DNA of 64,000 bases from Candidatus Allochristensenella caecavium (GCA_904397865.1 CAJFOS010000011.1:1-64000); one strand, 5' to 3'; shown: positions 1-64,000, numbered from the stretch's first letter. The notes: generated by a model from the sequence alone, not told the origin. A program made the numbers and translations.

Positions 1-1107
1 CAATTCGCCCGAAAGCGTGAATGACTGTCCTGCATACCGGCCTACATTTTCCACATACTGAATAATCCCGCTGTTCGTGCTGATTCCATAACTGGTCGGC
101 GTCACCACATTGCCCGCTATCTCCCGGTACTGCCACCGGTCTACCGTATATCCGCTTGCGTTGTACGCGCTCTTCCCACGCTGGTTGATGCGAAAATCCC
201 CGTTGATTAGCAGATTTTCTCCCATCGCCGGGCCTCGTTCACCCTGTGCGCCCGCGGGACCGGCTGGGCCCTGCGGGCCAGCGGGCCCTTGCGGCCCCTG
301 AGGGCCCGTTTGTCCGGCAACCCCCTGCGGGCCCTGCGCACCTGTGTCTCCCTTTTGCCCCTGCGGGCCTGTGGGGCCGGTCTCTCCCCGTGCACCCGTA
401 GGGCCTTGCGGCCCTGCTGCGCCCGTATCCCCTTTCTGTCCCTGCGGCCCTTTCAAATTCCCGGTATAAACCCATTTGGCCGTTGCCGCATCCCCCGCTG
501 CCGTGCAGCGGTAGGTGTTGCCCGTTTCCGTGTTCAAATAGTTATCATTGACCAGCGCATCGCCAATCCCCGTTGCGTATGCTGTCTCTATCGTGCTCGT
601 CCCCGTAATCGCCGTCCCTTGCGTCCACCGGCTGCCTCGTGCGCCGTCCTGCCCGGCTTCCCCCGGTTCCCCTTGCACGCCCTGCGGCCCCTGAGGACCT
701 TGCGGACCCCGTATATTCACTGCCACGGGGTTTTCCAAATTGCCGTTGTTGCTCCAACTCAGCGTTCCTCCCGCCGATACGGACGGCGTATAGACGGCCC
801 CTTGCGGACCCCGTTCTCCTTGGACGCCCTGAATGCCCGCATCGCCTTGGGGGCCCTGCAGTCCCTGTGGGCCTTGCGGTCCTGCTGGACCCTGGGGCCC
901 TGTGGCGCCCGTATCGCCCTTATCGCCTTTAGGTCCTACGGGACCTTGGGCGCCGGCAGGCCCTTGCTCCCCCGCCGCGCCAGGTGCACCCTGTGGGCCT
1001 TGCGGGCCTGTTTCACCCTGCGGCCCCATCTCGCCCTTTTCGCCGCGCAAAGCCACAATCTCTTCAAACTCGCCTTCTGCGTTACGAATTTTTAACGTTG
1101 CTATCAT
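1..1107 (-). CDS. Collagen-like tail/adhesin protein, 3' end outside window
   Basis: The reading frame starts at an ATG at 1107, seven bases after AGGAGG, and is still open at base 1, so the C-terminus is missing. A short N-terminal lead ([12 protein letters not shown]) is followed by three long blocks of Gly-X-Y triplets rich in GPQGPQ, interrupted by two non-collagenous insertions. After the last block comes [14 protein letters not shown], the opening of a tail-fibre-like beta module that also ends the upstream neighbour. Such proteins form trimeric fibres on phage tails or cell surfaces. It lies 11 bp downstream of the BppU-domain gene, so the two are probably one operon. Whether it serves a prophage, a tailocin or an adhesin cannot be told from this end. 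Confidence 0.8.
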
Positions 1108-1118
1108 GCGCATCCCTC

Positions 1119-2915
1119 CTATTCCGCATAAATTTCACTGTCAAACGCCAGATAACACTTGTTTTCATAGCTGTACAGTTTGGCTACTTTCCCTATCTCA
1201 AACACATTGTCAGCAATGTTTACCCGGACAACCAATGTGTTTTGCGTCATAAAATCCAGCGTAGTCGATGTAATCGTATGGTCCTCCAGCGTCCCGCCAT
1301 GGGAGGATTGCAGCCCGAACGAATTGATTCCGCTCATCGTCGGTTCGGTACGCATGGCTACCGGCAGGTGTATATAAATATCCGCTGCATTGGTTTTCAC
1401 CACCATGCCGTCAAAAAAAGGCAAATAGGAATTCCCCTCCGTCTGTGGATTCCCATATCCATAGCGGATATAATACCGTTGGCAATCGGTCAGCTCCTGC
1501 GCAAAGGGCCTTTTGCAAAGCGGCGTTGCTTCTTCGCCCTCTTCCAGTTTCACCCACTCAATCGTCTGCGTCTGCAAGAGCGGAATTTCCACCGTGTTAA
1601 CCGCCGACCTGTTCAGCACAAAGGTCTGCGGCGTCTGTACGATACCATCCGCACAATAGCTCAGCGTCACAGGCTTCCCGTGCAGCTGCAGGGCATCGGC
1701 TGGTTCCATGCGGTAACACAGGGTTGCCGTCCCGTTGGTGAGGGTCACTTTCATCCCCGTATCCACGTGCGCCACCTCTACAGCGCTCTCATCCGCCGTT
1801 CCTGCAGGCAGGTTGGGCTGGATGAACCATCGGTCCGCCGTGTATGCTCCATCGTTATCGGAAAAGGAAAAGGTATCTCCGCGCTGCCAAATGCGCATAT
1901 CACCGTTGAGCAACAGGTTTGGCCGGTTACGCACTTCCACAATTTCCGACCCCTCCGGATTCACCCACACCTTGATGGTATGGTCTTCCGGTTCGCTCAC
2001 CCCCACGTAAACGCCTGCTTCTCCGCGGTCGCCTTTGGGTCCCATGGCCCCGGTTGGGCCGGCCGGCCCGGGTTCCCCCGGCTCTCCTTTTTCCCCGCGC
2101 GGCCCAGGCACGCCCTGCGGCCCCTGTTCACCCTGAACGCCCTGCGGGCCCTGTGCTGTCTGGGGCGGTTCAGCCAGAATGACTTGTTCATTCCCCTGCC
2201 CCGTCAGCGGCAGCGTAAACGTCGTACTGCCATCCCCTTGTCCATACCGCGTCCCGATAACGGCAAACAACTCCGCATACTCCGTCCGACTGACCTCCTG
2301 CCCGTTGCACCAAAGCCATCCGTCCGGTGGCGTCTGCCCGGCAAACGCTTTGCAGTCACCAATCGTAAACCCCGTACCCGGCGGCCCTTGGAGGCCCTGC
2401 GGCCCCTGCGCGCCTGTAAACAGACCGTTGGCCAAATCCTGCCGTACCTGCTCCATCAACGCCAGCGCCTGCTGGGTTGCCTCGGCACATTCCTGCAGCG
2501 CCTGGTCAATGACCGGCACCTGCGTCTGCGCGCTCTGCGTTTGTTCTGCATCCAGGTCTTCACGCACCAAAAAGACAAAGGGCTGCGTCGTGGCCCGGCG
2601 GTCGTGCGCATCATACAGCACAATTTCGGCCCGTACCTCGCCCGCACGCTGCAGCACGTTTCCCGGCACGGTGTAGGCAACCCGGTTGTCTGTAATCTGC
2701 GCGCTGTCCTCAATCAACGTCCCGCCCGGACACAGCAGCTTGATATGCGCCCGGTAACCCGCCAACGCCAGCGGTTTGGCATGCAGCCGAATGCTCGCCT
2801 GCAGCTGGTAGCATGCATAGTCATTGCGCACCATCGTTCGATGCAGCGTGCGCACGCTCTGATTGCCCAGTTCCAGTTCGATGGGCACGCTCTGCAATAT
2901 GCTTGGGTATTCCAT
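1119..2915 (-). CDS. BppU-domain baseplate/tail-collar protein with collagen repeats
   Basis: A 598-aa protein of phage-tail type. Residues 1-160 resemble the BppU N-terminal domain (DUF2479 family), which attaches receptor-binding proteins to siphophage baseplates. A short Gly-X-Y run follows, then a Phage Tail Collar domain ([19 protein letters not shown], with [10 protein letters not shown]), a second Gly-X-Y run and a C-terminal module beginning [14 protein letters not shown]. The ATG at 2915 is chosen because AGGAG lies ten bases upstream and the BppU homology begins there; longer in-frame extensions lack a ribosome site. The order anchor, stalk, tip fits a receptor-binding or adhesion fibre. 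No lysis, capsid or integrase genes are visible, so this is only the edge of any prophage or tailocin. Confidence 0.82.
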
Positions 2916-3018
2916 TCCTGCGTTTCTCCTCTCGTTTGTATCTGCATACAGCGTACGGCAATTCGTCTCTGGCGCCGGCCCGTTTGATTCCCTCCTTTGT
3001 CCCCCTTTTGCAGGCATG

Positions 3019-3050
3019 AAAAAAGCGGCCTGCATATGCAGGCCGCTTTT
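3019..3050 (-). terminator. Intrinsic terminator after darA-like gene
   Basis: A perfect GC-rich stem (AGCGGCCTGCA pairing with TGCAGGCCGCT) is followed on the minus strand by six T. It closes the c-di-AMP receptor gene and separates it from the tail genes downstream. Confidence 0.85.
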
Positions 3051-3059
3051 CGGCTTTCT

Positions 3060-3392
3060 TTACGTCAGTCGTTTAAATTGTTCCACATCCAGCACAAAGA
3101 TTGTCGCACCCCCGACCGTTACCTCCACCGGATACGGGATAAAGAACCCGCTCGTATCCACCGTGGGCGCCGGCGCAGTGACCGTCTGCTTACGCGGTTT
3201 GCACACCTGTTCAATCAATCCCAGTACCTCTTCTACGCGCTCATTTTCCACGCCAATCATCATCGTCGTGTTTCCCGCACGCAAAAAACCGCCGGATGTC
3301 GCCAGCCGCGTCGCCCGGAATCCCTTTTCCATCAGCAACCGGTTCAGCTTGTGGTGGTCTTCATCTTGGATAATGGCAATTATGAGTTTCAT
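3060..3392 (-). CDS. darA: Cyclic-di-AMP receptor, DarA/PstA family
   Basis: A 110-aa PII-like protein of the DUF970 family, known in Firmicutes as DarA or PstA, a trimeric cytoplasmic receptor that binds cyclic di-AMP between subunits. The sequence shows the family start MKLIIAIIQ, the central TRLATSGGFLRAGNTTMMIG segment that forms much of the ligand pocket, and the usual C-terminal strand ending in FKRL. Length matches the family (about 109 aa). The start at 3392 follows GGGAGG by eight bases; an in-frame ATG 138 bases further upstream would add an unrelated extension and is rejected. Its downstream target is not known from sequence. Confidence 0.92.
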   Translation of the reverse strand: MKLIIAIIQDEDHHKLNRLLMEKGFRATRLATSGGFLRAGNTTMMIGVENERVEEVLGLIEQVCKPRKQTVTAPAPTVDTSGFFIPYPVEVTVGGATIFVLDVEQFKRLT

Positions 3393-3435
3393 CCTCGTGC
3401 CTCCCTTCTTCCATGCCGCCGTTTTTCTTATGCAT

Positions 3436-3441
3436 AGTATA
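3436..3441 (-). promoter_or_regulatory. Extended -10 upstream of darA-like gene
   Basis: On the minus strand TATACT is preceded by TGTGA, giving an extended -10 of form TGN-TATACT about 40 bases before the start codon. No good -35 is seen. Confidence 0.4.
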
Positions 3442-3549
3442 TCACATTTTCGTACATTCCTTTCCTCCTTTTCCCATTTTGTCCGATTCGCGCTCTTCCG
3501 CCGGATATCCTGTTCGTATGTCAATATCATCCTCTTTTCTCCTTTATTC

Positions 3550-3578
3550 TTGCATTCTCTATATGTATCCGTCATAAT
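3550..3578 (+). promoter_or_regulatory. SigA-type promoter for M23 lipoprotein
   Basis: TTGCAT, a 17-bp spacer and CATAAT lie about 40 bases before the start codon at 3617. Confidence 0.6.
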
Positions 3579-3616
3579 AGATACGTTCGTATATTCTGCT
3601 ATGATGGAGGGACGTC

Positions 3617-4822
3617 ATGCGTTTGAATCATTGGCAGCGCCGCACGGTTGGGGATTGTCTGCGCCGCTGCATGTGCATTGGTCTATGTATCGCCCTAGCG
3701 TTTGCCCTCGTGGCCTGCAAAAGAACGACGCCTGCACCGGCTGAAGCCTCACCCGTTGCAGCCGAACCCACGCCCACGCCGCAGGCAACCCCTCTTGCCG
3801 AGCAAGGGTTTGCCATCGTCGTTGACCAGCTGCCCGCCGTTGTCTGCGCCACGCAGGAGGATGCGCAGTGGGTGCTGGACAGCCTGTTGGCCGCTCATGC
3901 CATCGAAGGCGCGCAGACCTCGTTCAAACAACAGGTCGCCATCGCACCGGCGCCCGGCCCCTTTGTCAGTAAAGAGGATGCGCTGCATCTGCTGCAAACC
4001 GGCGGCACCCGCGCCTATCTCGTGCAGGAAGATGATACGGTAGCCACCATTACCCAGTCCTTTTCCATCAGTGAAGACGCTTTACAAACCATCAACGGGG
4101 ACGTCGCAATTCAGCCCGGCGCCACCATCCAGGTCGAACTGCCCGCCTCGTTGGTAACTGTCGTGACTGTGCAAGCCGTGACAGAAGAACAGGCCATCTC
4201 CTTTCAGACACAAAAAGTCAACGACTCTTCCTTAACCAAAGGCAAGACCAGCGTCAAACAAAAAGGCGTCAAGGGGCTCAAACGCCGTACCGTGACCGTC
4301 ACATATGAAGACGGGCAAGAGGTCGGCCGTACACCGACGGATTGGCAGGTCGTGCGCGAACCCGTCAAACAAATCGTCCTTGTCGGCACCAAAGCCACCC
4401 CGACGCCTAAACCGACGTCCAAGCCCGTAACGGATACCAGCGCCCCCTCGTTCCGCTGGCCGGTGACATCGCGGCGCATCACATCCGTGTTTGGCGAAGG
4501 GCGCGGTTCATCCCGCAAACATGCCGGCATCGACATCGGGGATGCGAAGGGCAATCCCGTTGTCGCGGCCGCAGCCGGGAAGGTGACGCGCGTGCGCAAC
4601 GACCCGGATGGCTACGGCCTGTATCTGGATATCGACCATGGCAACGGTTGGACAACCCGCTATGCCCACAACAGTAAAATTCTTGTCAGCGTGGGCCAAA
4701 CCGTTACCCAGGGACAGAAAATAGCCCTTGTTGGCAGCACCGGCGCCAGTTCCGGGCCGCACCTGCATTTTGAAATCCAGAAGAATGGGGTGGCCAAAAA
4801 CCCGCTATCCTATTTGCCTTGA
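3617..4822 (+). CDS. LysM-G5-M23 murein endopeptidase lipoprotein
   Basis: A 401-aa secreted lipoprotein predicted to cut or remodel peptidoglycan at the outer face of the membrane. Residues 13-33 are a hydrophobic signal ending in the lipobox LVAC with lipidated Cys34. A Pro/Thr-rich linker, a probable LysM region (about 134-175), a G5 domain (about 183-258) and a C-terminal Peptidase M23 domain (about 285-398) follow. The M23 zinc site is intact: H302 and D306 in HAGIDIG and H382/H384 in PHLHFE. GGAGG lies six bases before the ATG. Family members with this layout act in cell separation, sporulation or wall turnover; which applies here is unknown. Confidence 0.9.
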   Translation: MRLNHWQRRTVGDCLRRCMCIGLCIALAFALVACKRTTPAPAEASPVAAEPTPTPQATPLAEQGFAIVVDQLPAVVCATQEDAQWVLDSLLAAHAIEGAQTSFKQQVAIAPAPGPFVSKEDALHLLQTGGTRAYLVQEDDTVATITQSFSISEDALQTINGDVAIQPGATIQVELPASLVTVVTVQAVTEEQAISFQTQKVNDSSLTKGKTSVKQKGVKGLKRRTVTVTYEDGQEVGRTPTDWQVVREPVKQIVLVGTKATPTPKPTSKPVTDTSAPSFRWPVTSRRITSVFGEGRGSSRKHAGIDIGDAKGNPVVAAAAGKVTRVRNDPDGYGLYLDIDHGNGWTTRYAHNSKILVSVGQTVTQGQKIALVGSTGASSGPHLHFEIQKNGVAKNPLSYLP

Positions 4823-4833
4823 GCGCCCTTGCC

Positions 4834-4861
4834 AGAGCCGGCCGCACCGCCGGCTCTTTTC
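4834..4861 (+). terminator. Intrinsic terminator after M23 gene
   Basis: A nine-bp stem AGAGCCGGC/GCCGGCTCT with a six-base loop, followed by T residues, ten bases after the stop codon. Confidence 0.8.
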
Positions 4862-5212
4862 ATTGGCATGGCCGGCTTGCTGCAAACGCCACATTCCCGT
4901 GCCTTCGTTCATCTGCCATCCCGCGCCGTTCAAACGCCCGCTTTTCATCGATGCAGAAAAACCCGTTGTTTGCAAATGCCCGGCCGTTGCCGGCGTGTTT
5001 GGGGCGCGTTCCGTCTACGCGGTCCGGCGGCGGGCACCCCGTATGACGTCCGCATACTGCTATCGCTGACCGGACCGCTTTGTGCTTTGCAGCCAAATGC
5101 CTGATAAACCGTCGGTATCCGCCGCTTTTACCGGATGTCCTGCCCGCACCGCCGCCCAATCACTGCCGAATAAATTTTTCTTGCAAATAGATGAAAAATC
5201 GTGCATCATAAA
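4862..5212. other. Intergenic, no gene recognised
   Basis: About 350 bases without a convincing coding frame on either strand. The open frames here lack ribosome sites and recognisable composition. The only signal is a weak TTGCAA near 5181 that could be a -35 for the ECF S-component leader. Confidence 0.5.
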
Positions 5213-5314
5213 GGAAAAGCCGGCAGGAAGCCGGCGCGTTTTCCATAGCGGAACGCCGTATGCCATGAAGGCAACTCATAATGAATGAGGGTGTCTTTAT
5301 GGCATTCTCTTTTT
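5213..5314 (+). promoter_or_regulatory. Structured leader with terminator-like hairpin before ECF S gene
   Basis: Two consecutive hairpins precede the ECF S-component gene. The first (5213-5244) pairs GGAAAA-GCCGGC with GCCGGC-TTTTCC. The second (5260-5305) pairs two arms of about 20 bases starting ATGCCAT and ending TGGCAT and is followed by TCTCTTTTT, as in an intrinsic terminator. The AAGGAGG ribosome site begins directly after the T run. This layout is that of an attenuator or a riboswitch expression platform, but I do not recognise an aptamer of a known class. Confidence 0.5.
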
Positions 5315-5329
5315 AAGGAGGCTCCGTTG

Positions 5330-5857
5330 ATGAGTAAAACCAAACAAATTGTATTGACCGGCCTGTTCATTGCCCTCGGGCTGGTACTTCCTATGGCCTT
5401 TCATTCCATCCCCAATGCCGGCAGCATCTTTTTGCCGATGCATATTCCGGTATTGCTGTGCGGCCTGGTCTGCGGGCCCTGGTTTGGCCTTGGCTGCGGG
5501 GCACTGACACCGTTGCTTTCCAGCGTGGTCACGGGTATGCCGCCCGCTGCCATTTTGCCCGGCATGCTGTGTGAATTGGCCGTCTATGGCCTGACGGCTG
5601 GCCTGCTGATGCGTTTCCTCCCCATTGCCAACCGGCCGGCCCACCTGTATGTCTCGCTCATTGGCGCGATGTTGGCCGGCCGCGTCGTTTCGGGCATTGT
5701 CAATGCGTTGATTTTCCGCGTCGGTCAGTATTCGATGCAAATTTGGCTCACCGCCTCTTTTGTCACTGCCCTGCCGGGGATTGCCATTCAGATTGTATTG
5801 ATTCCCATCATCGCCCTGGCCCTGCAAAAAGCCCGGCTGGCTGAGCTGCCTGCCTGA
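5330..5857 (+). CDS. ECF transporter S component, substrate unknown
   Basis: A 175-aa integral membrane protein of the ECF_trnsprt (PF12822) type with about five or six hydrophobic segments. ECF S components bind a vitamin or similar nutrient and work with a shared EcfT and EcfA1/A2 module encoded elsewhere. The run LPMHIPVLLCGLVCGPWFG followed by TPLLSSVVTGMPP is characteristic of this family. The ATG at 5330 is chosen because AAGGAGG sits nine bases upstream and the family start MSKTKQIVLTGLFIALG begins there. It stands alone, as group II ECF S genes usually do. The leader suggests control by ligand or attenuation; substrate cannot be assigned from sequence. Confidence 0.82.
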   Translation: MSKTKQIVLTGLFIALGLVLPMAFHSIPNAGSIFLPMHIPVLLCGLVCGPWFGLGCGALTPLLSSVVTGMPPAAILPGMLCELAVYGLTAGLLMRFLPIANRPAHLYVSLIGAMLAGRVVSGIVNALIFRVGQYSMQIWLTASFVTALPGIAIQIVLIPIIALALQKARLAELPA

Positions 5858-5874
5858 CGGCATTTTGCCCATAC

Positions 5875-5911
5875 AAAAGGCCGGCCCTGCATTCCGCAGG
5901 ACCGGCCTTTC
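5875..5911. terminator. Bidirectional terminator between convergent genes
   Basis: AAAGGCCGG...CCGGCCTTT stem with T-rich flanks on both sides, between the plus-strand ECF S gene and the minus-strand metal operon. Confidence 0.85.
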
Positions 5912-5920
5912 TGTTTCAAT

Positions 5921-6088
5921 TTATAACCCTATTTGGATAAGCATCCCCACGACAATCAGTGCGCCAACGCCCGTCGTAATCCCATAAATTTTACGGGATT
6001 CCCCATCCTCTTTCTCCTTTATCGAGTAATACAGCCCACCGCCCAGAATCAGTGCGCCAATACAAGTCCCCACAATATCAAATATCAT
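5921..6088 (-). CDS. Small two-helix membrane protein coupled to metal ATPase
   Basis: A 55-aa protein with two hydrophobic helices (about residues 2-18 and 36-54) joined by a charged loop, [12 protein letters not shown]. Its ATG overlaps the ATPase stop codon as ATGA, with GGAGG eight bases upstream, so translation is probably coupled. No family was recognised. Position and coupling suggest a small partner or stabiliser of the P-type ATPase, as known for small membrane subunits of other P-type pumps, but this is inference. It is below the size limit of many gene callers. Confidence 0.7.
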
Positions 6089-7968
6089 TGTTTTTTCCTC
6101 CATTTCAATAAAAATGCCGAATGGATAATTACCAGCACAGAACCGGCGTTATGTACCAGCGCCCCCACCACCGGATTCAAAATACCCGGAATCGCCAGCG
6201 CAATCGCCACAAAATTCAGCCCCATGGAAAAACACAGGTTATACCGAATCGTTCGCATCATCCGCCGTGCAAGCGCTAACAGATGCGGCAATTCACGGAT
6301 TTCATCATTCACCAGCGCAATATCCGCCGCCTCCACGGCAATATCGCTGCCAATCCCACCCATTGCAATGCCGACACAGGCTTTTTTCAGCGCTGGTGCA
6401 TCGTTGATTCCATCCCCAACCATGCATACCATCTGCCGCCCTTGCTGACTTGTTTCAATCCAATGCAGTTTGTCCTGCGGCAGACAATCCGCCTGTACCT
6501 GTTGGATATGCAGTTGTGCGGCGATGGCGTGCGCGGCATGTGTGTGGTCGCCCGTCAGAAGCACCGGCTGGATACCCAGCGCCCGTATGGCATCCACCGT
6601 GTCCGCACTTTCACTGCGCACCGTGTCCGCCAGCACAAAATACCCTGCCAGCGTCCCGTCCACCGCTGTATAAATTAGCGTGCTTCCGCGCTGGGCGTAC
6701 GCTTTTGCTTCCGCCTGTACGGCCTGCGGCACTGGAATGTGCGCTTGCGCCAACAGCTTCGCATTGCCCGCCAGAATGTCTCGTCCCTCCACGCGGGCAC
6801 GAATGCCTTGCCCGGCGTGCATGGCAAATGCCTGGCATTCTGGCAAGACACCGTTGTTTTGCTTTTTGTAACCGGCAGCAATCGCTATGCCCAGCGGATG
6901 CTCGGAGCGCTGTTCAGCGGCGGCCGTCCATGCATAAAGCTGCCGTTCGGACACGCCCTGCTGCAGGCTTCGCACCGCCGTCACCTCCGGCGTACCATAG
7001 GTCAGTGTTCCGGTCTTGTCAAAGGCAACCCGTCCTACCTGCGCCAGCCGTTCCAATGCATCGCCTTCGCGCACCAGAAAGCCGTGTTTGGTCGCGTTCC
7101 CAATTGCGGCCATTATGGCCGTCGGCGTTGCAAGCACCAACGCGCATGGACAGAAGACAACCAGAATGGTCACCGCACGGATGATTTCGCCCGTCGCCAG
7201 GCCCGTCAACACCGCAGCAGATAGCGCAATCACCACAATCCAGGTCGCCCATCGGTCCGTCATTCGCACAATTTGGGCCTTACCCGCATCCGCGGATTGC
7301 ACGAGGCGAATCATACGCTGGATGGAACTGTCCTCACCGACTTTGGTGGCCCGCATGTCAAACGCTCCAAACTGGTTGACCGTTCCGCTGGACACTGCAT
7401 CGCCCACTGTTTTATCCACCGGCAGGCTTTCCCCGGTCATCACCGCTTGGTTAATAGATGTTTGTCCACTGATAATCTCGCCATCCACTGGAATGCTCTC
7501 CCCTGGCCGAACACGCACGATATCGCCAATGTTCACCTCCTGCGCTGCAATGGTCCGTTCCTCTCCGTTGACCACCACGCGCGCCGTCTGGGGCGTCAGG
7601 CGCACCAGTTTTTCAATGCCAGCGCGTGCTCTGGCCACCGTCAAATCCTCCAGCAACGCGCCCAGCTGCATAATGAACGCCACTTCGCCTGCAGCAAAAT
7701 CCTCCCCAATCCACACGGCGGCAATCAACGCCAGGGAAACCAGTACATCCGCTTTGATATCCCACGCCGTAATCAGGCCGATGGCGGCCTCCAACAGAAT
7801 GGGAACGCCGCACAACACGACCGCAATCCACGCCATATCAAACGGCAGCCATGCCACGCCCGCCATGCTTAATATCAGCGCTGCACCGCTTAAACCCAGT
7901 AAAGCAACGTCTTTTTTGGTTCCCCCAAGCGCCTGTTTTTCTTCCAGCCAATGCGCAAACCGTTTCAT
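6085..7968 (-). CDS. P1B-type heavy-metal-translocating ATPase
   Basis: A 627-aa P-type ATPase that pumps metal ions across the cytoplasmic membrane. All core motifs are present: TGES (178-181), the transmembrane metal site CPC (273-275), the phosphorylated Asp317 in DKTGT, TGDHTH and [10 protein letters not shown]. The N-terminus has no heavy-metal-associated (CxxC) domain, so the protein is at the short end of the family. The last helices read [10 protein letters not shown] and HNAGS, which match neither the typical CopA nor the ZntA signature well, so metal specificity is open. The ATG at 7968 follows AAGGAGG. It is preceded by a CsoR-family gene and followed by a coupled 55-aa membrane protein; a consensus promoter with an embedded operator lies just upstream. 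Confidence 0.9.
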
Positions 7969-7990
7969 GCAGCCCCCTCCTTGCGCGCTC

Positions 7991-8019
7991 ATTATACCTA
8001 TACGGGTATAGGTTGTCAA
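7991..8019 (-). promoter_or_regulatory. Consensus promoter of metal ATPase operon
   Basis: On the minus strand TTGACA (8019-8014), a 17-bp spacer and TATAAT (7996-7991) match the SigA consensus at every base. The spacer carries the operator described separately. Confidence 0.9.
7997..8012. promoter_or_regulatory. Dyad operator between -35 and -10
   Basis: CCTATACGGGTATAGG is an inverted repeat of seven bases per arm (CCTATAC/GTATAGG) around a GG centre and fills the promoter spacer. A repressor bound here would block RNA polymerase. The adjacent CsoR-family protein is the obvious candidate. Confidence 0.75.
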
Positions 8020-8024
8020 GCATA

Positions 8025-8052
8025 CAAAAAAAACGGCTGAGCCCCAGCCGTT
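8025..8052 (-). terminator. Terminator after csoR-like gene
   Basis: AACGGCTG/CAGCCGTT stem followed on the minus strand by eight T. It ends the regulator transcript before the ATPase promoter. Confidence 0.85.
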
Positions 8053-8063
8053 CCCCATTGCCC

Positions 8064-8339
8064 TTAGGTCATGTTGGCAAAACGCTCCACCGCTTTGGTA
8101 AAGCTTTCAATCGTCTTGTCTGCATCCCCATGTTCGATGCCGTCGCGCACGCAGTGGTTGATGTGCCCCTCCAGCACCACTTGCCCAACCCGGTGCAGCG
8201 CGGATTTTGCCGCATTGATTTGGGCCAGCACGTCCTCGCACGGCACGTCCTCATCCACCATACGGTCAATGGCCTGTACCTGTCCGATAATCTTCTTCAG
8301 TCTGCGATGCAGATTGTCTGCATCCATACACTGTTTCAT
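8064..8339 (-). CDS. csoR: CsoR/FrmR-family metal-sensing repressor
   Basis: A 91-aa all-helical DUF156 (CsoR/RcnR/FrmR) repressor. The Cu(I) ligand set of CsoR is present with exact spacing: Cys34, His59 and Cys63 (25 and 4 residues apart, as in the B. subtilis protein). The family signature [16 protein letters not shown] is at residues 13-28. GGAGG precedes the ATG. These proteins bind operators as tetramers and let go when metal binds. Together with the operator in the ATPase promoter this suggests copper-induced export, although other FrmR-family ligands are possible. Confidence 0.88.
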
Positions 8340-8453
8340 CCGTCTCCCTCCGCAATTTGCCGCATCCGTCCGGTTGTATCGTTTGCTTGGCTGCGCTTCC
8401 TCAGAGCGCGGCCCGTCGTTACGTACCCATATGGCAAATGTACCGCGTACCTT

Positions 8454-8867
8454 TTAGTCTTTCGCCTGCATCTGCAACACATATTCCACGGCTTTGTCCA
8501 CACAGTCGCCGATGGACATGCCCTCCGTTCCCACCACCGCAATTCTGCACTGGTTGACGGGAATCAGTACCTTCTGCGCCTTGCTCTGCGAAATGGCCAG
8601 CACCATTTGAGGCGTAATCTCCCCCCACAAAGCGTTGGCGGACACAATGCCAATCGGGCCGACAATCACATCCGCCTCAGCCGCATTGACCACCACCGGA
8701 TTTTCTCCTGTAGCCCCCTGGCGGGCGCCGGCGCGCAGCATCGCCGCCGTCGCCATCGCGTTTGTGCCCACAGCCACCAGCTCGCCCGTATATCCGGCCG
8801 CCACCAGCTTTTCAATCACCGTCTTGCCAATCTTGCCGCCCTGTCCGTCTACCACCAAGACCCGCAT
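8454..8867 (-). CDS. DUF3842 family protein
   Basis: A 137-aa protein matching the DUF3842 family of Clostridia, function unknown. The start MRVLVVDGQGGKIGKTVIEKL has a glycine-rich turn like a nucleotide-binding fold, and the rest contains VGTNAMATAAMLRAGA and VGPIGIVSANALWGEI, suggesting a Rossmann-like core. The ATG at 8867 follows AAGGAG by seven bases. It is the last gene of the glnS-gltX-lipoprotein operon, 19 bp after the lipoprotein stop. No catalytic role can be assigned. Confidence 0.8.
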   Translation of the reverse strand: MRVLVVDGQGGKIGKTVIEKLVAAGYTGELVAVGTNAMATAAMLRAGARQGATGENPVVVNAAEADVIVGPIGIVSANALWGEITPQMVLAISQSKAQKVLIPVNQCRIAVVGTEGMSIGDCVDKAVEYVLQMQAKD

Positions 8868-8886
8868 GTTCGTCTCTCCTTCTTCC

Positions 8887-9588
8887 CTACTGTGCAGAGG
8901 CGTCCGTTGCGCCATCGGTGGGCTGTGCGGGCGTTGCGGTCTGCGTAGCGGCAGGCTCTGCGCCGTCCTGCGGCGTCGGAGACGCCATGGCCTGGCTCAA
9001 CTGCAACGATTCCATATACCGGTTTTGGTTGGCCTCGCTGTACTGATTTTGCTGCGCGATGTACATCATCACCAGCACCTGCACTTCATCCTGATAGACC
9101 GCATATTTTCCTTTCTGCGCCCACAGCGTCACTTCGCCCGTTTCCGCATTGGTTTTCTGGTCGATGGTCATCTCATAGGCCAGGCCTTTGATGCCGTTGA
9201 CCTCCACCTCCTGCGCTTCTCCTACCTGGGCATCCATGGTCAGCAGTGCGACGATGTTTTGCGTCACCCGGTCGTAAAACGACTGCACATCCCATCCTTC
9301 GCCCTTGTTCGCCTTGATGGCCTGCAGCGCTTGACCCCATGAAACGTGCACCGCAACGTACGTCTGGCCATCCTCTGTGGATTCCATCATGGTCATTGTC
9401 AGCGTCCCGCTGATACCAAAATCCGCCAGGTCAATCGGCAACGGCTGCGTATTTTTAACCGGCGAACCCGGCATCTTCACCTGAAATTCGCCTGCGTCCA
9501 CCGTGGAAAGCCCGCCGCGCTTGCAGCCTGCCAGCCCCAACGCCGCCGCCATTACCACGGCCAATGCAATCGCCCATCGTTTTTTCAT
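8887..9588 (-). CDS. Lipoprotein of unknown function
   Basis: A 233-aa exported lipoprotein. The signal MKKRWAIALAVVMAAALGLAGC ends in a lipobox with Cys22. The body (about 30-195) is soluble and shows no family I recognise; it may fold like the PsbP/Mog1 or DUF-type lipoproteins with a beta-sheet core. The last 35 residues are low-complexity Thr/Pro/Ala and probably unstructured. AGGGGAG lies five bases before the ATG. It sits 10 bp after gltX and is probably cotranscribed with it. Confidence 0.75.
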   Translation of the reverse strand: MKKRWAIALAVVMAAALGLAGCKRGGLSTVDAGEFQVKMPGSPVKNTQPLPIDLADFGISGTLTMTMMESTEDGQTYVAVHVSWGQALQAIKANKGEGWDVQSFYDRVTQNIVALLTMDAQVGEAQEVEVNGIKGLAYEMTIDQKTNAETGEVTLWAQKGKYAVYQDEVQVLVMMYIAQQNQYSEANQNRYMESLQLSQAMASPTPQDGAEPAATQTATPAQPTDGATDASAQ

Positions 9589-9598
9589 CTTGCTCCCC

Positions 9599-11050
9599 TT
9601 ATTCCGCCAGCTGCGCCATCGCGTGTTCCATGCGGCGCAGCGTTTCCTCACGGCCCAGCAGCACCGCCGCTTCAATCGCGCCGCCCGGCGTGACTTCCGT
9701 ACCCGTAACCGCCACACGCACCGGCCAGAAAATCTGCCCGTTCTTCATTTCGTTTTCTTGGGCCGTCTGCATCAGCGCGTCGTGCACGCTCTGTTCCGTC
9801 CATTGCGTCAATTTCTTCAACGCTTCATAAGACGCGCCTACGGCCTTGCGCGCCACCGCTTCGTCGGTTTTCATCTTTTTATGCACATACAAAGCATTAT
9901 CGTACGCAGGCAGCTCCTTCAAAAAAGCAATCTTTTCCGGAATCTGTGTAAACACCTCCAGCCGCGGCTGCAGCACGCGGTAGAGGATGTTGCACTGCAC
10001 CGCATCCGGTTGCAAAATTTGCTGATAATACGGCATCGCCGCCTGCGTAAAGGCCGCCTCGTCCATCTTACGGATGTATTCGGCGTTCATCCACGTCAGC
10101 TTCTGCACGTCAAAAATGCCGGGGGATTTGCTGATTCCCTTGACGTCGAACGCATCAATCAATTCATCAAGCGTAAAGATTTCCTGGTCCGTGCCCGGGT
10201 TCCAGCCCACCAGCGCAATGTAGTTGATAATCGCGTCCTTCAGATAGCCCTTGTTGATAAAATCCTCATACGAAGCGTCGCCATGGCGTTTGCTCAGCTT
10301 GTGCTGGGCGTCGCGCATCACCGGCGCCAGGTGGATGTATGTCGGCACTTCCCAGCCCAGCGCCTCATACAAAAGATTATACTTGGGCGTACTGGACAGG
10401 TATTCCATCCCGCGAATCACATGCGTAATGCCCATCAAATGGTCGTCCACCACGTTGGCAAAGTTATACGTCGGCAATCCGTCGCTTTTCATCAGGATGC
10501 CTTCTTCCAATTCCTCCACCGGCACGCTGATGTGTCCAAAGACCAAATCATCAAACCCTGCCTCGCCCGTCTGCGGGATGCACTGGCGCACCACGTACGG
10601 TTCGCCGGCCGCCACCCGCCGCTTGGCCTCTTCCAGCGGGATGTGCTTGCACTTGCCGTCATAACGGAACGCTCCGCCATCCTTTTCCGCCGCTTCCCGC
10701 CGCTGCTGCAATTCTTCCTTGGTGCAAAAACAATAATAGGCCCCGCCGGACTCGATTAACTGGTCGATATACTGCTGATAGGTGTCGCGCCGTTCACTCT
10801 GGATATACGGGCCATAATCGCCGCCGACGTCCGGGCCTTCGTCATACATCAGCCCCGTCTCGCGCATCGTGCGGTAAATCAGTTCCGTCGCCCCTTCGAC
10901 AAAACGCTCCTGGTCCGTATCCTCAATGCGCAAAATGAATTTTCCATCGTATTTCTTCGCATACAGCCACGCGTACAGCGCCGTACGCAGGCCGCCGATA
11001 TGCAAATATCCCGTCGGGCTCGGTGCAAACCGCGTCCGTACCTGTTTCAT
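9599..11050 (-). CDS. gltX: Glutamyl-tRNA synthetase
   Basis: A 483-aa class I synthetase that charges tRNA-Glu in the cytoplasm. The HIGH motif appears as HIGG in FAPSPTGYLHIGGLRTA near the N-terminus and the KMSKS motif as KLSKRHGD. Length is normal for bacterial GluRS. The ATG at 11050 starts directly at MKQVRTRFAPSPTG; GGGGGCG upstream is a weak but plausible ribosome site, and an in-frame ATG 15 bases upstream is an alternative. It follows glnS by 32 bp, so the two synthetases form one operon. Confidence 0.96.
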   Translation of the reverse strand: MKQVRTRFAPSPTGYLHIGGLRTALYAWLYAKKYDGKFILRIEDTDQERFVEGATELIYRTMRETGLMYDEGPDVGGDYGPYIQSERRDTYQQYIDQLIESGGAYYCFCTKEELQQRREAAEKDGGAFRYDGKCKHIPLEEAKRRVAAGEPYVVRQCIPQTGEAGFDDLVFGHISVPVEELEEGILMKSDGLPTYNFANVVDDHLMGITHVIRGMEYLSSTPKYNLLYEALGWEVPTYIHLAPVMRDAQHKLSKRHGDASYEDFINKGYLKDAIINYIALVGWNPGTDQEIFTLDELIDAFDVKGISKSPGIFDVQKLTWMNAEYIRKMDEAAFTQAAMPYYQQILQPDAVQCNILYRVLQPRLEVFTQIPEKIAFLKELPAYDNALYVHKKMKTDEAVARKAVGASYEALKKLTQWTEQSVHDALMQTAQENEMKNGQIFWPVRVAVTGTEVTPGGAIEAAVLLGREETLRRMEHAMAQLAE

Positions 11051-11082
11051 CTTCTTCGCCCCCATTGCTTGCAACATTCCGT

Positions 11083-12738
11083 TTATTTTTTCGCCTGTTT
11101 GGCCCACGTATCCTTCAGTCCCACGCTGCGGTTGAACACCGGCGCCCCCGGCTTGCCGTCCGGGTCGGCACAGAAATAACCCATCCGGATAAACTGGAAC
11201 GATTCGCCCGGTTCCGCATCGCTCAGCGCCGCTTCCACTTTGGCATGTTCGAGCACCTGGAGCGAATGTTTGTTGAGCCGGTCCTCCAGTTCACCCTCGG
11301 CTTCGTCATCAATCAGCACATCGTACAGACGCACCTGCGCATCCACCGCCGTCTGCGCATCCACCCAGTGCAGCACGCCCTTGACCTTGCGCGCACATTG
11401 ACCGGAAGCGCTCTGCGGGTCGTATTCGCACAGCACGCGCGTCACCTGGCCCGCCTCGTCCGTTTCATATCCCGTACATTTGACAATATAAGCGCCCATC
11501 AGCCGCACTTCTTTGTCCGGGGAAAGCCGTTTATACTTGGGCGGCGGCACGATGGCGAAATCCTCGCGCTCAATATACACCCGGCCGGAAAAACGCACCT
11601 TGCGGCTGCCCAATTCCGGGTTTTCAGCGTTGTTGGCAATCTCCACCTCTTCGCTCTGTCCCTGCGGGTAATTGGTTATCACCAACTCAATCGGGTCCAG
11701 CACCGCCATGCGCCGGTGCGTCGTCGTTTTCAGCGATTCACGCAGGCAGTGTTCCAGCACCGGCATCTCCACCGTGCTGTTGGATTTGGCCACCCCAATC
11801 GTCGCACAGAAATCCCGAATTGCCTGGGGGGTATATCCGCGCCGGCGCAGCCCGCAAATGGTGGGCATCCGCGGGTCGTCCCAACCTGAAACCAGCTTAT
11901 CATCCACCAGTTTTTTCAAATACCGCTTGCTCATCACCGTGCCGGCCAGGTTCAGCCGGGCAAATTCATACTGATGCGGCGGATTCGGCCAGTCCAGCGC
12001 CTGCAAAAACCAGTCGTACAACGGCCGGTGGTCCTCATATTCGAGCGTGCAGATGCTGTGCGTAATCCCCTCAATGGCATCGGATACCGGGTGCTGAAAA
12101 TCATACATCGGATAAATGCACCATGCATCGCCGGTACGATGGTGCGAAGTGTGCATAATGCGGTAAATTACCGGGTCGCGCATGTTCAAATTGGGCGATG
12201 CCATGTCAATCTTGGCACGCAGGGTACGTTCGCCTTCCTTGTATTTGCCATCGCGCATCGCACGAAATTCCGCCAGGCTTTCTTCGATGGGCCGGTCACG
12301 CCAGGGGCTGTTTTTCCCCGGTTCGGTCAGCGTGCCGCGGTAGGCGCGCATCTGTTCGGGCGTCAGCTCGCACACATACGCCAGCCCCTTCTGGATAAGC
12401 TGTTCGGCATAGCCGTAAAGTTTGTCAAAATAATCCGAAGCAAAAAACAGCCTGTCCCCCCAGTCGCAGCCCAGCCAGTGGATATCCTCCATGATGTTAT
12501 CCACATATTCCGTATCCTCTTTGACAGGGTTGGTATCGTCAAACCGCAGGTTGCATTGGCCGCCGAATTTTTCCGCCGTCAGAAAATCCACCAGGATTGC
12601 CTTGGCATGACCGATGTGCAGGTAGCCGTTCGGTTCAGGAGGAAAGCGCGTCAATACGGACGCATGTTTGCCTTGCTGCAAATCCTGCGCCACGATTTCC
12701 TCGATAAAATTGTTGGGCGTACGCGTCGCGTCTTCCAT
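11083..12738 (-). CDS. glnS: Glutaminyl-tRNA synthetase
   Basis: A 551-aa class I enzyme that charges tRNA-Gln directly. Signature motifs are the GlnRS-type HIGH region PPEPNGYLHIGHAKA, RFDDTNP and VMSKRYLKKLV in place of KMSKS. The C-terminal half is the beta-barrel anticodon-binding domain. GGAGG lies eight bases before the ATG at 12738. Its presence means Gln-tRNA is made directly here rather than only by amidation with GatCAB. The upstream TTGCCG-18-TAAAAT sequence is a likely promoter for the glnS-gltX operon. Confidence 0.97.
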   Translation of the reverse strand: MEDATRTPNNFIEEIVAQDLQQGKHASVLTRFPPEPNGYLHIGHAKAILVDFLTAEKFGGQCNLRFDDTNPVKEDTEYVDNIMEDIHWLGCDWGDRLFFASDYFDKLYGYAEQLIQKGLAYVCELTPEQMRAYRGTLTEPGKNSPWRDRPIEESLAEFRAMRDGKYKEGERTLRAKIDMASPNLNMRDPVIYRIMHTSHHRTGDAWCIYPMYDFQHPVSDAIEGITHSICTLEYEDHRPLYDWFLQALDWPNPPHQYEFARLNLAGTVMSKRYLKKLVDDKLVSGWDDPRMPTICGLRRRGYTPQAIRDFCATIGVAKSNSTVEMPVLEHCLRESLKTTTHRRMAVLDPIELVITNYPQGQSEEVEIANNAENPELGSRKVRFSGRVYIEREDFAIVPPPKYKRLSPDKEVRLMGAYIVKCTGYETDEAGQVTRVLCEYDPQSASGQCARKVKGVLHWVDAQTAVDAQVRLYDVLIDDEAEGELEDRLNKHSLQVLEHAKVEAALSDAEPGESFQFIRMGYFCADPDGKPGAPVFNRSVGLKDTWAKQAKK

Positions 12739-12779
12739 CCCAAACACCTCCGTATTCGTTTCTTTGTTCTTAATGGTTT

Positions 12780-12809
12780 ATTTTACATCAATCACGTGCC
12801 CACCGGCAA
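12780..12809 (-). promoter_or_regulatory. Promoter of glnS-gltX operon
   Basis: On the minus strand TTGCCG (12809-12804), an 18-bp spacer and TAAAAT (12785-12780), about 40 bases before the glnS start. Confidence 0.5.
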
Positions 12810-12862
12810 GCAATTCCATGCGTTTGCTGCAGGTTTTCTTGCTTCTTCTCTCCCTTTTGCCT

Positions 12863-12892
12863 AAAAAAACACCGCCATGGGCATGGCGGTGG
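12863..12892 (-). terminator. Terminator after hemolysin III-like gene
   Basis: CACCGCCATG...CATGGCGGTG stem followed on the minus strand by seven T. Confidence 0.85.
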
Positions 12893-12907
12893 TGCCGGCG
12901 GCGCTGT

Positions 12908-13582
12908 TTACGGCCCCGGAAATACATACAACAATACCGACAAAAAATGCAGAATGCTGCCCGTGAGCACAAATAGATGCCATACGGAATGCGCATATCT
13001 TTTTTTCATCCCAAAAAAGATAAGGCCCAGCGTATACACCACACCGCCCGCAATCAGCAACAGCAGACCCGGCATCGGCAGCGCGGCTTTGAGCGGCGCA
13101 TAGGCAAAAATGACAATCCATCCCATCGCCACATAGCAAATCATCGAAAACACTTTAAATCGTTCAATGCTAATCGCGTTGAGCACGATGCCCAATATTG
13201 TCACGGCCCACACCGCCGCAAACAGCCCATAACCCAGCGGCCCACGCAGCGCCACGAGCGTATAGGGCGTGTATGTACCTGCAATCAGCACAAAAATCGA
13301 ACAATGGTCAAAAATCCGCAGCACCCGCTTGGCGCGCTTGTTGGGAATGGCATGATAGAACGTACTCATGTCATAAAGCACCATCAGCGAAAGCCCGTAA
13401 ATAATCGCGCTGGCAATGCACCAGCCGTCGCCGTATAAGCTTGCCCAGACGACCCCTAAAATTAACGCCGCCAACGACAACAACGCCCCTACCCCGTGCG
13501 AGACGGAATTGAAAATTTCCTCCCCCACGGTGTAATTGGGCGTCTTTTTATCCTTTTCCTCAATCCAATGCGCTTTGGCCAT
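12908..13582 (-). CDS. Hemolysin III/PAQR family membrane protein
   Basis: A 224-aa, seven-helix membrane protein of the hemolysin III (YqfA/TrhA, PAQR) family. The conserved metal-site motifs are visible: SxxSHGVG near the N-terminus, DMSTFYHAIPNK with Asp and His in the second helix region, DHCSIFVLIAGTYTP, and HSVWHLFVL near the end. Related PAQR receptors are zinc-dependent hydrolases; bacterial members affect membrane lipid balance, and direct hemolysis is doubtful. The ATG at 13582 is preferred over an upstream GTG because AAGGGG then lies at usable distance. It has its own terminator and is probably monocistronic. Confidence 0.88.
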   Translation of the reverse strand: MAKAHWIEEKDKKTPNYTVGEEIFNSVSHGVGALLSLAALILGVVWASLYGDGWCIASAIIYGLSLMVLYDMSTFYHAIPNKRAKRVLRIFDHCSIFVLIAGTYTPYTLVALRGPLGYGLFAAVWAVTILGIVLNAISIERFKVFSMICYVAMGWIVIFAYAPLKAALPMPGLLLLIAGGVVYTLGLIFFGMKKRYAHSVWHLFVLTGSILHFLSVLLYVFPGP

Positions 13583-13637
13583 CGCGTCTCGCACCCCTTG
13601 CGCTTAATATCATATTTGATATCACATTATATACTTT

Positions 13638-15149
13638 TTATAACCACTTTGTAAAGAACTCGTTCCAATCGTTGCCCGTCTGTTCCTCCAGCGCCTTGCG
13701 CACGTCTTCTCCTGTGGCGCGGCCGCCGGCATGCCGGGCGTAATACGTGCTCAACACCTGCAGCATCTGCTCACGTCCTATCTGCTTTTCCGCCGCGCGC
13801 AGCATCATCGTTCCGCGCGTGTAAACAATCACGCTATACATCAATTCGTCCTCAAAGGCTGTGCTCGGCTGGCCAACCCCTTTATGGCCGTCCTTCATGG
13901 GCAGAATTTGTTCTGCCAGCAGGTATGTTCCCAGCACATCCGTCTTATAATAGCTTTCCTCCCGTTCCAGTCCATAAGTATATCCAAAATACAGCATGGT
14001 GCTATAGTCCGTCAACGCTTCATCCACCCAGGGTTCCTTAACCTGGTCGCTGCCCACCACCGCATAAAACCATTGATGCCCCGCCTCATGCACAACGATG
14101 CGCTCTAACTCGCTTTCAATCATCGGGTCGTACAGGCTCTTGTCAATCAGCACCATGCCCGGGTATTCCATCCCACCGATGAAAAAATCCGTCTGCACCA
14201 CGTCGAGCTGCGCATACGGATACATCCCAATCATGTCCGAAAACGCCACTACGGCCTGCGCGCCGTATTGCGCCGCCATCTTCCCCATCGCCTGGCTTTG
14301 GTCTGCATAATAGAACGACCGCACCGTCACCTCATTTCCCTGTTTGTTCGTCACCGTGCGCTCTTCAATGGAAAACGACCGGCTGCACACCGCCGCAAAA
14401 TCCCGCATGCCCCTGGCTGCGATGGTGTATACCGCTTTATCGCCCGTTTCCTGCCGCGTGCCTTCGCCGGAAAACGCAGCCTGCATCCCGCGCGGTACCG
14501 TCAGCTGCACTTGGTAGTCCGCAACATCGCTGACAAACGGGTCGCCCTGTTTTTCATACGGATACGTCAAAAACTTTTCCCCATCCCAGGCACATGCGAT
14601 GGGGTAGCAATTGCATAGGTTGAATGATTTTTCCCCATAGCCAAACCGGCCCAGGCTGTTGGGAATCTGTACCGTAAACCCAATTTCGATTTCCACCGCC
14701 GCATCCTTTTCCAGCGCGTGCGGCAGTTGAACGAGCATCAGCGTCTTATCCTCGTTGCGCAACGCATATACCGCGCTCTGCCCTTCCACCTTGAGCGTCT
14801 GAATCTCCATCCCGCCCGCGCTGAATCCATTCGGGTACGCCGCCTGCATGCTCGTGGCGGCAAAAGGCGCGGTCTGTTCGCTGCTGTACGCATTGGGGTA
14901 CACCATCAGCGGCACCTCCGCCAGCGCTTGCCCGGTCGGGTTTCGGTAGGTCAGATACAGCGTGCCCTGCATCGTCTTGGCTTGTTCATTGAGTTCCCAT
15001 TGCATTTTATACGTATGCCCCGCCTGTCCGTACACCTTATCCGCAATGGACCCCGCATCCGGCGTCTTGGCGCCGCATCCGGCTGCACACAGCAGCAACA
15101 GACACGCTGCCAGCACCGCACCCATCCGTTTGTGCCATCGTCTTTGCAT
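13638..15149 (-). CDS. M1-family metallopeptidase lipoprotein
   Basis: A 503-aa exported protein with an N-terminal hydrophobic signal and a likely lipidation site at Cys25 (LLCAAGC). The catalytic domain is of gluzincin M1 type: the GxMEN-like exopeptidase motif appears as GGMEYPG (325-331), the zinc motif as HEAGHQW (H354, E355, H358), and the third ligand as Glu377 in WVDEALTDYS. It probably trims peptides outside the membrane. AGAGGGGG precedes the ATG. It is divergent from the dnaD-like gene and lies 55 bp from the hemolysin III gene. Confidence 0.9.
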   Translation of the reverse strand: MQRRWHKRMGAVLAACLLLLCAAGCGAKTPDAGSIADKVYGQAGHTYKMQWELNEQAKTMQGTLYLTYRNPTGQALAEVPLMVYPNAYSSEQTAPFAATSMQAAYPNGFSAGGMEIQTLKVEGQSAVYALRNEDKTLMLVQLPHALEKDAAVEIEIGFTVQIPNSLGRFGYGEKSFNLCNCYPIACAWDGEKFLTYPYEKQGDPFVSDVADYQVQLTVPRGMQAAFSGEGTRQETGDKAVYTIAARGMRDFAAVCSRSFSIEERTVTNKQGNEVTVRSFYYADQSQAMGKMAAQYGAQAVVAFSDMIGMYPYAQLDVVQTDFFIGGMEYPGMVLIDKSLYDPMIESELERIVVHEAGHQWFYAVVGSDQVKEPWVDEALTDYSTMLYFGYTYGLEREESYYKTDVLGTYLLAEQILPMKDGHKGVGQPSTAFEDELMYSVIVYTRGTMMLRAAEKQIGREQMLQVLSTYYARHAGGRATGEDVRKALEEQTGNDWNEFFTKWL

Positions 15150-15198
15150 CGTCGCATTCCCCCTCTTGCCGCTCTGCTGCATTGTATGCAAATGCCCC

Positions 15199-15227
15199 CT
15201 GCAAAATCCGCAGGTTTGTGGTATGAT
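15199..15227 (+). promoter_or_regulatory. Promoter of dnaD-dnaC-like operon
   Basis: CTGCAA, a 17-bp spacer and TATGAT about 40 bases before the start codon at 15268. Confidence 0.5.
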
Positions 15228-15267
15228 AACGCTACTGAAAAACGCCGGGAGGAAAGGAGGCGCCGCC

Positions 15268-16695
15268 ATGCCCTTGTGCGCTTACCGCGACGTACGGATG
15301 AAAACGGACGATACGGTCGTTGAAAATGCGTTCATCCGCGAATATCTGCCCACCGCGCCGGAAGGCTGCGTGCGGGTCTATCTCTATGGCCTCATGCAAT
15401 GCCAAAGCGGGACAGGCCCCGCCTCGCTCGCTTCGTTTGCGCGCACGCTGCACATGGAGGAAAGTGAAGTCGAACACGCCTTTTCCTACTGGCAAAAACT
15501 GGGGCTTTTGGAAATCCGTAAAGAGGGCGGTTTTTCCGTGCTGTATCTATCCGCCCGCAACGCCATGCCCGTGGACGAAACGCTCTATACGCAGTCCAGC
15601 TATAACGAACATCTGCAATCCATTTTTTCCCCGCGCAGCCTGACGGCCGCAGATTTATCCACCATTTATGAATGGACGGACGTGTTCAAGATTGAACAGC
15701 CCGCCGTCATCCTCCTGATTCAATATGGCCGCAGCAAACTGGCGGATTTGGAAAAAGCCACCGTTTCACGGCAGCTGCGCTACATCGGCAAAATTGCGCT
15801 TCAATGGGCGGATGAAGGCATCCATACGCCGGAACAGGCAAACGCATGGCTCGTGCAGCAGGACCAGCACGCCGCGGGGCTGACCGCGCTTCTCAAGCAT
15901 CTGGGCCTGCACCGCGCGCCCACCGCAGCCGAACGCAAGCTCTATCAGTCCTGGCTGCAGCAGGGCTTTACGCCCAAGGCCATCCTTTTGGCGGCCGACC
16001 GTACCACCACCTCCCGCAACCCAAGCCTGGATACGGTGGGCAACGTCCTGCTTTCACTCTCTTCGCTCGGCGCCACCAGCGAGGACGCCATCGCCCACGA
16101 ACAAAGCGAGAGGCTGTGCCGCGAGGCGCTCACGGCGCTCGGCCTGCGCCAGCCCACGCCCAACGCTACCCAGCTTCATACCTACCGCGCCTGGGTCCAA
16201 CAGGGCTATCAGCACGAACACATCCTATTGGCCTGCGAGCTGTGCAACGCACAAAATCATCGCACCATGCGCGACGTACAGGATTGCCTGGCCCGCTGGC
16301 GTGCCGCCGGGCTGACCGCCGGCCGCGCCATCCGCGCCTACGAAGCCAGTCGCCAGCAGGATTTGGCCGCGTTATCCGAAATGTTTCGCTGTATGGGGCT
16401 TTCCAAAAAGCCGCAGGAGGCCGATTTGGTCCTCTACCAAACCTGGACGCAGCAGTGGGGCCTCTCCCATGAGGTGCTGCTCTTTGCCAGCGAATGCTCG
16501 CATGGCGCCGTGTCGCCCTACCGCATGTGCAAGCGGTTGATTGAACAATGGCATCAGTCCGGCGTACAAAACGTCGCCGCGGCCCGCAAAGCCTTTTCGC
16601 AACAGCGTTCAGTCCCATCGCCGGCCAAAGCACCCGCCCTGCAATATGCACAGCGCCCAGTCGATAGCGATGAAGAACATATCGATTGGTTTTAA
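15268..16695 (+). CDS. DnaD-like replication protein with four C-terminal repeats
   Basis: A 475-aa protein of the DnaD/DnaB_2 type that helps load the replicative helicase. Residues 1-110 fit the winged-helix N-terminal domain. Four copies of the DnaB_2 (PF07261) helical unit follow at about 119-195, 203-278, 283-360 and 364-442; each has a Y-x-x-W core (YEWTDVF, YQSWLQQGF, YRAWVQQGY, YQTWTQQWG) followed by an I/V-L-L-A-A/C helix. Two or three copies are more usual. AGGAGG lies seven bases before the ATG. It is followed 61 bp later by a DnaC-like ATPase gene, the classic primosome pair. Confidence 0.88.
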   Translation: MPLCAYRDVRMKTDDTVVENAFIREYLPTAPEGCVRVYLYGLMQCQSGTGPASLASFARTLHMEESEVEHAFSYWQKLGLLEIRKEGGFSVLYLSARNAMPVDETLYTQSSYNEHLQSIFSPRSLTAADLSTIYEWTDVFKIEQPAVILLIQYGRSKLADLEKATVSRQLRYIGKIALQWADEGIHTPEQANAWLVQQDQHAAGLTALLKHLGLHRAPTAAERKLYQSWLQQGFTPKAILLAADRTTTSRNPSLDTVGNVLLSLSSLGATSEDAIAHEQSERLCREALTALGLRQPTPNATQLHTYRAWVQQGYQHEHILLACELCNAQNHRTMRDVQDCLARWRAAGLTAGRAIRAYEASRQQDLAALSEMFRCMGLSKKPQEADLVLYQTWTQQWGLSHEVLLFASECSHGAVSPYRMCKRLIEQWHQSGVQNVAAARKAFSQQRSVPSPAKAPALQYAQRPVDSDEEHIDWF

Positions 16696-16756
16696 TCCCA
16701 TCCTGTTCAAACTGTCTTTTTCCCAATTTTCTCTCGTCCGAAAGGAGGTGCCGGTT

Positions 16757-17647
16757 TTGTCCGTCGCCTGGTCTTCTCTCTCCCGCGCCCAGCAGACGGC
16801 GCTGGAACAACAGTTTCCTCACCTGCAGGCGCTTCGTACCGAACACATCACGCTCTGCCAGGCCTGTGCCAGGGCGGCGCTTAACCAGTCGCCCGATTTT
16901 GACGTCCTCGAACAGCGCCGTGCCGCCGCCCTGGCCGCCCTGCAAACGGCGCAGCAGCAGGCGGTCGTGCAGGCGGGCGTGCAGCCCGCTTACGATTGTC
17001 CGCTCTGTCAGGACCGCGGTTATGTCGTCCTCAACGGCCAGCGCCGTCTGTGCGCATGCCGCGCGGCCGCCCTGGCAGAACGGGGCGGACAGCGCGTCGC
17101 TGACCTGCCCTGCTTTGCCGACGATACCCCTTCGCTGATTGCCGATGACCGCCAGCGGTTGGGTCAGGCGCGTCTGCGCGGCCTTTTGGAGGCGTATGTG
17201 CAGGCTTTTCCGCACAATCCCAAGCCGAATTTTGTCCTTCTCGGGCAGACGGGGCTGGGCAAAACCTTCTTTTTGGGCTGTACCGCGCGCGCGCTGCGCG
17301 AAAACGGCCATCGCGTCAAATACCTGTCGGCTTATCAGCTGCTTGAACTGTTCCGTGCGCAGCATTTTGGCGAACGGCACACCCTGCCCGCGCTGATTGA
17401 CGTCGATTTTCTCGCCATTGATGACCTTGGCACCGAACCCATCTACCGCAATATCACCCTGGAATATCTGCAAATCCTGCTGGATGAACGCCTTCGCCGG
17501 CATAAACATACCGCACTCACCAGCAACTGCCTGCCCGCACAGTTGACCGAACGCTATGGCGAACGCATCACCTCCCGCTTGTTGGATGCGCCCACCACCG
17601 ACGTCTATGGGCTGACCGGCGCGGATTTGCGCCGCCAACACCGTTGA
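16757..17647 (+). CDS. dnaC: DnaC/DnaI-like helicase loader ATPase
   Basis: A 296-aa AAA+ protein that loads the replicative helicase DnaB/DnaC onto DNA. A four-cysteine zinc site in the N-terminal half (C81, C84, C99, C101) resembles DnaI. The ATPase core has Walker A GQTGLGKT (163-170), Walker B LAIDDLG (219-225) and a sensor-1 region TALTSNCLP. The TTG at 16757 is chosen because a perfect AAAGGAGG lies eight bases upstream; the upstream ATG in frame overlaps the dnaD-like gene and has no ribosome site. It forms an operon with the DnaD-like gene. Confidence 0.9.
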   Translation: MSVAWSSLSRAQQTALEQQFPHLQALRTEHITLCQACARAALNQSPDFDVLEQRRAAALAALQTAQQQAVVQAGVQPAYDCPLCQDRGYVVLNGQRRLCACRAAALAERGGQRVADLPCFADDTPSLIADDRQRLGQARLRGLLEAYVQAFPHNPKPNFVLLGQTGLGKTFFLGCTARALRENGHRVKYLSAYQLLELFRAQHFGERHTLPALIDVDFLAIDDLGTEPIYRNITLEYLQILLDERLRRHKHTALTSNCLPAQLTERYGERITSRLLDAPTTDVYGLTGADLRRQHR

Positions 17648-17659
17648 ATATGCGAGCGT

Positions 17660-17697
17660 AAAAAAAGAGGGCCTTCTGTGAAGGCCCTCTTTTTTTA
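17660..17697. terminator. Bidirectional terminator
   Basis: AAAAAAAGAGGGCCTT...AAGGCCCTCTTTTTTT, between the plus-strand dnaC-like gene and the minus-strand lipoprotein gene. Confidence 0.9.
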
Positions 17698-17702
17698 TCG
17701 TC

Positions 17703-18713
17703 TTATAGGCAATACATATAATATATGTCATACGAATCTAGGCCATACAAATATACGGTATTATTTATAATATAAATAGATAATACGCCACTATCTTCTT
17801 GAATAGGAATATGTTCTAATATAATCATATTATCCCCATTCAGATCACATTTTTCTAATGTCGCATGCAAACCGTCTGCCATCATAGCATATCGCATAAA
17901 ATAAATTTCGTCTTTATAAATATTGTAGACTTCCGAACCGTAGTGTTCGTCACCAACCATCTCCATTTCGCCTTCTCCATTGGAACGATACCAATGCCAG
18001 AAAATAGCAAACCCCTCATCCGGTGTAACATAATATTGATTCTGGCGTTCTGTTGCATAAACATCGCCCTGATAAACCTGATAATCCCCCTCCAGCATCC
18101 GTTTTCCCAAGTCTTCCAAATACGTTCCGTTCAAATCATATTTGTAATAGTGGGCATATAGTGGGTCCTGCTCTGTATACCCGCATACATACAACTGGTT
18201 CTCATAGATTTGGAAACGGTCCATATCTTCTCCTTCTACCAAACATGTCCCTGTAAGCGGGTCGTTGGTAAGCGATGAAAGGGGTTGGACATAGACGTTG
18301 GTTGTCCCGTGTCGTTCATCTGTACAGATATAATACAGCTTGTCTTCATGAATTTGCGGATACTTGCCCCGGAATAGAAATTCATAGGAACTGCCATCTG
18401 TCTTGATGCGGAAAATCCCATTTTGTTCCTCGGTTCTTCCCCAGCAGTATATCCAATCTTCATATAGGTTTAAGCTGTTGGTGGAAATCGGTGCAATCAA
18501 CCGCTTATCCTGTAAATCCGCACTTACTTTATATAGCCCGTCACGCATATCCATATAGATACTGTTATCCGCTTCGCCTGTGGCGATAATGGCGCCGCCG
18601 TTGGGCCGGTTGCCCGACGCGTAGTCCGCCGGAGCGGTGTTCGTTTCCCCCTTGCATCCGCAGCATGCCAACAACAGCAATCCGGCACATATTGCACACA
18701 ACCAGCGTTTCAT
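17703..18713 (-). CDS. AT-rich lipoprotein with repeated beta motifs, DUF5050-like
   Basis: A 336-aa lipoprotein with a signal ending in a lipobox around Cys18-Cys20. The body repeats short units in which a Tyr/Ile-rich strand alternates with DG or DLNG turns (IYMDMRDGLYKVSAD, IYCWGRTEEQNGIFRIKTDG, LYYICTDE, LYVCGYTEQD), as in DUF5050/beta-propeller lipoproteins that may read wall or ligand signals. Function unknown. The gene is visibly richer in A and T than its neighbours. It begins three bases after the ydcF-like stop, with GGGGG upstream, so it belongs to the radC-ydcF operon. Confidence 0.75.
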   Translation of the reverse strand: MKRWLCAICAGLLLLACCGCKGETNTAPADYASGNRPNGGAIIATGEADNSIYMDMRDGLYKVSADLQDKRLIAPISTNSLNLYEDWIYCWGRTEEQNGIFRIKTDGSSYEFLFRGKYPQIHEDKLYYICTDERHGTTNVYVQPLSSLTNDPLTGTCLVEGEDMDRFQIYENQLYVCGYTEQDPLYAHYYKYDLNGTYLEDLGKRMLEGDYQVYQGDVYATERQNQYYVTPDEGFAIFWHWYRSNGEGEMEMVGDEHYGSEVYNIYKDEIYFMRYAMMADGLHATLEKCDLNGDNMIILEHIPIQEDSGVLSIYIINNTVYLYGLDSYDIYYMYCL

Positions 18714-18716
18714 CTT

Positions 18717-19322
18717 TTATTTCCCCCAAATTCCCGCGCTCTGCATCCAAAATTTGACCCAGCTCAGCCCTTCGCGCAGCACGGCGGCATATTTGCCCGG
18801 CCATGTATAACGGGCCTTGGCAATGGATACTTCGGTCAGCCCCTCCTGCCGCGCCGTGGCCAACGTGCGCGCGGCGTGGAAGTCGCTCGTGGCAATCACG
18901 GCGCTTTGCCAGCCATGCGCCTGCATCAACCTGCGTGCAAACCGCAGATTCTCCCGCGTGTTGAGCGATTGGTCCTCCACCACAATCCGCTCCTGCGGAA
19001 TCCCAGCCTGCACCAGGTAATCGCGCATCACGCTCGCTTCGCTGCGCGCCTCATTGTGTCCCTGCCCCCCGCAGACGATGACCGCCTCTCCCATGCCTGC
19101 ATGGTATAACGCCACAGCCCGGTCCAATCGGCTTTGCAAACTCCGGCTGGGCGCGTCGCCGACCACCTTTGCCCCCGGCACGATGATACAATCCGCGGCC
19201 CGGGGCGCTTCCGGGCTCGCCATCGCCAACAGCACACACGCATACAAAAGTACCGCGCCCGCTGCCAACAACCCCAACAACGTCCATACAACCGTTTGAA
19301 TGCCGCTTCGCGTCTTATTCAT
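18717..19322 (-). CDS. YdcF/DUF218 family membrane-anchored protein
   Basis: A 201-aa protein with one N-terminal membrane helix (about 10-33) and a DUF218 domain outside or facing the wall. Family motifs are IIVPGAKV, the SRLDRAV helix, GGQGHNEARSEASVM with the conserved acid-rich turn, EDQSLNTRENL and ATSDFHAARTL. Related proteins (SanA, YdcF, ElyC) take part in envelope maintenance. Its ATG overlaps the radC stop as ATGA, indicating coupled translation. Confidence 0.88.
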   Translation of the reverse strand: MNKTRSGIQTVVWTLLGLLAAGAVLLYACVLLAMASPEAPRAADCIIVPGAKVVGDAPSRSLQSRLDRAVALYHAGMGEAVIVCGGQGHNEARSEASVMRDYLVQAGIPQERIVVEDQSLNTRENLRFARRLMQAHGWQSAVIATSDFHAARTLATARQEGLTEVSIAKARYTWPGKYAAVLREGLSWVKFWMQSAGIWGK

Positions 19323-20059
19323 GGCTCATCAATCGCATCTTCCGCCGCATAGGCCACGTCCTTGCCCGTACCCTGGCTCAACGCGCCGGAACGCACGAAA
19401 CTGAATACGCCTGCATCCCCCACAATCAAATGGTCCAGCAGCTGAATCTTCACCGCTGCCAGGGCATGCAGCAGCGTCTGTGTCAAATCCAAATCCTGCC
19501 GGCTCGGGCGAATGGACCCCGTCGGGTGGTTATGCGCCAAAATCACATTCTTCGCACCGTGTTTTATCGCCAGCTCCACCACGCTGCGCGTGTAAACCGT
19601 CACCTCATCCAGCGTTCCCTCCGCCACTTTGACCGCATGGCGCAGCCGGCATTTGGCATCCAGGCACATCATATACAGCTGTTCCGTCTTTGCGCCCAGC
19701 AGCAGCGCGCTCGCATATTCGCCCGCCTTCTGTCCCGTGGACAACGCCGGCCGTTTGCCCTGCTTGTCCAGCATATAGCGACGCGCCAATGCCGGAATGA
19801 GGTGAATCAGCAGCGCAGACTGCGGCCCGATGCCTTCCACCTGTTCCAAATCCGCCACATCCGCTTCCAATACATGCGCCAGCGTCCCAAACGCCTGCAT
19901 CAAGGCATGTCCCTGCGGGTTGGTATTGCCGCGCGGAATCGCAAACGTCGTCAACAGTTCCAGCACTTCGTGGTCGCTGAATCCGTCCAATCCCTGCTGC
20001 AAGTAACGCTCACGCAAACGTTTGCGGTGGCCAGCGTGGATATTGTTGTTCTGCGCCAT
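19319..20059 (-). CDS. radC: RadC family JAMM/MPN+ protein
   Basis: A 246-aa RadC-family protein. An N-terminal helix-hairpin-helix-like part (LEQVEGIGPQSALLIHLIPAL) precedes the JAMM metal motif HNHPTGSIRPSRQD, with H176, H178 and D189 as ligands. The old DNA-repair assignment of RadC is not supported by experiment, and the biochemical role is open. The ATG at 20059 has GAGGTG six bases upstream and a TTGCCT-17-TACAAT promoter. It heads an operon with ydcF and the AT-rich lipoprotein. Confidence 0.92.
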   Translation of the reverse strand: MAQNNNIHAGHRKRLRERYLQQGLDGFSDHEVLELLTTFAIPRGNTNPQGHALMQAFGTLAHVLEADVADLEQVEGIGPQSALLIHLIPALARRYMLDKQGKRPALSTGQKAGEYASALLLGAKTEQLYMMCLDAKCRLRHAVKVAEGTLDEVTVYTRSVVELAIKHGAKNVILAHNHPTGSIRPSRQDLDLTQTLLHALAAVKIQLLDHLIVGDAGVFSFVRSGALSQGTGKDVAYAAEDAIDEP

Positions 20060-20079
20060 GGTTTCACCTCTTTGCTCCC

Positions 20080-20108
20080 ATTGTAACAACCCATCTCCCG
20101 CAAGGCAA
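20080..20108 (-). promoter_or_regulatory. Promoter of radC operon
   Basis: On the minus strand TTGCCT (20108-20103), 17-bp spacer, TACAAT (20085-20080), 20 bases before the radC start. Confidence 0.6.
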
Positions 20109-20425
20109 CTGCCGTATTTTCGGCCACGCACGCTATCGTCACAAAATACGGCGCCCGATGGGAATTCCCATGCATTCGGCTTTCATATTCCCCCGTTTTT
20201 CCGCTTTCTCCGTTCCAAAACGCCGTTGATACAGCCTTCTGCCAAACCGGACAACCTCAGTCCGTGCGTGTACACACGCAATCCAGCCCCTGCAAACGGA
20301 ACCGTCCCCGGCCCGCGCGTTGCATTTGTCGGCCAAACGCATTATCATGGACGCAAAGAAAGCGTGGATGAAACGGCCTGTTCCCGTCCATCCTAATCAT
20401 ACTACCCGTTTAGCGAGGTGTTTGG
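20109..20425. other. Intergenic between radC and pepV, no gene recognised
   Basis: About 315 bases with no credible coding frame. An inverted repeat TGCGTGT-AC-ACACGCA at 20265-20280 is the only structured element; it could be an operator for pepV but nothing else supports this. Confidence 0.45.
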
Positions 20426-21820
20426 ATGACCTTTTCCGTTCCTTCCGATGCACTGGTCCAGGCGACCCGTGCCCTGATTCAAATTCCCAGCCTGCAAGCC
20501 GACCCGGCGCCTGGCCAGCCTTTTGGCCCGGCAGTGGATGACGCCTTGCAATACATGCTTTCCCTGGCTCGTTCGCTCGGCTTCTCCCGGGTGGAAAATG
20601 TCGATGGTTATGCCGGGTTTGTCGAAATCGGGCAGGGCGAGGAGGAGTTAGCCGTCCTGGTGCATCTGGACGTCGTACCCGCCGGGCAGGGCTGGAGCGT
20701 CGGCCCTTTTTCCGGGGACATCCGCGATGGCTATCTCTATGGCCGCGGCGCCGTCGATGACAAGGGGCCGGCTGTCGCTGCCCTGTTTGCGCTGAAAATC
20801 CTCATGGATGCCGGCGTCCCGTTTCATCGCCGTATCCGGCACATCTTCGGCTTGAATGAAGAATCCGGCAACGCCTGTATCGACCATTATCTTTCCGTTC
20901 AGCCCTTGCCCCATCTTGCCTTTTCGCCGGATGCCGACTATCCGCTCATCAATACCGAAAAAGGCATCCTGCACATCCGGTTCACCTCCTCTTCTTTTTC
21001 GCCGGATGCCGGGCCTGGGGTGCGTGTCCGTGCTCTGCACGCAGGGGAACGCCCCAATGTCGTTCCTGCAGCGGCTTCTGCGCAGCTCGATACCAATGAC
21101 CCAGCCGCCCTGCAAAACGCGGTAAACGCTTATCAGCACCGTACAGGCCATGCCGTCACGCTGTCGGAAACCCCCGCCGGGTTTCTGTTGCAGGCCCATG
21201 GCAAAGGGGCGCATGCCTCTATGCCTGAACAGGGCGTCAATGCCGCCTGCATCCTGCTGGACTGTCTGGCTTCTCTTCCGTTGGCGCCGCAAGCGTCCAG
21301 CGACGCCATCCGTGCGCTCCAACAGGCCATCGCCTTTGACCTTCATGGTCAATCCATGCACATCGACGCACAGGATGCCGTCTCCGGCCGTTTGACCTGC
21401 AACCTCGGCCTGCTCGATACCATCGGCCATGCCTTTTCCTTTACGCTGGATATTCGATATCCCGTTTCGCTTGACGGCGCTTCTCTGGCCGGCCATCTCG
21501 CACGCTTTTGGAAAACCCGTGGTTTTACCGCTTCTGTCCTGGAGGATTCGCCCGGACACCATGTCCCTGCCGACCATCCGCTCGTACAGACGCTACTGCG
21601 CGTCTATACTGAACAAACCGGTCTGCCCGGCCAGTGCATTGCCATCGGCGGGGGCACTTATGCCCGTAAATTACCCGGCCGCGCAGTGGCATTCGGCCCG
21701 GTCTTTCCCGGTATGGAAGCTCGTATGCATATGGCGGATGAACGCATCGCCATCGACCATCTCATTCGTCAATGCCAAATCACGGCACAGGCCTGCTATG
21801 CGCTGGCCTGCCAATCATAA
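20426..21820 (+). CDS. pepV: Dipeptidase PepV, M20 family
   Basis: A 464-aa zinc dipeptidase (PepV/Sapep type) of the cytoplasm. Metal-site motifs are HLDVVPAG (H80, D82), GRGAVDDKGP (bridging Asp111), NEESGN (E145/E146) and a C-terminal HMADE. The middle (about 175-370) is the lid domain. It frees amino acids from dipeptides taken up as nutrients. GCGAGGTG lies a few bases before the ATG. The nitroreductase gene follows after 18 bp and is probably cotranscribed. Confidence 0.94.
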   Translation: MTFSVPSDALVQATRALIQIPSLQADPAPGQPFGPAVDDALQYMLSLARSLGFSRVENVDGYAGFVEIGQGEEELAVLVHLDVVPAGQGWSVGPFSGDIRDGYLYGRGAVDDKGPAVAALFALKILMDAGVPFHRRIRHIFGLNEESGNACIDHYLSVQPLPHLAFSPDADYPLINTEKGILHIRFTSSSFSPDAGPGVRVRALHAGERPNVVPAAASAQLDTNDPAALQNAVNAYQHRTGHAVTLSETPAGFLLQAHGKGAHASMPEQGVNAACILLDCLASLPLAPQASSDAIRALQQAIAFDLHGQSMHIDAQDAVSGRLTCNLGLLDTIGHAFSFTLDIRYPVSLDGASLAGHLARFWKTRGFTASVLEDSPGHHVPADHPLVQTLLRVYTEQTGLPGQCIAIGGGTYARKLPGRAVAFGPVFPGMEARMHMADERIAIDHLIRQCQITAQACYALACQS

Positions 21821-21838
21821 AAGAAGGAGGATATATTC

Positions 21839-22375
21839 ATGCAAACATCTGCTCTTCAAGTTATTCACGAACGCCGTTCCATCCGCCGCTATAAGGACAC
21901 GCCCATCCCCTCGGCCGATTTGGAACAAATTCTCGATGCAGGCATCTGGGCCCCTAGCGCATTGAACAAACAACCCTGGCACTTTACCGTTATCACCGAC
22001 CGCGCCCTCATCGATTCCATTCATGCGCAGGGCGCTGCCTGGCTCAAGCAAACGGAAGGCCGCGTGGTGGAAAAACATTGTCTGCATCATGCGCCGTGCG
22101 TGTTGCTGGTATCCGGCCGTGCGGATAACCATTGGGCGCCCATCGATTGCGCGTTGGCGTCGCAAAACGTTCTGCTGGCCGCGCGTGCACTCGGCTATGG
22201 CAGTTGCTTTATCGGCATGCTGTCCCAATGGCTGCAAAGCCCTGCTGCCGCAGATTTTCTTACCCAATGCCACATCCCCGATGGTTACCAACCCCAGCAT
22301 TTCATTGCCCTTGGCACGCCGGACGAGGTTGCCCCAGCTCCTGCACGCATCGAACAGACCATCACCTATCTTTAA
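21839..22375 (+). CDS. Nitroreductase family flavoprotein
   Basis: A 178-aa FMN-dependent nitroreductase-fold protein. The family start IHERRSIRRYKDTPI and the FMN-contact segment GIWAPSALNKQPWHF are intact, as is the second FMN region RALGYGSCFIGML. Such enzymes reduce nitro, quinone or enone compounds with NAD(P)H, but the natural substrate cannot be inferred. GAAGGAGG lies nine bases before the ATG, and a strong terminator follows directly. Confidence 0.9.
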   Translation: MQTSALQVIHERRSIRRYKDTPIPSADLEQILDAGIWAPSALNKQPWHFTVITDRALIDSIHAQGAAWLKQTEGRVVEKHCLHHAPCVLLVSGRADNHWAPIDCALASQNVLLAARALGYGSCFIGMLSQWLQSPAAADFLTQCHIPDGYQPQHFIALGTPDEVAPAPARIEQTITYL

Positions 22376-22383
22376 CGCCAAAT

Positions 22384-22413
22384 GAAAGCGGCCCCCTGCC
22401 GGGCCGCTTTTTC
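22384..22413 (+). terminator. Terminator after nitroreductase gene
   Basis: AAAGCGGCCC/GGGCCGCTTT stem followed by TTTCTCC. Confidence 0.85.
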
Positions 22414-22464
22414 TCCTTGCTCATAACGCCGCGCTTGTCTTTGGAAAATCCCTCCATGGATTTA

Positions 22465-22493
22465 TTGACGCGCGCACGAATATTTGCTATACT
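22465..22493 (+). promoter_or_regulatory. Promoter of tRNA-Ser(GCU)
   Basis: TTGACG, 17-bp spacer, TATACT about 50 bases before the tRNA. A dyad AAGATGCA/TGCATCTT at 22513-22530 lies in the leader. Confidence 0.75.
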
Positions 22494-22541
22494 ACGAAGG
22501 CATTCTATCAAGAAGATGCATTTGCATCTTTTATCGGCTCT

Positions 22542-22634
22542 GGAGAAGTACCCAAGTTGGCCGAAGGGGCTCCCCTGCTAAGGGAGTAGGGTGGGTGTAC
22601 CGCCGCGAGGGTTCAAATCCCTCCTTCTCCGCCA
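22542..22634 (+). tRNA. tRNA-Ser(GCU)
   Basis: Acceptor GGAGAAG pairs with CTTCTCC. The anticodon stem-loop CCCCTGCTAAGGGAG carries GCT, a long variable arm (TAGGGTGGGTGTACCGCC) marks a class II serine tRNA, the T arm reads GAGGGTTCAAATCCCTC, and CCA is encoded. It reads AGC and AGU codons. Confidence 0.95.
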
Positions 22635-22677
22635 AACTGAGTCTGTACGCAAGCCGCGTTCCGGGCTCAGTTTTTTT
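22635..22677 (+). terminator. Terminator after tRNA-Ser(GCU)
   Basis: AACTGAG/CTCAGTT stem with a long loop followed by a run of seven T, directly after the tRNA. Confidence 0.75.
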
Positions 22678-22730
22678 ATTCTGGCTTACTGCTCGCGTTC
22701 ATGTGGGTATCTATTTCGTAACAGTCAGAC

Positions 22731-22776
22731 AAAACAGCCTGTTTCCGGTGCTTTGCCGTTACAGGCTGTTTCTTTA
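22731..22776 (+). terminator. Second terminator-like hairpin
   Basis: AAACAGCCTGT/ACAGGCTGTTT with an 18-base loop and a T-rich tail. Confidence 0.6.
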
Positions 22777-23071
22777 TCCATCGTGAAAAAGTCCTCTAAA
22801 ATTCTCTACAATACTTTGCTATTGCACCCATCCGTTTTTTGAATGCCTTCACAGGTGCGGTGTGTTGGTCCCCTCCCCCTGTCCCGGGCTCCCTGCGTCT
22901 GTGTCTTCCTATCAAAAGTATCGCCTTTTCCCGCACATCTGCCCGTGTTCTTGACGAATCCCGCGCTTGCCTCCATAATGAACAAAACACCGGGGCCCTG
23001 ACCCGTTAACTCCTTGAATTTGCCATCTCTTCGCTGCATGACGCCAACAGAAAAGAAATGAAGGAAACCTG
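22777..23071. other. Intergenic, no gene recognised
   Basis: About 295 bases between the tRNA terminators and the DUF6056 gene. Open frames on both strands lack ribosome sites and recognisable products. No promoter of quality was seen. Confidence 0.45.
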
Positions 23072-24403
23072 ATGAAACGCATCTTCCGTAAAGAATACCT
23101 CCCTTTTTATACATTTGCGATTATTATCGTGTTTTACCATCTTCTCATCGTTGAAAGCTACGGCGATGCGCTGACGTATTTTTCCAAAGTACTGGATACC
23201 ACTTCGCTTCCCGCCTATCTGTCCATGCGCTATACGCAATGGACATCCCGCCTGATAGTGGAAAGCGTCCTGGTGTATGTCGCACGCTCACAAATTGCAT
23301 GGAAGATACTCGATTGTTGTATGTGGATGCTGCTTGTGGTTTCCACCTCTTATCTAATGCCGCAAAAAAACGTCGTACGCAACCGTTGGATTGCTGTCGC
23401 ACTATGGTTGCTGATTCCGTTCTGGGAAATGTCCTCTGCCGGCTGGATTGCCACCACCGTCAACTACAGCTGGCCGCTGGCCCTGGGCGCGTTCTCCATG
23501 ACCATCATTGCCCGTGCATTCCGTGGCCAACCCATACGCTGGCATCATGCTCTGTGTAGCCTGTTGGCCCTGCTCTATGCCGCCAATGTCGAACAAATGT
23601 GCATCCTTCTGCTTGCTGTCTTTGGCACGACGCTGCTGGTTCAGCTTCGCACCAGGCGCGCCAGCGGCAAAGTAACGGCGTGGCTGTCCATCCACTTTGC
23701 CATCATTTTGGCAGAATTGGTGTTCATCCTTACCTGTCCTGGCAATCAGTACCGCACCTTGGCGGAAACACAGACCTGGAATCCCTCCTTTGCCCAGCTG
23801 CAGTTGGGCCAAAAATTACAGCTGGGTATTGTCGATACCCTGTATGTCCTGCAGTCCAGCTGGATAGTGTTATATGGGCTGCTGTGTTTTCTGCTTCTTT
23901 TCCTGGCCTGGCGGCAACGCAAAACCCAGCCGCTGACCCTGTTGGCCGCGTGCATTCCTTTTGGCAGCGCGTGTATCTATTCGGTTTTGGGGTTCCGCCG
24001 GTATGGACTGCACGTCTTCATGCGCTTTATTACCGCGGAAAATCAAGCATACGAACTTTCATTTTTCGCCCTCATTCAGTCCCTTATCGTCCTGGGCTGT
24101 CTGTGTTTTGTCCTCTTTCAGCTCTATCGGACCGACAAACAAACCGGCTGCCTGATGGTCGGCGTGCTGCTTCTTGGCGGCGCAACCCGTGCGGTCCTCG
24201 GTTTTTCACCCACCCTCTATGTCTCCTCCGGGCGCACGTTTCTATTCTTGTATGCTTGTGTCGTTTGGATAGACGCGATGTTGATACAAAACATGCTCTG
24301 CTCTCTACAGCAGAAAAACAGGCGAATTGCCATCACCGCTGTCGCTTTACTGGTCGGCTTTTTCGTCCTTACCACAACGTATGTCCTCCTAAGGATGGCT
24401 TGA
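23072..24403 (+). CDS. DUF6056 family multi-pass membrane protein
   Basis: A 443-aa protein with about ten to twelve hydrophobic helices, resembling the DUF6056 family, which has a glycosyltransferase-C-like topology but no proven function. Conserved features are YTQWTSRLIVE after the first helix, a polar loop with NYSWPLALGAF, AANVEQM and CPGNQYR. Such proteins often sit in polysaccharide or wall-modification loci and could use lipid-linked sugars, but no glycan genes flank it here. AAGGAAACC precedes the ATG. It is alone, bounded by a tRNA and a bidirectional terminator. Confidence 0.72.
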   Translation: MKRIFRKEYLPFYTFAIIIVFYHLLIVESYGDALTYFSKVLDTTSLPAYLSMRYTQWTSRLIVESVLVYVARSQIAWKILDCCMWMLLVVSTSYLMPQKNVVRNRWIAVALWLLIPFWEMSSAGWIATTVNYSWPLALGAFSMTIIARAFRGQPIRWHHALCSLLALLYAANVEQMCILLLAVFGTTLLVQLRTRRASGKVTAWLSIHFAIILAELVFILTCPGNQYRTLAETQTWNPSFAQLQLGQKLQLGIVDTLYVLQSSWIVLYGLLCFLLLFLAWRQRKTQPLTLLAACIPFGSACIYSVLGFRRYGLHVFMRFITAENQAYELSFFALIQSLIVLGCLCFVLFQLYRTDKQTGCLMVGVLLLGGATRAVLGFSPTLYVSSGRTFLFLYACVVWIDAMLIQNMLCSLQQKNRRIAITAVALLVGFFVLTTTYVLLRMA

Positions 24404-24425
24404 AGCCCCACTTTTGGATGATATA

Positions 24426-24465
24426 AAAAGGCGCCCCGTACAAATGTACTGTACAGGACGCCTTT
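24426..24465. terminator. Bidirectional terminator
   Basis: AAAGGCGCCCCGTACA...TGTACAGGACGCCTTT between the convergent DUF6056 and peroxiredoxin genes. Confidence 0.85.
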
Positions 24466-24533
24466 GGTTTGGCCGGCCGATGCAACTGCGCGCTTTCTCC
24501 CGCATCGCACCGCCGTCCTCTGCCCATCGCCGT

Positions 24534-25214
24534 TTATTTGCTTTCCTTGCGGAAGCACAGGAACCAGTCCAGGCAGTATTGCGCATCGTTCTGGTTTTCC
24601 ATACGTTCACGCGCCGTGCCGCACGAACCGGCCGTCGGAACAATTACATCCTCGCCCGGCCGCCAGTCTGCCGGGGTTGCACACTGGTCCGCATCCGCTT
24701 TTTGCAGCGCTTGCACAATCCGTTTGATTTCATCGAAATTGCGGCCCGTGGACAACGGGTAATACAAAATCGTACGCACCTTCGCCTGCGGGTCAATTAC
24801 AAAGACAGCGCGCACGGCCTGCGTATTGGATGCTCCCGGCTGCATCATGCCGTATTTGTGCGCCACTTCCATACGAATGTCTTCAATCAGCGGGAACGTA
24901 ATATCAATTCCTTTTTTCCCGTTCCACTCCAATTCCTGAATCTTTCGCAGCCACGCAATATGCGAATAAAGCGAATCAACCGAAAGCCCGATTAATTCTG
25001 TATTGAGCGCCTTGAATTCCTCCAGCATGGCGCCAAACGTCATAAATTCCGTCGTACACACCGGTGTGAAATCCGCTGGATGCGAGAAAAGAATCACCCA
25101 TTTTCCCCTGTAGTCCTCGGGAAAATGAATGGTCCCCTGTGTGGTCACCGCTTCAAATGCAGGCGCGTCGTCCCCAATCAATGGCATGCGGGTCACTGTT
25201 TGATTTTGTTCCAT
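24534..25214 (-). CDS. Peroxiredoxin, AhpC/TSA family (Prx6-like)
   Basis: A 226-aa thiol peroxidase that detoxifies H2O2 and organic peroxides in the cytoplasm. The peroxidatic site is PADFTPVCTTEF with Cys53. The long C-terminal extension has Cys198 (TAGSCGTARE), Cys214 and Cys220, matching the pattern of archaeal-type 2-Cys Prx6 proteins in which C-terminal cysteines resolve the sulfenate. GGAGG lies eight bases before the ATG at 25214. For a strict anaerobe this is a core oxygen-defence enzyme. Confidence 0.93.
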   Translation of the reverse strand: MEQNQTVTRMPLIGDDAPAFEAVTTQGTIHFPEDYRGKWVILFSHPADFTPVCTTEFMTFGAMLEEFKALNTELIGLSVDSLYSHIAWLRKIQELEWNGKKGIDITFPLIEDIRMEVAHKYGMMQPGASNTQAVRAVFVIDPQAKVRTILYYPLSTGRNFDEIKRIVQALQKADADQCATPADWRPGEDVIVPTAGSCGTARERMENQNDAQYCLDWFLCFRKESK

Positions 25215-25339
25215 TTTTCCGTCCTCCTTTTCAACTTTTGTTTTCTTGGCAATGCAGATGCCCATAGAATCTATGACGAGGCGAAGCGTCTTTGACCCCT
25301 GCACACGTCCAGCATCCTGCACCCATTTGCCTCATGCAA

Positions 25340-25353
25340 TTAGCATATGCTAA
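25340..25353. promoter_or_regulatory. Perfect 14-bp palindrome upstream of peroxiredoxin gene
   Basis: TTAGCATATGCTAA lies about 125 bases upstream of the peroxiredoxin start. It does not match the PerR box. It may be an operator, but no -10/-35 pair clearly overlaps it. Confidence 0.3.
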
Positions 25354-25473
25354 CTTCCATCAGCATACCCGATTTTTTCGTCCGTTTCAACCACCGCAAA
25401 TCCATTCTTTTTTTCTGCCTTTCTCCTCGCAACCCCTGGTTCATTCCCGCCGCGCTTTCCTTTTTTTCAGGTT

Positions 25474-25502
25474 TGACAAACGCGCCTTTTTCGTCTATGC
25501 TT
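25474..25502 (+). promoter_or_regulatory. Promoter upstream of acetamidase leader
   Basis: TTGACA, 17-bp spacer, TATGCT. It fires into a short leader that ends in a terminator hairpin before the acetamidase-family gene. Confidence 0.7.
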
Positions 25503-25527
25503 TCTTTATCATCTCGTATGAAAAGCA

Positions 25528-25567
25528 ACAATGGCGTTGTGCACAAGCACGGCGCCATTGTTTTTTT
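25528..25567 (+). terminator. Leader terminator (attenuator) before acetamidase gene
   Basis: ACAATGGCG pairs with CGCCATTGT around a 15-16 base loop and is followed by seven T. It lies about 25 bases after the promoter and 67 bases before the coding start, so transcription may end here unless antiterminated. Confidence 0.65.
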
Positions 25568-25633
25568 GTACGGATTTTATCTTTGCGCCGGGCCGCTGCC
25601 TGCTTCCCGGATGCCCAAAGGGGTGTATGTTTG

Positions 25634-26701
25634 ATGACAAAATCGGATTTCTTTATTCCCGCCACCGCAGAGAACCTTATCATGGGACGCCTGGACCCAC
25701 GCAAGCCGCCCATCCTGCACATACCGGACGGTGCAACCGTGCAGATGGAAACCATCAGCTCCATCAAACGGGAACGCCGGCAGACGGCCCGCGACTTTTT
25801 CCAGGCCGAAGGCGTGTCCTTGGCCGGCACGGAAGCGGGCCGCCTGTGCGACGCGCTCGACCGGCTGCGCGAAATCGACCCGGAATACGACCCTCAGAAA
25901 TGGGGCGTTCACAAGATTACCGGCCCGCTCTATATCGACGGTGCACAGCCCGGTGACGTCCTGGAGGTCCGTCTGCTCGATACCCATCTGACCCTGCCTT
26001 ATGGCAATGCAATGACCTTTCCTCAGGTCAGCGCTTTACCCGATTGGATTGTATCGGACTCCTATCATGTTATTTCTTATGACTCGCAGCGAATGTGGGG
26101 CCATTTCCTGGACATGCGCATTCCCCTGCATCCCTTTTTCGGCATTTTGGGCGTTGCCCCGCACAGGCCTGCCCATTCTTCCGCCCCAGGTGCATTTGGC
26201 GGCAATATTGATTGCCGGCATCTTGTCAAAGGGACCTCGCTGTTTCTACCCGTGCAGCTTCCTGGCGCCTTGTTCTATGCTGGCGACCCGCACGCAGCCC
26301 AAGGGAATGGAGAGGTCAGCATGTGTGCTATTGAAACCGCCGCTTTAACCGGTGTCTTTCAATTCGTTCTGCACCACGGCCATTCTCTGCCAGCCCCCTT
26401 GATTGAAACGCCCACGCATTTCATCACCCTTGGCCTGTCCCGCGACCTGGACGAGGCCATGCGCGACGCGCTGCGCCAGGCTATCTCTTTTTTGCAAAGC
26501 CGCAAGGGATTGTCCGTCAACGACGCTATGATTTTCTGCAGCATCGCCGTTGATTTTGAAGTCACGCAGGTCGTCAACGGCGTGCAGGGCGTTCATGCCA
26601 TGCTTGATAAACGGATTCTCAACCTGGAAAACGCATCCTTCTGGAACGCCGATGGTTCCGTCTATTATCGAAGCGATTGGCCCCTTGCCCAACGGTGGTA
26701 A
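25634..26701 (+). CDS. Acetamidase/formamidase family amidohydrolase
   Basis: A 355-aa protein of the FmdA/AmdA family, enzymes that hydrolyse short amides to acid and ammonia. Family motifs are GPLYIDGAQPGDVLEVRL, GVAPHRP with FGGNIDCRHLVKGT, and GDPHAAQGNGEVS, which together hold the metal-binding His and Asp residues. Substrate range is not predictable. The ATG at 25634 is chosen since AAGGGGTG lies nine bases upstream; longer frames have no ribosome site. A promoter followed by a terminator in the leader implies attenuation control. Confidence 0.88.
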   Translation: MTKSDFFIPATAENLIMGRLDPRKPPILHIPDGATVQMETISSIKRERRQTARDFFQAEGVSLAGTEAGRLCDALDRLREIDPEYDPQKWGVHKITGPLYIDGAQPGDVLEVRLLDTHLTLPYGNAMTFPQVSALPDWIVSDSYHVISYDSQRMWGHFLDMRIPLHPFFGILGVAPHRPAHSSAPGAFGGNIDCRHLVKGTSLFLPVQLPGALFYAGDPHAAQGNGEVSMCAIETAALTGVFQFVLHHGHSLPAPLIETPTHFITLGLSRDLDEAMRDALRQAISFLQSRKGLSVNDAMIFCSIAVDFEVTQVVNGVQGVHAMLDKRILNLENASFWNADGSVYYRSDWPLAQRW

Positions 26702-26756
26702 CCAATCGTATCCAACCCTTTGGCTCAAGACCTTTCTGCCTCTCGCTATTGCACAC

Positions 26757-26785
26757 TTGTCCGTTGGCACAATCTACGGTATAAT
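26757..26785 (+). promoter_or_regulatory. Promoter of tRNA-Ser(UGA)
   Basis: TTGTCC, 17-bp spacer, TATAAT, 14 bases before the tRNA. Confidence 0.75.
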
Positions 26786-26799
26786 AACAGCACCGTCGA

Positions 26800-26888
<89 letters not shown>

Positions 26889-26909
26889 TATCGCAAACCA
26901 TTTTGCAGT

Positions 26910-26943
26910 AAAAGTCCCACCGGTTTTTCGGATGGGATTTTTA
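26910..26943 (+). terminator. Terminator after tRNA-Ser(UGA)
   Basis: GTCCCACCGG/CGGATGGGAT imperfect stem around TTTTT, followed by a T run. Confidence 0.65.
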
Positions 26944-27007
26944 CTTATCCTTTCATTGCCCCCTTCTGCAAAACGCAGATCCCGCTTTCCGGATTGGTTG
27001 TAAATGT

Positions 27008-27160
27008 CTATTTAATCACAACCTTCCGCAAAAGAAATTGGGCGTTCCAGTCCAGCGCATCTTCATAATTAGCAGCAATCTTTGTTCGCTTTCCCCGCTT
27101 TTTGACGAAAGGCGCAATCGCATACGATTGTTTTTTGGGTAACAAGTTGCTTTCCTTCAT
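27008..27160 (-). pseudogene. Remnant of a gene downstream of tRNA-Ser, C-terminal piece
   Basis: A minus-strand frame of 50 codons from ATG, 60 codons from the preceding stop, ends at a TAG. The product (MKESNLLPKKQSYAIAPFVK, then KRGKRTKIAANYEDALDWNA and a basic tail ending LLRKVVIK) reads like the end of a real protein: balanced composition, Lys/Arg-rich, no low complexity. There is no ribosome site at the ATG, and the frame is closed upstream by a stop in an A-rich stretch, so I read it as the truncated 3' end of a lost gene. Its place just after a tRNA gene fits an old integration or deletion scar. Family not recognised. Confidence 0.4.
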
Positions 27161-27282
27161 TCGTTTGATGAATGTACCCGCTCTTTTCTGCGCTCGCCCG
27201 TTTTTTTACTTTTTTAGCCCCTTATTAAATCCCTCGTTGATACAATTCCGATGAATTTTAGTCGGCGCCCGCCAAAAGCCCG

Positions 27283-27311
27283 TTGACAAACCGCCCATAA
27301 ATAGGTACAAT
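27283..27311 (+). promoter_or_regulatory. Promoter of T-box/ABC transporter operon
   Basis: TTGACA, 17-bp spacer, TACAAT, directly before the T-box leader. Confidence 0.85.
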
Positions 27312-27317
27312 TCTTTC

Positions 27318-27600
27318 ATATTACAAAGGCTGTGACCAAAAATAAGTACGCTCGCCCGTGCCTTTTTCAGAGAGCTTCCGGCAGGTGCAAGGAAGTAAGG
27401 GTTGGCTTGCGGAATTCCTTTTGGTAGCTGCAGGCTGAACGTCGGATATGGATGACCAGTAGGCTGCGCCGGGTCGCGCCCGTTAAGGCGCTGGAACAGT
27501 CATTGGCTGCTCATTGAGTTTGTTTTTGCAAAAAAACAAAAAAATCAGGTGGTACCGCGAATTGCATTCGTCCTCGATATAACGGGGGCGTTTTTTGTTT
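27318..27600 (+). promoter_or_regulatory. T-box riboswitch leader
   Basis: A tRNA-sensing T-box leader of about 280 bases. Visible landmarks are AAGTA near 27349 (5' side of the specifier loop), CAGAGAGC near 27376, the distal stem with GTAGCTGCAGGCTGAAC, UGA elements near 27333 and 27453 resembling the K-turn, the T-box AGGTGGTACCGCG (27547-27559), and a terminator CGTCCTCG/CGGGGGCG plus T run (27569-27600). Uncharged cognate tRNA would stabilise the antiterminator. The specifier codon is not clear by hand folding. The T-box variable base is U, which favours a tRNA with discriminator A. It controls the ABC importer that follows. Confidence 0.9.
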
Positions 27601-27649
27601 TGTTTTGTAACCTAACGGGTTTCAAAAATAGAAGGGGAGGAAACATTTC

Positions 27650-28648
27650 ATGAAAAAACCAGCTAAACTTCTCACCCTGGCGTTGGCGGTTTGTATGCCG
27701 CTGGCGATGGCAGGCTGTGGCGGCGGTGACACCGAAAGCGGACAGCTCAAAGTCGGCATCGTGCAATACCAGAACCACGTTGCGCTCGATTCAGCGCGGG
27801 AGGGCTTTATCAAAGCTCTGGCGGATAATGGCTATGAAGATGGTAAAACCATCACCATTACCTACCAAAACGCCCAAGGCGACCAGTCCAACCTCGGCAC
27901 GATTTGCGACCAGCTTATCAGCGATAAATCCGATTTGATTCTCGGCATTGCAACGCCGGCTGTGCAAACGCTGGCACAAAAGACAACGGAAATTCCCGTC
28001 CTGGGAACCGCTGTAACGGACTATGTAGAAGCCAAGGTTGTCAATTCTGACGAAGCGCCCGGCGGCAACGTCACCGGTACCAGCGATATGAACCCCATTG
28101 AAGAACAGATTGACCTGCTCAAGAAATTGGTGCCCAACGCTCAAACCGTCGGCGTATTGTACGCCTCCAGTGAAGACAATTCCGTGCTCCAGGCTAAGCT
28201 GGCAAAGGAAGCCATTGAAAGCAAAGGCCTCAAGTATGTCGAAGCGACGGTCACCAACGTCAACGACATCCAGCAGGTTACGCAGAGCATCGTTGATAAA
28301 TGCGACGCCATCTATATTCCGACCGATAACATGTTCGCTTCGGCAATGCCCATCGTTCACGGCGTGACCAAAACCAGCAAAACGCCTACCATCTGCGGGG
28401 AATCCGGCATGGTGCAAACCGGTGGACTTGCCACGCTGGGCATCAACTATTATGACCTGGGCTATCAAACAGGCTTGATGGCGGTTAAGATTCTCAAAGG
28501 GGAAGCGGAACCCGCATCCATGCCGGTTGAAAAGCCGAGCCAGTATGATTACGCCATCAACGGCGAAGTGGCAACGGAACTGGGCATCGAAATTCCTGCG
28601 GATTTACAGGATTCCGTCATCCAGCCGCAAGCTAGCCCGGCCCAATAA
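27650..28648 (+). CDS. ABC importer substrate-binding lipoprotein, TrpX/ABC_sub_bind family
   Basis: A 332-aa extracellular lipoprotein with signal and lipobox LAMAGC (Cys23), belonging to the ABC_sub_bind (PF04392) family that includes TrpX. Features are VGIVQYQNHVALDSAREGF at the start of the first lobe, the hinge region, and GLATLGINYYDLGYQTG late in the second lobe. It is the first gene of a three-gene importer under T-box control, so the ligand is probably an amino acid or precursor; tryptophan is known for streptococcal TrpXYZ, but the leader here does not prove this. Good AAGGGGAGG before the ATG. Confidence 0.88.
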   Translation: MKKPAKLLTLALAVCMPLAMAGCGGGDTESGQLKVGIVQYQNHVALDSAREGFIKALADNGYEDGKTITITYQNAQGDQSNLGTICDQLISDKSDLILGIATPAVQTLAQKTTEIPVLGTAVTDYVEAKVVNSDEAPGGNVTGTSDMNPIEEQIDLLKKLVPNAQTVGVLYASSEDNSVLQAKLAKEAIESKGLKYVEATVTNVNDIQQVTQSIVDKCDAIYIPTDNMFASAMPIVHGVTKTSKTPTICGESGMVQTGGLATLGINYYDLGYQTGLMAVKILKGEAEPASMPVEKPSQYDYAINGEVATELGIEIPADLQDSVIQPQASPAQ

Positions 28649-28698
28649 CTTCGATGTATCCTACACCGTTTCGGCGGAACGCCTGTTTCGCCGAAACA

Positions 28699-28746
28699 GG
28701 ACAAATACGGACCGGTCGGTGTCTCCGGTCCGCGTTTGTCTTTTTC
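28699..28746 (+). terminator. Intra-operon hairpin between binding protein and permease
   Basis: GACAAA-TACGGACCGG pairs with CCGGTCCGCG-TTTGTC and is followed by TTTTT. A second hairpin, TTTCGGCG/CGCCGAAA, precedes it. Partial termination here would give more binding protein than permease. Confidence 0.65.
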
Positions 28747-28787
28747 CGGTTATTGATTTGTCAGTTCTATTTTGAAGGGGAAACAAC

Positions 28788-29696
28788 ATGTCTGGATTGA
28801 TTGATGTTCTCTGGGGCGCTGTGTCCCTCGGCCTTTTGTGGGCCGTGATGACCATTGGGGTCTATATCACCTACCGCATTCTCGATATTGCGGACTTGAC
28901 GGTGGAAGGCAGCATCGCTACCGGCGCAGCTGTGGCCGCGCAATGCATTGTCAGCGGCGTCAGCCCGGTATTGGCCACGCTGCTGGCCACCATAGCCGGT
29001 ATGCTGGCGGGCCTAATTACCGGCCTTTTGCATACCAAGTTAAAAATCCCGGCGTTGCTTGCCGGCATTTTGACGATGATTGGGCTGTTCTCCATCAATC
29101 TGCATATCATGGGCGATAAGGCCAACGTTTCGCTGCTTCGCATGCAAAGCATCTATACCGCCTTTCAGAATATGGGGTTGGATACCACCACCGCGATTGC
29201 ACTTGTGGGGCTGTTGTTTGTGGCCGGCGTTATCGCGCTGTTGTATTGGTTCTTCGGCACCGAGATTGGCTGTTCCATCCGCGCAACCGGCAATAATCCC
29301 AACATGGTGCGCGCCCAAGGCATCAACACCAACACCATGAAGATTCTCGGTCTGGTTATCAGCAATGGCCTGGTCGCGCTCAGCGGCGCGCTCATTGCAC
29401 AAAATCAGGGCTTTTCCGATGTGCAGATGGGCATTGGCTCCATCGTCATCGGCTTGGCTTCCGTCATCATTGGCGAAGTATTGTTCAGCAAACGCAACTT
29501 TTTCACTCGCCTGCTGGGGCTGGTGTTTGGTTCCGTTACCTACCGTATCATCATCGCAGTTGTGTTGAAATTGGGGATGCCCGCCAATGACCTCAAGCTG
29601 TTTACAGCCGTCACCGTGGCCCTTGCCCTGTCGCTGCCGTTAATCCGGCAGGGCGTTCAGTCCAAACGGCGCAACAAACAACAGGGGGTGAACTGA
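28788..29696 (+). CDS. ABC importer permease (BPD_transp_2 type)
   Basis: A 302-aa inner-membrane permease with about eight or nine helices, of the branched-chain/TrpY-type permease family. The sequence has the family patterns DLTVEGSIATGAAVAA, LLHTKLKIPALLAGI and ATGNNPNMVRAQGINTNTMKILGL, the last being the coupling segment that contacts the ATPase. It works as a homodimer with the ATPase encoded one base downstream of its stop. GAAGGGGAAAC precedes the ATG. Confidence 0.9.
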   Translation: MSGLIDVLWGAVSLGLLWAVMTIGVYITYRILDIADLTVEGSIATGAAVAAQCIVSGVSPVLATLLATIAGMLAGLITGLLHTKLKIPALLAGILTMIGLFSINLHIMGDKANVSLLRMQSIYTAFQNMGLDTTTAIALVGLLFVAGVIALLYWFFGTEIGCSIRATGNNPNMVRAQGINTNTMKILGLVISNGLVALSGALIAQNQGFSDVQMGIGSIVIGLASVIIGEVLFSKRNFFTRLLGLVFGSVTYRIIIAVVLKLGMPANDLKLFTAVTVALALSLPLIRQGVQSKRRNKQQGVN

Positions 29697-29697
29697 C

Positions 29698-30492
29698 ATG
29701 CTGGAAGTCAAAGGAATCCACAAAGTCTTTAACGCCGGCACCGTCAATGAAAAAGTGGCGCTCAAACATGTTGACCTGACGCTTGAGGAAGGCGATTTTG
29801 TCACCGTCATCGGCGGCAACGGCGCGGGAAAATCCACGCTGTTGAACTGCGTAGCGGGCGTTTATCCGGTCGATGCCGGTTCCATTCGCATCGATGGTAC
29901 CGATGTCACCCGTCTGTCCGAACATAAACGCGCCGCCCTGCTGGGGCGCGTGTTCCAAGACCCCATGATGGGCACCGCTTCCAATATGGGCATTGAGGAA
30001 AACCTGGCGCTGGCTTATCGCCGCGGCCAGCGGCGTACCTTGCGCTGGGGCATTTCAACACAGGAACGTGAATTATATAAGGAACTGCTCTCTCAGTTGC
30101 ATTTGGGGCTGGAAGACCGCATGAGCGCCAAAGTCGGCCTTCTCTCCGGTGGCCAGCGGCAGGCACTGACGCTCCTGATGGCCACGCTCAAACGGCCCAA
30201 GGTGCTTCTTTTGGATGAACATACCGCAGCGCTGGACCCTAAAACCGCCGCCAAAGTCCTGGAATTGAGCGACCAGTTCATCCAGGAAGGCCATCTGACC
30301 ACGCTGATGGTCACGCACAACATGCGTGACGCCATCAAGCATGGCAACCGCCTCATCATGATGTATGACGGGCAAATTATCCTCGATATCCGCGGTCCGG
30401 AAAAGGAAAATCTCACCGTGGACGATTTGCTGCATCAGTTCGAAAAGGTCAGCGGCGAAGAATTTGCCAACGACCGCGCTTTGCTTTCTTAA
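29698..30492 (+). CDS. ABC importer ATPase subunit (TrpZ-like)
   Basis: A 264-aa ABC ATPase powering the importer. Walker A is GGNGAGKST, the Q loop lies near VFQDPMMGTA, the signature appears as LLSGGQRQALTLLMA, and Walker B is KVLLLDEHTAALDP with the normal following H-loop in MVTHNM. The start lies one base after the permease stop and has GGGGG upstream, so expression is tightly linked. A strong terminator follows. Confidence 0.92.
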   Translation: MLEVKGIHKVFNAGTVNEKVALKHVDLTLEEGDFVTVIGGNGAGKSTLLNCVAGVYPVDAGSIRIDGTDVTRLSEHKRAALLGRVFQDPMMGTASNMGIEENLALAYRRGQRRTLRWGISTQERELYKELLSQLHLGLEDRMSAKVGLLSGGQRQALTLLMATLKRPKVLLLDEHTAALDPKTAAKVLELSDQFIQEGHLTTLMVTHNMRDAIKHGNRLIMMYDGQIILDIRGPEKENLTVDDLLHQFEKVSGEEFANDRALLS

Positions 30493-30507
30493 TTCCAGCA
30501 TACCGAT

Positions 30508-30538
30508 AAGGGGACGAATCAAACTTCGTCCCCTTTTT
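30508..30538 (+). terminator. Terminator of ABC importer operon
   Basis: AAGGGGACGAA/TTCGTCCCCTT stem followed by TTTTT. Confidence 0.9.
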
Positions 30539-30601
30539 GTTTGACGTTTCTCCCTTTTGCGCGGTACAATCATCGTATATCCTACAGAAAGGAACCGCAG
30601 G

Positions 30602-31540
30602 ATGCCGCTTCTTTCCATCGTGGTTCCCTGTTATAACGAACAGGAAACGCTCCCATTTTTCTTTCCCGCTGTCAGCCGCGTCGCGGAACAGTTGCGCACG
30701 CAGGTGGATTTTGAATGGATTTTCGTCAATGACGGTTCCAAGGACGATACGCTCCGTGTGCTCAAAGACCTGCATGCCCAGGACGCACGCGTGCATTATC
30801 TATCCTTTTCGCGCAACTTTGGCAAGGAAGCCGCCATGCTCGCCGGGCTCACCAAGGCCCGCGGGGATTTTGTCGCCGTCATGGACGCGGATTTGCAGGA
30901 CCCGCCGCAGATGCTCGTGGAAATGTATCAGTCTATCACCAGCGAACCGATTGACTGCGTAGCCACGCGCCGCGTTTCCCGCAAAGGGGAACCGCCCATT
31001 CGTTCTTTTTTTGCACGGCGTTTCTATGCGCTTATCAACCGTCTTTCCAAAACCCAGATTGTCGATGGCGCACGCGATTTCCGTTTGATGACCCGCCGCA
31101 TGGTCGATGCAATTCTGCAAGTCAAGGAATATAACCGTTTTTCCAAAGGCATCTTCAGCTGGGTCGGCTTTCAAACCAAGTGGCTTACCTATGAAAACGT
31201 CCAGCGCGTGGCCGGGGAAACCAAATGGTCGTTTTGGAAATTGCTGCTCTATTCCTTTGACGGTATTGTGGCCTTTTCCACAGCGCCGCTGGCGCTGGCC
31301 TCCATCATCGGTTTTCTGTTCTGCCTGATTGCCTTTGTCATGATTTGCATCATCATCGCCAAAACCCTTATCTGGGGGGACCCGGTTGCCGGCTATCCTT
31401 CCCTGGTGTGCATCATTTTTTTCATCGGGGGCATTCAGCTTTTCTGCATCGGCATTCTGGGCCAGTATTTATCCAAAACATATCTGGAAACCAAAAAACG
31501 CCCCTTGTACATTATCGCAGAAGAGGATGAAACGGACTGA
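30602..31540 (+). CDS. Family 2 glycosyltransferase, GtrB/DPM1-like
   Basis: A 312-aa membrane-bound GT2 enzyme. Residues 1-220 are the GT-A domain with VVPCYNEQETLP, the metal-site MDADLQDPP (D-x-D) and a QDPP loop typical of polyisoprenyl-phosphate glucosyl/mannosyl transferases. Two C-terminal membrane helices (about 225-295) anchor it. GtrB-type enzymes load a sugar from a nucleotide sugar onto undecaprenyl phosphate for later transfer to wall polymers or lipids outside. The ATG at 30602 has GAAAGGAACC upstream. It appears monocistronic, with no flippase gene adjacent. Confidence 0.9.
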   Translation: MPLLSIVVPCYNEQETLPFFFPAVSRVAEQLRTQVDFEWIFVNDGSKDDTLRVLKDLHAQDARVHYLSFSRNFGKEAAMLAGLTKARGDFVAVMDADLQDPPQMLVEMYQSITSEPIDCVATRRVSRKGEPPIRSFFARRFYALINRLSKTQIVDGARDFRLMTRRMVDAILQVKEYNRFSKGIFSWVGFQTKWLTYENVQRVAGETKWSFWKLLLYSFDGIVAFSTAPLALASIIGFLFCLIAFVMICIIIAKTLIWGDPVAGYPSLVCIIFFIGGIQLFCIGILGQYLSKTYLETKKRPLYIIAEEDETD

Positions 31541-31642
31541 TTCCGTTCCCTCCTTTCTTTGGATACAACAGAGGCGTGCCTATTCCAAATGCCCATGTTT
31601 ATGCGTCGGTTTTTGTCGATGCATCCCTTTTCCCAGGCAATC

Positions 31643-31686
31643 ATAAAACGTGAAGCGGCCAGATACAGCCGCTTCGTTTTATTTTT
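31643..31686. terminator. Bidirectional terminator
   Basis: ATAAAACGTGAAGCGGC/GCCGCTTCGTTTTAT stem with T-rich flanks on both strands, between convergent genes. Confidence 0.85.
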
Positions 31687-31690
31687 ATGC

Positions 31691-33061
31691 TTATTTTTTG
31701 ACATACAATCGGGTGCGCGTCGCATAACGCGGTTCGTTTGGGTCCTCCCAGATTGTCTTGGCTACCTTGGCCCAATTCTCCGAGGCCTTCTGCGTTTTGG
31801 CCGTCAGGTCGTCCACATTTTCCGGCGAAAGCATCTCCGTCGAATGCGCGCCTGAACGCTTGACCATGTCGCGCAGCCGTTCCGGATTGTCCAACAGCGG
31901 ACACGGGCGCAGCATGTTGTCATTAAACGGCTGATTTTTGCGGTATTCCATAAACAGCGGCGAATGCAGGGCCTCCAGCAAGCTGACGTCTTTGATATTA
32001 ACATTGGAATAATGGATGAAGGCGCATGGTTCTACATCGCCGTTGGCATTGATGTGAAAATAGTTGCGCCCGCCGGCAATACAGCCCATCGTGTATTCCC
32101 CATCGTTCCAGAAATCCAACAGGAATGCCGGCTTGGTCTGCCGCCATTTGCGCATCTGGTGATACATGAACTCGCGCTGTTCCGCTGTAGCAACCAGTTC
32201 CGGCACCGCATCCGCACCCACCGGGATATAGGTGAAATACCAGCCGAATAGGCACCCCTTTTCAATCAGGAAATCCACATATTCGTCCGACCCTACGCAA
32301 TCCACGTTTTTGCTGTGATAACAGGTCGAAAACCCAAACACACAGCCTTCCTTGCGCAGAATGTCCATCGCCTTGATGACATGCGCATATGTCCCCTTGC
32401 CGCGGCGCATATCCGTTTCCTCTTCGTATCCTTCGATGGAAAACGCCAGTGCAAAGTTGCCCACGCGGTGCAGCTCCTTTGCAAATGCTTCGTCGACCAG
32501 TGTGCCGTTGGTAAACGCCAAAAACACGCAGTCCTGATGCGCTTCACACAGCTGAATCAGTTCGTCTTTGCGCACCGTGGGTTCCCCGCCGGAAAAGATA
32601 TAGGTATAGATGCCCAGTTCCTTGCCTTCACGGATGATGCGGTCCAGCACTTCGTACGGCAGGTTGGAATTTTTGCCATATTCTGCTGCCCAGCATCCCG
32701 TGCATTTGAGGTTGCAGGCAGCCGTCGGGTCCATCAGAATCGCCCACGGGATGTTGCAATCGTACTTCTGGATGCTCTCCATTCGCTTGTTGTAACTTTC
32801 CATCGCCACATTCAACACCAAGCTGCTGGCCAGCTTTTCCAAAATATCCGGCGCAACCTGCTTGAAGATGTTGTGCAAAAAGATATTCCAGTTGTTCTCC
32901 GGGTCATCCAGGACGGTGTGAAGGTTGTCATACGTCCGTTGGTTCACATGATTGCGGTCCAGTTTTTCCGCCCAATCCAACAGTTGCGGAAACGTCTTAT
33001 CCGGGTCCTTGACCGCTTTGCGCACCATCATGTTCACCGCTGCCTGTTTTATTGCTCCCAT
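31691..33061 (-). CDS. Radical SAM protein with SPASM-like C-terminus
   Basis: A 456-aa radical S-adenosylmethionine enzyme. An N-terminal helical part of about 100 residues precedes the 4Fe-4S motif CNLKCTGCW (C116, C120, C123), FSGGEPTVR and an SAM-binding core. The C-terminal part carries further cysteines (MGCIAGGRN, VEPCAFIHY, LRPCPLLDNP), consistent with an auxiliary cluster. No peptide substrate gene or RiPP partner is adjacent. Some clostridial radical SAM proteins of this general build act on membrane lipids, but that is only one possibility. GGGAG lies ahead of the start. It is monocistronic. Confidence 0.85.
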   Translation of the reverse strand: MGAIKQAAVNMMVRKAVKDPDKTFPQLLDWAEKLDRNHVNQRTYDNLHTVLDDPENNWNIFLHNIFKQVAPDILEKLASSLVLNVAMESYNKRMESIQKYDCNIPWAILMDPTAACNLKCTGCWAAEYGKNSNLPYEVLDRIIREGKELGIYTYIFSGGEPTVRKDELIQLCEAHQDCVFLAFTNGTLVDEAFAKELHRVGNFALAFSIEGYEEETDMRRGKGTYAHVIKAMDILRKEGCVFGFSTCYHSKNVDCVGSDEYVDFLIEKGCLFGWYFTYIPVGADAVPELVATAEQREFMYHQMRKWRQTKPAFLLDFWNDGEYTMGCIAGGRNYFHINANGDVEPCAFIHYSNVNIKDVSLLEALHSPLFMEYRKNQPFNDNMLRPCPLLDNPERLRDMVKRSGAHSTEMLSPENVDDLTAKTQKASENWAKVAKTIWEDPNEPRYATRTRLYVKK

Positions 33062-33258
33062 GTTTGTTCATGCTCCCTTCGTTAGCAATCAGGGATTCCC
33101 CTTTTATTTTTAATATTATATCGCCCTTTTTCCTCAAAAAAATATAGACAAATCCCCCTCTGTGTCCGATATCCTTAGACAACTTGGCTACTTTGTCTGC
33201 ATTTGACGCTAGTATATACAAAATATCGCATTCTCATTCTTGCCCGCCGTGGGGCAGT
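33062..33258. other. Intergenic upstream of radical SAM gene
   Basis: A-T rich stretch of about 200 bases holding a TATAAT at about 33117 on the minus strand without a good -35; no gene seen. Confidence 0.4.
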
Positions 33259-33289
33259 AAAAAAACAGGGGCCCTGTTCGGCCCCTGTC
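33259..33289 (-). terminator. Terminator after anchored 5'-nucleotidase gene
   Basis: ACAGGGGCC/GGCCCCTGT stem followed on the minus strand by seven T. Confidence 0.85.
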
Positions 33290-33302
33290 CCTTGTGGATG
33301 GG

Positions 33303-35429
33303 TCAGTTCTGTTTGAACACCCGGCTGCGCAGGCCATACAAGCCCACACACGCTGCCCCCAACGCCAGCAGCATCCAGGCAAACCCATCCGTCTCACCTG
33401 TCTTGGGAACGGACGGCGGGTCCGTCGGTTCGGTTGTCGGCGGTGCGACCGCCCCTGCTTCCGTCACCTGAATAACCGCTTGCGCCCGGGCGACTTTTCC
33501 GCCATAGTTGGTCACGCCTGTCACCTTTTTCACATTGGCTGTATAAACCAGTCTTGCTTCACCCGGCTGTACCGGCACCAGCATGCCATCCTGGTAAAGC
33601 ACAGGCGCTTCACCCTGGGCAAACGCCGTGCCGTCCGGCTTGACAATTTCCACTGTCACATCCACATTGTCCCGTTTGCCCGTCCATACCGGGAAAGCAA
33701 CGCCATCGCTTCCCGCTTCCAGGCTTTTCTCAGCAGCCGGCAGCAGATTGATTTCCATGCGGCTCTGCGGCGCGTAATCGTCCGCTTTCACCGTCCCCTT
33801 TTCTTCCAGCCATTGCATGAATGCTTCACGCGTCCATAGGTTCGTGTCTTCCAGCGGGATACCCAACTCTTTGTAGATGCCAAATCCATTGCCGCCGCTG
33901 GTCATATTGGAATCCGCCGCCAGCGTAAGCGTGCGGGTCGTATCCGTCAAATCCAGCGGCTGGTCCTCGCCGTCAAGCTGAATCGAGCGTACCCGCGAAC
34001 CGCTGGGTTGATACAGGTCATATATCACCTTCATGCCCGAGACGCTGCAGAAGAACGTATCGCCATACACATCCGCATTTGCTTCTAAAATCGCCTTGAG
34101 CTGTGCGGGCGTGACCGTCGCTTTCATCACCACGTTTTCATAAGGCAGTACTGCAAAAGCATCATTGCGCACAATCCGCTGCCCGTCTGTGAAGACCACG
34201 TTTGTCCAAAGCTCTTCCATGCCGACATCGGCGTCCACCGCTTCGCGCACAAAATCCGCAACCAGGCAGCCCATCGTCGTATCTACAATTCCGCGGCCGG
34301 TGCTCAGTTCGTCCGCGGTACCGAAATCGCCCTGCGCCGTCGCAATCTCTTCGCTTTTATACCCGCCAATTTGCGCATCCAACCGCTCCAGCTCTGCCTG
34401 CACGGTCGCGTCTTTTTCTACGGTGCCCAGTTTGGCGGCATCCCACAGGAAGGAATCATCGTCATCGACCGTCAGTTCCTTCGTCGCCGGATTGTAGGAC
34501 ACCTTCAGTTGTACAAGCGCATTGGTGTTGTTTTTCCCCTGCATGTAAATAACGTCGTCCGGGAAATCCACCGCCAGTGGACCGCTGGCATTGGCGAATT
34601 CGTTCGGCTTGGGTGTAAACGTCGCATGGACGTGCGAACCAAGCATGATGTCAATCCCATCCACCGCGCGGGCCAGCGCCGCATCCTCCTCCACCGTCTG
34701 GTGGGTGAGCATGACTACAATATCCGCGCCCTGTTCACGCACATAAGGCACCAGCCGCTGCGCAGCGGTAATGGCAGCCTCATGGTCCAATCCGGCCAGC
34801 GTCACTTCGCGCTCCACTCCAAAGATGACTTCATCATTAGTCACGCTGATGTACGCAACCTTGACCCCGTTATAATCCACAATCTGATACGGCAGTACTT
34901 CGTTCCCCTTTTCCGTTTTCATCGTCGCGCTGTCCGGGCCGGGGCGTTCCAAATCCTTTTGAAATACGTTGGCGCATAAATATTGCATCTTGTGCTGCCC
35001 GCCGCTGGTATCCGCCGCCTGGTCGACGCGTTCCAGCAGGTTGGCCGTGGTGTAATTGAATTCATGGTTGCCGATGATGGTGTAATCATATCCCATCAGT
35101 TTCATCACGCCAATCATCTGCTGGCCGCCGCCAAAGTACGTCGAATCCAACGTGCCCTGCAGCGCGTCCCCGCCGTCGAGCAACACAACATGTTCATTTT
35201 CGCCCGCGGTTGCCCGCGCCTGGTTGACCACGCCCGCAATGTTGGCTAACAACGTGTTGTTGGCCGGCTTCGCATCCGAAATGGTCGTCCGTCCGTGCAT
35301 GTCACTGGTCTGATAGAACGTGAACGTCTGCACATCCTGCGCAGCAGGTTCTGCCCATGCTGCAGCCGGAACCAACCCCAATGTCATTGTCAAAGCAATG
35401 ACGCTTCCCAGCCATCTGAGTCTTTTCAT
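33303..35429 (-). CDS. Wall-anchored 5'-nucleotidase/UshA-type phosphoesterase
   Basis: A 708-aa exported enzyme. A signal peptide ends near AWA-E (residue 26). The metallophosphoesterase domain (about 35-300) shows the metal ligands in TSDMHGRT, DGGDALQGT, GNHEFNY, MLTHQT and GSHVHATF. The 5_nucleotid_C substrate domain follows (about 340-545) with TTMGCLVADFVREAV. A beta-rich stalk leads to VPKTGE (674-679), a membrane helix and the basic tail, a sortase-type sorting signal. It should release phosphate and nucleosides from extracellular nucleotides. A terminator hairpin in the leader suggests attenuation. Confidence 0.92.
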   Translation of the reverse strand: MKRLRWLGSVIALTMTLGLVPAAAWAEPAAQDVQTFTFYQTSDMHGRTTISDAKPANNTLLANIAGVVNQARATAGENEHVVLLDGGDALQGTLDSTYFGGGQQMIGVMKLMGYDYTIIGNHEFNYTTANLLERVDQAADTSGGQHKMQYLCANVFQKDLERPGPDSATMKTEKGNEVLPYQIVDYNGVKVAYISVTNDEVIFGVEREVTLAGLDHEAAITAAQRLVPYVREQGADIVVMLTHQTVEEDAALARAVDGIDIMLGSHVHATFTPKPNEFANASGPLAVDFPDDVIYMQGKNNTNALVQLKVSYNPATKELTVDDDDSFLWDAAKLGTVEKDATVQAELERLDAQIGGYKSEEIATAQGDFGTADELSTGRGIVDTTMGCLVADFVREAVDADVGMEELWTNVVFTDGQRIVRNDAFAVLPYENVVMKATVTPAQLKAILEANADVYGDTFFCSVSGMKVIYDLYQPSGSRVRSIQLDGEDQPLDLTDTTRTLTLAADSNMTSGGNGFGIYKELGIPLEDTNLWTREAFMQWLEEKGTVKADDYAPQSRMEINLLPAAEKSLEAGSDGVAFPVWTGKRDNVDVTVEIVKPDGTAFAQGEAPVLYQDGMLVPVQPGEARLVYTANVKKVTGVTNYGGKVARAQAVIQVTEAGAVAPPTTEPTDPPSVPKTGETDGFAWMLLALGAACVGLYGLRSRVFKQN

Positions 35430-35483
35430 CTGTTTTCCACTCCCTCTTTTTGGTTTGATATTGTCCCCACAGACAAATGTTTC

Positions 35484-35545
35484 CAAAATAAAAAACACAT
35501 GAAACAAACGCGTCCCCCGGTTTTCCCGATGCTTTGTTTCATGTG
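35484..35545 (-). terminator. Leader terminator (attenuator) before 5'-nucleotidase gene
   Basis: A perfect 13-bp stem (CACATGAAACAAA at 35496-35508 pairing with TTTGTTTCATGTG at 35533-35545), followed on the minus strand by TTTTTTATTTT, lies in the 5' leader about 55 bases before the coding start. Confidence 0.6.
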
Positions 35546-35910
35546 CCTATAAATTCTAATCTGAAACCCCTCTGTGCATAGAAAAAACCGTGGTGATTTT
35601 TCTATACTCAGATTATACGAAAAACACACAAATCCGCCGCGGGCCAGCCGTTCACCCTTACAGGCGTTTTTCTGCTTCGTATAGAAAGGTTATGCTGAAA
35701 ACGGAACCGTACTCCGTTTCCCTTTATGTTTTTATTTAACCATATTTTAACATTCTGCACAAGTCCTTTCCAGACTCGTTGTTCTTTAAAAATTCCTGCT
35801 GTACGGAAGCCGGGTGGTCCCGCGCATGCGCATGGGATACCGCTTTTCACCCGGCATCCCCCTTTGTTTCAAATCCTTCCTTCGCCAATGTCCGTGTATC
35901 CCCTTATGGA
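35546..35910. other. Long leader/intergenic region, no gene recognised
   Basis: About 365 bases between the leader terminator and the next gene's terminator. On the minus strand CGTATAATCTG near 35615 offers a -10, and TTTCTATAC occurs twice nearby. I recognise no aptamer class and no credible coding frame. Confidence 0.4.
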
Positions 35911-35943
35911 TAAAAAGAGGAAGCCAAATGCTTCCTCTTTTTG
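35911..35943. terminator. Terminator after anchored metallophosphoesterase
   Basis: AAAAAGAGGAAGC/GCTTCCTCTTTTT around CAAAT, T-rich on both strands. Confidence 0.9.
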
Positions 35944-35961
35944 TTGGAGTGCCGAACGGGG

Positions 35962-38900
35962 TTATTGGATCTGTTTGCGTTTATATCCAACTACCGCGGC
36001 CACAGCCAGCAAGCCCGCGCCGGCCAGCAGCAACGGCCATGCCCAGGGCGTTCCATGCTCACCCGTCTTGGGCGGCAGGGGGTCGTTCCCGCCCGGCTGT
36101 TGGCTGCTGCCATTGTCAACCGTCTTACGCTGCAAGCCATCGATGGCCGATTGCAGCGCCTGTGCTGCAGCGTCCACCTGTTGCTGGGTTGCATCTGCCG
36201 GCAGGTTCTGCGCTGCTGTCCATGCATGTTGCAGCGCCTGTACGCTGGCATCCGTATACGCGCTCAGGTCCATGTTTTCCACCTGTCCCATCAGTTGTTT
36301 GAGCGCATCCCACACAACGCCCGTGGAAAAGGACTGAATTTCACTGGTCGTGGTATTGCCCGCCTGGTCTGTCAACGTCACATACCAGGCATAACCATGT
36401 CCGGCCTCCAGACCATCCCATTGAACCGAAACCGTTCCGGCGCCGGTCAACTCCTGCGGCTGGCCGATGGCTTTGCTGGTCTGCGTATGCATGGTCAGCG
36501 ACTGGGTGGTCAGTGTGCGGGTGGTGTTCGCATGGAAATCAATCTGGAAGACGAATTCATCCTTATGCTTCTGGTACAAGCCCTCTTTTTCCGCCTGTTT
36601 ATCGGTAAAATATTCCGTTTTCCCGGTATAGGGCGAATAGGTGTTGACATAGAGCAGGTTGTTTTCGACGTCAAATTTCAGCATCCGCATAAAGCCCAGC
36701 CCGCCTTGCGAAAGGCTCTGATAATCGCTGAGAATGCTGTAGACCGTGTGTCCGTCTGCAAAGGTTTCCACGTTGGTATTCACGCCATGGTTGTGCCCGC
36801 ACAGCACGATGCGGATATTGGCATTTTTGGCCACCAAGTCATCGTGGACCATTCGCACGTTGGCATATGAAGAATCCATTTCCACTTCGCCGCCAACCGT
36901 CAAATAGTCGTGCACCAGCAGGATAACCGTGTGTTCCGGATAGGCTTTAAGCACATTGTTTGCCCATTCGATGTTGTCCGCATCCACATTGATACCCAGG
37001 CCCATCACCAAAAATTTGGCGCCATTGGTTTCCATCAGGTAATAATAATCTTCATCGCCGTTGTTGCCGCCCCAATAGGGATTGTTGGCCTGCATACGGC
37101 TAGCCGGAAAATATTCTTGATACAAATCCGCCTCGCTGTCACGGCTGTCGTGGTTACCCGTGATGGCCATATACGGGATATCGGCCGCTTCAATCATTTT
37201 AAACGCCGCGTCGATATTTTCCCACTGACTGCGGTCATTGTATACGTTCACCAGGTCCCCCGTGTGAACCATCAGTTTGGACTTCTGTGCTTCAAACTGG
37301 TCGATAATCCACTGAAATTGCGTAGTCATCACGTGTGTGTCCGCCGCATTTTGAGAATAAAATTGGGTGTCCGTCGTCCACATCAGGTTAAAATCATACT
37401 GTCCCTTGGTGGGGATATAGCTGTCGCGGCCGGCCAGGGGCTGGTTCATCCCCCGCCAGAACAACAGATACATCTGATTGTTTTGAACAATGCCTTCCGT
37501 ATTCGCAATTTCCAAATCCATCGACAGCGTGCCTTCGCCGCTGGCCGTGTTCAGCAAGTTCCACTGCCCGCTGTTCTGGTTGTATACGTAAGCGCTGACC
37601 TCGCGTTCTGCGCTTCCCTTCCATTGCAGGCTGAATTGTTTGGCCTGTGCCTGTTCATCCGTCAGCGCAATCTGATAAATCTGATACGGCGTCTGGTTCT
37701 CTGCTACCGTCGTCCCAAACAAGGCTTCTCCCTGTGTTTGTCCCGCCATGTTGGGCTTGATGGCCGTGGGCAGCGACGCGTCCGTCGTCCCCTGATACAC
37801 CTTGGTATTTTGCGCATCCAGCGTAATGCTTTCCACCTGGTAGAACTGCGCCGTCACCTTTTCCTGGTCTGCCTGTGTGACCTGTGCGGACAAAACCGCT
37901 TTGTTTCCTTCTACCTGCTGGCTCATCGCCGGCGCCTGCGGCGCAAGGGTATCCTGCATGGTCAAGGCAAGCGCAACCGTTTTGCTGTCCGCCGCGTCCG
38001 CTTTGTTGACCGCCTGTATTGTCAGCGTTTGTGCGCCAAGTGCATAGAGGGGAATCTGGACGGAAAACGTCCCGCTTTCCACTGAACCGCACGCCGTAAA
38101 ATGCGTTCCGTCCAGCGAATAGGACAGTTCAGCCGCACGGTTTACAATGCCTTCCACCGTCACCAAGCCCGTTTCCACCGTCGATGCATCTGCGGGGCTT
38201 GTCACTTGCAGCAACAAACTTCCATCTTTGCTTTCCGCAGGCAGTTCCGTTACAGCATCCCCCAAATAATTGGCGTACCGGAACGCTTCCATCTGTTCGG
38301 AAATCGCCGTGTTCATAAACTGGAATTCATCCAACATGCCGGTGAATCCGCCCACAACGCCCGTGTCATCCGAATAGGCTCCCAGGACCAGCGGCGTAGC
38401 CGGTTCAGACAGAATCGCACCGCATGCTTTGGCCTGCTGGGCTTCAAGCGCGCCGTCAACATACAGCTTGGTGGTGCTTCCATCGTAAGTCATCGTGATA
38501 AGATGCGTGCCTTTATCCACCGGCGTGTTGATGTTGGAACTGCCATCAGCGCCATAGACGCGCGCGGTCACGCCCCCATTGTATCCGCCAATGTAATACG
38601 TATCACCCTCTTTTTGTCCGCCGTTTTTATCGCGGCAGACCAACCCGGCCCAATCCGAAAAAACTTCCGAATCTATCACTACACTGGCCGTAAGCTGCGT
38701 GTTGCCAGCCCCCACCGCGTCATAGACCAGCTTCTGCTGGCCGGTAAGCTTGGCCGCGGTGCCCAGCGCGCCGTCTTGCGTTGCCACTTCGCCCACAACC
38801 TGCGCCGTGTGCTGGCCGGTAGAATCCTTCGTTTGTTCAGAAAGCGCTGCAAAGTGTTCCACCACTTCGTAATCCGAGCTCCAGACCTGTTTTGCATCGT

Positions 38901-39282
38901 TTGCAGCCGCCTGTTGCGCATAATATCCCCAGATATTCGTGCTGGCTGAGGCTTTGAGCACCGGTACCTTCACCCATACACTGCTCTCGCCCGTCGGGTT
39001 CCAGTTCTCTACTTCGTAAGGCAGTTTGGTTCCGTCCTCCAGGTAAAAGCGCATGCCCTCCCGATTGGGCACATTCGTGCTGTCCACCTTGACCAGCACC
39101 GGCACGTCTTTGAGCGCGCTGTCCGTGCCGTTCTTCACCACCATGCACTGGCGTATCTCGGCCGCCTCATCCAGCCAGTCTCCGCCTTGCACGGCGGCAG
39201 CGGCCGGCAACGGCACCTGTACGGCCGCCATCATCAAGGCCAGTGCCAGCGCACAGGCCCAACCTTTTCTTCTCCTCACCAT
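35962..39282 (-). CDS. Large wall-anchored LamG-metallophosphoesterase protein
   Basis: A 1106-aa exported protein. After the signal peptide (about 1-30) come a DUF2341 domain (40-130), a LamG/concanavalin-like domain (180-340), Ig-like and linker segments (355-620), and a calcineurin-like metallophosphoesterase domain (632-870) with TDTQ (D638), HTGDLVN (D676), GNHD (N710, H711), LLVHDY (H791) and CGHNHG (H830, H832). A FIVAR repeat (about 990-1050) precedes PPKTGE (1070-1075), a membrane helix and basic tail. The lectin-like parts suggest binding to a glycan or nucleic-acid-rich surface before phosphate release. It shares its anchor type with two other proteins in the window. Confidence 0.9.
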   Translation of the reverse strand: MVRRRKGWACALALALMMAAVQVPLPAAAAVQGGDWLDEAAEIRQCMVVKNGTDSALKDVPVLVKVDSTNVPNREGMRFYLEDGTKLPYEVENWNPTGESSVWVKVPVLKASASTNIWGYYAQQAAANDAKQVWSSDYEVVEHFAALSEQTKDSTGQHTAQVVGEVATQDGALGTAAKLTGQQKLVYDAVGAGNTQLTASVVIDSEVFSDWAGLVCRDKNGGQKEGDTYYIGGYNGGVTARVYGADGSSNINTPVDKGTHLITMTYDGSTTKLYVDGALEAQQAKACGAILSEPATPLVLGAYSDDTGVVGGFTGMLDEFQFMNTAISEQMEAFRYANYLGDAVTELPAESKDGSLLLQVTSPADASTVETGLVTVEGIVNRAAELSYSLDGTHFTACGSVESGTFSVQIPLYALGAQTLTIQAVNKADAADSKTVALALTMQDTLAPQAPAMSQQVEGNKAVLSAQVTQADQEKVTAQFYQVESITLDAQNTKVYQGTTDASLPTAIKPNMAGQTQGEALFGTTVAENQTPYQIYQIALTDEQAQAKQFSLQWKGSAEREVSAYVYNQNSGQWNLLNTASGEGTLSMDLEIANTEGIVQNNQMYLLFWRGMNQPLAGRDSYIPTKGQYDFNLMWTTDTQFYSQNAADTHVMTTQFQWIIDQFEAQKSKLMVHTGDLVNVYNDRSQWENIDAAFKMIEAADIPYMAITGNHDSRDSEADLYQEYFPASRMQANNPYWGGNNGDEDYYYLMETNGAKFLVMGLGINVDADNIEWANNVLKAYPEHTVILLVHDYLTVGGEVEMDSSYANVRMVHDDLVAKNANIRIVLCGHNHGVNTNVETFADGHTVYSILSDYQSLSQGGLGFMRMLKFDVENNLLYVNTYSPYTGKTEYFTDKQAEKEGLYQKHKDEFVFQIDFHANTTRTLTTQSLTMHTQTSKAIGQPQELTGAGTVSVQWDGLEAGHGYAWYVTLTDQAGNTTTSEIQSFSTGVVWDALKQLMGQVENMDLSAYTDASVQALQHAWTAAQNLPADATQQQVDAAAQALQSAIDGLQRKTVDNGSSQQPGGNDPLPPKTGEHGTPWAWPLLLAGAGLLAVAAVVGYKRKQIQ

Positions 39283-39482
39283 GTGATTGTTTGTCCCTTC
39301 TTTCCTTTCAAATACAGCTCTATCCTACCTGTTACAGATTAAAATTTATTTATCCCTTTGTAAGAACGGACTTAGAGCTTTGTAAACCCCCGGTTAGAAA
39401 GGAACTTTGAACCGGCACGCCATTTTTCTATCCAAAATCCGCCGCGCCCTGTATAATAAAAGGAAAGAAAAGAGGGAAGGCC

Positions 39483-41537
39483 GTGTCATCAACGATGGAA
39501 ATACTCGCGCCGGCCGGCGGGCCGGAACAGCTACGTGCCGCTGTGCGCTGTGGCGCAGATGCCATATATCTGGGCGTACAGGGATTCAACGCCCGCCGCA
39601 ATGCGGAAAATTTTGACGGCGCTGCCTTGCACGACGCTGTCCGTTATTGCCATGGGCGTGGCGTACGCGTCTATGTCGCTCTCAATACGTTGGTTACAGA
39701 TGCCGAAATCCCTGCATTCACCCAAACCGCACGCCTGATAGCCGCTTGCGGGGTGGATGCCGCCATCGTCCAGGACCTGGGCATGGCGGATTTGCTGCAT
39801 ACCCTGTGTCCTTCCCTGCATTTACACGCCTCCACACAGATGACCATTCACAACCTCGCGGGGGTGCGCCAGCTTGAAGCGCTCGGCTTCACCCGCGCTG
39901 TCCTCGCCCGTGAACTTTCCGCGCAGGAGATAGCCGCCATCGCCCGCCAGACGCAAATGGAACTGGAGGTTTTCGTCCATGGCGCCTTGTGCATGTCCGT
40001 TTCCGGCCAATGTATGCTCTCCTCCGTCATCGGCGAACGCAGCGGAAACCGCGGGCTGTGTGCACAGCCATGCCGGCTCAATTTTCGCTCCGGCGACCGG
40101 CCTTATGCGCTTTCCCTCAAGGATTTAAGCCTGATACCGCATCTGGAACAACTGCGCGCCATAGGCGTGCATTCTCTGAAAATTGAAGGCCGGATGAAAC
40201 GGCCGGAATACGTAGCCGCCGCGGTCACTGCCTGCCGTCAGGCATTGGCAGGGGAACAGCCGGATATGGATACCCTGCAGGCAGTCTTTTCGCGCAGCGG
40301 GTTCACCGACGGCTATTTCACCGGGAAACGCAATCTGTCCATGTTCGGGCACCGCCGCAAGGAAGATGTTGCCGCTGCACCCGCGGTGCTCGGCTCGCTT
40401 GCCGCCCTGTATCGTCATGAACGCGCTTGCATCCCCGTGGATATGCAGTTAGACTTTCGTCAGGGACAGCCTGCCTCCCTCACCGTTGATGACGGCCAGT
40501 ACGCTTGCACTGTGTCCGGCGACATACCCCAACCCGCGCAAACGCGGCCAACGGATGCAGCCCTTGCGCGCCGCAGCCTGGAAAAAACCGGCGGCACGCC
40601 GTTTTTCCTGCGTAAACTGGATTGTACGATACAACCCGGCTTGATGCTGCCCGCCTCTTCGCTCAATGCCTTGCGCAAATCTGCACTGGATGCGCTCCTG
40701 CAGCAACGCAGTACGCCCACTGCTCATCCATTTTGGGACGCGGCCGTGCCCGTTGCGTCCGTGCCTCCCACGCGCTTGCGGCCACCGGCCCTGCGCGTAC
40801 GCGTCGAACAAGCTGAACAGCTCACCGATTCCCTTCTACATGCTGCCGAACGCGTCATCATCCCAGTGCCCGTGCTGGACGACCATCCGGAACTGCTGTC
40901 CCGCTGCGCCGACAAGCTGGTTGGTGAAATTCCGCTGCTTGTTTTCCCCGGTCAGGAGGAAGCGCTATCTGCACAGCTCGCGCGTCTGCAGGCGCAGGGG
41001 CTGCAGGCTGTCAGCGTCGGCAATCTGGGTGCGCTGTATATCGCCCGTTCACTCGGCTTAACGCTCTATGGCAACCATGCCCTGCATATCCTCAATGCCC
41101 ATACGCTGCGTGTGTTACGCCGGCTGGGGGTGTGTGATGCCACGCTTTCCTTTGAAATAAATCTGCGCCAAGCTGAACAGATACGGGATATACAGCCCTG
41201 CGGCATCCTCGGTTATGGCTATTTGCCATTGATGGCGCTGCGCAACTGCCCGTGCAAACAGGCGGATGGATGCGGCACCTGTAAGGGACGCCCCCACCTG
41301 ACCGACCGGACCCGCCGGCATTTTCCCATTCTCTGTCAACGTAAACAGTATGCGGTTCTACTCAATTCCGTGCCGCTGGTGTTGTCGGATAAAACCATCC
41401 GCGGGGTGGATTTTCTCACCCTGTATTTCACCATCGAAACGCCGGAACAGTGCGACGCCGTCCTGCACGCCTATCAAACGCAGGCAGCCCCGCAGCAACC
41501 CCGTACCGGCGGACTCTATTTTCGCGAACTTAAATAA
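39483..41537 (+). CDS. U32 family protein with DUF3656, RlhA-like
   Basis: A 684-aa cytoplasmic protein of the U32 'peptidase' family with a DUF3656 extension. U32 family members RlhA and TrhP hydroxylate rRNA or tRNA cytidine/uridine, so a role in RNA modification is more likely than proteolysis. Motifs are EILAPAGGPEQLRAAVRCGADAIY at the start, the signature ELEVFVHGALCMSVSGQCMLSS with conserved cysteines, NRGLCAQPCRLNF and SLKIEGRMKRPEYVA. The start is taken as GTG at 39483 (AGAGG seven bases upstream); ATG at 39495 is the alternative. It is followed by a second U32 gene. Confidence 0.88.
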   Translation: MSSTMEILAPAGGPEQLRAAVRCGADAIYLGVQGFNARRNAENFDGAALHDAVRYCHGRGVRVYVALNTLVTDAEIPAFTQTARLIAACGVDAAIVQDLGMADLLHTLCPSLHLHASTQMTIHNLAGVRQLEALGFTRAVLARELSAQEIAAIARQTQMELEVFVHGALCMSVSGQCMLSSVIGERSGNRGLCAQPCRLNFRSGDRPYALSLKDLSLIPHLEQLRAIGVHSLKIEGRMKRPEYVAAAVTACRQALAGEQPDMDTLQAVFSRSGFTDGYFTGKRNLSMFGHRRKEDVAAAPAVLGSLAALYRHERACIPVDMQLDFRQGQPASLTVDDGQYACTVSGDIPQPAQTRPTDAALARRSLEKTGGTPFFLRKLDCTIQPGLMLPASSLNALRKSALDALLQQRSTPTAHPFWDAAVPVASVPPTRLRPPALRVRVEQAEQLTDSLLHAAERVIIPVPVLDDHPELLSRCADKLVGEIPLLVFPGQEEALSAQLARLQAQGLQAVSVGNLGALYIARSLGLTLYGNHALHILNAHTLRVLRRLGVCDATLSFEINLRQAEQIRDIQPCGILGYGYLPLMALRNCPCKQADGCGTCKGRPHLTDRTRRHFPILCQRKQYAVLLNSVPLVLSDKTIRGVDFLTLYFTIETPEQCDAVLHAYQTQAAPQQPRTGGLYFRELK

Positions 41538-41557
41538 CCTTTCCGGGAGGAATGACC

Positions 41558-42751
41558 TTGCGCCCCGTTGAACTACTTTCGCCTGCGGGCAATCTGGAAA
41601 AATGCAAAACCGCACTCTATTTTGGTGCGGACGCCGTCTATGCAGGCGGCCCCGTGTTCAATTTGCGTGCAGGCAGTGCCAACTTTTCCCTAACGGAACT
41701 CCGCCAGGCCGTGGATGATGCCCACGCCCGCGGGAAAAGGCTTTATGTCACTGTCAACGCCTTTGCCCGCAACACGGATTTCGCCTCCTTTCCCGCTTAT
41801 GTCCGCACGCTCGACGCCATGGAGGTGGACGCAATACTGGTTTCAGACCTCGGCTTTTTGTCCGCCGCCAAACAGGCGGCCCCGGATTTGGAAATCCACA
41901 TCAGTACCCAGGCCAACTGCCTGAACTATATGGCTGCGCGCGCGTATTACGAACTGGGCGCTAAACGCGTGGTGTTGGCGCGGGAATGCACTCTGGAGGA
42001 AATTGCCGATATTCGCGCCCATGTACCCGATACGCTGGAATTGGAAGCCTTTGTCCACGGTGCCATGTGCATGGCCTATTCGGGCCGTTGCCTTATCAGC
42101 TCCTTTTTAACCGGGCGCGATTCCAACCGCGGCGATTGCGCACAGGCCTGCCGTTGGAATTATGCGCTGATGGAAGAAAAACGCCCCGGCGAATATTTCC
42201 CCATTGAGGAAGATGCCGGAGGCACAACGCTTCTTAGTTCGTATGACCTCAATCTGATTGAACATCTTGATGCACTGCGTCAAGCAGGGCTGGATTCGCT
42301 GAAGATTGAAGGGCGGATGAAATCCGCTGGTTACGTCGCCACCGTCACCAATGCTTATCGAAAAGCGCTTGACGGGGAATCCAATTTCCCGCTTTTACAG
42401 CGCGAACTGCATAGCGTCAGCCACCGGGAGTTTTCCACCGGCTTTTATTTCAATGAATTGCGTATCCATCCTGCCAGCCAGGGCGTTTATCTACAGGATT
42501 GCGTCTTTGCTGCCATCGTCCGGCAGAGCGCGGCCGGGCAGGCCGTTGTAGAACAAAAAAACAAGTTCTCCCTGGGCGATACCCTGGAGATTCTTTCCCC
42601 TGGTTCGCTTGGTCTATCCTTTACGCTGGAACAGATGTGGGATGCTGATACCGGCCTGCCGCTGCAAAGTGCACCGCATCCCGCCCAGCGTGTTCGGATA
42701 GCCTGTCCCTACCCGCTCCATGAATTGGACATTTTACGCAAACGCCTGTAA
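41558..42751 (+). CDS. U32 family protein, TrhP-like
   Basis: A 397-aa protein of the U32 family, shorter than its neighbour. Motifs are VELLSPAGNLEKCKTALYFGADAVYAGG, ELEAFVHGAMCMAYSGRCLIS, NRGDCAQACRWNY and SLKIEGRMKSAGYVATV, with the cysteines thought to hold an iron-sulfur cluster. TrhP forms a tRNA wobble-uridine hydroxylation with prephenate-derived cofactor. I choose TTG at 41558 because GGGAGG then lies seven bases upstream; the ATG at 41552 is one base from that sequence. It follows the DUF3656-type gene by 20 bp. Confidence 0.88.
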   Translation: MRPVELLSPAGNLEKCKTALYFGADAVYAGGPVFNLRAGSANFSLTELRQAVDDAHARGKRLYVTVNAFARNTDFASFPAYVRTLDAMEVDAILVSDLGFLSAAKQAAPDLEIHISTQANCLNYMAARAYYELGAKRVVLARECTLEEIADIRAHVPDTLELEAFVHGAMCMAYSGRCLISSFLTGRDSNRGDCAQACRWNYALMEEKRPGEYFPIEEDAGGTTLLSSYDLNLIEHLDALRQAGLDSLKIEGRMKSAGYVATVTNAYRKALDGESNFPLLQRELHSVSHREFSTGFYFNELRIHPASQGVYLQDCVFAAIVRQSAAGQAVVEQKNKFSLGDTLEILSPGSLGLSFTLEQMWDADTGLPLQSAPHPAQRVRIACPYPLHELDILRKRL

Positions 42752-42793
42752 AAATCATATCATCCCCTTCCGCCAATCAGGAGGGAAAATCAG

Positions 42794-43165
42794 ATGAACA
42801 TTACGCACATTGACTGGATGGACTTTGCGTACCACGAAGGCACCGTCGCCGTTTCAGACGGCGTTCATATCGTGAACTGCTTCTTTTGCGGCGGTGCGGA
42901 TGAAACGCTTATCTGTAGCCAAGTGCTGACCGAACCGCTGCATCTGCTCGATGTACAGGATATTATGCGTTCTGAATCCCCCATCCCTTCGATACGCCCT
43001 CTTGGAGATTCCCCCTGGTCGGTCGTTTTGTGCGGCTGCTTCAATGCACACAGCGAGCAATTGCAGGTTGGGGGACTCTGTTTCGATTTACAGGATGTGC
43101 CCCTGCCCGGGGACATTCAGGATGGTGAATGGGTCACATGCGTCGCAGACCGTGTGGATATCTAG
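42794..43165 (+). CDS. Hypothetical protein, third gene after U32 pair
   Basis: A 123-aa soluble protein with no family I recognise. It has six cysteines, including CFFCGG and LCGCF, but not in a clear zinc-finger spacing. CAGGAGGG lies nine bases before the ATG. It is 42 bp after the TrhP-like gene and ends at a strong terminator, so it belongs to the same transcript. A role with U32-mediated RNA modification is a guess from position only. Confidence 0.7.
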   Translation: MNITHIDWMDFAYHEGTVAVSDGVHIVNCFFCGGADETLICSQVLTEPLHLLDVQDIMRSESPIPSIRPLGDSPWSVVLCGCFNAHSEQLQVGGLCFDLQDVPLPGDIQDGEWVTCVADRVDI

Positions 43166-43177
43166 CGCCGCTACAAC

Positions 43178-43212
43178 AAAAAAAGCCTTTCCCCTTGGGG
43201 AAAGGCTTTTTT
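43178..43212. terminator. Bidirectional terminator
   Basis: AAAAAAAGCCTTTCCCC/GGGGAAAGGCTTTTTT between convergent transcripts. Confidence 0.9.
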
Positions 43213-43219
43213 GTCCGTT

Positions 43220-44728
43220 TTATTCCACAATGCTCATGCCCTTGTCTTTGAGCATAACGTCGTGTGAGCCGCCTTCGACAATGCTCGTCGGCGATACCAG
43301 CGTAATCTTCGCATTCTTTTGCAAATCTGGAATATTCAGCACGCCGCAGTTACACATCGTCGAACGTACCTTATTCAGCGTCTGCGTCACGTTGTCCTTC
43401 AAACTACCGGCATAGGGCACATAGGAATCCACGCCCTCTTCAAAGGAAAGCTTGCTCGCGCCGCCCATATCGTACCGCTGCCAGTTGCGGGCGCGGTTGC
43501 TTCCTTCGCCCCAATATTCCTTGACATAGTTGCCGTTAACCACCAGTTTGTTCGTCGGGCTTTCATCAAAGCGAGCAAAATAGCGTCCCAGCATCAAGAA
43601 ATCAGCCCCCATCGCCAGCGCCAGCGTCACATGGTAATCGTGCACCGTGCCGCCGTCCGAACAAATCGGCACATAAATGCCCGTCTCTTCGAAATATTCA
43701 TCGCGCGCTTTGGCCACTTCAATGACCGCCGTCGCCTGGCCGCGGCCGATGCCCTTCTGTTCGCGCGTAATACAGATGGAGCCGCCGCCAATCCCTACCT
43801 TGACAAAATCCGCGCCCGCTTCCGCCAGGAACCGGAAGCCTTCACGGTCTACCACGTTGCCCGCACCCACCTTGACCGTATCGCCATAGGTTTTGCGGAT
43901 ATAATCCAGCGTAATCTTCTGCCACTCCGTGAATCCTTCTGACGAGTCGATGCACAGCACATCCGCGCCGGCCTCTACCAAAGCCGGTACCCGTTCTTCA
44001 AAGTCACGCGTATTGATGCCCGCACCCACCACATAGCGCTTGTGCTGGTCCAGCAGTTCCAACGGGTTTTCCTTATGTTCTGCATAGTCTTTACGGAACA
44101 CGATATATTTGAGGTGCTGTTGGTCATCGATAATCGGCAGCGTATTGAGTTTGTGGTCCCAAATGATATCATTTGCTTCCTTGAGCGTCGTATCCTCCGG
44201 CGCGCATACCATCTTTTCAAACGGCGTCATAAAATCAGCGACCTTCGTATCCAGGCTCATCCGGCTCACACGGTAATCACGGCTAGCCACAATGCCCAAC
44301 AGTTTGCCCGTGGCCGTGCCGTCCTCGGTCACCGCCACGGTCGAATGCCCGGTCTTTTCCTTCAGCGCCAGGATATCCGCCAGCGTCTGGTCGGGCTTGA
44401 TGTTTGAATCGCTGTAAACAAAGCCTGCTTTGTGCGCCTTCACACGGGCCACCATCGCCGCTTCGTCCTCAATGCTCTGCGAACCATAAATAAACGAAAT
44501 ACCACCCTCGCGCGCCAGCGCAATCGCCATCTTTTCGCCGGAAACCGATTGCATGATTGCGCTCGTCAAAGGAATATTCATTTTCAACGCAGGCTCTTCT
44601 CCCTTTTTGAACTTGACCACCGGCGTCTGAAGGTCCACCTTGGACGGAATGCATTCCTTGGATGAATAACCCGGTACCAGCAGATATTCCCCAAACGTAT
44701 GGGAAGGTTCATCAAAATAGTACGCCAT
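43220..44728 (-). CDS. guaB: Inosine-5'-monophosphate dehydrogenase
   Basis: A 502-aa enzyme that oxidises IMP to XMP, the committed step to GMP. The catalytic loop [15 protein letters not shown] has Cys319. Two CBS domains (about 105-215) read [25 protein letters not shown] and [36 protein letters not shown] precedes the ATG. The sequence is somewhat longer and more divergent than the usual 485-aa form but keeps [11 protein letters not shown] and the substrate-binding SDGGT. It is monocistronic with its own promoter. Confidence 0.93.
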
Positions 44729-44839
44729 CTTGCATCTTCTCCTTTGCTCTCCACGCCCGTTTCCACATGGCGCCTTTGCCGGGGCATCGGCGGCATTTTG
44801 GTTCGGCCTGCTTGTCTGTTTTCTTATGTGTTATCTTAT

Positions 44840-44868
44840 AATTTATCAAGATTCCTTCGCTTTCGCAA
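44840..44868 (-). promoter_or_regulatory. Promoter of guaB
   Basis: On the minus strand TTGCGA (44868-44863), 17-bp spacer, TAAATT (44845-44840), leaving a leader of about 105 bases. Confidence 0.55.
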
Positions 44869-44936
44869 GAGGGTTGTCGTTTCTTTTCGTTTTTCTTTTT
44901 TGCCTGTGCATAGAAAAGCTTTATCTTTGCTTTATC

Positions 44937-44970
44937 AAAAAAGCACCATCGGCTTCGATGGTGCTTTTTC
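44937..44970. terminator. Terminator of butyrate operon
   Basis: AAAAAGCACCATCG/CGATGGTGCTTTTT just past the etfA stop, T-rich on both strands. Confidence 0.9.
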
Positions 44971-44984
44971 TGTATCCAAATGGA

Positions 44985-46022
44985 TTATTTTACGTTTTTC
45001 TTCAGCAATTCCGTCAGCTTCGGAACAATCTTGAAGGCATCGCCGACAACGCCGTAATCCGCCACGTCAAAGATGGGCGCGGTTTCATCTTTGTTGATTG
45101 CGATAATCAAATCCGCTTCTTCCATGCCCGCTACGTGCTGGATGGCGCCAGAAATACCAATGGCAAAATATACCTGCGGACGAACGGTTTTGCCGGTCTG
45201 ACCAACCTGCAATTCCTTATCCTTCCAGCCAGCATCCACAACGGCGCGCGAGCAGCTGACTTCGCCGCCCAACACTTCAGCCAGCTCTTCGAGCATCTTG
45301 AAGTTTTCCGGAGCGCCCAAACCACGGCCGCCGGAAACCAGGATGTTTGCATCCATGATATCCACCGTCGTCGCCACGGATTTTACGATGTCCATGATTT
45401 CGACGTACTTGTCATCCGGCGTGAAGCCCGGGTTGTATTCAATCACTTCGGCCTTTGCCCCTTCGACGCGCTCACGGCGCTGCATGACGCCGGGGCGAAC
45501 CGTAGCCATCTGCGGACGGTTATCCGGGCAGGCAATCGTTGCAATCGTGTTGCCGCCGAACGCCGGACGCGTCATCAGCAACTGGTTGTGTTTCTGTTCC
45601 TGGCCTTCACGCACCACCAGCGGGAAATCACCGATTTCCAGCTGCGTGCAGTCCGCCGTCAGACCGGTATGCACACGGGCCGAAACACGCGGTCCCAGGT
45701 CGCGGCCAATCGCCGTTGCACCAATGAGCATGATTTCCGGTTTGTATTCGTTAATCACCGAAGCAAGCGCATGGGTGTACGGTTCCGTGCGGTAATCCTT
45801 GAGCTGCGGGTCATCCACCACAATGACGCGGTCTGCGCCATAGGCAGCCAGTTCATCCGCCAGGCCCTTGACGCCCGAACCAAGCAGTACAGCCGTCACT
45901 TCTGTATTCAAATCTTTGGCCAAATCTTTGCCCTTGCCAATCAATTCGAAGGCAATGCCCGTCAGTTCATTGTCCACCTGTTGGGCAAAGACGAAAACGC
46001 CTTTGTATTCTTCCAGATTCAT
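44985..46022 (-). CDS. etfA: Electron-transfer flavoprotein alpha subunit
   Basis: A 345-aa subunit that with EtfB passes electrons to and from butyryl-CoA dehydrogenase. The C-terminal FAD domain is intact: VSGGRGLGAPENF, GGEVSCSRAVVDAGW, QVGQTGKTVRPQVYFAIGISGAIQHVAGM. In Clostridia the Bcd-EtfAB complex bifurcates electrons from NADH to crotonyl-CoA and ferredoxin, conserving energy. It is the last gene of the six-gene operon and follows etfB by 18 bp. Confidence 0.97.
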   Translation of the reverse strand: MNLEEYKGVFVFAQQVDNELTGIAFELIGKGKDLAKDLNTEVTAVLLGSGVKGLADELAAYGADRVIVVDDPQLKDYRTEPYTHALASVINEYKPEIMLIGATAIGRDLGPRVSARVHTGLTADCTQLEIGDFPLVVREGQEQKHNQLLMTRPAFGGNTIATIACPDNRPQMATVRPGVMQRRERVEGAKAEVIEYNPGFTPDDKYVEIMDIVKSVATTVDIMDANILVSGGRGLGAPENFKMLEELAEVLGGEVSCSRAVVDAGWKDKELQVGQTGKTVRPQVYFAIGISGAIQHVAGMEEADLIIAINKDETAPIFDVADYGVVGDAFKIVPKLTELLKKNVK

Positions 46023-46040
46023 CCTCTGCCACCACCTTTG

Positions 46041-46826
46041 TTAAATGATATGTTTCTCTTGCATCTTTTCGAGCAAGTAAGCCACGGCGGCGTCGGGATC
46101 CAGGTTGTTGAACATTTCCCCTTCGCCTTTACGCACCTTGTCGGAAGCCTTGGCAATCTTGGTCGGCGAACCTTTCAAACCGATGTTGGCATCGTCCAAA
46201 TCCTTCAGGTCAGCACGGCCCCAGGTCGTAATTTCCGCTTTGCAGGCATCAAAGATGCCGCCCGGCGTCATATAACGTGGCTCGTTCAGTTCAGCCAGTG
46301 CCGTAATCAAGCAGGGCATTTTGGCTTTGAGCACATGGTGGCGGTCTTCAAACTGGCGTTCGACAATCACATGGTCGCCTTCCACCTGCAGTTTCTGCGC
46401 ATAGGAGATGACCGGAATATTCAGGTGTTCAGAAATCTGCGGGCCCACCTGCGCCGTGTCACCGTCAATCGCCTGACGGCCGGTGATAATCAGGTCATAT
46501 TCCAGGTTGCGAATCGCGGCTGCAATCGTCTGCGACGTTGCCCAGGTGTCCGCGCCGCCCAGCACACGGTCGGTCACCAGGATAGCTTTATCCGCACCCA
46601 TGGCCAACGCTTCGCGCAGCACGTCTGCCGCTTTGGGCAGACCCATCGTCAGCACGGTAACTTCCGCGCCATATTGGTCTTTGAGCCGCAGCGCAGCTTC
46701 CAGACCCGCTTTATCATCCGGATTCATAATCGCGAGCATCGCGGCCCGGTTCAGCGTTCCGTCCGGGTTGAACTGAACACCGCCTTGGGTATCCGGCACT
46801 TGTTTGATACAAACAACAATCTTCAC
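46041..46826 (-). CDS. etfB: Electron-transfer flavoprotein beta subunit
   Basis: A 261-aa partner of EtfA that binds the second flavin used in bifurcation. The family start is MKIVVCIKQVPDTQGG; the region VLTMGLPKAADVLREALAMGADKAILVTD and the DVAQVGPQISEHLNIP-like IDGDTAQVGPQ segment hold the nucleotide. The start codon is GTG, nine bases after AGGAGG. It lies between bcd and etfA, the standard order. Confidence 0.96.
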   Translation of the reverse strand: MKIVVCIKQVPDTQGGVQFNPDGTLNRAAMLAIMNPDDKAGLEAALRLKDQYGAEVTVLTMGLPKAADVLREALAMGADKAILVTDRVLGGADTWATSQTIAAAIRNLEYDLIITGRQAIDGDTAQVGPQISEHLNIPVISYAQKLQVEGDHVIVERQFEDRHHVLKAKMPCLITALAELNEPRYMTPGGIFDACKAEITTWGRADLKDLDDANIGLKGSPTKIAKASDKVRKGEGEMFNNLDPDAAVAYLLEKMQEKHII

Positions 46827-46842
46827 GGTTTTGACCCTCCTG

Positions 46843-47982
46843 TTATTTCAATAAGTCGCCGGAGATGACCATACGCTGCACTTCGCTCGTGCCTTCATAG
46901 ATCTCCGTGATTTTCGCATCACGCATCATGCGTTCGACCGGGTATTCACGCGTATAGCCGTAGCCACCGAAGAGCTGTACACACTTGGTGGTGACTTCCA
47001 TCGCCACTTCTGCCGCGTACAATTTCGCCATCGCCGCTTCGACGGAGAAACGCTTCTTGGTTTCCTTCGCCTTTGCCGCATTGTAAACCAGCAGACGTGC
47101 CGCTTCAATCTTGGTCTTCATGTCCGCCAGTTGGAATTGCGTGTTCTGGAATTTAGCAATCGCACGGCCAAACTGCTTACGTTCTTTGACGTATGCAACC
47201 GTTTCATCAAACGCGCCCTGCGCAATGCCCAGCGCCTGGCTGGCAATCCCGATACGGCCGCCATCGAGCGTGGTCATCGCAATGCCGAAGCCCTTTCCTT
47301 CCTGACCCAGCAGGTTTTCCTTCGGCACAATGCAGTCTTCGAAAATCAGTTCCGTGGTGGAAGAACCGCGGATACCCATCTTCTTTTCCTTCGTGCCGAT
47401 GCTGAAGCCCGGGAAATCCTTTTCCACGATAAATGCGGAAATACCCTTGGTGCCTTTGGATTTATCCGTCATCGCGAAGATGATGTAGATATCTGCCTGG
47501 CCACCGTTGGTGATAAAGATTTTGCTGCCGTTGAGCACATAGTGGTCGCCTTCGAGCACCGCTTTGGTCTGCTGGCCGGAAGCATCCGTGCCGGCGCCGG
47601 GTTCGGTCAGGCCGAATGCGCCGAGTTTTTCACCCTTTGCCAACGGAATCAGGTATTTTTGTTTCTGTTCTTCGGTACCGAATTTGTTAATCGGTTCCGC
47701 ACCCAACGACGTATGCGCCGAAACGATAACGCCCGTGGTGCCGCAAACACGGCTCAGTTCTTCTACACACATGGCATAGGTCAGCGAATCGCAGCCTTGT
47801 CCGCCGTATTCTTTGGCGAACGGAATACCCATGAAGCCGTATTTGGCCATTTTTTCCACCGTCTCACGCGGGAAACGCTCGGTTTCATCCACTTCCTGCG
47901 CCAACGGTTTTACCTCTGTTTCCGCAAATTCGCGGAACAGGGTACGTGCCATTTCATGTTCTTTGCTGAGTACGAAATCCAT
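46843..47982 (-). CDS. bcd: Butyryl-CoA dehydrogenase (acyl-CoA dehydrogenase family)
   Basis: A 379-aa flavoenzyme that reduces crotonyl-CoA to butyryl-CoA. Family signatures are [31 protein letters not shown] and, near the C-terminus, [32 protein letters not shown] with the catalytic Glu. Forms a complex with EtfAB. GAGGAGG-type site (TAGGAGGA) lies before the ATG. The operon context (hbd, crt, thl, etf) supports the short-chain butyrate assignment. Confidence 0.96.
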
Positions 47983-48044
47983 ACTCTATCCTCCTAATCT
48001 ATCATCCGAATGATGTTCGATAAACGCACGTGCATGCCGGGCGC

Positions 48045-48887
48045 TTAGCGGGAATAGTTGTAGAAGCCTTCGCCGGTCTTCTGGCCGAGCTTGCCGCCAC
48101 GTACCATTTTCTTGAGCAGCGGGTGCGGACGGTATTTGTCATCGCCCGTTTCGCTCTGCAACACTTCCATAATCGCCAATACGATATCCAGGCCGACCAG
48201 GTCACCCAGCGCCAGCGGGCCCATCGGATGGTTCGCGCCGAGTTTCATCGCCGTGTCGATGTCTTCGACCGATGCCACGCCTTCTGCATAAATGCCAATG
48301 GCTTCGTTAATCATCGGAATCAGGATGCGGTTTACGACAAAACCAGCTGCTTCCTGTACTTCCACCGGCGTCTTGCCGATTTCCACCGCAATCTCTTTGA
48401 CGCGCGCAACCGTTTCGGGTTTTGTGTTCATGCCCGCAATCACTTCCACCAGCTTCATCACCGGCGCCGGATTGAAGAAATGCATACCCACAACCGCGCG
48501 GTTCATCCCCTTGGAAATTTCCGTCAACGACAGCGAGGACGTGTTGGAAGCAAGAATCGCTTCGGGTTTGACAATTTTATCGAGCTGTTGGAACAACTGC
48601 TGTTTGAGGTCCATGCGTTCAATCGCAGCTTCTACGACCAAATCGCAGTCCGCCACAGCCGCGTTATCGCCGCTGGTGGTGATTTTCGCCAGGACAGCGT
48701 CCGCTTTGGCCTGCTCCATGCGGCCCTTGGCCACCTGTTTGGACAGGTTTTTCTCGATTTTGGCTTTGCCGCCGTCTGCGAATTCCTGTTTGATGTCGCA
48801 AAGAACGACCTCATAGCCGTCGGTCACTGCGAATGCCTGTGCAATGCCCGCACCCATCGTGCCGGCACCAATGACTCCAACTTTCAT
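48045..48887 (-). CDS. hbd: 3-hydroxybutyryl-CoA dehydrogenase
   Basis: A 280-aa NAD(P)H-dependent enzyme reducing acetoacetyl-CoA to 3-hydroxybutyryl-CoA. The Rossmann start is [19 protein letters not shown]; the active-site region has [17 protein letters not shown] with the catalytic His and the NPxGPL-like [15 protein letters not shown]. Length is typical. GGGAGG precedes the ATG. It sits between crt and bcd. Confidence 0.97.
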
Positions 48888-48945
48888 AATGTACCTCCCA
48901 AAATATACTAAGATTGGAAAATGTTAAATAACGGCTCTGGTCCGA

Positions 48946-49722
48946 TTATTTATTGAGGAACGGTTCGGGTTTGCGTTTTTCCAAAAACGCGGTCATGCCA
49001 TTCTTCTGGTCTTCGGTTTCAAAGCAGCTGCCAAACAGCTTTTCTTCGATTTCAATCGCCTTGTCCATATCCACCTGCAGGCCGTCATTGACCGCTTTTT
49101 TCGTCGCACGTACTGCAATCGGGGCATTTGCGGCAATCTTGCCCGCCAGCTTCAGCGCCGCATCCATCAGCTCTTCAATCGGATACACCGCGTTCACCAG
49201 GCCCAGCGCCTTGGCTTCTTCGGCCTTCACCTGCGTGCAGGCATACAGCATTTCCTTGGCCTTGCCCACGCCAATCGTACGGGCCAGGCGCTGCGTGCCG
49301 CCAAAGCCCGGCGTGATGCCCAGGCCCACCTCCGGCTGGCCAAAACGCGCGTTGTCCGAAGCCAGACGAATATCGCACGCCATGCTCAGTTCACAGCCGC
49401 CGCCCAGCGCAAAGCCGTTGACCGCCGCAATCACCGGAATCGGGAAGGTTTCCACCTTGCGGAAAATGTCGTTCCCCTTTTTGCCAAACGCTTCGCCTTC
49501 GGCCTTGGTCAACGTGCTCATTTCCCCGATGTCTGCACCCGCCACAAAGGATTTCTGGCCCGCGCCCGTGATAATCAGGCAGCGGGTCGTTTCCAGGTTC
49601 ACTTCATCCAGCGTCTTGTTCAGCGCATCAAGCACTTCGCTATTCAGCGCATTCAGCGCCTTTTCACGGTTAATCGTAATGATGCCGACAGCATCCTTTT
49701 GTTCATACAACACAACGCTCAT
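48946..49722 (-). CDS. crt: Crotonase (3-hydroxybutyryl-CoA dehydratase)
   Basis: A 258-aa enoyl-CoA hydratase that dehydrates 3-hydroxybutyryl-CoA to crotonyl-CoA. Motifs are FVAGADIGEM (oxyanion hole), FALGGGCELSMACDIRLAS with the first catalytic Glu region, and PEVGLGITPGFGGTQRL with the second Glu. The ATG at 49722 is chosen since GAGGAG lies eight bases upstream; a GTG nine bases earlier touches that site. Confidence 0.96.
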   Translation of the reverse strand: MSVVLYEQKDAVGIITINREKALNALNSEVLDALNKTLDEVNLETTRCLIITGAGQKSFVAGADIGEMSTLTKAEGEAFGKKGNDIFRKVETFPIPVIAAVNGFALGGGCELSMACDIRLASDNARFGQPEVGLGITPGFGGTQRLARTIGVGKAKEMLYACTQVKAEEAKALGLVNAVYPIEELMDAALKLAGKIAANAPIAVRATKKAVNDGLQVDMDKAIEIEEKLFGSCFETEDQKNGMTAFLEKRKPEPFLNK

Positions 49723-49754
49723 ATCGCACACTCCTCACAAACACACTGCCGGGT

Positions 49755-50945
49755 TTAGCCTTCGTATTTTTCCACAATCGTCGCACAACCCATGCCGCCG
49801 CCGATGCACAGCGTGGCCAAGCCGCGTTTGCTGCCGCGTTTTTGCATCTCGTGCAGCAGGGTGACCAGGATACGGCAGCCGGAAGCGCCCACCGGATGGC
49901 CCAGCGCAATCGCACCGCCGTTGACGTTGACCTTCGCCGGGTCCCATTTGAGCTCGTGGCCCACCGCCAGCGCCTGTGCCGCAAACGCTTCATTCGCTTC
50001 AATCAAATCAAAATCATCGATACCAAGGCCGGTCTTTGCAAACACTTTTTTGCAAGCCGCCACCGGGCCCACACCCATGATGGACGGGTCTACGCCGCCC
50101 AGTGCGCCAGCCACAAACGTCGCCATCGGCTTAACGCCCAATTCCTTGGCTTTTTCTTCGCTCATCACAACGATAGCCGCCGCACCGTCGTTGATACCCG
50201 ATGCGTTCGCCGCCGTGACCGTGCCACCGTCGCGTTTGAACGCGGGTTTGAGCTTGGAAATGCTTTCCGCCGTAACGCCTGCACGCGGGCCTTCGTCTTC
50301 GTCAAAGATGACCGTTTCTTTTTTCAGTTTCACCGGTACGCCCACAATTTCATCTTTGAACCGGCCTGCCGCACGCGCCGCTTCGCATTTCTGCTGGCTG
50401 CTGGCAGCAAATTCATCCTGCATTTCGCGGGTGATGCCCCATTGTTCGGCCACGTTTTCCGCGGTAATGCCCATGTGGTATTGGTTGAACGCATCCCACA
50501 ACGCATCGTTGACCATCGTGTCGACCAACACGCCGTTGTTCATGCGGTAACCATAACGGCCCTGCGGAACCGCATACGGCGCCGCCGACATGTTTTCCAT
50601 ACCGCCTGCAACCACGATGTCCGCATCGCCCGCTTGAATCATGTTCGCCGCCATGTTGACCGCGTTCAAGCCGCTGCCGCACACCACGTTCAGCGTCACG
50701 GCCGGCACTTCAATCGGGAGCCCTGCGTGGATGGACGCCTGGCGTGCCACGTTCTGTCCCAGGCCTGCCTGGATAACACAGCCCATCAGCACTTCATCGA
50801 CCTGTTCCGGTTTAACGCCGGCACGGTTCAACGCTTCTTTGATGACGATTGCGCCCAGCTGTTCCGCCGGAACATTCGTGAGCATGCCGCCCATTTTCCC
50901 AACAGCCGTACGTACAGCGCCTGCCAATACAACTTTTTTGGACAT
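49755..50945 (-). CDS. thl: Acetyl-CoA acetyltransferase (thiolase)
   Basis: A 396-aa thiolase joining two acetyl-CoA into acetoacetyl-CoA, the first step of butyrate formation. The nucleophile Cys is in [14 protein letters not shown]; the two C-terminal signatures are [20 protein letters not shown] (His) and [13 protein letters not shown] (Cys). The ATG at 50945 follows GGAGG by eight bases. It is the first gene of the operon with a promoter about 100 bases upstream. Confidence 0.97.
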
Positions 50946-51045
50946 TTTTTGTTCCTCCATATTTTTCTTAATTTTTGTGAAGTTTAAAGGGTTCAAAACA
51001 CAGGGAAGACGGGAAACGAAAGACCCTCTCCCATCTTGCGTGTTA

Positions 51046-51074
51046 AATATATCACAATCTCCCTATGCTTGCAA
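51046..51074 (-). promoter_or_regulatory. Promoter of butyrate operon
   Basis: On the minus strand TTGCAA (51074-51069), 17-bp spacer, TATATT (51051-51046), leaving a leader of about 95 bases before thl. Confidence 0.75.
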
Positions 51075-51218
51075 TGGTAATTTGTTAGAAAATTCACGTT
51101 CTTCAGCAACTTTTCCAGCTTTTCGCCGGCCTCTGACAACCCCATATAGTAGACAATTTTTTCTTTTTTTCGCGCCGCATTCCGTATGTTGTGGATAGGC
51201 ATGTCCAAACGGCTTTTT

Positions 51219-51908
51219 TCATTCGGTCCGGATTCCGTATTTTTGTACAATGCGCGTCAGTTTTTTGCGCCATGGCAGCCAAATCAGTCCCAAAAAAACC
51301 ACCGTCGCCGCCGCATGCGCCGTATCAAACGCCAGGCCTGCCCCATATGCGGCCAATGCCGTTTGCAGCGTCAGCGGCCGGACAAATCCCAAAATGAACC
51401 AGCTGTTCAATATGCAGCCGTATCCATAGGCCGCCAGCGCCCCTAGACACAGCACGGCCGCGCGGCTTTGGCACAGCTTTGTTTTGCCCAGTCCGCCCGC
51501 AATATATCCCATCAATCCGCACGCATACATCTGCCAGGGCGTCCAGGCTCCCTGGCCGAAGAAAAAATTGGACGCCAGCACACTCAGGGTTCCCACCAGC
51601 AACCCGCTCTGTCTGCCAAAACACAGCCCCGCCACAATCACAATCGCCAACAACGGCTTGATATTCGGAAACGGCGCAAACAACATCCGTCCCACCACCG
51701 CCGTGACGATAAGCACCACCAGCGGCATCAGGTCGCGCGCGCGCGGTTTACGCCGTTCCAACCGGACAAAAAACGGCAGCAATGCAAACAACGCCACGCC
51801 CGTGCTGAACAAAGCAGTCTGTTCCCAGCCCCCATAGGCGCACAGCGCCATGCATACCGGCACGCCCGCCAACACCGCAATTTCCAGCCACCTATGCATC
51901 CTGTTCAT
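51219..51908 (-). CDS. ECF transporter S component, probable corrinoid
   Basis: A 229-aa membrane protein with about six helices, last gene of the B12-riboswitch operon. It fits the ECF S-component type: FPNIKPLLAIVIVAGLCFGRQSG and GTLSVLASNFFFGQGAWTPWQM and an A-rich final helix. It lacks the MHIMEG start of cobalt CbiM proteins. Its ATG overlaps the stop of the ATPase gene as ATGA, so translation is coupled. The riboswitch and the T-A-A-S gene set make a corrinoid or B12 precursor the likely ligand, but specificity is not proven by sequence. Confidence 0.82.
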   Translation of the reverse strand: MNRMHRWLEIAVLAGVPVCMALCAYGGWEQTALFSTGVALFALLPFFVRLERRKPRARDLMPLVVLIVTAVVGRMLFAPFPNIKPLLAIVIVAGLCFGRQSGLLVGTLSVLASNFFFGQGAWTPWQMYACGLMGYIAGGLGKTKLCQSRAAVLCLGALAAYGYGCILNSWFILGFVRPLTLQTALAAYGAGLAFDTAHAAATVVFLGLIWLPWRKKLTRIVQKYGIRTE

Positions 51909-53509
51909 TGCGCTTCCCCCACGCAATCCTCCACCGTCATACAATCCGGCCAAACGGCGCGGGTGATTCGGTGCACCGCGGTGGTATAAAATTGGTTGCC
52001 GGCAAAAAAGGTGCGCGCCGGTTCGGTGCACAGCACCTCCCCGTCAAACATCATCGAACACCAATCGGCCACGCTTGCGGCAAAATCCACATCGTGCGTC
52101 ACCAGCACAACTGTGTGTCCTGCCCGTGCCAGGGCGCGCAGCTGCTGGGCAATCTCACGCTTGCCATATGCGTCCATCCCCTTGGTCGGCTCGTCCAGCA
52201 GCCAGATATCCGGCGCGAGCAGGCACAGTTTGCCGAACGCCGCGCGCTGCATCTCCCCGCCGCTGAGGTCATAGGGATGGCGGTCCAGCAGCCCTTGGAG
52301 TCCCCACTGTCGCGCCTGGGCCTGGATGTCCGCTTCTCCAGCGCCGCTCAGGCGCGCCGTCTCCTGCCAATCCTCCGCCACGCTGTCACCGACGAACATC
52401 GTCTTGGGGTCCTGGTTCATCATCGCCACACGCCCGCGCACCTGCACCTTTCCATGCAGCGGGCGGCAAACCTGCGCCAATATGCGCAAGGCCGTGCTCT
52501 TACCGCTTCCGTTTCCTCCAACAACAGCATGTACCTGGCCCGGATAGGCGCACAACGAAAAGCCCCTGAGCACCATGGGGCCCTTTTTTTCATACGAAAA
52601 CCATACGTCCCGTGCGGACAGCGCCGGCTTGACCGACGCAGGCAGCGCCGCTTGGCCGCCGGGATGCGGATGCAGGCGGTCGGAATGCGTTTGTAGCCAG
52701 CGCTGGCCCTGCTGCACACTGATGGGCCAGGGGCCTTGCATCTGTACGCGCAGGGCGAGCTGCACGGCTGCAGGCAGCGCCGAAACAAAGGCCGAAGGGC
52801 CCTGATGATGCATCCACTGCAGCCAGGGTTGTACCGCCCCGTCAAATGCAAGCGTTCCCTGCTGCATATACCAGACTTGCGTCGCCATGGGCAGTACGTC
52901 CTCCAGCCGATGTTCACTCATCACAATTGTCGTTCCCAGTTCAGCACGAATGCGGCCCAGCATCTGCAAAAATGTCTGCGCCGCGACCGGGTCGAGCTGG
53001 CTGGTCGGTTCATCCAGCAACAGAATGTCCGGCCGCATCACCATCACCGATGCCAAATTCAGCATCTGCTTCTGGCCGCCGGAGAGCGCATGGACGGGCT
53101 GTAAAAACCAAGGGCCGATGCCAAAAAAATGCGCCATTTCCGCCACCCGCCGCCGAATCTCAGCAGAAGGGACGCCCAGGTTTTCCAGCCCAAACGCCAA
53201 TTCCTGCCAAACGGTATCCGTCACCAGCTGATTTTCCGGGTCCTGCATCACAAAGCCGACGCACCGCGCCGCCTGCTGTGCGTCCATCTGCTCCTGGTCC
53301 TGTCCCAGGATGGCAATTCGGCCCTGTCGGTTTCCGTGCGGCGCAATCTCGCGCTTTATCTGGCGCAGCAGGGTGGTTTTACCGCTGCCACTTGTACCGC
53401 ACACAACCACAAACGCCCCTTGTTCCACCACCGCCGATACGCCATCGAGCACCGGTTTTTCCTGCCCCGGGTAGGCAAACGTTATCCCCTGAAGCCGAAT
53501 CGCTTCCAC
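51905..53509 (-). CDS. Fused double ABC ATPase of ECF transporter (EcfA-EcfA)
   Basis: A protein of about 534 aa with two complete ABC domains. The first (about 1-260) has GTSGSGKTT, the signature ALSGGQKQMLNLA and LLLDEPTSQLDP; the second (about 300-520) has GGNGSGKST, DLSGGEMQRAAFG and IWLLDEPTKGMD. Fused EcfA pairs serve dedicated ECF transporters. I choose GTG at 53509, which puts AGGAGG seven bases upstream; the ATG at 53515 lies one base from that sequence. The start overlaps the EcfT gene by 28 bases. Confidence 0.88.
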   Translation of the reverse strand: MEAIRLQGITFAYPGQEKPVLDGVSAVVEQGAFVVVCGTSGSGKTTLLRQIKREIAPHGNRQGRIAILGQDQEQMDAQQAARCVGFVMQDPENQLVTDTVWQELAFGLENLGVPSAEIRRRVAEMAHFFGIGPWFLQPVHALSGGQKQMLNLASVMVMRPDILLLDEPTSQLDPVAAQTFLQMLGRIRAELGTTIVMSEHRLEDVLPMATQVWYMQQGTLAFDGAVQPWLQWMHHQGPSAFVSALPAAVQLALRVQMQGPWPISVQQGQRWLQTHSDRLHPHPGGQAALPASVKPALSARDVWFSYEKKGPMVLRGFSLCAYPGQVHAVVGGNGSGKSTALRILAQVCRPLHGKVQVRGRVAMMNQDPKTMFVGDSVAEDWQETARLSGAGEADIQAQARQWGLQGLLDRHPYDLSGGEMQRAAFGKLCLLAPDIWLLDEPTKGMDAYGKREIAQQLRALARAGHTVVLVTHDVDFAASVADWCSMMFDGEVLCTEPARTFFAGNQFYTTAVHRITRAVWPDCMTVEDCVGEAQ

Positions 53510-54363
53510 GACCATTCCTCCTTTGCCTGCAAAAGCAGCGGCATACTCAGATATGCCGCATAGGCCGCATAAAACAGCGGTGAAATATCCGCCGCCTGAA
53601 AAAACGGATAAAAAGCCGCTGTCCGCATGCCCAAGCATATGCCCGCCACGCTCGTCCCCGCCAGCAGTACCAGTATGCACAGCAGCACGCCGTCCCGCAT
53701 GCGGAAATGAAAAGGGGAAAACGCCGTCCGTTTCACCCCTGCGCCATATCCGCGGCTTCTCATCGCGTCTGCCGTATCCATGCTGTTTTCCAGGCTCAGC
53801 GCCATCAACACCGTTGCCGTCCGCACCCCGCGCCGTACCCGTTCCTTTCCCTTGGCCTGCGCGATGCCCAATCCCATCGCCTGCTGCGCCTGGGCAATCG
53901 CCTGCGCTTTATGCCGCGCCTGCGGAATCATCCGCATCACGATGGACATCAGCAGCGCCATCGTTGGAAACACGCGGCCACACACGTGCAGGAACCGCTC
54001 CGTTGTCATCAACTGATTCCAACATATACACCATAGCCATACGCTCATCAGCATCACCGCCGTACACCCCCCATACAACAGCGATTCCAGCGTAATGGGA
54101 TTATCCATGCACATAAACAGCACCGTCAATCCCCTGTGGTTGAACAGAGGGTTGACCAGCCATACCAGAAGACCCAACAGGCCCACGTGCCGCATAGCGC
54201 GCCCGTAGGCCTGCCAGTTCGTCAAATACACCGCATATGCACTGGCGCATACAAAGGAAAGAACGACAAAAGCCGGCTGCGCGGTCAGCATCGCGCAGAC
54301 CATCGCAACCGTCAAATATACAAAGATAACCCATGGATGATAGCTTTCAAAGGCGTTCCGCAT
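53482..54363 (-). CDS. ECF transporter T component
   Basis: A 293-aa membrane protein of the EcfT (CbiQ-like) family that couples the ATPase pair to the S component. About five helices are seen. The coupling segment reads SLENSMDTADAMRSRGYGAG, with the conserved Arg-Gly pattern that fits the ATPase groove. It begins one base after the DUF4430 lipoprotein stop and overlaps the ATPase gene, so the proteins are made together. Confidence 0.88.
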   Translation of the reverse strand: MRNAFESYHPWVIFVYLTVAMVCAMLTAQPAFVVLSFVCASAYAVYLTNWQAYGRAMRHVGLLGLLVWLVNPLFNHRGLTVLFMCMDNPITLESLLYGGCTAVMLMSVWLWCICWNQLMTTERFLHVCGRVFPTMALLMSIVMRMIPQARHKAQAIAQAQQAMGLGIAQAKGKERVRRGVRTATVLMALSLENSMDTADAMRSRGYGAGVKRTAFSPFHFRMRDGVLLCILVLLAGTSVAGICLGMRTAAFYPFFQAADISPLFYAAYAAYLSMPLLLQAKEEWSWKRFGFRG

Positions 54364-54364
54364 G

Positions 54365-55048
54365 CTATTTTACCGAAGCCCCGATATCCTTGCCCGCATC
54401 GCAGGTATACCGCCATTGAACGACGTCGCCCTGCTGCACGGTCTGCGCGCTGGCGCTTTTCTGCACAGCCCTTCCGTTCAGCAGATACATCCATCCGCTA
54501 CCTGCACCCGCATCGCCCTCGCCCAGCGACTGGATACCCGTTACGTATACATTTTTCCCGCTGCCGGATTTGCTCACGACCAGCCCGCGTTTCTTGGCCG
54601 CCGCCTGCAGCGCGTCATACACCGTGCCGCCCGCAGGGATTTCCACCGTCATCTGCGCTGCAATCACGCCATTGGGCGCGATTTTCAGCGCAACCGCATT
54701 GCCTTTTTCCACCGCCGTCTTGCAGTCAATTCCCACCGTACACGTCACCGTCTGTGCCTGCGGTGCCTGTGTGGCAGCAGGCTGGGCGGGCGCCTTTGTC
54801 GTTTGGACCGGTTGCGTCGCTGACGGCTTCTGCGTCGTGTTCCCCGTCTGCTGGGGGCGGGGCGTCTGTGTGCTGGTCGCCGCCGGCTGAACCGCCTCCG
54901 TTTGTGCAGGCGCGGGGGATTCTGCCGTCGGCTGGCTCTGGGCCGGCGGAGCGGAAACAGCCGGCTGCTCCTGCGCCGCGGGCGTACAACCCGCCATGCA
55001 TAGACATGCAACCAATACAGCCGCCCAAGCGCGTATCCATCGTTTCAT
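54365..55048 (-). CDS. DUF4430 lipoprotein, candidate cobalamin-binding
   Basis: A 227-aa exported lipoprotein. Lipobox MAGC with Cys21; a Pro/Thr/Gln-rich linker of about 75 residues, likely a wall-spanning arm; then a DUF4430 domain (about 100-225) with GWMYLLNGRAVQKSA and QQGDVVQWRYTCD, the W-x-Y-x-x-N-G and G-D-x-V-x-W-x-Y hallmarks. DUF4430 is related to the C-terminal domain of transcobalamin/intrinsic factor. Position between the anchored DUF4430-propeller protein and EcfT suggests it hands ligand to the transporter; this is inference. Confidence 0.85.
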   Translation of the reverse strand: MKRWIRAWAAVLVACLCMAGCTPAAQEQPAVSAPPAQSQPTAESPAPAQTEAVQPAATSTQTPRPQQTGNTTQKPSATQPVQTTKAPAQPAATQAPQAQTVTCTVGIDCKTAVEKGNAVALKIAPNGVIAAQMTVEIPAGGTVYDALQAAAKKRGLVVSKSGSGKNVYVTGIQSLGEGDAGAGSGWMYLLNGRAVQKSASAQTVQQGDVVQWRYTCDAGKDIGASVK

Positions 55049-55068
55049 CTTCGCGTGCCTCCCCTTTT

Positions 55069-55101
55069 ACAACAGGGAACCGGCCTGTTCCCGGTTCCCT
55101 G
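55069..55101 (-). promoter_or_regulatory. Intra-operon hairpin after anchored DUF4430 gene
   Basis: CAGGGAACCGG/CCGGTTCCCTG around a six-to-seven-base loop, without a good T run. It may protect the 3' end of the surface-protein message. Confidence 0.4.
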
Positions 55102-55112
55102 CTTGTTCTGTC

Positions 55113-57821
55113 TTAATGCTGTTGCTCTCTGCGCAGGCAGAGCCAGCAAACGCCAGCGCCCATTGCAAGCAGCATCCATGCCATCGGCACAACATCCCTC
55201 TCGCCTGTTTTCGGAATATCAGGCGTATGGCCGCCATCGTCCGTACCGGACGGAGCGCTTCCTTTCAAGGCAAACAGCAAGCCGCTGTCGTTGGTGAAAT
55301 AAAGGGTGCCGTCCGCTCCAGCCATCAGGCTCGCCGCACAGTAATTCTGGTCGGCCTGCGCGGGCGTATACAAAGTCTGCACGGCAATGTCCGCCCCTGT
55401 ATCCGTCAACACCTGTACGCGGCTGGTACCGTCGTTGAGCGTAACATACAACCGTACCACGCCTCCCAATACGCTCGCCAACGGGGAGGACTGGCTGTAT
55501 CCCCCCACCGAGACGCTCTGCAGCAGCGCGAGCGTTTGCTTGTCGCGCACCTCCAGCACGCTTTCCTCTCCATAAGCGCCGGAAACGAGCACATACAGCC
55601 GTTCGCCTACAACGACGGGGGTCGCTGTTGTTCCCAATCCGTTTTGCGTCTGTCCCTGGGCTTTGATGCGCAGCGTGCCATCCGCCTGTACCGCCACAGC
55701 ATACAGATGCCCTGTCTGTGTCGCTACATAAGCGCATTGCCCTTCCGCGTCATAAACCACGCCGCTTCGCACTCCGCCATCCAGCGCCACGGCAGACAGT
55801 ATCCGGTCGTCCTTGCGCGCATGGGAAATCAGCATACCGTCGTCCCCGGCAAACAGCACTGCATCCTGTGCAATCGCGCCGCCGCTCCAGTAATAGCCCG
55901 TGCTTTCGCCCGTTCCCCGGTGCGTCCAAACCGGAGCCTTGCTTTCCGTCGCCAGCGTCGGGTCTGTATCCGTCACATCATAGGCCGCGTACAACCCGTT
56001 GGTCTTGGTGGCGGATATATATTCCACCAGCCCCGTATACAGCATCCCATCATGGTACACCAGCGGTGCGCTGGCTTGATAGGTATCCTGAACGCTTTCC
56101 GTCACCCACAGCGATTCCAGCGTCTTGGCGTCCAGCGCCTGCACACGTCCTTGGTCAATCGGTACAAACAGCATTCCGTCTCCATAGGCGGCATAGGAAA
56201 AATATCCTACCGAACCGGCCAGCTTGGCCTGTGCGCATACCTGCCCGGCCGCATCCAGCACCAACAGCGTGTCGTTCACGCTGATATATACCTTTTCGTC
56301 AATCAAAAGCGGAGCCCCGATGGACGCCCATTGCAATTCACCCGCCAAGTTCTGCTTCCACTGCAGGGCCGTATGCGCGGCATCCTGCGGCGTCTGCGCC
56401 GCCGTTACGCCCTGATTGGGCCCACGGAAGGCGTCCCATTCACTTTCCAGCTCGCTCAGCGCTTGTGCAGGCGTGTGAAAAATCAGCGTGTATACCTTCT
56501 CCTCCGCGCCGTCGGTCACCCGTGCCGTCACCACCCGTGGGTTGCCGCCCTGATTGAGCACGTAGGTATCGCCTTGCTTGCCCGTTGCGCCCGTCACCTG
56601 CAACGCGCCGCCTGCCACCTTCTGCGTAAAGGCGATTTCCACCTCTGCGTCACGTGCCACTTTGACCGTATACGTCAGCGTATCCGGGTCAAATGCCAGC
56701 TCACCCTGGTTGACCTGTATATCGGTAATCGCGTTCGCTTCCGCCTTGACAGTAACAGAAAAGGTTTTTGTCTGTTCCTGTGTTCCGCGGCGAATTGTCG
56801 CCGTCAGTTCCACCGTAGCATCCGGCTGACCCAGAGCGGGCCGCGTCACCGTGCCGTCATTGGCCACCACCGCCGGGTTGCTGGATACCCAATCAATATG
56901 CGTCTTTCCGCTCGCACCGATGCGCGGCAGGTCTATATTCGCTGTATATGCCTGCTGCAGGGAAAGCGCCTGCTTATCCGCCTGCACCAGCGTTTCGTCC
57001 GCGCTGTGGTCGGCTTCCTTAACCGTCACCTGTGCATACGGGCGGGAAATATCCAGTGTCTGCGGCGTATAAGCCCGCACCGCCGTCAGCGGATATACCC
57101 CCGGCGTGTCAAAGGTCAGTACCGCCTGGCCCTTGGCATCGGTCACTGCGGTCTGCGTCACCGTGCTTCCGACAGCTCCGTCGCCGTCCGCGCCCGCTTG
57201 TACCGTCGCGCCGCCGAGCACCGCTGGTTGCTGGGCAAAATTATCGTATCCATTCAGCTGCACCAACAACGGGTCGCCTGCCTCCACGATATAAGCGTCG
57301 CGGTCGAAATCAGCCGTATACGAAGGCACACTCGGATAACTGCCGCCCCATACCCCGTAAATGACAATCGCATCGCCGGCTTGCACCGGGTATTCCGCTA
57401 TCCCGTAACCCCAACCCGTTTCGGGGTTAACCGGCGCCGCCCCATTGACGGAGAACATCCAATAAACGCCCTCTGCATTGCTTTCGCTTCCATTGCTGCC
57501 CAAAATGGCGCTCAGCCACCCGCCCGGCGCGGTGATATAACCCGTCATATCCTCCGCCGTAGCTCCCATGGTCTGTTCCATGTAAGCGGCTAATACGTGT
57601 AACGGGGTTACATACCCCGGGTCCGTCACGTCGGTCAGGCCATAGTCGGCAAGCGTCTTAGCCTGTACATCCATTGTGACGGGCTGCTGCAGCGTGCTCT
57701 CCGCAAATTCGATGCGCAGCGTCACTTGCTTGTCCTGCGGCGCGGCCCAGGCTGTCGGCATCATGCCCAGTACCAACAGCGCCGCAAGCAGCGTACTGAT
57801 AATTCGTCTTCTCTGTTTCAT
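55113..57821 (-). CDS. Wall-anchored DUF4430-Ig-beta-propeller protein
   Basis: A 902-aa exported protein directly under the cobalamin riboswitch. Signal peptide 1-26; DUF4430 domain about 33-158 (YWMFSVNGAAP, QAGDAIVIYGVWGG); Ig-like region 170-270; atrophied bacterial Ig domain 272-360; cadherin-like sandwich 363-450; PQQ-type beta-propeller about 485-855, with repeated blades (VYISVNDTLLVLDAAGQ, LFVPIDQGRVQALDAKT, AYVATQTGHLYAVAV, LYFTNDSGLLFALKG); sorting signal IPKTGE 869-874, helix and basic tail. Riboswitch control suggests corrinoid capture at the wall, either by the DUF4430 domain or the propeller. Similar domain mixes were not known to me as characterised. Confidence 0.9.
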   Translation of the reverse strand: MKQRRRIISTLLAALLVLGMMPTAWAAPQDKQVTLRIEFAESTLQQPVTMDVQAKTLADYGLTDVTDPGYVTPLHVLAAYMEQTMGATAEDMTGYITAPGGWLSAILGSNGSESNAEGVYWMFSVNGAAPVNPETGWGYGIAEYPVQAGDAIVIYGVWGGSYPSVPSYTADFDRDAYIVEAGDPLLVQLNGYDNFAQQPAVLGGATVQAGADGDGAVGSTVTQTAVTDAKGQAVLTFDTPGVYPLTAVRAYTPQTLDISRPYAQVTVKEADHSADETLVQADKQALSLQQAYTANIDLPRIGASGKTHIDWVSSNPAVVANDGTVTRPALGQPDATVELTATIRRGTQEQTKTFSVTVKAEANAITDIQVNQGELAFDPDTLTYTVKVARDAEVEIAFTQKVAGGALQVTGATGKQGDTYVLNQGGNPRVVTARVTDGAEEKVYTLIFHTPAQALSELESEWDAFRGPNQGVTAAQTPQDAAHTALQWKQNLAGELQWASIGAPLLIDEKVYISVNDTLLVLDAAGQVCAQAKLAGSVGYFSYAAYGDGMLFVPIDQGRVQALDAKTLESLWVTESVQDTYQASAPLVYHDGMLYTGLVEYISATKTNGLYAAYDVTDTDPTLATESKAPVWTHRGTGESTGYYWSGGAIAQDAVLFAGDDGMLISHARKDDRILSAVALDGGVRSGVVYDAEGQCAYVATQTGHLYAVAVQADGTLRIKAQGQTQNGLGTTATPVVVGERLYVLVSGAYGEESVLEVRDKQTLALLQSVSVGGYSQSSPLASVLGGVVRLYVTLNDGTSRVQVLTDTGADIAVQTLYTPAQADQNYCAASLMAGADGTLYFTNDSGLLFALKGSAPSGTDDGGHTPDIPKTGERDVVPMAWMLLAMGAGVCWLCLRREQQH

Positions 57822-57837
57822 GTCTTCCCCTCCGAAA

Positions 57838-57870
57838 AATCAAAAAACTCCGGCTTCTCTCAGCCGGAGC
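57838..57870 (-). terminator. Terminator of cobalamin riboswitch expression platform
   Basis: CTCCGGCT/AGCCGGAG stem followed on the minus strand by TTTTTTG, between the aptamer and the start of the anchored gene. Ligand binding would favour this terminator. Confidence 0.85.
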
Positions 57871-57916
57871 GCGCAGCAAATAAACCGCGTCCTTCCCGCC
57901 GAAAGAGCCTTTTCTC

Positions 57917-58087
57917 GCCAACAGGCAGGTCTTCCGGCTTGGGGTTCATGCGGAAGAAACCTCCTTCCCAATGCATGTGCATCAGTGGATGGCGTTGGCC
58001 CGGTTCCCTCCCTCACCCTTTACGGCAGCGGGGGCTGCGTCTGCTTCGCACAGACTTCCCTATTCTCCATTTTCATGGCACCTGTCG
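57917..58087 (-). promoter_or_regulatory. Cobalamin riboswitch aptamer
   Basis: On the minus strand the conserved elements follow in order: GACAGGTGCC, AATAGGGAA, GTGCGAA, GCCCCCGCTGCCGTAA, CCACTG, GGGAAGG and the final AAGCCGGAAGACCTGCCTG. This is the adenosylcobalamin-type (B12 element) class. It precedes the terminator at 57838-57870 and controls the operon 57821-51219. Confidence 0.95.
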
Positions 58088-58172
58088 GTATGGGACGTTC
58101 ATCGTCCTTTTGTATTCTATCACACTCTTCTTTGCCTGCGGAAAAAACTTTCGTGCATTTGCCCTGTTTGCA

Positions 58173-58199
58173 CAAAAAACACGGCCTGAACGGCCGTGC
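58173..58199 (-). terminator. Terminator after SGNH hydrolase gene
   Basis: CACGGCC/GGCCGTG stem followed on the minus strand by TTTTTTG. Confidence 0.8.
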
Positions 58200-58218
58200 A
58201 TATGGGGTGTCGCTTATT

Positions 58219-58902
58219 TTACAGGTATGCGCACGCTTGCTGTTCAATGGCCTGCGCAATGAGTGCATGCCCTTCTTCATTGGGGTGAATGCCGTCCTTA
58301 CACAAATAGTTTCGGTAATCCTGTGTGCACAAAAATGCCGCGCGGATATCAATCACAGGCACGCGGTATGCCTTGGCCAACAACACCACCGCCGCGCTGT
58401 ACATCGCCTGCCAGCGGTAAATGTGCTCAACATCCCCTAAAAACTGTAAGATATTGTCTGCGTTCAATCCCCGGCTCAGCTGCACAAAATAGCGTTGCGC
58501 ATCAATCGGCGGCAAACTCAGCGCCACGGGCCGGCCGCCGCGGGCGCGTACCTGTTCAATCATCCCTTCATACGTGCGCTGAAACTCCTCCAGCGGCGTC
58601 TGGCACACGTGCGGCGCCGAGGGATTTTCCGCCACTTCCGCCCAGTTGAAATTACAATCGTTGCCGCCAAACTCCAACACCGTATAATCGTATTGCGAAA
58701 GGTCGTCCGGCGTGTTCTGCAAAATCTGTCCGCCCTTTTTTACCGTAATTCCAAACTTGGCATAATTGGCCACTTTCCAATGGCGGCGCTGTTCCATCAG
58801 ATGAACAAAGCTCTGTTTGAGCAGCTGATAGCGGTTACGCGTTTCATCCAGCACCACGCCCCGCGCCAGCGAATCCCCAAATATGCAAACGGACTGCACC
58901 AT
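58219..58902 (-). CDS. SGNH/GDSL-family hydrolase
   Basis: A 227-aa hydrolase without a signal peptide. Block I is FGDSLARG with the nucleophile Ser, block III is GGND, and block V is DGIHPNEEGH with catalytic Asp and His. Such enzymes remove acyl groups from glycans, lipids or small esters. Cytoplasmic location suggests a small-molecule or intracellular ester. GGGAGG lies eight bases before the ATG. It is not cotranscribed with the B12 operon because a terminator follows it. Confidence 0.88.
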   Translation of the reverse strand: MVQSVCIFGDSLARGVVLDETRNRYQLLKQSFVHLMEQRRHWKVANYAKFGITVKKGGQILQNTPDDLSQYDYTVLEFGGNDCNFNWAEVAENPSAPHVCQTPLEEFQRTYEGMIEQVRARGGRPVALSLPPIDAQRYFVQLSRGLNADNILQFLGDVEHIYRWQAMYSAAVVLLAKAYRVPVIDIRAAFLCTQDYRNYLCKDGIHPNEEGHALIAQAIEQQACAYL

Positions 58903-58993
58903 TCCATGCGCCTCCCTGCCTTAATATAGTTTTTAATATTATATTATATGATTTTTATTATGTCAATTTGCCTTCTAAAATATACGCCCGTTA

Positions 58994-59023
58994 TTTACAA
59001 GTCTGGAACAACGATGGTACACT
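58994..59023 (+). promoter_or_regulatory. Promoter of DUF1836 gene
   Basis: TTTACA, 18-bp spacer, TACACT, about 30 bases before the start codon. Confidence 0.5.
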
Positions 59024-59051
59024 ATTAAAATAATGAGAGGAGGCCCATCAT

Positions 59052-59600
59052 ATGGATTCGCTGCAACCACTCAAACATATGCTGCAAACCGAACGCCCCG
59101 TGCACTGGGAAGAGCTGCCCGATATCGACCTTTATCGGGACCAAGTGCTCAACTATATGCCGCGCCAGCAGGTCACGCGGCCATGTGAAACACCGCTGAC
59201 CGGCGCGATGATTAACAACTATATCAAAATGGGCCTGGTGCCTCGCGCCAATGGCAAGCGCTACACCAAAGAGCACCTGGCTTATCTGACGGCCATCTGC
59301 GCGCTCAAGCAGGTACTCAGCGTCAGCGACGTTGATTTTCTGTTCAAACAGGCGGCGCTGGACCCACAGCTGGACGCCAAAACCTTTTATGAAACATACT
59401 GGAGTCTGCTCGATGCCTCCCTGCACCAGACTGCCGGGCAGATTGTCGAAGACAGCCCGGAGGACCAATGGGCCGCGATTGCCCTGCGGCTCGCTGTCTC
59501 CAGTTATACCCAGAAACTGGCCTGCGAACACCTGCTCGATTTACTCCGCCAGCGGGAGGAAGCCAAAAATCCGCCGCCCAAAGGCGGCAAAACCAAATAA
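59052..59600 (+). CDS. DUF1836 family protein, MerR-like helix
   Basis: A 182-aa cytoplasmic protein of the DUF1836 family found in Firmicutes. The segment LTGAMINNYIKMGLVPRANGKRYTKEHLAYLTAICALKQVLSVSDV resembles a MerR-type winged helix, so it may bind DNA, but no role has been shown. GAGGAGG precedes the ATG with eight bases between. It ends at a terminator and seems to be a single-gene transcript. Confidence 0.82.
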   Translation: MDSLQPLKHMLQTERPVHWEELPDIDLYRDQVLNYMPRQQVTRPCETPLTGAMINNYIKMGLVPRANGKRYTKEHLAYLTAICALKQVLSVSDVDFLFKQAALDPQLDAKTFYETYWSLLDASLHQTAGQIVEDSPEDQWAAIALRLAVSSYTQKLACEHLLDLLRQREEAKNPPPKGGKTK

Positions 59601-59626
59601 CCCGCTCCCTCGTTCGTACGTACCGC

Positions 59627-59662
59627 GGGCGTCTTGGCCAAATCAGGACGTCCCTTTTTTAT
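59627..59662 (+). terminator. Terminator after DUF1836 gene
   Basis: GGGCGTC/GACGTCCC stem followed by TTTTTT. Confidence 0.75.
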
Positions 59663-59739
59663 ACAAAGCGGCGCTCGTTTCACAAGCCGGATGAAACCGA
59701 ATGCCGCGTTCATTCCCTTTTGTTTATAAGGAGTTTTGG

Positions 59740-60672
59740 ATGAAACACGCTCGATTCGTTTTTGCATTTCTCCTCTTGTTCATCTGCGTGCTGCCGGGCG
59801 GGTGTGCAGGGACTCCCCCCGCCTCCATCGAACCAACGCCGGTTTTCACCCCTGCCCCATCGCCCGCACAAACGCAAGCGGCCTCTGCCATTCCGGTGGA
59901 TTGGTCGAATTATTTCGATGGCTTGAATGGAACCGCCGTTCTGTACAATCCCATGGGGCGCCAATATAGCATCTACCATCCTGAACTGGCCGATGTGCGC
60001 CGTTCACCCTGTTCCACGTTCAAAATCGTCTCCTCCCTGATTGCTTTAGAAGACGGCGTCCTCACGCCGGACGATTCCGTTCGTCGCTGGAGCGGCGAAC
60101 GTTTCTGGAACCCGGATTGGAACCGTGATATTGATTTTTCCTCTGCGTTTCGCACTTCATGCGTGTGGTATTTCCGCCAGCTCATCGATGATATCGGCCA
60201 GCCGCGCATGCAGCAGGCACTGGATGCGCTGGGCTACGGCAACGGCGATATTTCCGATTGGCAGGGGCGGCTGAACACCAACAACAGCAACCCCGCTCTG
60301 ACCGGTTTTTGGATTGAATCCTCCCTGAAAATCTCACCCAGAGAGCAGGTCGACGTCATGGCGCGTATCTTCGGCGATGACAGCCCTTATGCGCCCCAAA
60401 CGCGCGAACAGCTCAAACAGGTCATGCTTGTAAGCGAACCGGCTCCCACAGACGTACTGACCATCTATGGCAAGACCGGCATGGGCAAAGCTGAGGGTGT
60501 TGTCGTAGATGCCTGGTTCACCGGTTTTGCGCAGATGCAGGCCGGGCCGGTCTACTTCTGCGTCTATTTGGGCCAAACCCCGGACGCGGACGTGTCCAGC
60601 ACCAAGGCAAAGGATATCGCCTGCCGTATTCTGACGGATTTGGCCCGGACGCCCGCCGCCACACAACCCTGA
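59740..60672 (+). CDS. Class D beta-lactamase-like lipoprotein
   Basis: A 310-aa exported lipoprotein with lipobox LPGGC (Cys22). The serine beta-lactamase/transpeptidase fold is complete: nucleophile Ser92 in STFK (92-95), SCV (140-142), YGN (166-168), a Trp near 191, and KTG (245-247). STFK with YGN and KTG is the class D (OXA/CDD) pattern, including the Gram-positive enzymes of C. difficile and bacilli. It may hydrolyse penicillins at the membrane surface, or sense them like BlaR. No blaI/blaR gene is adjacent. AAGGAG lies before the ATG. Confidence 0.88.
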   Translation: MKHARFVFAFLLLFICVLPGGCAGTPPASIEPTPVFTPAPSPAQTQAASAIPVDWSNYFDGLNGTAVLYNPMGRQYSIYHPELADVRRSPCSTFKIVSSLIALEDGVLTPDDSVRRWSGERFWNPDWNRDIDFSSAFRTSCVWYFRQLIDDIGQPRMQQALDALGYGNGDISDWQGRLNTNNSNPALTGFWIESSLKISPREQVDVMARIFGDDSPYAPQTREQLKQVMLVSEPAPTDVLTIYGKTGMGKAEGVVVDAWFTGFAQMQAGPVYFCVYLGQTPDADVSSTKAKDIACRILTDLARTPAATQP

Positions 60673-60733
60673 CCCTCGGCTTTTTTCCTGGCGCCCACCC
60701 GTCCGAAACCAGTTCATACACGGCGCCTTGCGC

Positions 60734-60835
60734 TCACTCGACGGCCTTGTGTCGGGCCAATGCTGACCACTTGGCCACCATCGGCCAACGCCGCTTGTTC
60801 GCCAATTGTAACAGGTCGGCGCCACTCGCTTTCAT
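60734..60835 (-). CDS. Possible 33-aa protein coupled to preceding small gene
   Basis: A minus-strand frame (MKASGADLLQLANKRRWPMV and a basic tail) whose ATG overlaps the stop of the 49-aa gene as ATGA. Translation would be coupled. The product is basic and helical. There is no independent ribosome site or homology known to me, so it may be chance; it is listed because of the exact overlap. Confidence 0.3.
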   Translation of the reverse strand: MKASGADLLQLANKRRWPMVAKWSALARHKAVE

Positions 60836-60981
60836 CCTGCTTCGTTCCCGCCTTCCGGCGGGAATTGTTCGCCTTGGTCCATATACATTGGTTCGGCTTT
60901 TGCCTGCGCCTGCGCCAACCGTTCGATTGCAATGGAGATTTCGTTGAACAAAAAGAAATACATTTCCTTATAATCCATCAT
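60832..60981 (-). CDS. Small conserved-looking 49-aa protein
   Basis: A 49-aa protein starting MMDYKEMYFFLFNEISIAIE, with AGAGG seven bases before the first of two ATG codons. The N-terminal part resembles a widespread small protein of gut Firmicutes (MDYKxMYxxLFNxxTxAIxxL), known from annotation but without function. The C-terminal half (AQAQAKAEPMYMDQGEQFPP) is variable and ends in a Gly-rich tail. It is transcribed away from the XRE regulator. It is too short for many gene callers. Confidence 0.65.
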   Translation of the reverse strand: MMDYKEMYFFLFNEISIAIERLAQAQAKAEPMYMDQGEQFPPEGGNEAG

Positions 60982-61004
60982 TCAAATTCCTCTTCGTTTA
61001 TACA

Positions 61005-61033
61005 TTGCACCTATATAGGTGCAGTTTTATCAT
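61005..61033 (+). promoter_or_regulatory. Promoter of XRE regulator
   Basis: TTGCAC (61005-61010), 17-bp spacer, TATCAT (61028-61033). The palindromic operator overlaps the -35 and spacer. Confidence 0.6.
61006..61023. promoter_or_regulatory. 18-bp perfect palindrome overlapping promoter
   Basis: TGCACCTATATAGGTGCA is a perfect inverted repeat in the divergent region between the 49-aa gene and the XRE gene. It overlaps the XRE promoter, as expected of an autoregulatory operator. Confidence 0.65.
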
Positions 61034-61093
61034 ATCCGCCTGTTACCATCAACACGAACTTCCATTTTGCATAGCGGAAAGGGCGGAGGAACG

Positions 61094-61318
61094 ATGGACT
61101 TTTCATACGATTATCAAATCGGGCAGAAAATTCGTTCCCTGCGCCTTGCACAGTCGCTCTCGCAAGAACAGCTAGCTGCCAAACTGCAAACCGCCGGCTG
61201 TGATATCACTCGCAGCGGCCTTGCCAAAATCGAAGCCGGCCAGCGCCACCTGTATGCCGCGGAAATACGGGCGCTGCATCTGGTGCTCGGCGTTCCGTAC
61301 GATGCGCTCTTTGTCTGA
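61094..61318 (+). CDS. XRE-family helix-turn-helix regulator
   Basis: A 74-aa protein consisting of one HTH_3 (Cro/C1-type) domain: IGQKIRSLRLAQSLSQEQLAAKL, SGLAKIEAGQRHLYAAEIRALHLVLGV. No effector domain. GCGGAGG lies four bases or so before the ATG. It probably controls itself and the divergent small gene by binding the palindrome at 61006-61023. A strong terminator follows. Confidence 0.85.
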   Translation: MDFSYDYQIGQKIRSLRLAQSLSQEQLAAKLQTAGCDITRSGLAKIEAGQRHLYAAEIRALHLVLGVPYDALFV

Positions 61319-61323
61319 AATAT

Positions 61324-61363
61324 AAGAAGGCACGGGCTTGACGCCCGTGCCTTCTTTCTTTTT
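61324..61363. terminator. Bidirectional terminator
   Basis: AAGAAGGCACGGGC/GCCCGTGCCTTCTT with T-rich flanks between the XRE gene and clpB. Confidence 0.9.
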
Positions 61364-61367
61364 GTCC

Positions 61368-63983
61368 TTATGCATGCAGCGGTTTTTGGTCGACCACCAG
61401 TTGCCCGTCGCGGAAATCCACCACCAGCTTCTTCTGCGTCGATACATCGCCGGCGATAATCAGCCGCGCCAGCAGCGTCTCCACCTTGCTCTGCAAGAAT
61501 CGTTTGAGCGGCCGCGCCCCGTATGTCGGGTCGTATGCGCTGTCCACGATATAATTTTTCGCCGCATCGGTCAATTCCACCCGCAGCTGTTGTTCGGCCA
61601 GTCGTTTTTGCAAATCCTTCATCAGCAGGTCCACAATCTGGAACACTTCCTGTTTCTGCAACGGCTTGTAGAACACAATCTCGTCAATTCGGTTGAGGAA
61701 TTCAGGACGGAACTGCTGTTTGAGCAGCGCTTCCACGTGCTCCTTGGCCTCCTGACGAATCTGGCCTGTCTTTTCGTCGATGCCTTCCAATAGGTAGTTG
61801 GACCCCAGGTTGCTGGTCAGGATAATCACCGTGTTCTTAAAATCCACGGTACGGCCCTGCGAATCCGTGATGCGCCCGTCGTCCAACACCTGCAACAGGA
61901 TGTTAAACACGTCTGGGTGTGCTTTTTCAATCTCATCGAACAACACCACCGAATACGGTTTGCGCCGCACGGCCTCGGTCAGCTGGCCGCCTTCTTCATA
62001 TCCTACATATCCCGGAGGCGCCCCAATCAGCCGCGATACCGAATATTTTTCCATATATTCAGTCATGTCGATGCGCACCATGTTGTGCTCATCATCAAAC
62101 AGCGTCGCTGCCAGCGCCTTGGCCAGCTCCGTTTTGCCGACCCCCGTCGGCCCCAGGAACAGGAACGAACCAATCGGCCGGTTCGGGTCCTGAATGCCTG
62201 CACGCGAACGCAAAATCGCTTCGGTCACCTTTTCCACCGCTTCATCCTGGCCAATGACTCGCGCATGCAGGATATCCTCCAAATGCAGCAGTTTTTCACG
62301 CTCGCCCTCCAGCAGTTTGGCCACCGGAATCCCCGTCCAGCGGGCCACGATACGTGCAATTTCCTCATCGGTCACCTTGTCGCGCAGCAACGTATTGGCC
62401 TTGCCTTTTTCGGCGATGCGTTCCTCCTCGGCCAGCTGCTCCTGCAGTTGGGGCAGACGGCCGTATTTGAGTTCCGCCGCCTTGTTCAGGTCATAATCGC
62501 GTTCGGCCTTTTCCATTTCTGCATTGACCTGTTCGATTTCTTCACGCAGCTTCTGTACCTTGCTGATGGCCTGTTTTTCGTTTTCCCATTTGGCCTTCAT
62601 CTCGTTGAACTGTTCGCGCATTTCGGCCAGTTCCTTGCGAATCTCCGCCAGATGTTCCTGCGAAAGCGTATCCGTCTCCTTGGTCAGCGCCGCCTCTTCA
62701 ATCTCATGCTGCATGATTTTGCGCGAAATTTCATCCAGTTCGCTGGGCATGGAATCCATCTCCGTCCGAATCATCGCGCATGCTTCGTCCACCAGGTCAA
62801 TCGCCTTATCCGGCAAAAACCGGTCGGTAATATACCGATGCGACAGCACGGCCGCCGCAATGAGCGCTTGGTCCTGAATCTTGACGCCGTGGAACACCTC
62901 ATAGCGTTCCTTCAACCCACGCAGAATCGAAATCGTATCCTCCACCGTCGGTTCGTCCACCATTACCGGCTGGAACCGGCGTTCCAACGCCGCATCCTTT
63001 TCAATGTACTGACGGTATTCATCCAGCGTCGTCGCACCGATGCAGTGCAGTTCCCCGCGCGCCAGCATGGGCTTGAGCAGGTTGCCCGCATCCATCGCAC
63101 CGTCCGTCTTGCCCGCGCCGACAATCGTATGCAATTCATCGATAAACAGAATAATCTTGCCTTCGCTTTTTTTCACTTCGTTGAGCACAGCTTTCAGCCG
63201 CTCTTCAAATTCACCGCGGAATTTGGCGCCCGCCAGCAGCGCGCCCATGTCCAGCGAAAAGATTTTCCGTTCCTTCAGATTATCCGGCACGTCGCCGCGC
63301 ACAATCCGCAGCGCCAGCCCTTCGGCAATCGCCGTTTTGCCCACGCCCGGTTCGCCAATCAATACCGGGTTGTTCTTTGTCTTGCGCGAAAGAATCCGGA
63401 TAACGTTTCGGATTTCCATATCCCGGCCAATCACAGGGTCGAGCTTCTGGTTGCGCGCCATCTCCACCAAATCCTGGCCGTATTTATTCAGTACGTCATA
63501 CGTTTCCTCCGGGTTGTCGCTGGTCACTTTCGCATTGCCGCGCACCGCCATCAACGCGTTCAAAAACGCGTCCTTCTTTATCTGGAATGTTTTGAACAGC
63601 TCCTTGAGCGTCGCGTCCGGCTTTTCCAGCAACCCCAGCATCACATGTTCGACAGAAATGTATGCATCCTGCATGCGTTCCGCCTGCGCTTCCGCTTCTA
63701 CCAGCGCGCGGTCCACATCCTGGGAAACATACACCTTATCCGCCTCGCGCGCAGCGCCGCTCATGCGCGGCATGCCGGCAATCTTGCGCTGCACGGCCTG
63801 CAGCAGCCCATCCTTTTCCACCCCCATCTTCACCAGCAGCTGGGGAATCAGCCCTCCGTCCTGGTTCAGCAGGGCCGCCAGCAGATGCGCCTGCTCAATC
63901 TGTGCGTTTCCATATTCGATGCTCAAGCTCTGGGCCTGCTGAATCGCCTCAATTGTTTTTTGCGTAAATTTTTGTGCATTCAT
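61368..63983 (-). CDS. clpB: ATP-dependent chaperone ClpB
   Basis: An 871-aa AAA+ disaggregase. An N-terminal Clp_N repeat domain (1-145), the first AAA domain (GEPGVGKTA), a coiled-coil middle domain (about 400-525, with the long [18 protein letters not shown] helix), the second AAA domain ([33 protein letters not shown]) and the ClpB C-terminal domain are all present. It rescues aggregated proteins with DnaK. AAAGGAGG precedes the ATG. The promoter lies outside the window, so heat-shock control elements cannot be seen. Confidence 0.97.
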
Positions 63984-64000
63984 GGTGCAATCCTCCTTTT

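Follow-up and report, generated by a model that had tools for sequence, protein, structure and literature searches.

A cobalamin riboswitch heads an operon of two DUF4430 exoproteins and a CbrT-like ECF transporter, a probable corrinoid capture-and-import system

Introduction

Little is known of how most Gram-positive bacteria catch vitamin B12 on the outer side of the membrane, and a survey of gut genomes published in 2019 treated transporters for B12 and its precursors as an open problem in many species (PMC6593275). This question is raised by a five-gene operon located at positions 51219-58087 of a 64,000-nucleotide stretch (hereafter the window) from Candidatus Allochristensenella caecavium, where genes for two DUF4430 exoproteins precede those of an ECF transporter. 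Do these genes together capture corrinoids at the cell surface and import them?

The idea of B12 capture by such proteins is not new. Burroughs et al. 2007 (PMC1796856) described Gram-positive transcobalamin-like proteins that carry signal peptides and wall anchors and are fused to toroid, Ig or beta-propeller modules. Paired paralogues were reported there in operons with CbiO- and CbiQ-like genes, and from these neighbourhoods the authors predicted B12 scavenging; they also proposed a transfer to animals. Our search of the literature, which did not extend to subscription journals, returned neither an experimental follow-up of that prediction in bacteria nor any binding or transport measurement for a bacterial DUF4430 protein; of six papers that mention DUF4430, none is devoted to a bacterial one, judging by titles and abstracts.

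Results

Riboswitch and Operon Layout

A first-pass annotation of the window had placed a cobalamin riboswitch ahead of genes for an anchored DUF4430-propeller protein, a DUF4430 lipoprotein, EcfT, a fused EcfA-EcfA ATPase and an S component, with tight spacing and coupled gene ends, and all of this was borne out. The RF00174 aptamer was detected by cmscan at 57907-58100 on the minus strand as a full-model match (108.4 bits, E 3.2e-26), and no other RF00174 match occurs in the host assembly of 1.61 Mb. The five genes lie on that same strand, in the order P0001 (55113-57821), P0002 (54365-55048), ecfT (P0003, 53482-54363), the fused ecfA-ecfA gene (P0004, 51905-53515) and the S-component gene (P0005, 51219-51908). 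P0001 and P0002 are separated by 64 nt and P0002 and ecfT by 1 nt, while the ecfT and ecfA-ecfA genes overlap by about 30 nt and the latter is joined to the S-component gene by an ATGA overlap. A terminator scan found a terminator-like site at 58199-58179 that separates an upstream GDSL-hydrolase gene from the riboswitch, so that the operon looks like a separate transcription unit.

The leader is more stable than its own shuffles (z -3.8). Downstream of the aptamer and ahead of the start codon, the same scan located a hairpin that resembles an intrinsic terminator and is followed by a U tract (57870-57847, minus strand; 9 pairs, tail TTTTTGATTT). This hairpin also forms when the leader is folded to minimum energy, and it is likely the expression platform of an OFF switch acting through transcription termination. 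Aptamer and expression platform thus stand together at the head of the operon and on its strand, as in a cobalamin riboswitch regulon. Scarcity of the ligand, probably AdoCbl as with most RF00174 riboswitches, would leave the terminator unformed and allow the operon to be transcribed.

The Two DUF4430 Proteins

P0002 (227 aa) consists of a lipobox-like MAGC, a long low-complexity linker of Pro, Ala, Thr and Gln and a C-terminal DUF4430 domain (window 54368-54757; Pfam E 2e-15). Genome-wide, DUF4430 domains were found only in this protein and in P0001. An AlphaFold2 model of the P0002 domain, built with 60 related domains as input, reached a pLDDT of 95.5. When it was compared with the PDB by Foldseek, the top 14 matches were all transcobalamin or haptocorrin, and 17 of the 19 matches at E<=1e-3 were transcobalamin, haptocorrin or intrinsic factor (E 1e-6 to transcobalamin), in agreement with the known resemblance of DUF4430 to the C-terminal domain of transcobalamin and intrinsic factor. 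In the model, a helix (46-57) is followed by strands 61-64 and 71-75, giving a beta-grasp whose helix leads into an inserted hairpin; such a post-helix hairpin marks the transcobalamin-like SLBB clade according to Burroughs et al. 2007 (PMC1796856). Searches of DUF4430 sequences against the PDB, with the single protein and with profiles, gave no significant match, the best match of the DUF4430 profile among 177,635 PDB sequences being the transcobalamin-2 beta domain at a non-significant E of 0.34. It is the comparison of the P0002 model with solved structures, and not sequence search, that settles the transcobalamin-beta fold of this domain. Since the isolated beta domain of human transcobalamin has been crystallised with both cyanocobalamin and cobinamide (PMC5599065), it is plausible by analogy that a lone DUF4430 domain binds corrinoids.

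The remaining two of the 19 matches both belong to one uncharacterised protein from Ruminococcus gnavus (RUMGNA_00854, PDB 3U7Z), of which two chains were matched. It is labelled 'putative metal binding protein' and is otherwise accompanied in the Foldseek list by B12 carriers only. By its likeness to the P0002 model, 3U7Z may be a corrinoid binder whose structure has already been solved.

P0001 (902 aa) was analyzed by Pfam, the genome-wide DUF4430 search, AlphaFold2, Foldseek and a motif scan. It is composed of a signal peptide, a DUF4430 domain (about residues 27-160), an aBig_2 domain, that is, an atrophied Ig domain (279-360), a cadherin-like domain (366-446) and a propeller (about 470-855). 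Its DUF4430 domain scored 23.4 bits in the whole-protein Pfam scan, marginally under the cut-off of 23.8, and 27.1 bits in the genome-wide search, over that cut-off; the N-terminal region was of low confidence in the full-length AlphaFold2 model and yielded no usable domain. The propeller was modelled with a pLDDT of about 60-93, mostly above 75, and matched BamB with a Foldseek E of 3e-17. The C-terminus carries IPKTGE (IPKTG at 869-873) followed by a hydrophobic segment and then a basic tail, a sorting-signal-like layout that suggests sortase-type wall anchoring and agrees with the description of this protein as anchored. No sortase was found in the window by motif search.

Conservation in Related Loci

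Of 297 genomes from the order to which the host belongs, 51 contain relatives of P0005. When GTDB genomes were scanned with an alignment, at least 593 relatives were obtained; the 80 retained come mostly from Bacillota and Coriobacteriia. Counts were made over 88 related loci in which the sequence ahead of the S-component gene extends for at least 6 kb. EcfT was found in 86 and fused EcfA in 87 of them, and a same-strand DUF4430 gene in 78, in most loci immediately before ecfT. The gene order is kept across Bacillota and Coriobacteriia. A cobalamin riboswitch was detected in at least 46 of the 88, and all 52 matches to a riboswitch model of our own have the same orientation as the operon. No riboswitch match was obtained for about half of the related loci; many of these belong to GC-rich Coriobacteriia, for which the search may be insensitive.

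In two loci, L134 (10659-12974) and L137 (11950-19948), a second riboswitch precedes a separate DUF4430/toroid unit apart from the ECF genes, which ties the surface proteins to B12 independently of the transporter. Four loci (L040, L102, L115 and L132) have a tandem pair of cobalamin riboswitches upstream of the operon, and in another a riboswitch of the AdoCbl-II type (RF01689 and not RF00174; L066:4092-4168) lies upstream of a CbrT operon.

These counts bear on the strongest alternative to a capture-and-import system, namely that the ECF transporter imports corrinoids alone and that the DUF4430 proteins, while B12-regulated, have another role, such as holding corrinoids or hiding them from competitors, wall adhesion, or binding of host proteins that bear B12. 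A capture protein is not needed by ECF transporters, ECF-CbrT of Lactobacillus among them (PMC5997447), so that a relay is not required; moreover, 10 of the 88 loci have the transporter without a detected DUF4430 gene, and the Ig-like, cadherin-like and propeller modules of P0001 are common in adhesins. Against this, DUF4430 stands immediately before EcfT in most loci, its fold is that of transcobalamin, and forms anchored to the membrane through a flexible linker suit delivery, and we consider import by the transporter alone improbable.

Toroid and Propeller Partners

Where a second surface protein was recognised, it contained an alpha/alpha toroid (squalene-cyclase-like) in 43 loci and a BamB-like propeller in 17. 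The toroids are either fused to DUF4430 or encoded by separate neighbouring genes. Both modules occurred together in only one of 87 loci (P about 4e-5 against chance expectation, relatedness ignored), and on the S-component tree the state changed at least four times by strongly supported branches and seven times by parsimony. The BamB-like propeller thus replaces the toroid repeatedly and almost exclusively, at the same position of the operon. In the operon of the window, no gene matched the toroid family in Pfam, and the partner is the BamB-like propeller.

In animal transcobalamin, haptocorrin and intrinsic factor, a beta-grasp domain with the same extra, corrinoid-contacting hairpin is fused to an alpha/alpha toroid, which forms the other half of the clamp, whereas the present operon has a beta-propeller and no toroid. 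An alignment of the bacterial toroids matched squalene-hopene cyclases in the PDB and not transcobalamin, so that their homology to the animal alpha domain is not established by sequence. From the mutual exclusion and the several exchanges we infer that the propeller might be a functional, non-homologous replacement for the toroid half of the clamp, in which case the corrinoid would sit between the DUF4430 domain and the propeller; we put this forward tentatively, as possible rather than probable. We met no prior description of the toroid/propeller exchange or of a B12 site between DUF4430 and a propeller.

B12-Dependent Enzymes of the Host

Among the proteins encoded in the genome are a MetH-like one, NrdJ as the class II ribonucleotide reductase, a PF01923 adenosyltransferase and B12 radical-SAM proteins. 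Neither CobS nor CobA/BtuR was detected in the assembly, which is 92.7% complete, so that such absences are provisional and no proof. B12-dependent enzymes in a genome lacking a detectable CobS fit a B12 salvager.

The nrdJ gene (728 bits) contains one in-frame TGA, where a conserved cysteine would be expected (L165:3121-3123, G000:C3; G-TGA-K-G-V-T-I-Y-R-D-G), a point against the capture-and-import reading. Selenocysteine was considered and rejected: the sole match above the cut-off of the Rfam tRNA-Sec model, just over it at window 26800-26888 on the plus strand, is called tRNA-Ser(TGA) by ARAGORN, and the sequence after the TGA forms no hairpin of unusual stability. The codon may reflect an error of assembly, a broken gene or a missing tRNA-Sec. 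The tRNA match itself advises caution with automatic tRNA-Sec calls.

Heme or iron uptake by the operon was likewise rejected, as the sole Peripla_BP_2/FecCD system of the genome lies elsewhere. This cluster (G000:C13:52586-56223; L160:1087-4726) consists of a sulfite-reductase-like gene beside genes for an IsdE-like binding protein, a FecCD permease and an ATPase, and looks like a heme or iron uptake system.

The ECF Transporter and Its Substrate

EcfT matches the CbiQ family (PF02361, E 1e-7) and carries an MRSRGYG coupling-type motif. The fused EcfA-EcfA ATPase has two nucleotide-binding domains, recognised as two ABC_tran stretches and by TIGR04520/TIGR04521, and the motif scan found Walker A, signature and Q-loop motifs, two of each; the EcfT and the two ABC ATPase domains of a CbrT-type transporter are thus present, with catalytic motifs in both EcfA halves. 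P0005 gave weak matches to the ECF S families in Pfam, and its only convincing sequence match in the PDB was 6FNP_A (phmmer E 1.3e-8). With a profile of 28 P0005 relatives, 6FNP_A was matched at E 5.4e-20 and the next S component, 4HZU_S, at E 1e-4. P0005 is therefore a CbrT-like S component, probably for cobalamin. The structure 6FNP is that of ECF-CbrT of Lactobacillus delbrueckii, which is published as transporting both cobalamin and cobinamide and binding them in the nanomolar range (PMC5997447).

Cobinamide is bound both by CbrT (PMC5997447) and by the transcobalamin beta domain (PMC5599065), and many genomes with several riboswitches have related S components. The substrate could accordingly be a corrinoid precursor or variant, such as cobinamide or other cobamides, and not cobalamin itself. 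As CobS was not found, completion of cobinamide by the usual route would be impossible in this genome, and we judge a precursor as substrate to be slightly less probable still than a transporter acting alone. It is very improbable that another vitamin or a tetrapyrrole is transported and the riboswitch pairing is incidental, given that, although the S components are low in mutual identity and the Pfam matches of P0005 are to the riboflavin and general ECF S families, CbrT is its best PDB relative by a wide margin and dozens of related loci have a riboswitch in the orientation of the operon.

Discussion

The riboswitch, the S component nearest to CbrT, a DUF4430 domain of transcobalamin-beta fold, the conserved gene order and the B12-dependent enzymes in a genome without a detected CobS, all established computationally, support the earlier reading of corrinoid capture and import, and we hold it highly probable that the operon, under repression by B12, serves a Gram-positive cell for corrinoid salvage. 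We infer that either DUF4430 protein may bind corrinoids and that these would be handed over from wall to membrane to transporter. P0001 would be secreted and attached to the wall through its sortase-type signal, and its N-terminal DUF4430 domain, perhaps together with the propeller, would catch corrinoids. P0002, on a long flexible membrane tether, would receive or catch the corrinoid beside the membrane with its transcobalamin-beta-like domain and offer it to the CbrT-like S component. This would topple with EcfT and the fused EcfA pair, ATP hydrolysis releasing the corrinoid into the cytoplasm, where it would be used by NrdJ, the MetH-like methionine synthase and the B12 radical-SAM proteins.

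Lactobacillus CbrT uses a shared ECF module, whereas the present operon itself encodes EcfT, a fused EcfA pair, two DUF4430 exoproteins and a riboswitch. The two systems have in common a homologous S component and ATP-driven import of the ECF type (PMC5997447, 6FNP). The operon shares with the SLBB systems of PMC1796856 secreted transcobalamin-beta-like domains, two paralogues per operon, a CbiO-like ATPase and CbiQ-like genes; the passages considered here name no S component, and a riboswitch is absent from the text. New here are the relation of the S component to CbrT, the link to the riboswitch with its counts, and the alternation of toroid and propeller, and the 2007 prediction of B12 scavenging is now much firmer.

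A likeness to the Btu surface systems of Bacteroides (BtuB, BtuG, BtuH) had also been proposed, and it holds for the logic only, that is, B12-regulated surface capture feeding a membrane importer. The Bacteroides systems belong to the outer membrane, are driven by TonB and are built from other families; the TonB-dependent BtuB and the BtuG and BtuH families were absent from the Pfam matches of the operon.

We judge the evidence sufficient for choosing constructs and testing them. If the capture-and-import reading is true, the operon fills part of the gap in what is known of B12 catching outside the membrane of Gram-positive bacteria, as a widespread arrangement in which an ECF transporter is fed by a tethered capture protein, and it would bear on the proposal that animal transcobalamin was acquired from such bacteria.
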